Source: a virus. Taken from it: a DNA stretch of 23,674 bases. Made by a program: the position numbers and the translations under genes. Below, one piece after another: positions 1 through 23,674 of this stretch. Each line of letters starts with the position of its first letter. Position 1 is the stretch's first letter. The stretch covers positions 1 through 23,674 of IMG/VR virus record IMGVR_UViG_3300037847_001493; one strand, 5' to 3'. The notes under the pieces were generated by a model. The model had not been told where the DNA came from. It saw only the letters and a program-made list of their open reading frames with translations, and searched no databases.

Positions 1-1
1 T

Positions 2-766
2 AACGCTTGCGATTTACATATAGGTAAGATAGGGATAAAAGGAGATGAATATAATATAGATATAGCAAGAGATAGAATGTTAAATGCCTTAGAACATCTT
101 ATAAAAAGATCTAGTGGATTTTATATTGAAGAGATATTATTTGTTGTGGGAAATGATTTTTTAAATGCAGATGGAGATTGGCCTGTACCATCTACTACAA
201 GAGGTACTCCACAGTTTAATACTGATAAACATATGGATATGTATAGGGCGGGTAGAAAGCTTTTAATAGAGTGTATTAATATGCTTATAGAGATAAGTCA
301 TGTTCATGTTATGGTAATACCAGGCAATCACGATAGAGAGTCTATGATGCATATTGGTGACGCTATAGAAATATACTATGAAAATAATGAAAATGTATCT
401 GTAGATAATTCAATGTCTATGATGAAAGCCTATCAATATGGTAGATGTTTAATCATAAATGATCACGGTGATGGACCTAAATTAAATGATTTGCCAGGAA
501 TAGTATCGCAAAGATACAGAGATGTGTGGAGTGAAGTTAAATATGTTGAGGTGCATAGAGGACATTACCATACTAATAAAGCCTACAAGATGCAGGCAGT
601 CGAAGAATTAAATGGGTTGACTGTAAGAAACCTATCCAGTATGTCGGCCACTGATGAGTGGCACGACATGAAAGGATATGTAGGTAATGTAAAGAAAGCG
701 TCTGCTTTCATTTGGAATAAATACAATGGTGTTCAGGCTAAGCTAAACTATAATGTATCTATCTAG
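2..766 (+). CDS. Calcineurin-like metallophosphoesterase (5' end outside window)
   Basis: The frame is open to the left edge, and the first metal-binding motif DLHIG lies at about nt 11-25, upstream of the first in-frame ATG (77). The gene therefore begins before the window and the ATG at 77 is internal. Metallophosphoesterase motifs follow in the usual order: DxH (DLHIG), GNDF (GD motif), GNHD, NDHGDG, and GHYH near the C-terminus. These residues coordinate a two-metal centre in enzymes that hydrolyse phosphodiesters or phosphomonoesters. The family includes SbcD/Mre11-type nucleases and many phage enzymes, so a DNA or nucleotide role is plausible, but the substrate cannot be read from the sequence. 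It is the only plus-strand gene left of the leftward block and converges on it; its last 8 nt overlap the end of a small minus-strand ORF. The family call is firm and the precise role unknown. Confidence 0.88.
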   Translation, partial: NACDLHIGKIGIKGDEYNIDIARDRMLNALEHLIKRSSGFYIEEILFVVGNDFLNADGDWPVPSTTRGTPQFNTDKHMDMYRAGRKLLIECINMLIEISHVHVMVIPGNHDRESMMHIGDAIEIYYENNENVSVDNSMSMMKAYQYGRCLIINDHGDGPKLNDLPGIVSQRYRDVWSEVKYVEVHRGHYHTNKAYKMQAVEELNGLTVRNLSSMSATDEWHDMKGYVGNVKKASAFIWNKYNGVQAKLNYNVSI

Positions 767-857
767 TTTTATTTATAGATAGTAAAGCTGCATCTACTTT
801 TTTTAATTGTTTCTGCAACCATCTTCTATATCTTATAAGTTTACCTTTATAAGTCAT
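759..857 (-). CDS. Small basic 32-aa ORF, last gene of the leftward block
   Basis: The start codon overlaps the stop of the upstream gene in an ATGA arrangement (854-857), the same coupling used elsewhere in this operon. It encodes 32 residues, rich in Lys and Arg at the N-terminal half (contains RYRRWLQKQLKK) and predicted helical. It ends at 759, overlapping the end of the convergent metallophosphoesterase gene by 8 nt. No family is recognised. Support comes only from the coupled start and the protein-like composition. Confidence 0.45.
   Translation of the reverse strand: MTYKGKLIRYRRWLQKQLKKVDAALLSINKTR
776..804 (+). terminator. Possible intrinsic terminator after the metallophosphoesterase gene
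   Basis: A short inverted repeat TAGAT/ATCTA (776-780 and 792-796, 11-nt loop) is followed by one C and a run of seven T. It sits just after the rightward stop codon in a convergent junction. The stem is A+T-rich and weak, and it lies inside a small leftward ORF, so this is tentative. Confidence 0.3.
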
Positions 858-1246
858 ACTAATTTGTCTTTAATAAATCTAATTAGTTCATTCATTTTAC
901 GTTTGTAAAACAAATCAAAATCTACATATACTGTAGTCCCATCAGCTGTAGTTTCCTTTGGCTGCGTTTGTTCCCATAATACATATAGTGTATTGCGCAA
1001 TCGTTGTGATGGTGTTTTATGATCAAACTCCCTATCAACTGTTGCTTCTTCAACGGCATCTATTTGCTGTTGTGATATTGGTTTCGTAGATATAACTACG
1101 TATCCAGGCTGCTTTAACATACTATACATATTACCTACAATCTCAGGTGTAAGCTCAGGTGTACCCAAACTTACGCGCAAAGAATTATCAGCAAGCGTGC
1201 GTATGTTGTCTATGCCGCCTTCAAATACAATTGTGTTTTTACTCAT
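854..1246 (-). CDS. Conserved phage protein of unknown function (130 aa)
   Basis: The 130-residue product has an N-terminal beta-rich part (residues about 1-55, with TLADNSLRVSLGTPELTPE) and a helical C-terminal part containing PSQRLRNTLYVLWEQ and FDLFYKRKMNELIRF. From memory, this 'SQRLRxxLYVLW...FYxxKMNxxI' pattern recurs in small proteins of Bacteroidota phages and prophages, often near recombination genes. No function is established that I know of. The start is ATG, 2 nt after the stop of the 30-aa ORF upstream, so it is probably co-translated with its neighbours. Confidence 0.75.
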   Translation of the reverse strand: MSKNTIVFEGGIDNIRTLADNSLRVSLGTPELTPEIVGNMYSMLKQPGYVVISTKPISQQQIDAVEEATVDREFDHKTPSQRLRNTLYVLWEQTQPKETTADGTTVYVDFDLFYKRKMNELIRFIKDKLV

Positions 1247-1248
1247 GT

Positions 1249-1341
1249 TTAGTTGGTAAAATACATATATATTGTAGTTGCTAAGATGCCTACGGCACCT
1301 ATAACAAATCCAAACATATCTGTATCAAATTTATTTTTCAT
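1249..1341 (-). CDS. 30-aa single-pass membrane peptide
   Basis: The start codon overlaps the stop of the upstream gene by one base (TAATG, 1339-1343), and the stop lies 2 nt before the next ATG, so the ORF exactly fills the gap between two genes. The peptide has a short charged head (MKNKFDTD) and one hydrophobic segment at residues about 9-28 (FGFVIGAVGILATTIYMYF). It would insert in the inner membrane. No family is recognised. A role in lysis or host takeover is possible but only a guess. Confidence 0.55.
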   Translation of the reverse strand: MKNKFDTDMFGFVIGAVGILATTIYMYFTN

Positions 1342-1541
1342 TATTTATAACTTTTACGAACAGTTTTAGGAATATAATCTTTATCTTCTTTTAACTGAAG
1401 ATAGTCATCATACCCTTGTAAACTTTCTCTTAATAATGATTTCAAGTCTTCAAGACGATAGTCTTGTTTACAGTGTTCTAAATTATATACTAAAGATTGC
1501 AATTTTTTTATTGCAATATATTTATAGTCTTTAGGTCTCAT
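1341..1541 (-). CDS. Hypothetical protein (66 aa)
   Basis: A 66-residue, charged, mostly helical protein, rich in Lys, Asp, Leu and Tyr. Its start overlaps the stop of the zinc-ribbon gene upstream (ATGA, 1538-1541), and its stop overlaps the start of the 30-aa membrane ORF (TAATG). I do not recognise the family. Reality is supported by precise coupling on both sides and by the lack of another frame that could explain the region. Confidence 0.65.
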   Translation of the reverse strand: MRPKDYKYIAIKKLQSLVYNLEHCKQDYRLEDLKSLLRESLQGYDDYLQLKEDKDYIPKTVRKSYK

Positions 1542-1864
1542 TTTTTTTCAATTATGTTACTACTTAAACATTCTGTGCATAAAGATTCTTTATTGCTTGA
1601 ATAAAAATCTTCACCACAGTCATTACAAATATAATAATATTTATAATCAGTTTTTACTAATGTGTTCATACTCAACATTTTAGTAAATTGATCTCGTGGA
1701 TCTCTAGGTATATGATCAAACCATAATTGTCCTAGTAGCTCATCAGCTTCTTCCTTTGTTTCAGGTAAGTTATTTAAGATATGTTCTTTGTGATCTTCGT
1801 CATATGGACAAAGTTCAAGCATTGATTCAATCTTATCTATTTGCCAATATTCTATATCTTCCAT
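1538..1864 (-). CDS. Small protein with C-terminal zinc ribbon (108 aa)
   Basis: Residues about 80-99 carry CNDCG followed twelve residues later by CTEC, giving CxxC-x12-CxxC (Cys80, 83, 96, 99). This is a typical four-cysteine zinc ribbon found in nucleic-acid- or protein-binding modules. The N-terminal 70 residues are acidic and helical (MEDIEYWQIDKIESML...) with no recognised domain. I chose the ATG at 1864; a TTG six codons upstream (1882) is in frame but less likely. A TAnnTTTG-type box and a hairpin lie upstream (1885-1922), so this gene may start its own transcript. The zinc-ribbon call is structural; the role is unknown. Confidence 0.72.
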   Translation of the reverse strand: MEDIEYWQIDKIESMLELCPYDEDHKEHILNNLPETKEEADELLGQLWFDHIPRDPRDQFTKMLSMNTLVKTDYKYYYICNDCGEDFYSSNKESLCTECLSSNIIEKK

Positions 1865-1884
1865 ATAATTATTTGATGTCAAAA

Positions 1885-1922
1885 TCCCAGCATTACTGGG
1901 ACCTTGACAATCAACAAAACTA
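1885..1922 (-). promoter_or_regulatory. Putative promoter box plus 5'-leader hairpin for the zinc-ribbon gene
   Basis: On the minus strand TAGTTTTG (1922-1915) fits the Bacteroidota -7 consensus TAnnTTTG. About 14 nt downstream is a hairpin with a 6-bp stem TCCCAG/CTGGGA and a 5-nt loop (1885-1901). The gap between the flanking leftward genes (1865-1966) has no minus-strand ORF. The hairpin would sit near the 5' end of the mRNA. Boxes this short occur by chance in A+T-rich DNA, so this is moderate at best. Confidence 0.4.
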
Positions 1923-1966
1923 TGAAAAACACATGGACAGAACGTCCGAAAGATTTACAAAGATAA

Positions 1967-2215
1967 TTATTTATCTTCGTTAATTTCTTTATCATACCAT
2001 GCAATTCTTAACAATACTAAGTATCCTATTAAATCATCTATGGTATCAAATGTGTTTTTGTTTATACCTTTATTGGCAATACGCATAATTTTATCATCTA
2101 TTCTTGCGCAAATGCTTTCTACAGCATCGCCTTTAGAAAAAATGTTAGCAGGTTCAGTAGCTGAGTTCCCGTATGAATTGTTTTTTTTAATCAACAGTTC
2201 CGTCACTCTTTGCAT
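1967..2215 (-). CDS. DUF1599 / Nmad1-like protein (nucleotide-modification associated)
   Basis: The core KNNSYGNSATEPANIF, followed by SKGDAVESICARIDDKI and DDLIGYLVLLRIAWYD, matches what I know of DUF1599 (nucleotide modification associated domain 1): YG near the start, then FSK, an xRIDDKxxRI helix and DLIGYLxLLxIA at the end. The family has been predicted by comparative genomics to act with phage base-modification systems; its chemistry is not known. I place the start at 2215 (82 aa), overlapping the upstream stop by 29 nt; in-frame ATGs at 2239 and 2266 would add 8 or 17 residues that fall deep in the upstream gene. No obvious base-modifying enzyme is in the window. Confidence 0.6.
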   Translation of the reverse strand: MQRVTELLIKKNNSYGNSATEPANIFSKGDAVESICARIDDKIMRIANKGINKNTFDTIDDLIGYLVLLRIAWYDKEINEDK

Positions 2216-2516
2216 CTCCGATCGTATCTGTGCTTGCATCAGATCCTTTCTTTGCATTTTCTTCATCGATTACTATCATTCTTGTTAATATATCGCTTGC
2301 ACCAGGTATTGTCATACAATACTTATACAAACCTTTCTCGTCTTCATTGTGACGTTTCTTGGTATTATATATCTTATGTACCCAAGTTAATAATGCTACT
2401 TCGTGTGACCGTAAAGCATCAGTAAGATTTTGCATAACTTTGTATACATTTAAATCTACTTTTTGTTCTTTACCATCAATAGTTACTTTCTTTTTTGTTT
2501 TCGTTTTAACAGTCAT
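2187..2516 (-). CDS. Hypothetical protein (109 aa)
   Basis: The N-terminus is strongly basic (MTVKTKTKKKVTIDGKEQK), the centre helical (residues about 25-50), and the C-terminal 25 residues are acidic and low in complexity (ENAKKGSDASTDTIGDAKSD), probably disordered. It starts 5 nt after the stop of the DnaA-like gene and overlaps the DUF1599-like gene at its end. No family is recognised. It may bind nucleic acid given the basic head, but that is inference. Confidence 0.65.
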   Translation of the reverse strand: MTVKTKTKKKVTIDGKEQKVDLNVYKVMQNLTDALRSHEVALLTWVHKIYNTKKRHNEDEKGLYKYCMTIPGASDILTRMIVIDEENAKKGSDASTDTIGDAKSDGTVD

Positions 2517-2521
2517 ATTAA

Positions 2522-2908
2522 TTAATTTAGTTCCTCTAATTTTGCTATTCTTTGTCTTAACTTTCTATTAGTTTCAAACAAAGTATCTATCAAACCTACG
2601 CGTTCTGCTTTCGGTTTGTACTCTAAAGTTCTATATATTATAGATGCTTTATAGTATTTATGTTTCATGCTTTCATCATAATTAGATAAGTGATCATAGT
2701 TTCTTATCGCATATAAAACAGTAGCGTGATCTCTGTTTATACTTCTACCTATTTCAGATAGCGTATAACCACCAAGGTTTCTTGCTACTACACAGTAAAT
2801 CATTCTTGAATCTACTATCTCTCTTTTTCTGCTTGGAGATATAAATTCATCTCGATTTATATTGTTAGCAATAACATAACTATTTAAAAAATCTTTCAGA
2901 TTTATCAT
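2522..2908 (-). CDS. DnaA domain IV-like DNA-binding protein
   Basis: Residues about 25-72 resemble the C-terminal DNA-binding domain of DnaA: a basic entry (SPSRKREIVDSRMIYCVVAR), then the helix-turn-helix GYTLSEIGRSINRDHATVLYAI, where NRDHATV corresponds to the DnaA signature GRDHTTV that reads the DnaA box. There is no AAA+ ATPase domain (128 aa in total). The C-terminal 40 residues are helical and charged. Family knowledge suggests binding to DnaA-box-like sites, so a role in phage origin recognition or in redirecting host initiation is likely. It overlaps the end of rusA by 29 nt and forms a replication-recombination cluster with it. Confidence 0.82.
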   Translation of the reverse strand: MINLKDFLNSYVIANNINRDEFISPSRKREIVDSRMIYCVVARNLGGYTLSEIGRSINRDHATVLYAIRNYDHLSNYDESMKHKYYKASIIYRTLEYKPKAERVGLIDTLFETNRKLRQRIAKLEELN

Positions 2909-3263
2909 AAACTTTTATTTGTACGCCAGGATTTTCTTTATCATATTCAAACTCTTCAAAGCTTGGTATAATATAATTAGCGTTATCATCTTCAATCCAT
3001 TCATTTTTAACCATTAAGTCTTGCACAGTTTGCGCAGGATTTACATAATCAAATCTATGTCTTGTTCCTCTAATAAACTTAAAAGAAACGATAACAGGCA
3101 ATTCCTTACCTGCTATCAATTTCTTAAAGTCTGTCTTAAAGGTTTTATACTGCATATCAGTATCCTTTATATACTTCATAACAGTCTTTGAATTGATAAG
3201 CATTTTACCAGTCCATCGTTTAGAATTTTTGCTTGAAGGCACATTCCCTGCTATGAATATCAT
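2880..3263 (-). CDS. rusA: RusA-family Holliday junction resolvase
   Basis: RusA enzymes are dimeric endonucleases that cut Holliday junctions and branched replication intermediates. The N-terminus carries the family pattern NVPSSKNSKR. The acidic residues needed for metal binding appear in RFDYVNPAQTVQDLM (Asp72, Asp82) and WIEDDN (Asp92/Asp93), matching the DxxN...D...DD layout. The length of 127 aa is normal. The ATG at 3263 is preceded by a 35-nt gap holding two overlapping TAnnTTTG boxes, so this gene may begin a transcript covering rusA and the DnaA-like gene. Its products would clear branched DNA before packaging. Confidence 0.85.
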   Translation of the reverse strand: MIFIAGNVPSSKNSKRWTGKMLINSKTVMKYIKDTDMQYKTFKTDFKKLIAGKELPVIVSFKFIRGTRHRFDYVNPAQTVQDLMVKNEWIEDDNANYIIPSFEEFEYDKENPGVQIKVYDKSERFFK

Positions 3264-3281
3264 AGTTTTATAGTTTAACTA

Positions 3282-3297
3282 CAAAACTACAAAATTA
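3282..3297 (-). promoter_or_regulatory. Two tandem -7-type boxes upstream of rusA
   Basis: Reading the minus strand, TAATTTTG (3297-3290) is followed at once by TAGTTTTG (3289-3282); both match TAnnTTTG. The second ends 18 nt before the rusA ATG, so a transcript would have a leader of roughly 10 nt. This is one of very few gaps inside the leftward block. No clear -33 element was found. Confidence 0.45.
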
Positions 3298-3298
3298 T

Positions 3299-3874
3299 TT
3301 AAAATGGTAATTGATCATCATCGTGACTCTGCATTACTACAGAACCACCACTCAATGAATGCGTGTCCATAAACTCTTGTTCCTCTTGTGGAGACAAAGG
3401 TTTATTGTACTTTGCATCATACTTAATCTTTTTACCATCAGCACTAGACCAACGATACCTTACGGCTTTTCGTTTCATTGGTGTACCGTCTCTTAATGTC
3501 ATATACTCTTCAAATGTAAAGCATATGTTAACCCAAGCACCTACTGCTTTTTTAATTGACTCAATGTCATTAGAAAAATCTTTTACACCACAGTTTGTTA
3601 AAAACTCGTGTAGTGTATTTTTTTTCCATTCCGCAGATTTAGGTGCATCAGATTCTCTTACAGCCCAGAACTTAGCTCTGCCGTATTCACCTATTTCGTT
3701 TACAACGTCAAATTCAATATAAGGTGCGCCATTATAACCATCGCGTTGTGATGAATTAGACACAGATAGTACTTGACATCTGTGTGCGCCTTCATTGAAA
3801 TACTTTTTGTTTTCTACCACTTTGGTAGGTTTAACCTGGCAGCTAGCCAAGTCGAAAGGAACTACATTAACCAT
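3299..3874 (-). CDS. ssb: Single-stranded DNA-binding protein
   Basis: The 191-aa protein ends in DDDQLPF, the acidic tip with terminal Pro-Phe that SSB proteins use to recruit partners. The body is beta-rich with alternating hydrophobics (HRCQVLSVS, YIEFDVVNE, RAKFWAVR), consistent with an OB fold of the phage SSB or DUF669 type rather than classic bacterial SSB. A basic patch MKRKAVRYRW (residues about 133-142) may contact DNA. It overlaps the upstream annealing-protein gene by 8 nt, a pairing of SSB with annealing protein common in phage recombination modules. It would coat ssDNA at forks and deliver it to the annealing protein. Confidence 0.75.
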   Translation of the reverse strand: MVNVVPFDLASCQVKPTKVVENKKYFNEGAHRCQVLSVSNSSQRDGYNGAPYIEFDVVNEIGEYGRAKFWAVRESDAPKSAEWKKNTLHEFLTNCGVKDFSNDIESIKKAVGAWVNICFTFEEYMTLRDGTPMKRKAVRYRWSSADGKKIKYDAKYNKPLSPQEEQEFMDTHSLSGGSVVMQSHDDDQLPF

Positions 3875-4370
3875 TTAATTTTTGTTTTAATACATTCATT
3901 TGATAATCTTCTATATCGTAGTTAGGCATTTTAGCCTTAACTGCGTCACCTTTACCAGCTTCAATAGCTTTTAGCATATTGTTAAACTTGTCTTCATCTA
4001 GCTTTGGCTTCGATGGTGGTGTAGCTTGTTGCTTTACAGCATTAGCTACTTCTTCATAAGAAGCAACCGATGTATCCAAACCAATACCAAGATTAGCTAG
4101 GGCACGGCCCCAAGCTGATGTTTCACAGTTTTCTACAAAACTTGTTTTGTTAATAAAGGACGAGCCTTCTTTTTCATACGCATGACCTGTGGCGCGTATA
4201 TTTCCGTTGTCGTCAAAGATTGTAGCTTTGATTACACAACGATCATCAGTTAGTTCTACAACATCTGATGTCAAACACCAATCTTTGTAGTTAGTTCTAA
4301 AGAACTTCAGTCTTTCGTTAACTTCAACGTATTCTTTACCTTTGATGTTAACTGTTTTTAATTTAGTCAT
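3867..4370 (-). CDS. Putative single-strand annealing protein (Sak/Rad52-like group)
   Basis: The core reads VNERLKFFRTNY, CVIKATIFDDNGNIRATGHAYE, then INKTSFVENCETSAWGRALANLGIG. I recognise this 'ENCETSAxGRALxxLGIG' pattern from phage proteins annotated as recombination or annealing proteins next to SSB genes. After residue about 110 comes a Lys/Pro linker and a helical tail. Such proteins anneal complementary single strands during recombination-dependent replication. Position directly before ssb and near rusA supports this. The family assignment rests on remembered motifs, so the class could be wrong while a recombination role remains likely. Confidence 0.6.
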   Translation of the reverse strand: MTKLKTVNIKGKEYVEVNERLKFFRTNYKDWCLTSDVVELTDDRCVIKATIFDDNGNIRATGHAYEKEGSSFINKTSFVENCETSAWGRALANLGIGLDTSVASYEEVANAVKQQATPPSKPKLDEDKFNNMLKAIEAGKGDAVKAKMPNYDIEDYQMNVLKQKLNG

Positions 4371-4600
4371 TTCTTTCGTGTTTCATATTTATTAAACATT
4401 TCGTGGGCTTTCTTACCAGCACGTATTGCAAATACAATTTTTAAGAACTTCCGAAACATTACAGGTCTACCTCTGAGTACAATGGCAAAGCCAATTTCTC
4501 TAAAGACAGTAATGATTATACGTCTAACAAGTTTTTTGTCTAGACCTAAATCGTGTGCAATTTCGGATATAATTCTCCTTAGTTTTGTGTGATCAGACAT
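4367..4600 (-). CDS. Small basic protein, possibly HU/IHF-like
   Basis: A 77-residue protein with two N-terminal helices (LRRIISEIAHDLGLDKKLVRR and IIITVFREIGFAIV) followed by LRGRPVMFRKFLKIVF. This resembles the HU/IHF layout, in which two helices are followed by 'GxxVxLxGFGxF'. The usual long DNA-clasping arm is missing or shortened, and the C-terminus is basic (RAGKKAHEMFNKYETRKK). It starts a subcluster: 23 nt separate it from the helicase stop, and its own stop overlaps the annealing-protein start (ATGA). A nucleoid-type role at the origin or in recombination is inference; another small DNA-binding fold is possible. Confidence 0.5.
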   Translation of the reverse strand: MSDHTKLRRIISEIAHDLGLDKKLVRRIIITVFREIGFAIVLRGRPVMFRKFLKIVFAIRAGKKAHEMFNKYETRKK

Positions 4601-4623
4601 AAGTAAAAATACAAAAAATCAAC

Positions 4624-5934
4624 CTAAAAATCTAAGGAATTGTCCTTGAATTTTGTCAATTCACTAATAAAATTAAGTGTAACTGTACCCACACCAATGT
4701 TGCGACCTTTCGCAAAAATGATTTGAGCTTTGCCTGCAGTAGATTCACCGTTCTCGTCTTGATTAATACCATAATACTCTGGTCTATATATCAAGGCAAC
4801 AACATCTGCAGCTTGTTCTATCTCGCCTGATTCTCTCAGATCCGATAGTGTCGGTTTGCTTTCAGCTCTGAATCCAACACCACGATTAAGTTGCGATAAT
4901 GCAACAATAGTAATGTTTAATTCTTTAGCTAGGTTCTTGAGCGCCCTAGCCACTTTCGAGACTTCTTGTTCTCGTGTTCCTTTGGCTCCTGCACTTGCCG
5001 TGACAAGTTGAAGGTAGTCAACAAACACAAGCTTAACACCGCAGCTATGTACATATTGTCTAGTTTTAGATAATAAGTAGTTCAAAGATGTGCGTTTGCA
5101 TTCATCGATGTAGATGGCTTTTTCTTGTATATTACTCGCTGTTTGTTGTATACGCAACAAATCTTCAGCTCCAAGTTTACCATTCTGTATCCAACGTATT
5201 GGTATTTCTGATTCAAGTGATATAAGTCTAGTTAATAGTTGGTTGACTGACATCTCGTAAGAGAATATAAGTGCAGCGCAATCAGCTATCTCAACTGCAT
5301 TATATGCAAGATTAAGAGCTAGACTAGTTTTACCCATAGATGAAGCAGCACCGATGATAACAAGATCAGTTTCTTGCCATCCACCAGTGAACTCATCAAG
5401 CTTAGAAAAACCTGTTGTTATACCGACAATCCCATCGGTATTCATTCTTTTTTCAACATCTATTAAAAAGTCCTTAATCTGCATATTGATGTTTGCAACA
5501 TCAGCTTGCGTAGTATTAGTAACTTTAGAGTTGACTTTATTAATGTGATCAATAATTTTATCTACTGATTCTTCATTAATAAACATATTCAACGCTTCAT
5601 TAATTCCAGCATGTAAATGCTTTCTTTTATAAAACTGTTGTAGCTGTTCAACGCATGACTTAACAGATATATAATCTGTGTGTGCTGAAAATATCTCAGA
5701 AAGTCTGACTTTTTGATTATGATCACAATCAAGAGCTTCGGCCATAGAAACTAAGTCTATAACCTTTTGCTCTGATTGCATAACCAAAAACTTATCAAAA
5801 ATGTTTTTGTGAAACAGATTTGAAAACAAATCACTTTCTAGATTTTCTGCGTTGTCATAAAATAATTCTGGATGCATAAGTAGTTTACCTAAGAGCTTAG
5901 ACTCTATCTCATACATCATCAATTCATCGTGCAT
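4624..5934 (-). CDS. dnaB: Replicative DNA helicase, DnaB family
   Basis: A 436-aa RecA-fold hexameric helicase. The N-terminal DnaB domain (residues about 1-110, IESKLLGKLLMHPELF) is followed by a linker and the ATPase core: Walker A GAASSMGKT (195-203), Walker B LVFVDYLQL (302-310), the H4 region SQLNRGV (347-353) with DLRESGEIEQAADVV, and the C-terminal AKGRNIGVG carrying the arginine finger and beta-hairpin. I chose the ATG at 5934, 7 nt after the upstream peptidase stop; an in-frame start at 6018 would add 28 basic residues lying inside the peptidase gene. It would unwind the fork 5'-3'. No helicase loader or primase is seen in the window. Confidence 0.93.
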   Translation of the reverse strand: MHDELMMYEIESKLLGKLLMHPELFYDNAENLESDLFSNLFHKNIFDKFLVMQSEQKVIDLVSMAEALDCDHNQKVRLSEIFSAHTDYISVKSCVEQLQQFYKRKHLHAGINEALNMFINEESVDKIIDHINKVNSKVTNTTQADVANINMQIKDFLIDVEKRMNTDGIVGITTGFSKLDEFTGGWQETDLVIIGAASSMGKTSLALNLAYNAVEIADCAALIFSYEMSVNQLLTRLISLESEIPIRWIQNGKLGAEDLLRIQQTASNIQEKAIYIDECKRTSLNYLLSKTRQYVHSCGVKLVFVDYLQLVTASAGAKGTREQEVSKVARALKNLAKELNITIVALSQLNRGVGFRAESKPTLSDLRESGEIEQAADVVALIYRPEYYGINQDENGESTAGKAQIIFAKGRNIGVGTVTLNFISELTKFKDNSLDF

Positions 5935-5941
5935 TACATAG

Positions 5942-7129
5942 TTAAAAAGTTGGTGAAGATAATAAATTTTTCGCAACTGACGACCAATATGGTTCATCTT
6001 TTGTCGTAAGATAATCATCTATAACATGATCTATAGGTTCTATACAGTCTAATTCAGCATTGTATGCGCCTATTATATCATGTGGGAATGAATCGCTGTA
6101 TACAGGATACATATAACCCCAATTATCTTTCAACAGATTTGTATGCCAATCTATATTTGACATATGTTCTGTTATATCATCGAAGTTTTTTTCTTGTTTT
6201 GTTCCAACGTCTTCGATGCCATCGTTGAAACTTTTTGGAAAAAGCGAACGCTGTCCATATATACCATATCCACCATAATCATACGCATTGTATGTATATA
6301 CTGGTTCTTGATATTGGTGTTCATACTTTGTTTCACCAAGCTTTTTAATGATTCCTATCATTAAACTAAGTGTATTCATAGCATCTTCAATATTTACATA
6401 TTCTTGATCGCTATGTGGTCTGTAATAGCCACTAGATATATTAGTAACAGATACATTTGATATAGGTTTAAGTGCCTTGACATCGGTTAGACCACCGTTA
6501 TCCTGGAACTTAAATCCATGTTTATCAAGTAGTGGCTTTACAGCCTTCTTAAATTTCTTAGACATAAGATTTATACCACCTATCTTGGTAACAAAGTCAT
6601 CGTTACCACGTCTATCTGTTTGCAATATATAGCCCACATTCTCAAAGAACTCAGGTGTAGCGGCTTTAGAGCCAACACAACCTCTTTCTTCTGAATGAAA
6701 GAATGCTGCTTTTATATTATCAAACTTCTTAATACATTCAAGAGCTGCCCAGATGCCGACTTTATCATCGCCACCTACGCCTACTTGTTCCATTTTCTTA
6801 TAATCCATAGCATAAAAGTTGCCATAAAGTCTACGAACACAGTAGCCTTTTACAAAATCATGCACAGTATCTGTGTGTGCAACCACACATGGATATACAT
6901 CAGCTTTGCCTTTGGTAACATATATGTTTGTACCTCCAGCTTGCTGTTCTGTAACAATAGTTACATTTTCATTATCATATTTAATTTGTTCTATGATAAA
7001 TGTATTCATTCTTTCTTCGTTTCCTGAAACACTTTGGACTTCCAAAGTTTGTTCAAGATTGTCTATCATAATGTCTTCAGACATGCTCCAAGTTTTACGC
7101 ATAGTTTCTAGTTTCTCTATAATATCCAT
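5942..7129 (-). CDS. Zinc metallopeptidase, clan MH (M28/M20-like)
   Basis: The residues that bind the two zinc ions in clan MH are all visible: AHTDTVH (His85, Asp87), GGDDKVG (Asp121/122), HSEERG (Glu147, catalytic, and Glu148), LQTDRRG (Asp172) and YYRPHSDQEYV (His239). Only about 67 residues separate Asp172 and His239, so the lid or dimerisation domain of M20 enzymes is absent; this fits M28-like or single-domain aminopeptidases. Residues about 265-395 are a Tyr/Gly/Asp-rich extension of unknown function. Start: ATG 7129 overlaps the upstream gene by 35 nt; ATG 7102 (8-nt overlap ATGCGTAA) is equally plausible. An exopeptidase inside a replication block is unusual; the substrate is unknown. 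Confidence 0.8.
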   Translation of the reverse strand: MDIIEKLETMRKTWSMSEDIMIDNLEQTLEVQSVSGNEERMNTFIIEQIKYDNENVTIVTEQQAGGTNIYVTKGKADVYPCVVAHTDTVHDFVKGYCVRRLYGNFYAMDYKKMEQVGVGGDDKVGIWAALECIKKFDNIKAAFFHSEERGCVGSKAATPEFFENVGYILQTDRRGNDDFVTKIGGINLMSKKFKKAVKPLLDKHGFKFQDNGGLTDVKALKPISNVSVTNISSGYYRPHSDQEYVNIEDAMNTLSLMIGIIKKLGETKYEHQYQEPVYTYNAYDYGGYGIYGQRSLFPKSFNDGIEDVGTKQEKNFDDITEHMSNIDWHTNLLKDNWGYMYPVYSDSFPHDIIGAYNAELDCIEPIDHVIDDYLTTKDEPYWSSVAKNLLSSPTF

Positions 7130-8393
7130 CTGTGGATCTAGGGTTAATTCTTCTTATTGATGCTGTATCAATAGGTCTAACTCTTGCAGAGTTACTCATA
7201 AATCCTAGTTCAGGATATATGTGTGCATAGGTGTCTATGTACGGTAGTTTATTGTAACCATCTTCAGGCCATTCAATAGGTATGCGTACTTGACCACGCA
7301 TTTCCTTGCCTGTTGTAGGGTTTATCAAAACAGCAGAGTTGTATGATTGCAGTTTTTTATAATGATAACCATTATCTTTAGCCCATTGAATCATAAGTGG
7401 CTCGTAAGCATTACGCAAAGTATAAACACGATCCATAATGTTAATCGTATTTACTCTACGATGCACGTTTACGTTTTGCCACAGCAATGCACGGGCAACA
7501 ATACCACCATCTTGATCTTTCATTACAAGTATTTTGCAATGTTCACAATCTTCATATATGTCTAAGAATGGTTGACAACGATCATAACGCATACAACCAG
7601 CACCTAAAGTGCCTGTGTAATCACCGCCATGTTCGTGCCATTCTTGACTATATGATGAAGCATGCATATACTTTTTCACATCATCTTCTATTTCTATATA
7701 GTAAGATTCTGCTATATTATCCATTGCAAGAATATTAGCAAACAATTCTACTTCGTGATTACTTATAGCAAAGTCATCAAGTTGTACTAGCTTGAATGCT
7801 GAAGCCATCATACATAGCGATCTACGTAAAGCAGGATCTAGTAGTTCTTGTTTCATATTACCTTCATGTATGTGATCAACAGCTAGTGCTTGATGTAACA
7901 CAAAACTAGAAAGTTTAGGTATAGTCATATAACTAATTTTCTCAGCATTTGATGCTGCTATACCATATACAAATGGATGTTTATCTGACCATATAGCACG
8001 TGTAGATGGCTGTCTGTTGAAGAAATATTTCATTCTGTTACTATCAGACATAAGATCTACTTTTTGCTGGAGATCATCAGTTATCCAATCTTGCATTTGT
8101 TCAAAATGTTCAAACACTAATCCCCATAGTTCAGGATGTTCTACCTCACCAACCCATTTAAACATGGATTCAGGATAGTATGTTTCATTTTGAAATCCGA
8201 GCCAAGATATTTTGTTTCTTTGCACGTCTTGTGGCGTAGGTATAACCCTAACACCTTTTTGTAGACAGTGATCAAGAACCAATAATCTGCAATCGGTATC
8301 TGTGGGTACAGGCAAGTGCTTGCCGTAGTACCTCATCTTTTTTATTACTGGTGAATCTACCAGTTCAACGACATTATAATTAACTATTGACAT
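7095..8393 (-). CDS. Large conserved phage protein of unknown function (432 aa)
   Basis: No named domain is recognised with confidence. The N-terminal part (residues about 1-130) is mixed alpha/beta. The middle (about 130-260) is helical and contains KLSSFVLHQALAVDH. Residues about 270-345 hold GTLGAGCMRYDRCQPFLDIY followed by ILVMKDQDGGIVARALLW and IMDRVYTLRNAYEPLMIQWA. From memory, the 'SCMRYD...GRALLW...MDRVY' pattern recurs in phage proteins and looks like a beta-core with an acyltransferase-like order, but catalysis is unproven. The cysteines in CMRYDRC and CEHC could bind metal. It overlaps the DUF932 gene upstream by 14 nt, so it belongs to the same operon. Confidence 0.7.
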   Translation of the reverse strand: MSIVNYNVVELVDSPVIKKMRYYGKHLPVPTDTDCRLLVLDHCLQKGVRVIPTPQDVQRNKISWLGFQNETYYPESMFKWVGEVEHPELWGLVFEHFEQMQDWITDDLQQKVDLMSDSNRMKYFFNRQPSTRAIWSDKHPFVYGIAASNAEKISYMTIPKLSSFVLHQALAVDHIHEGNMKQELLDPALRRSLCMMASAFKLVQLDDFAISNHEVELFANILAMDNIAESYYIEIEDDVKKYMHASSYSQEWHEHGGDYTGTLGAGCMRYDRCQPFLDIYEDCEHCKILVMKDQDGGIVARALLWQNVNVHRRVNTINIMDRVYTLRNAYEPLMIQWAKDNGYHYKKLQSYNSAVLINPTTGKEMRGQVRIPIEWPEDGYNKLPYIDTYAHIYPELGFMSNSARVRPIDTASIRRINPRSTDGYYRETRNYA

Positions 8394-9249
8394 AGTTCCA
8401 AGCTATTTGATTCATTTTATTAGCATTACTAAATAGTAATTTTTCTATACCATCAGGATCACGATCCATATTTTTAATCTCGTGATTAGTATAGTATGTG
8501 ACACCATTGAGTAAACCCCATAATGTGTCACCTTTTTCAGTTGTTTCTTTTGCAATACACTCAAGTAGTTTATCTACTTTATTCTTTGTCTTTTTAGAAA
8601 CAACTTTATTATCATCATATTCAACTTCATTTATGTGCGCAGGTAGTTTCATAACATCTTTAACGATGTTTCTAACTGCCTGATCACTAATGCGTTGTTG
8701 TTTTAAATAAGCTATTGTATTATCTATGCCAACTAATTGACTACTTAAGTCTTCAGCTATATTATCAGCTTTAATATTAATACTTTTAGTATGTTTTACT
8801 GATTTACCTTTGCTAGCAAATAAGTACAACTGATTTGCACAAGATAATACTTTATTAGATGTACCATAAGATAATCCTATACTACCATCATTTGAATCTA
8901 CAACAAATATGTATCTGTCATAGTCTTCTTTTGAATGTGGTGACTTAAATTGAACAAATATTTTTTTGCCACCATTTAATGCTAAAGCTTTGTGAAATTT
9001 ATATTCACTACTAATAGCTTCAGCAATTTGCATAGCGCGTTCTACTATTTGTTCATTCTGTGTTTCTTGGTATTGTTTGGTACAAACACCAAGTACTTCA
9101 AGGTTATCTTTCCTTCTGATTCCATAGTACCCACTTTCAGACCAGTTGCCGTGCATATTAAAATGCGACTCAGGACATTGTGAAAACAATGGAACCTTTT
9201 CCACCTCCCAGTCTAACTGAGAGGCAGATAAGATTTCTTTTAATGTCAT
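8380..9249 (-). CDS. DUF932 family phage/plasmid protein
   Basis: The 289-aa protein shows the DUF932 (TIGR03299-like) pattern: LDWEVEKVPLF near the start, GYYGIRRKDNLEVLGVCTKQYQ, then KIFVQFKSP, YIFVVDSNDGSIGLSYGTS and RISDQAVRNIVKDV, with a C-terminal helix NKMNQIAWNYV. DUF932 proteins are common on plasmids and in phages, often near ssDNA-handling genes; their biochemical role is not established. It begins at an ATG overlapping the upstream stop by one base (TAATG at 9247-9251). Length is normal for the family. Confidence 0.82.
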   Translation of the reverse strand: MTLKEILSASQLDWEVEKVPLFSQCPESHFNMHGNWSESGYYGIRRKDNLEVLGVCTKQYQETQNEQIVERAMQIAEAISSEYKFHKALALNGGKKIFVQFKSPHSKEDYDRYIFVVDSNDGSIGLSYGTSNKVLSCANQLYLFASKGKSVKHTKSINIKADNIAEDLSSQLVGIDNTIAYLKQQRISDQAVRNIVKDVMKLPAHINEVEYDDNKVVSKKTKNKVDKLLECIAKETTEKGDTLWGLLNGVTYYTNHEIKNMDRDPDGIEKLLFSNANKMNQIAWNYVNS

Positions 9250-9509
9250 TATTTTTCTATTATTTCTATTGACGTATTCACTTGTGGTTTGCCTTTGACA
9301 GCAATAGCTTCAAGCTTTTTTAATCCACGAGTGTGCTTGGATAACTTATTTATAGTCTTTGCGCATTCGTTAATCCACTCCTGCTTTACAGACTCGTAGT
9401 TATCACCTTCTTCTAATTCTATGGTTACACCATAGTTCCATTTAACTGACTCGAAGTTACCCGTATTCACGGCTTCAGAGCAGTTTACATTTAACTGTAT
9501 TACTTTCAT
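9249..9509 (-). CDS. Hypothetical protein (86 aa)
   Basis: A small alpha/beta protein: beta-like N-terminus (MKVIQLNVNCSEAV), then VTIELEEGDNYESVKQEWINEC and a basic helix INKLSKHTRGLKKLEAIAV. No family is recognised. It is coupled on both sides (ATGA with the gene upstream at 9506-9509, TAATG with DUF932 downstream), so it may be functionally linked to the DUF932 protein. Confidence 0.65.
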   Translation of the reverse strand: MKVIQLNVNCSEAVNTGNFESVKWNYGVTIELEEGDNYESVKQEWINECAKTINKLSKHTRGLKKLEAIAVKGKPQVNTSIEIIEK

Positions 9510-9724
9510 ATTCTATCTTTTGCGTATTCTTCAATTGTTTCTTTAACATTTTCGTACCAATCATTTGCTATATTGTACAGCAAATCGTGTACGTCAGTAC
9601 CTTCAAACTCCATACTTTTTATTTCTACTTCTCGATAAGGTGGTTGTTCCCAATCACCTGCATCAACGTAGTATTCGTATTCGATATCAATACCGTCTGT
9701 TTCGTATGTGCCAGCATATACCAT
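9506..9724 (-). CDS. Acidic hypothetical protein (72 aa)
   Basis: Strongly acidic with many aromatic residues (TYETDGIDIEYEYYVDAGDW, then HDLLYNIANDWYENV). Small acidic phage proteins of this kind sometimes mimic DNA or bind host factors, but nothing specific is recognised. I chose the ATG at 9724 because it overlaps the upstream stop by one base (TAATG); an in-frame codon at 9739 would add five residues inside the upstream gene. Confidence 0.62.
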   Translation of the reverse strand: MVYAGTYETDGIDIEYEYYVDAGDWEQPPYREVEIKSMEFEGTDVHDLLYNIANDWYENVKETIEEYAKDRI

Positions 9725-10119
9725 TACCACCAAGCCCAATATTTAATTTTGTAGCCATCTTTTATGTAGTTCATAGCTTCATAGATAGCATCCAAATCTT
9801 GTTCTTTATAGTATTCACAGGCATCATCACCCCAAAAGAATCCACTTCTTTCTTGTAATGTGCCTGTTAGTACTCTGGTTTGTAGTTCAAGTAAATCCTC
9901 GTGAGTTACTTGCAGCATATGTCCAGCATTAAATCCGCCCATACTACCATCGTTATAGGCGTCACCGCCTTTTTCTGCATACAAATCATCAAACCAGCCG
10001 TGCAGGTATGGATGTTTACGCCAAGTTATTATATCTATTTCTTCAGATGGATTGTATTTAAAATCTACCTGTTTTCTATTTCTGCCTTTGTAGGCAATCA
10101 ATCCATGGTCTAGTCCCAT
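9724..10119 (-). CDS. Conserved phage protein, MGLD...YWAWW type (131 aa)
   Basis: Begins MGLDHGLIAYKG and contains ITWRKHPYLHGWFDDLY, a central LLELQTRVLTG segment, FFWGDD, DLDAIYEAMNYI and the terminal YKIKYWAWW. From memory, this arrangement (N-terminal MGLD, WRK, FFxG, C-terminal YWxWW) recurs in small proteins of many unrelated phages. No function is established. The many Trp and Asp residues suggest ligand or protein binding. Its ATG is 1 nt after the stop of the 49-aa ORF upstream. Confidence 0.7.
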   Translation of the reverse strand: MGLDHGLIAYKGRNRKQVDFKYNPSEEIDIITWRKHPYLHGWFDDLYAEKGGDAYNDGSMGGFNAGHMLQVTHEDLLELQTRVLTGTLQERSGFFWGDDACEYYKEQDLDAIYEAMNYIKDGYKIKYWAWW

Positions 10120-10120
10120 A

Positions 10121-10270
10121 TTATTTAATTTTTAATTTTTCTATTAATTTATTATATCTATATTTAAGTTCAACCCTGGCATGACCAAGGTTGCGCTTAA
10201 ATCTATTTTCATCAAACTGTTCTACTGAACGTTGGATGTTACGAAGATTATTCAGAATCTTTTGACGCAT
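10121..10270 (-). CDS. Small basic helical protein (49 aa)
   Basis: An ORF of 49 codons from ATG 10270 to TAA 10121 fills what would otherwise be a 128-nt gap. It starts inside the end of the upstream gene (23-nt overlap) and stops 1 nt before the next ATG. The product is Arg/Lys/Asn-rich and helical (QKILNNLRNIQRSVEQFDEN, then RVELKYRYNKLIEKLKIK). No family is recognised. The reading frame is also open somewhat further upstream, so the start could be earlier. Confidence 0.55.
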   Translation of the reverse strand: MRQKILNNLRNIQRSVEQFDENRFKRNLGHARVELKYRYNKLIEKLKIK

Positions 10271-10460
10271 AATTAATAAGCATTTCTTTATTAAGTAATT
10301 GGTTCATAAGTAGCACCCACTCGTGCATACCTTTTTCACCATTTAATTTCAAGAAATTATCTACAAGATTTCTTGCGTCTTGTAATTGTTCGTGTGTTTT
10401 ACAAGAATCAATTACTGTTGTGCAGTGCTCGTAGCCCTGCTCATACGAATTATGTGTCAT
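10248..10460 (-). CDS. Hypothetical protein (70 aa)
   Basis: A helical, slightly acidic protein (CKTHEQLQDARNLVDNFLKL) with two Cys near the N-terminus. It starts 1 nt after the upstream stop (TAATATG). No family is recognised; it is a typical small early phage gene by position. Confidence 0.6.
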   Translation of the reverse strand: MTHNSYEQGYEHCTTVIDSCKTHEQLQDARNLVDNFLKLNGEKGMHEWVLLMNQLLNKEMLINYASKDSE

Positions 10461-10461
10461 A

Positions 10462-10824
10462 TTATCTATTGTGATATGTATTAGTATTATATATAGCGTC
10501 TAACTGTTCTTGCGAAAATGTAGCTTCAGCTTCTTTTTCAGCAATCTCAGGCTCCATAATAGTTTTCTCAGCAAGTTCTTGAGCTTTTTTAAAAGCGTAT
10601 CCAAGTTTAATGTTATACTGAGTGTTTTTAATTGCATAGTGATTACCATACTTTTTAATGTGTTCAGCGTTTTCCATAAACTCTTCATTCTGTGGAATGA
10701 TAGTAAATGCTACATAGCCGTTTTCACCAGCCATTTTTTCTAGTTCTTTTAAAGATACTAGACAATTAATTTTAGTTTTACCGTTGTTTTTAAACGATTG
10801 AAATTTACCTTTGATTAAGTTCAT
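10462..10824 (-). CDS. Hypothetical protein (120 aa)
   Basis: Beta-rich N-terminal half (MNLIKGKFQSF, KINCLVSLKELEKM, GYVAFTIIPQNEEFM) and a charged helical C-terminal half (FKKAQELAEKTIMEPEIAEK) ending in a probably disordered tail. I do not recognise it. It is preceded by a 26-nt A+T-rich gap with no visible Shine-Dalgarno sequence. Confidence 0.62.
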   Translation of the reverse strand: MNLIKGKFQSFKNNGKTKINCLVSLKELEKMAGENGYVAFTIIPQNEEFMENAEHIKKYGNHYAIKNTQYNIKLGYAFKKAQELAEKTIMEPEIAEKEAEATFSQEQLDAIYNTNTYHNR

Positions 10825-10850
10825 AATATTAAAATTTTATTGATTAAAGA

Positions 10851-11075
10851 TTATTGGAATTTTTTAAGCATACCTGTGCCTATAGTAAATATCAGCCCTG
10901 TTAAGATGGCCGTAATCATACCTGAGAATGTACCCAAGAATAATAGTGGTAGTCCTAGCGTAAGCAGGACATCCCATAATACGTTTGTTTTTAAAAACGT
11001 TTGTCTTGACATTACTTTGCGTAATATTAAGTAAAAACCAGCAGCACTTGCTGCACTCATCCAAATGATATTCAT
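10851..11075 (-). CDS. Small multi-pass membrane protein (74 aa)
   Basis: Hydrophobic segments lie at residues about 3-19, 34-50 and 52-70, with a basic loop (RKVMSRQTFLKT) between the first and second and a basic C-terminus (KKFQ). Two to three membrane passes in 74 residues and a positively charged tail fit a class II-type holin or another small phage membrane protein. It lies among early genes rather than beside a lysin, which weakens the holin idea. The other frame open over this stretch (10864-11064) lacks this membrane pattern. Confidence 0.68.
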   Translation of the reverse strand: MNIIWMSAASAAGFYLILRKVMSRQTFLKTNVLWDVLLTLGLPLLFLGTFSGMITAILTGLIFTIGTGMLKKFQ

Positions 11076-11078
11076 AAT

Positions 11079-11279
11079 TTATTGATTTAGTTTATTAATT
11101 AAATGTTTGATTCGGGTTAGTTCGTCATATCGAGCTATGACCGTAGGATCATAGATATCGCCTACATAGGTTTCTATGTCTTTGCGTAGCTCTTCAAGCC
11201 TTTCATCTATGTGTTTATTAATTTGATCGAGGTCGAATATTGCATCCATACCTTCGTCTATTAAGCTTCTATTTTTCAT
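11079..11279 (-). CDS. Hypothetical helical protein (66 aa)
   Basis: Acidic and helical, with LIDEGMDAIFDLDQINKHID and ERLEELRKDIETYV suggesting a helical hairpin or short coiled coil. I chose the ATG at 11279, which overlaps the upstream stop by 11 nt; an in-frame ATG at 11300 would add seven residues. It ends 3 nt before the membrane-protein start. No family is recognised. Confidence 0.58.
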   Translation of the reverse strand: MKNRSLIDEGMDAIFDLDQINKHIDERLEELRKDIETYVGDIYDPTVIARYDELTRIKHLINKLNQ

Positions 11280-11610
11280 ATCTTTTAAATAATTCTTCAT
11301 TTTTAATTAATTCTATTTCATACATATGTATTAGTGTTTTGTATGCACGTTTTTTATCATGTAAATCATCTTTAAATTTTAAAAGATTATCTTTTAGTTC
11401 GATATTTTCAGATGTTAATCTGTCTACTTCAGCTAATGCTTTTTTTAGCTCAATATTCTTTCTTAATGATGGTTTCATAACACTTACATCATCTATTATA
11501 TGACAATTGTCAATATATTGATCTAAACTATTTAACAAATAAGTTTTATCTTTTTCACTACTACCACAATGGTATATAATGAAATTTTCTATTTCATTTT
11601 TTATTTTCAT
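11269..11610 (-). CDS. Coiled-coil hypothetical protein (113 aa)
   Basis: Residues about 50-105 (LRKNIELKKALAEVDRLTSE, then LLKFKDDLHDKKRAYKT) form a long amphipathic helix with heptad-like spacing, indicating a dimeric coiled coil. The N-terminal 45 residues include a His/Cys pair (IIYHCG) of unknown meaning. Its start overlaps the upstream stop (ATGA, 11607-11610). No family is recognised. Confidence 0.62.
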   Translation of the reverse strand: MKIKNEIENFIIYHCGSSEKDKTYLLNSLDQYIDNCHIIDDVSVMKPSLRKNIELKKALAEVDRLTSENIELKDNLLKFKDDLHDKKRAYKTLIHMYEIELIKNEELFKRYEK

Positions 11611-11915
11611 AATTCAAATGCTTTAGTAATATTAGTTCTTATTATTTCAGACTTAGCTTGTCTGTCTACCCATTTTTTACCACGTAGTCCTACGTACTCA
11701 TTTTGCAGAGCACGAGAACAACGTTCTATTGATTTGGGTTTGGGATATATTTTAGCAATGAACATATTGTGCAGCATTTGCTGCGCAGACATGTTCTTGT
11801 CTTCTAAACACTCCCATATTATTCGAGCAACTAATCGTTGATCGTCATCACGGTATTTATTATCCGTGTCGTTTAAGAGTATGTTGTATACTCTTTCTTT
11901 TACAGTCTTGCCCAT
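11607..11915 (-). CDS. Conserved hypothetical protein, possible DNA-binding (102 aa)
   Basis: A basic all-helical protein: TVKERVYNILLNDTDNKYRD, LVARIIWECLEDKNMSAQQM, IERCSRALQNEYVGLRGKKW, ending in VDRQAKSEIIRTN. From memory, the 'LHNMFxAKxxPKPxSIERxxRxLQ' stretch recurs in small phage proteins and has a winged or helix-turn-helix look, so DNA binding is plausible. The start overlaps the upstream stop by one base (TAATG, 11913-11917). Confidence 0.65.
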   Translation of the reverse strand: MGKTVKERVYNILLNDTDNKYRDDDQRLVARIIWECLEDKNMSAQQMLHNMFIAKIYPKPKSIERCSRALQNEYVGLRGKKWVDRQAKSEIIRTNITKAFEL

Positions 11916-12367
11916 TACTTTTTGATAAAGTCACCAAGCTTGTTCATAGCAAGCTGATAGTTATTGACTTGTTTCTTCTTGAACTGTGCAAGATATTCTT
12001 TGATAAACGCACGCTTACGCTTGTTGTATCTAGAATTGAGCTCGTCTACCCACTTCTGCATCTTTAGAAAACTACCTCCAAAGAATATAGTGTTACGAGT
12101 TTGTCCGTCAAGCATAGTAACCTTTAGGTTTACTTTATCAACGTGCTTGATAATATCGTGAGAGAACTCTCTACGAAATGCTTGATGGGCTCTTTCGTAA
12201 GGGTTAACCTTTAATATTTCAAGTAGCTTGTCATACTTGTCAGATAATAATAATTCGTGCCACTCTTTATCATTGGTAGCAGCTTTTAGGTATTCAAGAG
12301 TTATACCTTCAATTTCCATTGCTGTTCTATCGTTCAGCAAATAGTTTCGAACTTTTATTGAGTTCAT
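11915..12367 (-). CDS. Hypothetical protein (150 aa), first long gene of a leftward transcript
   Basis: Mixed alpha/beta (EIEGITLEYLKAATNDKEWH; VNLKVTMLDGQTRNTIFFGG) with a strongly basic helical C-terminal third (YNKRKRAFIKEYLAQFKKKQ). No family is recognised. Upstream, 12368-12471 contains a T-arm-like hairpin and one copy of the 16-bp element proposed here as a promoter, giving a leader of about 80 nt. This may therefore be the first gene of the main leftward operon. Confidence 0.66.
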   Translation of the reverse strand: MNSIKVRNYLLNDRTAMEIEGITLEYLKAATNDKEWHELLLSDKYDKLLEILKVNPYERAHQAFRREFSHDIIKHVDKVNLKVTMLDGQTRNTIFFGGSFLKMQKWVDELNSRYNKRKRAFIKEYLAQFKKKQVNNYQLAMNKLGDFIKK

Positions 12368-12431
12368 AATTAGTACACGCTATTCATCTATTGTTGATGC
12401 CCGAACCGTGTTTGGGGAGGTTAGATCCTAT

Positions 12432-12450
12432 GCAGGGAATCGAACCCTGC
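12432..12450 (-). other. tRNA T-arm-like hairpin in the leader of the 150-aa gene
   Basis: On the minus strand, stem GCAGGG/CCCTGC encloses TTCGATT. This matches a tRNA T-arm exactly (5-bp stem closed by G-C, loop TTCRANN), extended by one pair. A partial outer pairing CCTAT/ATAGG (12462-12466 with 12427-12431) mimics an acceptor stem. There is no D-arm, anticodon arm or CCA, so it is not a tRNA gene. Confidence 0.6.
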
Positions 12451-12455
12451 TTAAA

Positions 12456-12471
12456 TCCAATATAGGTTAGT
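12456..12471 (-). repeat. 16-bp repeat copy 1, candidate leftward promoter
   Basis: Plus-strand TCCAATATAGGTTAGT is identical to 13113-13128. On the minus strand it reads as a sequence containing TATATTGG (12464-12457), one base off TAnnTTTG. A GGTGT follows in both copies on the plus side. The element ends 88 nt before the ATG of the 150-aa gene; copy 2 lies at a similar distance from its gene. Confidence 0.6.
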
Positions 12472-12478
12472 TATGGTG

Positions 12479-12568
12479 TTAGTATTTTTTACCATTGATA
12501 TTTCTATAAGCGTTAGCTTTTTGTTTTTTTACTTCACGCTTGACTTTAATATTTCTAAAAGTTGACAT
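12479..12568 (-). CDS. Very basic 29-aa peptide
   Basis: An ATG at 12568 opens 29 residues rich in Lys, Arg and Asn (begins MSTFRNIKVKREVKKQKANA) and is the only protein-like frame in this otherwise noncoding region. The frame is open further upstream to 12664, but that part is hydrophobic and Cys-rich and does not look coding. A run of nine T on the minus strand (12606-12597) lies 29 nt upstream. A nucleic-acid-binding peptide is possible; chance is not excluded. Confidence 0.42.
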   Translation of the reverse strand: MSTFRNIKVKREVKKQKANAYRNINGKKY

Positions 12569-12688
12569 AATTTCTAATTTTTGATTTGACTTTGTTAAAA
12601 AAAAAGCCGAACTTTGAGGCCAAATTGGAATGTTACTATTATAAAGGAAACAATAACAAACCAACCTGACTTCAAGTCCAACTTACTT

Positions 12689-12754
12689 AGTTACTTAAAT
12701 AAATAATCTAAACACTATAGCGCACAATTTCAAGGTGTTTCCGCTTAAGTAACT
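12689..12754. repeat. Nested inverted repeats in the central intergenic region
   Basis: Outer 10-bp perfect arms AGTTACTTAA (12689-12698) and TTAAGTAACT (12745-12754) enclose inner arms AAACAC (12710-12715) and GTGTTT (12735-12740). Immediately beyond is another small palindrome, TAATC-agtc-GATTA (12757-12770). The region is noncoding and A+T-rich. It could be an operator, an origin element or an RNA structure after the 85-aa gene. Confidence 0.6.
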
Positions 12755-12771
12755 GATAATCAGTCGATTAA

Positions 12772-13029
12772 CTATTCTTTTTCTATTGTAACATCAAAAC
12801 CGTGAGCTTTAAACTTGTTCTCATACTGTTTGATAGTTACTTTCGTAACGACTTTTTCGAAGTTTTCAGTAGCTTCTGTTGCTTTATCTAACAGATCAAA
12901 TGCATATTTACCTACTACAATAGGATATGTTACAGTAGCAATTGCGTATTCTTTACGAAATTCTTTGTCTTCTTTAGCTAATTCATAAGTTGCTTTAGCT
13001 AGTCCTGTTAATGATTTTAATAATGACAT
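12772..13029 (-). CDS. Hypothetical helical protein (85 aa), first leftward gene
   Basis: Helical protein with alternating small and charged residues (SLLKSLTGLAKATYELAKED) and a hydrophobic centre (YAIATVTYPIVVGKYAF), perhaps membrane-associated, then a Lys/Glu-rich tail ending VTIEKE. No family is recognised. It is the gene closest to the divergent switch and is preceded by repeat copy 2 and a perfect hairpin, so it is a candidate for the earliest leftward transcript. Confidence 0.65.
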   Translation of the reverse strand: MSLLKSLTGLAKATYELAKEDKEFRKEYAIATVTYPIVVGKYAFDLLDKATEATENFEKVVTKVTIKQYENKFKAHGFDVTIEKE

Positions 13030-13069
13030 AATAATATAAGTATTAACCTGCTTTGATTAGTTGTTAGCA

Positions 13070-13083
13070 GCACGCTTGCGTGC
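13070..13083 (-). other. GC-rich perfect hairpin in the leader of the 85-aa gene
   Basis: GCACGC-TT-GCGTGC, a 6-bp perfect stem with a 2-nt loop, between repeat copy 2 and the ATG at 13029. It contrasts sharply with the A+T-rich surroundings. There is no T-run after it on the minus strand, so it is not a standard terminator. It may protect the mRNA 5' region or bind a protein. Confidence 0.5.
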
Positions 13084-13112
13084 AGGTATTACGCAAAAAT
13101 GCTGACGTATAG

Positions 13113-13128
13113 TCCAATATAGGTTAGT
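13113..13128 (-). repeat. 16-bp repeat copy 2, candidate leftward promoter
   Basis: Identical to 12456-12471. The minus-strand TATATTGG (13121-13114) is the proposed -7 box. It ends 84 nt upstream of the ATG of the 85-aa gene, nearly the same spacing as copy 1 to its gene. It also shares GGTGT a few bases further right on the plus strand. Confidence 0.6.
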
Positions 13129-13206
13129 GGGGTGTAAAAAATATGGACATGGCAGGGGGTAGATTAGCAGAAAGTATCCCTTTCTTACAACTACACATAA
13201 TTTTTG

Positions 13207-13214
13207 TACATTTG
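13207..13214 (+). promoter_or_regulatory. -7 promoter box directly before the first rightward gene
   Basis: TACATTTG is a perfect match to the Bacteroidota -7 consensus TAnnTTTG. Only 4 nt separate it from the ATG at 13219, so transcription would start at or next to the start codon. This position also rules out the TTG at 13204 as the translation start. Confidence 0.62.
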
Positions 13215-13218
13215 CATT

Positions 13219-14022
13219 ATGAACAACGCACTCTTTAATCCATACGGCACAAATACTAGCGTAGAGGGTAGTTATGTATCGGCTAATGAAGCTTTTGATA
13301 AAAGAATTGCTGATGCATTTAAGAGCCTTAATGTTGTAAAAGATTCTTATAAATTTTTTCCTCACATAAGTTCAGATAAAATGCAAGATTATACTGAATA
13401 TGACGGCAAACTAGTGCCTAAGTCTGATCTTAATGAAATTTTAAACGAAACTTATCAGCAATATTTAAATGAAGCAACTGAGAAAAATTACAAAAAAGTT
13501 TTAAATCAAGAAGAATATGAGGAGCAAAGAAAATTTTTATTGAATAATCTTTATGATAGAAGACAGTATGATAGGGAAGAGTATATAGGTCAAAGTTTAT
13601 TAGATAATTATATATCATATAAAGAGGATGATTTTCATAATGAACAATTTAAACAGTTTTTTTTAAATAAATATGGTTCTGTTTTTAAAGCTATGGATAA
13701 AGTTGTTCCTAGGTTAGACAAACTAACTGATACAGAAATAAAAGATTTTACAGGACTTATAAATACTTTAAGCAATCCTTATAGACAGGCAATGTCTAAA
13801 AATAAAGATTTTGATAGTACTGATGCTCTTAGTATTTTAAGAGGTCAGGACATTTCTGGTTTAAAAAAATATAGAGAAAAAATGGATTTGAGCAAGTCAG
13901 ACATTTTAGATCTTATACAGCCTCCACCAAACTCTAATATGGCAATAAGAGGCCTAACTTCTTTAGTTAAAAATGCTTTAAAATTTAAAACATTTAAATC
14001 TGGAGGTTTAATAAATAAATAA
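13219..14022 (+). CDS. Probable virion-associated protein of unknown function (267 aa)
   Basis: First gene of the rightward late block. It is hydrophilic, rich in Asp, Lys, Tyr and Asn, and mostly helical; for example NEILNETYQQYLNEATEKNY and EQFKQFFLNKYGSVFKAMDK. The C-terminus ends in KFKTFKSGGLINK. The SGG tail faintly recalls the Gly-rich motifs of the 15533 gene. I use ATG 13219 because the promoter box lies just before it. The gene ends 1 nt before the next ATG, so both are co-transcribed. No family is recognised; an internal virion or lysis-associated role is a guess from position. Confidence 0.65.
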   Translation: MNNALFNPYGTNTSVEGSYVSANEAFDKRIADAFKSLNVVKDSYKFFPHISSDKMQDYTEYDGKLVPKSDLNEILNETYQQYLNEATEKNYKKVLNQEEYEEQRKFLLNNLYDRRQYDREEYIGQSLLDNYISYKEDDFHNEQFKQFFLNKYGSVFKAMDKVVPRLDKLTDTEIKDFTGLINTLSNPYRQAMSKNKDFDSTDALSILRGQDISGLKKYREKMDLSKSDILDLIQPPPNSNMAIRGLTSLVKNALKFKTFKSGGLINK

Positions 14023-14023
14023 T

Positions 14024-14602
14024 ATGCCACATAATCCATATCATATAGATTCACCACAAGATGCTGACAAATACATGTCTGAAATGGTAAAGGGTATGCT
14101 TAGTGGACCAGGAAGCACGCAAAATGAGATATTTGATGCTATAGAAGAAGTAGTGTCTTATGAAGATCCAGGATCTCAACAAACATTAAGGAATCTGTTA
14201 ACTATGACAGCCTTTATGGAGAATAGTATGGGGGCTGATACGAGTGCTTTTGGTAGAGATTATACTCGTTCTTTCATGTCTATTGATCAAGATGCTTTTA
14301 ATACTCTATTTGAAAGAGATACGGACACTAGACGTAGATATGCCGAAAGGTATAACGAAATGGGACTGCCGTCAGACATGCTTGGTTTAAGTGGCTTACT
14401 ACAATCTGACGATCCGTTAGCTTCTGTAGCCGTAGCTAGACAGATATATGGTTTATCTCCTAAATCTTTACCAGCTAACAATCCAGAAGCGCTGTTTCAA
14501 TACTATATGAAAGAATACAATAAAGGTGGAGCAGAAAAGTATGGATCGGAAGATAAAGCTAGACAAAGATTCATGACTGGCTATGATATGTTTATAAGAT
14601 AA
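14024..14602 (+). CDS. Lysozyme/transglycosylase-like protein (tentative)
   Basis: The middle holds NLLTMTAFMENSMGADTSAF, resembling the helix with catalytic Glu and following Ser/Gly (ExSxG, Glu66) of lytic transglycosylase folds, then GRDYTRSFMSIDQDAFNTLF, the usual position of a 'GLFQI'-type segment. The later DDPLASVAVARQIYGLSP, SLP and YYMKEYNKGGAEKYG resemble the 'CRxxYxRxPExLP...YWKxYYNTxxG' end of phage murein-degrading enzymes as I remember them. Length of 192 aa is suitable. No signal peptide is visible, so it would need a holin or virion delivery. The fold call is inference from partial motif similarity. Confidence 0.45.
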   Translation: MPHNPYHIDSPQDADKYMSEMVKGMLSGPGSTQNEIFDAIEEVVSYEDPGSQQTLRNLLTMTAFMENSMGADTSAFGRDYTRSFMSIDQDAFNTLFERDTDTRRRYAERYNEMGLPSDMLGLSGLLQSDDPLASVAVARQIYGLSPKSLPANNPEALFQYYMKEYNKGGAEKYGSEDKARQRFMTGYDMFIR

Positions 14603-14669
14603 TAAAATCTTTTTGATTTTAGTATAAAAAAAACGGTCGCTTCGCTCCCTTTATTAATTATTATCCCCA

Positions 14670-14677
14670 TATATTTG
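14670..14677 (+). promoter_or_regulatory. -7 promoter box directly before the 93-aa gene
   Basis: TATATTTG, a perfect TAnnTTTG match, ends 5 nt before the ATG at 14683. It lies in an 80-nt gap after the preceding gene. A leaderless or near-leaderless mRNA is predicted. Confidence 0.6.
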
Positions 14678-14682
14678 TAACT

Positions 14683-14964
14683 ATGATTGGAGAATATTCA
14701 AATGAATTTGGAAAGGTGTTTGTTGTTGCAGAAAACAGCTTTGTATTAGAAAAGTATTACAATGAATTAGATCAATTGTTTGATGATGAGTCTTACTTAA
14801 TAAATGAAATATTTAATATGGACTTTGTTATTGTAGAAAGAAAAATATACAATATGAAGAACGATAGATACTTAAGAATGGCTGATTGGAAAGGCGTTAC
14901 AGAGCCTAATGGCCCACAATATATTTGGATGGTTAAGTACGATTTGGAATATAGAGGAGATTAG
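14683..14964 (+). CDS. Hypothetical protein (93 aa)
   Basis: Small acidic alpha/beta protein: FGKVFVVAENSFVLEKYYNE, FDDESYLINEIFNMDFVIVE, then DRYLRMADWKGVTEPNGPQY and IWMVKYDLEYRGD. No family is recognised. It has its own promoter-like box and is followed after 14 nt by another promoter-linked gene, so it may be expressed as a single-gene transcript. Confidence 0.62.
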   Translation: MIGEYSNEFGKVFVVAENSFVLEKYYNELDQLFDDESYLINEIFNMDFVIVERKIYNMKNDRYLRMADWKGVTEPNGPQYIWMVKYDLEYRGD

Positions 14965-14974
14965 TATATTTTTG
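14943..14974 (+). promoter_or_regulatory. Promoter with -33 and -7 elements before the 178-aa gene
   Basis: TTTG at 14943-14946 and TATTTTTG at 14967-14974 are 20 bp apart, matching the Bacteroidota -33 (TTTG) and -7 (TAnnTTTG) layout. The -7 box ends 4 nt before the ATG at 14979. The promoter overlaps the end of the preceding gene. Confidence 0.62.
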
Positions 14975-14978
14975 TACA

Positions 14979-15515
14979 ATGTATCTATTAAAGTTAGATA
15001 GACAGGGGGACGTATACAAACAAGATGATGGAGTAGCGGGGGTACCAGAGTTTGTAAGCGTATTAAAAGCTGATAAGTTAGGAGCTGTTGCACTAAAGTG
15101 GGTAGCTCTAGTCTGTGATTACGATAGTCCTTACAGACACTTTACTGAGTCAGAAAGAAAAAAGGCTGTTAGTAAAGACTTATATGGAAAGTATGAATGG
15201 TATGGTGAAAAAAGACCAGAAATTCTAGCTGCCATAGATAAGTATAAGCAATTGCAGTTTGATCCGTTGGATGAACAGTTGATTGCTTTTAATACTAAGA
15301 TTAGTCAGTTCACGACCTATATGAATAATATGCATATAGATGAGGATACTGCAGAAGGATTGCAAAAGATAATGATAGGGATCGAAAAAATATATAAGAC
15401 AAGACAAACTCTTGTTGATGCAATAGAAAGACGTGGTGAGCGTCAGAAAATAGTTGGGAATAAAAAGTTATCATTTCTTGAAAATAAAAAAGATATTCAA
15501 GAAAATATTACGTAA
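14979..15515 (+). CDS. Conserved head/packaging-region protein of unknown function (178 aa)
   Basis: The N-terminal half contains VALKWVALVCDYDSPYRHFT (residues about 38-56), a pattern I have seen in uncharacterised proteins near phage packaging genes. The C-terminal half is helical: LIAFNTKISQFTTYMNNMHI and GLQKIMIGIEKIYKTRQTLV, ending in a basic region. It begins the segment leading to terminase, so a small-terminase or head-completion role is possible, but no helix-turn-helix DNA-binding motif is evident. The promoter just upstream predicts a leaderless message. Confidence 0.62.
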   Translation: MYLLKLDRQGDVYKQDDGVAGVPEFVSVLKADKLGAVALKWVALVCDYDSPYRHFTESERKKAVSKDLYGKYEWYGEKRPEILAAIDKYKQLQFDPLDEQLIAFNTKISQFTTYMNNMHIDEDTAEGLQKIMIGIEKIYKTRQTLVDAIERRGERQKIVGNKKLSFLENKKDIQENIT

Positions 15516-15532
15516 TAATAATTTTAATTAAA

Positions 15533-15991
15533 ATGAAACATTCAAAAAAGAAAAAAGGTTCGATGTATCCTGGCGGTGGTCACTTCAAAAAGAAGCCTAA
15601 CGCTAACATGCCTAAGCAACAAATGCGTATGGGTGGAAAACTAAAGCCAGTTAATAAGGAAGACAATCCTGGACTAGCTAAGCTTCCAACTAAAGTTAGA
15701 AACAAAATGGGCTTTATGGCTATGGGTGGTATGATGAAAGCTGACGAGGATTTTATGTACGGTGGTAAGATGATGAAAAAGATGGCTATGGGTGGTGCCT
15801 TTAAAAAAGTAAAAGAAAAAAGGGATGACATGATGAAGCGTTATAAAGGTGCAATTGACGCTAAGTTTGGCATAAAGAAACCAAAACGCAAAAAGAAAAT
15901 GATGAAGGGTGGTAAGATGAACTATCCTGGCGGTGGCATGATGAAGAAAGGATCTATGTATCCTGGTGGCGGTAGAATGCAACACGACTAA
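15533..15991 (+). CDS. Met/Gly/Lys-rich repeat protein (152 aa)
   Basis: Low-complexity, very basic protein dominated by Lys, Met and Gly. Short glycine motifs recur: YPGGG at residues 12-16, 131-135 and 143-147; MGG at 33-35, 64-66 and 86-88; YGG at 76-78; KGG at 125-127, mostly flanked by KK or MM. The central part (about 90-120) is a basic helix (KVKEKRDDMMKRYKGAID). Similar sequences occur, from memory, in uncultured aquatic phages without known function. High positive charge and position among head genes fit an internal DNA-binding virion protein; this is inference. Its stop overlaps the next start (TAATG). Confidence 0.72.
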   Translation: MKHSKKKKGSMYPGGGHFKKKPNANMPKQQMRMGGKLKPVNKEDNPGLAKLPTKVRNKMGFMAMGGMMKADEDFMYGGKMMKKMAMGGAFKKVKEKRDDMMKRYKGAIDAKFGIKKPKRKKKMMKGGKMNYPGGGMMKKGSMYPGGGRMQHD

Positions 15992-16218
15992 TGGCTAAAA
16001 AACAGCCACCAAAGTTACAAAACCTTCGTTATAGATTTAATAAATTATTTAAAGAAGGTAACTTTAAAAAGGCAAAAGAACTAAGCAGGTACTCTCAGTC
16101 TATTCACGGTGTGAACTTAGATGAAGAGTATCATGCTAAGTTAGCAGCCAAACAAGATCCACGCGATCCTTTTGGTTTAGGTAAAATAGCAGGGTATAAA
16201 AAGCAGAAGTATGGCTAA
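15991..16218 (+). CDS. Small basic protein (75 aa)
   Basis: Basic throughout (MAKKQPPKLQNLRYRFNKLF, KEGNFKKAKELSRYSQSIHG) with a helical centre resembling a tetratricopeptide-type helix pair (FNKLFKEGNFKKAKELSRY) and a C-terminus GLGKIAGYKKQKYG. The start overlaps the previous stop by one base and its stop overlaps the next start by 8 nt, so it is made together with the Met/Gly/Lys-rich protein and the fibre-like protein. Function unknown. Confidence 0.66.
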   Translation: MAKKQPPKLQNLRYRFNKLFKEGNFKKAKELSRYSQSIHGVNLDEEYHAKLAAKQDPRDPFGLGKIAGYKKQKYG

Positions 16219-16882
16219 TTTTAAAAAAGACTACAAAGATACTGAGGTAAGAAATACACATAGAACTAAAGTTCCTAGAGTTACTCTTACTAAGGTAGAG
16301 CCTGCTGATGATGACAAAAGAACTAGAGCAGAGCTTTTAGATGCTATAGAAGATCTTTTTCAAAATACTTTTTTTTCAGGTAGAAAACAATCATACGATA
16401 AAGAAATAGATTTAGAAAGTTTAAGATCTATATTAACTATGCTTGTATTATCTGCAACAAATAGTTCTGATGATTCTGTTGGAGCTACACAAGAACAAAT
16501 TAATGCTATAAATGCTAATACAGCCAAAACAGGGATAACTGCTGATCAAATTCGTGATATACAACAAAACAATGCTAAAACAGGTATTACTACATCGCAA
16601 GCTAATGCTATAACAGCAAATACTGCAAAGACAACATTTCCTGGATTTGGTACAACTTCAGGCAAAGCATTAGAAGGTAATACTACAACTATAACAACAG
16701 CACAGGCTAATGCGATTACGGCTAATACAGCAAAAGTAAGTCAAGGTTTAGCAACAGCTAACCATACTATGCAGTTTGACGTAATAAACGCTAAAGGTAC
16801 TTATACGTTAAGAATTACTATTGTTGACTCTACAAATCCTAAAGTGCCTGTAACTAAAACAGTAGATATAAGATTAAGTTAA
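16211..16882 (+). CDS. Fibre-like protein with 17-residue QANAITANTAK repeats (223 aa)
   Basis: Residues 1-80 form a basic to acidic anchor with helix AELLDAIEDLF. Then four repeats of about 17 residues: 92-108 (ATQEQINAINANTAKTG), 109-125 (ITADQIRDIQQNNAKTG), 126-141 (ITTSQANAITANTAKT) and 161-176 (ITTAQANAITANTAKV). Residues 183-223 are a beta-rich C-terminal domain (MQFDVINAKGTYTLRITIVD). Repeats of this type occur in trimeric fibre proteins of marine phages. The short length suggests a head fibre or decoration rather than a full tail fibre. It directly precedes TerL, which starts right after its stop codon. Confidence 0.66.
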   Translation: MANFKKDYKDTEVRNTHRTKVPRVTLTKVEPADDDKRTRAELLDAIEDLFQNTFFSGRKQSYDKEIDLESLRSILTMLVLSATNSSDDSVGATQEQINAINANTAKTGITADQIRDIQQNNAKTGITTSQANAITANTAKTTFPGFGTTSGKALEGNTTTITTAQANAITANTAKVSQGLATANHTMQFDVINAKGTYTLRITIVDSTNPKVPVTKTVDIRLS

Positions 16883-18703
16883 ATGCCAAAAGCAAAGCAA
16901 GATCCACAAAGATATAGGCCTGTTGTAAACAATGGACATCCTGACTTAAATCCTGAGTCAGTAGCTTACCAAGAATATTGGGAGCAAGAGCTTGATAGAT
17001 GTATCAATGGATTCAAGCCAAAGGGAATGAAAAAAATTTCTGGCAAGTATTACTTTTATCTTAACTACTATAAAATACTTGGTAATGATGGCACTAAAGG
17101 ATCTCGTAAAACTTTAATTAGTCCTTGGTATAGACAGATGGACCACGAATACTTTGATTTGTTTCAAACTTGCAAAGATGAAGGTAAGGGTATGATTGTT
17201 ATTAAAGCTAGGGACAAAGGATTTAGCTATATGAACTCAGGTATGATAGCACACGAATATACATTTTTTCCCTTTAATGATGTAGGCATAGCTGCAGGTT
17301 TGCAAGCTACAGCAGATGCGTTCTTTGACAAAACTAAAAAAGGTTTGAATGGATTACATCCAAACTTTAAGCATTCTATATTAAAAGATACAGATGGTAT
17401 ACTTCGTTCTGGATATAAACAAAAGAACAAAGATGGTAAGTGGGAAGTTGGTGGATATCAATCTACAATAATTTGTAGAACAATGGATAATCCAGAAGTA
17501 TTTAAAGGTGAGCGTGTATCGCTTATGGTATTTGAAGAAGCTGGTGAGTTTAAACATTTAAAGAATGCTTATATGTCATCTAAAGCATGTTTTATGGATG
17601 GTAACTTACAATTTGGAGTTCCTGTTGTAGGTGGAACAGGTGGTGATATAAGTAAGGCATCAAAAGACTTTATGGATATGTACTATGAAGCAGAAGCTTA
17701 TAATCTTATACCTATGTTTATTCCAGCATCTAGAGCATATTATGGATACTTTGATATTAATACTGGACAAGAAAAAGTTAAAGAAGCAGAGTCAGTATTG
17801 TTAGAGGAAAGAGAAACAATAACAAACTCAGGAGATAGAGATGCATATAACTTGCACATACAAAACTATCCGCTAACTATACAAGAAGCATTTTTAAATA
17901 CTAAGACAGCAAGATTTAATAACTCGTTATTGAATGCACAAAGATCTAGAATATTAGCTAGTAAAGACTACAGAAGTCAAGTGCAGTCTGGATACTTAGA
18001 TTGGGATTTTGATAGTCAAGAAAATTTCATAGTAAGATGGCGACCACATCCTGATGGTCCATATAAAATTTTAGAGCATCCAGCACCAGAATATAAAGAT
18101 TTAGATATAGGTGGTATTGACTCATATGATCAAGATAAAGCAGGTGCATCAGACTCTTTGGGAAGTGCAATAATTTATCGTAGATTTGTAAACACGGAAT
18201 ATGCTAGTGATTATGTCATAGCAGAATACACGGATAGACCAGAAAAAAAAGAAGATTTTTGGGATGGATGTTTAAAATTAGCTATGTATTATAATGCTAA
18301 AATGTTAGTGGAATATACTAAAATAGGCATACTTGATTATTTTAAAAGAATGAATGCTTTGAAGTATTTGAAAGAAAAGCCAGAGTCTGCACATAATCCT
18401 GGAACTAAAACTAGAAACAGGTATGGCGTGCATATGAACAAACAAGTAAAATCTTTAATGGAAGATTTAATGGATGACTACATTAGAGAGAACGCTGAAG
18501 ATATTTGGTTTCTAGATTTGATAGATGAACTAGCAAACTACGGAACCAGAAACACTGACCGAGCAATAGCGTTTGGTTTATGCTTAATTCATAATGTAGA
18601 CAACTATAGAATACAAGCAAAAGAAGTGCAAGCAGAAGAAGCAGACATAGGTTTTAAATATTATAAGTTAGACAGAAACGGAGTACCAAAATTAATTAGA
18701 TAA
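16883..18703 (+). CDS. terL: Terminase large subunit (packaging ATPase and nuclease)
   Basis: TerL powers DNA translocation into the prohead and cuts the concatemer. The ATPase part shows a degenerate Walker A (VIKARDKGFSYMNSG, residues 106-120, lacking the classic GKT), Walker B with catalytic acids (VSLMVFEEAGEF, 212-223) and the coupling motif GGTGGD (250-255). The RNase H-like nuclease acids are visible as GGIDSYD (Asp413), MLVEYTK (Glu477) and TDRAIAFG (Asp559). The length of 606 aa is normal. The ATG follows the upstream stop without a gap, and its own stop overlaps the portal start by one base (TAATG), ensuring matched expression. No clear small subunit is seen. Confidence 0.9.
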   Translation: MPKAKQDPQRYRPVVNNGHPDLNPESVAYQEYWEQELDRCINGFKPKGMKKISGKYYFYLNYYKILGNDGTKGSRKTLISPWYRQMDHEYFDLFQTCKDEGKGMIVIKARDKGFSYMNSGMIAHEYTFFPFNDVGIAAGLQATADAFFDKTKKGLNGLHPNFKHSILKDTDGILRSGYKQKNKDGKWEVGGYQSTIICRTMDNPEVFKGERVSLMVFEEAGEFKHLKNAYMSSKACFMDGNLQFGVPVVGGTGGDISKASKDFMDMYYEAEAYNLIPMFIPASRAYYGYFDINTGQEKVKEAESVLLEERETITNSGDRDAYNLHIQNYPLTIQEAFLNTKTARFNNSLLNAQRSRILASKDYRSQVQSGYLDWDFDSQENFIVRWRPHPDGPYKILEHPAPEYKDLDIGGIDSYDQDKAGASDSLGSAIIYRRFVNTEYASDYVIAEYTDRPEKKEDFWDGCLKLAMYYNAKMLVEYTKIGILDYFKRMNALKYLKEKPESAHNPGTKTRNRYGVHMNKQVKSLMEDLMDDYIRENAEDIWFLDLIDELANYGTRNTDRAIAFGLCLIHNVDNYRIQAKEVQAEEADIGFKYYKLDRNGVPKLIR

Positions 18704-21003
18704 TGTATAATTCAAGTCAATCATCATTTCCACCACAGTTTGTGTTGGAGTCAGAAAAAACAGAGGAGTGGGCGAATCAATGGGTAAATGCAGTAGTAGC
18801 CTATATGTCGTATGTAGAGTCGCCTTATAAAAACTCAAGATTAAACGATATACAAAACTACAACATATACAATGGCACTTTAGATCTAGAAGATTTTAAA
18901 TATATTACAGAGCAGTATGGCATGGCATATCCTGCTCGTTTAGTAAACTATCCAATTATATCACCAAAAATTGACTTGCTTGTAGGTGAAGATTTGAGAA
19001 GACCATTAGATGTCAAAGTTTCTACTACTAATAAAGAAGCTGTACTAAGAAAAGAAGATGTAAAGGTAAATCTTATTATGAAAAAACTTACCGAAGAAAT
19101 ACATCAAGAGTTTAAAGATTCTGTTGGTATAGAATTACCTGAGATAACAGAAATGGAAGTGCCAGAAGATATAGATTTGTATATGCGCTATAACTATCGT
19201 GAGATGGTAGAGGAAACTGCACAAGATGGCTTAGAGTATTTAATACAAAAGTATAACTATAGAGACCTATTCAAAGAAGGTTTTAGAGACATGCTTGTCA
19301 CTGGTAAAGAATTTTTTAGAGTTTACGATCGTAATGGTGATCCGTTTGTTAGACGAGTAGATCCTAGAAATATAGTATATGAAATAAATGCATCATCAGA
19401 TTACTTGGATGATTCATCTTGGGTAGGCGAAGAACGCTATTTATCGTATAGTGAAATACTAGATGAGTTTAGAGATGAGTTAGATAGAGAACAACTTGAG
19501 GAGTTGTCAGCTATGTATCAAATAGGTGGCTATGATGATTTAGCTAGATACAACGATCCATTTGATTGGATTGACTATCAAGAAGGACAAGAGGTAAAGA
19601 TACGCGTAGTATCAGTAGAATGGAAATCTATTAAGGCTCTTAAATTTAAAGTATCAGAAAATAAATTTAATCCTGAAAGACCATTTATGAAACAAGTGCC
19701 TGATGATTATTCACCTAGACGTAATGAGGAAATAGTTACAAGATATGTAGATGATATATGGGAGGCTACTAAAATAGGTGGTAAGATATTAGTACAAGCT
19801 AGACGAAGACCTAATCAAGTTCGTTCAGTAGACGATGCTGGTACTACATCACTATCATATGTAGGTTGTGTTAGAAATAACACTACTGGTAGATCTATAT
19901 CTATGGTAGACTTACTTAAAAATATACAGATGCTTTACAACATAGTGATGTATCAAATAGAACTTGCTATGGCTCGTTCAGGTGGTAAAGCTGTGGTGTA
20001 TGATGTATCACAACTACCTACTAATCTTGGTATGGATATGCAAACTGTATTGTATCATTTAAAAACAGATGGTATTATACCTATAAATTCTAAAGAAGAA
20101 GGTAATCAGTTAGCATCATTCAATCAATTCCAACAAATTGACTTTACGCTTTCTAATTCTGTACAGCAGCTTATCAATCTTAAATTAATGCTTGAACAAA
20201 CTGCAGGACAAATATCTGGTGTATCACCTCAGCGTGAAGGTGCAGTAGGACAATACGAATATGTAGGCAATGTGCAGCGTAGTGTTGTACAATCTGCTAC
20301 TATAACAGAAAGTTTATTCTATTCACACGCTATGGTTAAAAAACGAGTATTTGAAAGAGTGTGTGATCTAATGAAAGTGTGCTGGGCTAATGGTAAAAAA
20401 GCATCCTACATACTAGGAGATGGTGCGTTTAAATTTTTATCTATATTTCCAGACATCAGACTTAATGACTTTGGTATTTATGTAGGCGATGCTGGTAAAG
20501 ACGATGCTATGCGTCAACAATTACAAGGTATTGCACAAGCTGCGTTACAAGGTGGTCAAGCTACACTACTTGATATTATTAAAGTATTGAAAGCTGATAC
20601 ATTTACAGAAGCTGAACACATACTTGAAAGAGCTATGGATGAAGTTAAGAAACAACAAGCTGAACAAGCGCAGCAACAACAAGCAATGATGGAGGCTCAG
20701 GCGCAAGCTAGCGAAGCTGAACATCAAAGAAACTTACAGATTGAAGAAATAAAAAATCAAGGTAAAGTGCAGGTTGCTACTATTCAAGCTGAAGCTGATA
20801 TGAAGATTGCTGACATGAAAGATGACCTTGCAAGAGATACATCTGATGTAGCGCATGTTGTTAAAAATAAACAAATCTTCTTAAAGGAAAAAGCACAGAA
20901 TGATGCAAAAGCTAATTTATCTAAAGCACAATCTGAAGCAGAGGCTAGAGAAGTATCACCTCAACGTAAAAAAAGGATACAAGATATTATTAAAAATTCT
21001 TAG
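18703..21003 (+). CDS. Portal protein
   Basis: A 766-aa protein directly after TerL with portal features: an N-terminal helical wing (NSRLNDIQNYNIYNGTLDLE), LVNYPIISPKIDLLVGEDLR, a central RDMLVTGKEFFRVYDRNGDP followed by RRVDPRNIVYE, and DLLKNIQMLYNIVMYQIELA in the stem region. The last 120 residues are Gln/Ala/Glu-rich coiled coil (VKKQQAEQAQQQQAMMEAQA), like the long C-terminal barrel extension of P22-type portals. It forms the dodecameric ring through which DNA enters. The long barrel suggests a short-tailed (podovirus-like) virion, which is inference. Confidence 0.88.
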   Translation: MYNSSQSSFPPQFVLESEKTEEWANQWVNAVVAYMSYVESPYKNSRLNDIQNYNIYNGTLDLEDFKYITEQYGMAYPARLVNYPIISPKIDLLVGEDLRRPLDVKVSTTNKEAVLRKEDVKVNLIMKKLTEEIHQEFKDSVGIELPEITEMEVPEDIDLYMRYNYREMVEETAQDGLEYLIQKYNYRDLFKEGFRDMLVTGKEFFRVYDRNGDPFVRRVDPRNIVYEINASSDYLDDSSWVGEERYLSYSEILDEFRDELDREQLEELSAMYQIGGYDDLARYNDPFDWIDYQEGQEVKIRVVSVEWKSIKALKFKVSENKFNPERPFMKQVPDDYSPRRNEEIVTRYVDDIWEATKIGGKILVQARRRPNQVRSVDDAGTTSLSYVGCVRNNTTGRSISMVDLLKNIQMLYNIVMYQIELAMARSGGKAVVYDVSQLPTNLGMDMQTVLYHLKTDGIIPINSKEEGNQLASFNQFQQIDFTLSNSVQQLINLKLMLEQTAGQISGVSPQREGAVGQYEYVGNVQRSVVQSATITESLFYSHAMVKKRVFERVCDLMKVCWANGKKASYILGDGAFKFLSIFPDIRLNDFGIYVGDAGKDDAMRQQLQGIAQAALQGGQATLLDIIKVLKADTFTEAEHILERAMDEVKKQQAEQAQQQQAMMEAQAQASEAEHQRNLQIEEIKNQGKVQVATIQAEADMKIADMKDDLARDTSDVAHVVKNKQIFLKEKAQNDAKANLSKAQSEAEAREVSPQRKKRIQDIIKNS

Positions 21004-21011
21004 TATATTTG
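21004..21011 (+). promoter_or_regulatory. -7 promoter box before the scaffold gene
   Basis: TATATTTG, a perfect TAnnTTTG match, begins right after the portal stop codon and ends 26 nt before the ATG at 21038, giving a predicted leader of about 20 nt. No TTTG -33 element is evident. It could provide extra expression of scaffold and capsid. Confidence 0.45.
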
Positions 21012-21037
21012 CAAATTAGGGACAAAAATTTTAAATT

Positions 21038-22072
21038 ATGGCAGAAGAACAAACAAACTTAGTAGAGGAGGCAACACAAGAAACTCCACAAGAAACACAA
21101 ACAGAAACTCCAGTTGAATCAACTGAAGAAAAAAAGTTTGATCCATTAGCATTTGCTACAGATCAAATGATGGAACAATTTCAAGGTAAGTACAATGAAG
21201 AAGCGGCAGACAAAGCAGATGGAACAACAGAAGAAGTTGAACAAACTGAAAATGCTGATAATTTTTCTTGGGATAAGATTGAAGTTGAAAAAGAAGAAAA
21301 AGCAGTCCAAGAAGTTGACGAAGATTGGGATGCCCCTGCTGAAGCACAGCCTAATACGCAGAATGAAAGCGTTGAAGAATCTGGAGAAATAGATTGGGCA
21401 AGAGTATCTAAAGAACTAGGTATTAGTGCTAATGGTAAAGATGAAATAATTAAAGCTCTTAACTCACCATTTATTGAGCAACCTAATAATGAAATGATAA
21501 GTAAATTAAATACTTATTTAAATCTTAATGATAGAGAACTTATTGGTGCTGAAATGAAAACAGATGGAATGGAAGACTTTGAAATAGAAGAAGCTATTGA
21601 TAAGATGGAAGATTCTGGTGTGTTAAAAAGAGAAGCTTATAGAATTAGAAGACAGCTTAATAATGCTATCGAACAAGAGAAACAAAAATTCTTGAAAGAA
21701 AAGCAACAAGAAGAATTGTCTAATAAAGAAAAAGTAGAGAGAAATAAAAAAGAATTACAAAGTCACTTAAAATCACTACAAACATTTATGGGTGGTACGG
21801 TGACTAAAGGTCAAGCGCAAGATGCTTATAAGTATATAACGTCTGGTAAAATGGCAGAAGACATCTGGAAGTCTCACGACAATGCTTCGGAGGTAGCGAT
21901 GTTTATGTTATTTAAAGACAAGTTTGCTAAAATTTTGCGCTCCCAAGGACTAGAAGATGGTAAGGCTAAAATATTAAATGAAATTACCTCACCTAGTCTT
22001 AGTAGTAAGACAAGACCAACGACTAAAACAAAGTCGAGTGGATTTGATCCTGCTGCGTTTATGAGAGAGTAA
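21038..22072 (+). CDS. Putative scaffold/capsid assembly protein
   Basis: Position between portal and major capsid gene and composition point to a scaffold. Residues 1-120 are strongly acidic and disordered (Glu/Thr/Gln-rich). Next comes a helical section (DWARVSKELGISANGKDEII) and a long charged coiled coil (about 205-250, NAIEQEKQKFLKEKQQEELS), then a basic C-terminal tail (SKTRPTTKTKSSGFDPAAF), which in many scaffolds contacts the capsid protein. The motif FDPxAF occurs at both ends (34-39 FDPLAF and 336-341 FDPAAF). No protease domain is seen. It would guide prohead assembly and then leave or be cleaved. Confidence 0.7.
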   Translation: MAEEQTNLVEEATQETPQETQTETPVESTEEKKFDPLAFATDQMMEQFQGKYNEEAADKADGTTEEVEQTENADNFSWDKIEVEKEEKAVQEVDEDWDAPAEAQPNTQNESVEESGEIDWARVSKELGISANGKDEIIKALNSPFIEQPNNEMISKLNTYLNLNDRELIGAEMKTDGMEDFEIEEAIDKMEDSGVLKREAYRIRRQLNNAIEQEKQKFLKEKQQEELSNKEKVERNKKELQSHLKSLQTFMGGTVTKGQAQDAYKYITSGKMAEDIWKSHDNASEVAMFMLFKDKFAKILRSQGLEDGKAKILNEITSPSLSSKTRPTTKTKSSGFDPAAFMRE

Positions 22073-22107
22073 CTTTACAAATACAATCGGGCGATGCCCA
22101 AAGTTAC
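22069..22107 (+). other. Bulged hairpin between scaffold and capsid genes
   Basis: Outer stem GTAACTTT (22069-22076) pairs perfectly with AAAGTTAC (22100-22107). An inner hairpin GGGC-gat-GCCC (22089-22099) stacks directly on its 3' arm, with a 12-nt one-sided bulge. The outer stem includes the scaffold stop codon. No T-run follows, so it is not a normal terminator; it may be an mRNA processing or stability element for the capsid message. Confidence 0.5.
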
Positions 22108-22160
22108 GTGAAAATTACTCTGGATTTAAAATAGTGTTTAACAAATAAATTTTTAAAAAA

Positions 22161-23674
22161 ATGGCTAAATTGTATACTGGAACTTATGGTTCTGGAACTA
22201 CTCCCGAGAATGCCTTGAACACAGCACTATTGCAATACCCAGAGATTGCAAGAACGTTGATTCAACAGTATCCTCGTTACTCAGCGACTTATCTTATGGA
22301 AAGAACAGGTCGTTTTGCAAGTGAAAAAGTCCTAGGCGATAACTCTTTTGAGTGGAAAGTTATGGGACGTTATAACGCTCCAACATTCTCAGCTGGTTGG
22401 ATTTCTACAGATGGTGTAACATTCGTAGGATCAACTTCTGGTGCTGGTGCTGCAACTGTATCAGGTACTGCGGTAGCTGCTGCTGACGCTGACGGAGACG
22501 TTATCTATTTAAGAGGTGATGGTGACACTTCAGGTCGTACACCAAACTTCTTGAACAAATTTGATATGATCAGATTCCAATCTGGAGCTGTTGGTCTTGT
22601 ATTAGAAGATCCAAGTCCTTCAGCTGCACAAGCTGCTGCTAATGGTGGTATTGCTGTAACTGCTGCATCTTACGATGTAAAAATTGAGATGATTGACGGT
22701 GCAAATAATCCACTACAATTAACAGATGTGCATGCAGATGCTATCTTTGCTTCTATTGGTTCTGCTTTCCCTAACGGTTCTAATGGGGCTGATGTAGGTG
22801 AAAACTATGTATATCCTTCTACTTACAAAAATTACCTTACGACTTCTCGTAAGAAGATTTCTGTAACTGGTAAAGATATTACTGACATTATGTGGATTGA
22901 AAATAATGGACATCGTTTATGGTACTTTACTAAAGAACAAATGATGATGGACGAATTTATGTATCAGCAAGAATTACAGCGTTGGTATGGTAGAACATCT
23001 GTAGCAGAAGTAAATGCTGCTGGAGTTACAAGTGTTGCTAGACCAGGAGCTATTACTTCTTCGCTTTCAGGTTTGTCTGGCGTACAAAGTTCTTCAATTG
23101 TAACAGGTGATGGTCTATTAGCTCAAATTGATTCTTCTAACCAAGCTACTTATACATTAGGTGCTTTAACTGAAGACATTATTACTGAGTTCTTGGCTAA
23201 GTTATCTTTAAATACTACTCAGTCTGAAGGGAATGAGTTCGTTGTATTTACTGGTACTGAAGGTCGTTTGGCTTTCCACAAAGCAATGAAAGAATTAGTA
23301 ATTGCTCCTTCTGGATCATTTACTGGTGGTTCTATGGTTGGTGTAAATGGTGATGTAGAGCTTGGTGCTAACTTCACATCTTACATGGCTTTAGGAAACA
23401 AAATTACTATTGCTTATTGTCCTGTATTTGATGATCAGAATTTACATTCAACTGCGTCTGGTACAAATGCATTTGGTGATAACAGATTAAAAGAGTCTGC
23501 TAAAATGGTATTCCTAGATTTCGGTAGAACAAGTGGTGTTTCTAACATCGAGCTTGTTACTAAAGGAGCTGAAGGATCTAACCGTTCATTTATCAAGAAG
23601 TATGTAGCTGGTATGATTAATCCATACGATCAATCATCTATGATGGCTGCAAATGCTGATGATAAGTTTGAAGC
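22161..23674 (+). CDS. Major capsid protein (3' end outside window)
   Basis: A frame open from ATG 22161 to the right edge gives 504 complete codons. It starts MAKLYTGTYGSGTTPENALN, followed by PRYSATYLMERTGRF and FEWKVMGRY. It has an Ala/Gly/Thr/Ser-rich middle, YVYPSTYKNYLTTSRKKISV, GNEFVVFTGTEGRLAFHKAM, and a late KKYVAGMINPYDQSS. Position after portal and scaffold, size, small-residue-rich beta character and codon choice fit an HK97-fold major capsid protein. Arginine is encoded by CGT in 9 of 17 cases, whereas the other genes appear dominated by AGA, consistent with high expression. The 88-nt upstream gap has no Shine-Dalgarno sequence but is A-rich just before the ATG. The C-terminus is not seen. 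Confidence 0.85.
   Translation, partial: MAKLYTGTYGSGTTPENALNTALLQYPEIARTLIQQYPRYSATYLMERTGRFASEKVLGDNSFEWKVMGRYNAPTFSAGWISTDGVTFVGSTSGAGAATVSGTAVAAADADGDVIYLRGDGDTSGRTPNFLNKFDMIRFQSGAVGLVLEDPSPSAAQAAANGGIAVTAASYDVKIEMIDGANNPLQLTDVHADAIFASIGSAFPNGSNGADVGENYVYPSTYKNYLTTSRKKISVTGKDITDIMWIENNGHRLWYFTKEQMMMDEFMYQQELQRWYGRTSVAEVNAAGVTSVARPGAITSSLSGLSGVQSSSIVTGDGLLAQIDSSNQATYTLGALTEDIITEFLAKLSLNTTQSEGNEFVVFTGTEGRLAFHKAMKELVIAPSGSFTGGSMVGVNGDVELGANFTSYMALGNKITIAYCPVFDDQNLHSTASGTNAFGDNRLKESAKMVFLDFGRTSGVSNIELVTKGAEGSNRSFIKKYVAGMINPYDQSSMMAANADDKFE

Follow-up and report, generated by a model that had tools for sequence, protein, structure and literature searches.

A 23.7-kb fragment of an uncultured virus record, analysed here as a whole and called the window, carries three rightward genes with a Bacteroidota -7 box only 4 or 5 nt before their ATGs (Table 1). 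The exact spacing is kept in dozens of related phages, which points to a regular design rather than chance. We consider it very likely, judging from the sequences of the group, that transcription by host RNA polymerase yields leaderless or near-leaderless mRNAs in these phages as a conserved and regular design, with 5' ends predicted from the position of the box.

The phage and the boxes of its late arm

The window matches part of a 64.7-kb record, G001, at ~92% identity (genome permuted). It encodes a crAss-like terminase and portal, and the major head protein, muzzle and ring protein 2 are found in G001, completing a Crassvirales-like head-tail module (terminase, portal, MCP, muzzle, ring proteins). 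The phage is an uncultured crAss-like phage of marine Bacteroidota. No close cultured relative of it was found, no relatives of the 14979 protein among named phages, and no terminase relatives in bacterial genomes. Replication genes lie in the leftward arm, and head and packaging genes in the rightward (late) arm, which starts at 13219. Crassvirales late genes are assigned to host RNA polymerase in the review literature (PMC10136315), which fits the host-type boxes in this arm. A 2311-aa protein of G001 (L207:1009-7944, minus strand) is a probable virion RNA polymerase of this 65-kb crAss-like genome: it contains DLDGD and weakly matches the RNA polymerase region of crAss001 (E 4e-4); Pfam vRNAP_dom stays below cut-off. 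Promoters of such a polymerase were weighed as a further origin of transcripts; the consensus that the boxes fit is the host one. Elsewhere in the window, ~400 nt flanked by two leftward genes (12368-12771) hold no convincing gene; 11913-12771 is 96% identical to G001, above the identity of the surrounding coding sequence, and no Rfam family was found in the window, this stretch included.

All three boxes fit the stricter sigma-ABfr form TAHHTTTG, with no G at the two middle positions. The distances of 4, 5 and 4 nt given in a first-pass annotation of this DNA proved exact on recheck, and the TTTG that it placed 20 bp upstream of the third box is present, within the 17-23 bp expected of a -33 element. 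Over 70 non-redundant sites there is a weak T/G preference at 20-24 bp, and the -33 element is weak in the phage sites, likewise in Flavobacterium johnsoniae. A fourth case, the imperfect box before the HU-like gene, had been overlooked. TAnnTTTG occurs 50 times on both strands of the window, against 34.5 +/- 6.1 in shuffled sequence, a figure close to the earlier rough estimate of ~15 chance boxes per strand. As this excess is only moderate, the boxes by themselves prove little; their placement does.

Table 1. Promoter elements and genes of the window discussed in the text
Feature	Positions	Strand	Remark
Contrast: -7 box TAATTTTG	3290..3297	-	normal ~22-nt leader; serves gene 2880-3263
HU/IHF-like DNA-binding protein (PF00216), 77 aa	4367..4600	-	probable further near-leaderless gene
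Imperfect box TATTTTTA	4604..4611	-	3 nt before ATG of HU-like gene; full boxes at 3-8 nt in relatives
Conserved element CCCTTTCTTACAA	13178..13190	+	upstream of first late-arm promoter; kept in several relatives before differing first genes
-7 box TACATTTG	13207..13214	+	4 nt before ATG 13219; predicted +1 is the A of ATG
First gene of rightward (late) arm, 267 aa, function not assigned	13219..14022	+	predicted leaderless start of unit
192-aa gene, weak phrog_3108 match	14024..14602	+	starts 1 nt past previous stop (TAATATG), coupled in the window
-7 box TATATTTG	14670..14677	+	5 nt before ATG 14683
93-aa gene, function not assigned	14683..14964	+	predicted leader 0-1 nt
TTTG, candidate -33 element	14943..14946	+	20 bp upstream of third box, within preceding gene; partly kept in relatives
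-7 box TATTTTTG	14967..14974	+	4 nt before ATG 14979
178-aa gene, function not assigned, conserved N-terminus MYLL	14979..15515	+	predicted leader 0 nt
Contrast: -7 box TATATTTG, normal ~22-nt leader	21004..21011	+	ATG 21038; same layout in G001 and G009

Box position across related phages

A simple gene caller that accepts only ATG starts was run on all loci and gave 2263 distinct starts in 346 protein clusters; 100 dinucleotide shuffles of the upstream regions served as the null. TAHHTTTG stands exactly 4 nt before the ATG in 14 clusters, against 0.9 +/- 0.8 in shuffled sequence (maximum 3 in 100), and 2-8 nt before it in 22 (6.6 shuffled, maximum 15). At 9-15 nt the count is 6 against 6.7, and at 23-29 nt it is 16 against 6.5. 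The distances are bimodal: a sharp class at 4-8 nt, a near-empty zone at 9-12 nt, then an ordinary leadered class. Such two-peaked spacing would be expected if leaders of 0-4 nt and of at least ~10 nt work and those between fail. Altered motifs (for example TAnnTTTA and TAnnTTTT) give no spike at 4 nt. The 14 clusters reduce to about nine independent promoters, because several lie behind the one first-gene promoter and another, the ORF at window 6164, is spurious and was rejected as lying antisense inside gene 5942-7129. The first-pass annotation had argued that three boxes at the same distance exceed chance and had raised leaderless initiation as a regular design; the first idea is borne out, and the second supported, by this comparison with shuffled sequence, in which the boxes are positionally conserved in homologous phages.

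Further conserved sequence accompanies some of these boxes. In the RusA-like family (relatives of gene 2880-3263; L167:9160-9220, L169, L176, L192 and others) a conserved GGGTGnAACTCT, possibly the site of a phage regulator, precedes a box that ends 4 nt before the ATG. Promoters of the tail ring protein 2 gene (L208:3253-3300, minus strand, and relatives) have a conserved GGCCTATTGTTGTTT and a box 4-8 nt from the ATG. A box 35 nt before 33002 in G001 was rejected as a promoter; it codes for the C-terminus of the previous protein and is kept in G009 with synonymous changes.

The first late-arm gene was compared via synteny, its protein having no PHROG or Pfam match and no relatives by pattern scan. 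The 370 nt up to ATG 13219 match G001 at 85%, and G001 lacks the whole 804-nt first gene, precisely from ATG to ATG, which leaves the same box 4 nt ahead of the following gene's ATG. The 192-aa gene is coupled in the window and directly behind the predicted leaderless promoter in G001. In G001, L002 and G009 this promoter lies 4 nt before the ATGs of different genes, and in other relatives the promoter, accompanied by a CCCTnnCTnACAA-type element, precedes yet other unrelated first genes, still at 4-5 nt. One sister clade has the same promoter with a leader instead, and L013 has ATC at the position of the first-gene ATG and a start further downstream. From its conservation, the CCCTTTCTTACAA element could be an activator site or a class-specific upstream promoter element.

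For gene 14979, 60 related loci were fetched. The box, as TA-nn-TTTG, is kept 4-9 nt before the start in the window's clade (L002-L030 and L058) despite diverged flanks and small indels. In most loci of the sister clades (L031-L056) the homologue has no box, and its start codon shares bases with the preceding stop or lies right next to it (TAATG). Both groups conserve the initiator Met and MYLL, so the start is correctly assigned and one gene has switched between two ways of initiating. L024-L027 have GTG in place of ATG as the box-proximal start, which is predicted to be near-leaderless. The first-pass annotation had expected leaderless initiation to set such genes apart from the coupled ones, and this does not hold, as the same gene is boxed in one clade and has an overlapping-stop start in another, and the first-gene promoter is leaderless or leadered depending on the relative.

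Among box-bearing relatives, most orthologues of gene 14683 have TATATTTG or TATCTTTG 4-5 nt before the ATG, and in several the box follows immediately on a terminator-like hairpin with a run of T (GAGGCC-TTGC-GGCCTC-T7-TATATTTG-TATT-ATG). Hairpin and box are arranged likewise at a 67-aa late gene, where 25 of 32 distinct starts have the box at exactly 4 nt. At this gene (L062:19400-19457 and relatives) the hairpin abuts the leaderless-type promoter, and its stem varies between relatives with complementarity kept.

Predicted transcripts and alternative readings

The -7 box of F. johnsoniae is TAHHTTTG at -12 to -5, with start sites 4-5 nt past it (PMC6847099). The boxes would be -7 elements recognised by host RNA polymerase of the sigma-A type (sigma-ABfr), and we infer that they are active promoters. 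A box 4-5 nt from the ATG would place +1 on the A of the AUG or 1 nt before it, giving leaders of 0-1 nt by the F. johnsoniae start-site data; boxes 6-8 nt away would give leaders of 1-4 nt. The earlier proposal that the mRNAs begin at or beside the AUG is supported, as a prediction, by this spacing. If the transcripts are leaderless, the ribosome must use a 5'-terminal AUG without any upstream signal. Such a promoter would fit into the few bases between the previous stop, or a terminator-like hairpin, and the next AUG in a packed genome. The design would serve the first late-arm gene, several small genes and the tail ring protein gene, and in some clades HU-like and RusA-like genes as well.

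Ordinary starts of these phages are A-rich at about -13 to -10 and have A at -6 and -3, signals known as positive in F. johnsoniae. At leaderless-type starts the A preference at -3 and -6 is missing (A stands at -6 in 10% of them and in 59% of the others). The box itself partly forces this, but such starts would serve poorly on a longer transcript. As in leaderless mRNAs, there is no upstream ribosome-binding signal and the start codon is ATG in nearly all cases, the GTG starts of L024-L027 aside.

An alternative that we regard as unlikely is that the boxes are real promoters whose +1 wanders, with leaders of several nt, and that most protein comes from upstream polycistronic or leadered transcripts, near-leaderless RNA being incidental. 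Adjacent genes are indeed co-directional and tightly packed, their orthologues are coupled in sister clades, and some clusters have the box at 6-8 nt. Weighing against the leaderless reading in particular, transcripts from upstream could also cover genes 14683 and 14979, as there is no strong terminator before either of them in the window; relatives do have hairpins before the 14683 homologue. However, a wandering +1 is at odds with a spike at exactly 4 nt beside a near-empty zone, and with the absence of the usual translation signals at just these starts. Additionally, terminator-like hairpins before several starts would lower read-through, and the first late-arm gene has no co-directional gene upstream.

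Far less probable is that the boxes are translation or RNA-processing signals held at a fixed distance from the start codon, which would account for the constant spacing. At every specified position, however, the motif is identical to the Bacteroidota -7 box, and further copies stand 15-35 nt ahead of other genes, a distance that would give normal leaders. Furthermore, the same first-gene promoter is found in both spacings, and U at -6 to -8 is the opposite of the known A-rich initiation signals. Chance, by which AT-rich sequence would have put three boxes near starts and which draws on the only moderate over-representation in the window, is refuted for the group by conservation across dozens of contigs and by the shuffle tests.

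Beyond the conserved use of leaderless or near-leaderless mRNAs by host RNA polymerase, we tentatively suggest a broader possibility, which we hold to be somewhat less probable than its opposite. Leaderless mRNAs may be a separate initiation channel that carries a substantial share of the phage clade's programme, in which promoter and AUG would form a plug-in unit with exchangeable genes, leaders of ~5-8 nt would be selected against, and genes would switch between leaderless and coupled starts in evolution.

Implications and comparison with known systems

Bacteroidota lack Shine-Dalgarno signals, and the many conserved, predicted leaderless starts of this phage group, among them cases of one gene in both leaderless and leadered form, are natural test cases for how ribosomes choose a start. 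The compact crAss-like genome also shows how independent promoters may be fitted between packed genes. As the cultured phages phi14:2 and Fpv2 carry predicted sites, the idea is open to testing now. In phi14:2 (L266, L386) the predicted near-leaderless starts are those of g070 (62141), the portal gene g093 (89171) and g110 (97752), all on the minus strand; in Fpv2 (L387, L388) they are the ATGs at 9890 (+), 21718 (+) and 79581 (-).

With the Crassvirales crAss001 and Cellulophaga phage phi14:2, the window's group shares the terminase, portal, major head protein, muzzle, ring protein 2 and, probably, a large virion RNA polymerase. It differs in genome size, ~65 kb as opposed to ~100 kb, and by box position crAss001 has no near-leaderless-type starts and phi14:2 has three.

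Leaderless mRNAs are also known from Bacteroidota hosts. Published transcriptomes put short or absent leaders at 3.7% in Bacteroides thetaiotaomicron (5' UTRs shorter than 10 nt, PMC7366714), 5.5% in Flavobacterium psychrophilum (PMC9723704) and 13% in F. johnsoniae (leaders of at most 10 nt, PMC6847099). Across 17 related phage genomes, 56 of the 156 boxes within 2-38 nt of a start lie at 2-8 nt (~36%). The same procedure on 800 kb of host DNA from three Flavobacteriaceae genomes gave 11 of 108 (~10%), one of them the site by which its genome was chosen (Fisher p ~1e-6, with counts that are not independent, the phages being related). In bacterial genomes (mostly Bacteroidota), 84 of 120 exact TATATTTGCAATATGAAA sites start an ORF of at least 60 aa, against 35% of ATGAAA controls on the same contigs. 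The leaderless-type arrangement is therefore not phage-specific, only much commoner in these phages. Hosts and phages have the same -7 box, the same predicted geometry and no Shine-Dalgarno signals; in contrast, leaderless mRNAs are a minority in the hosts, and leaderless-type starts make up about one-third of box-linked starts in the phages and about half in G001 (six of eleven) and G009 (five of ten).

Leaderless mRNAs thus have a known, minor place in the phylum, and their regular use in a phage group appears to be new. A leaderless phage mRNA is familiar from lambda, in which cI is expressed from PRM, a single regulatory gene under a sigma-70 promoter. The likeness is a phage transcript that begins at the AUG, as predicted for the window's group. 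The difference is that this group would use Bacteroidota promoters in a repeated design, serving several genes, structural ones included.
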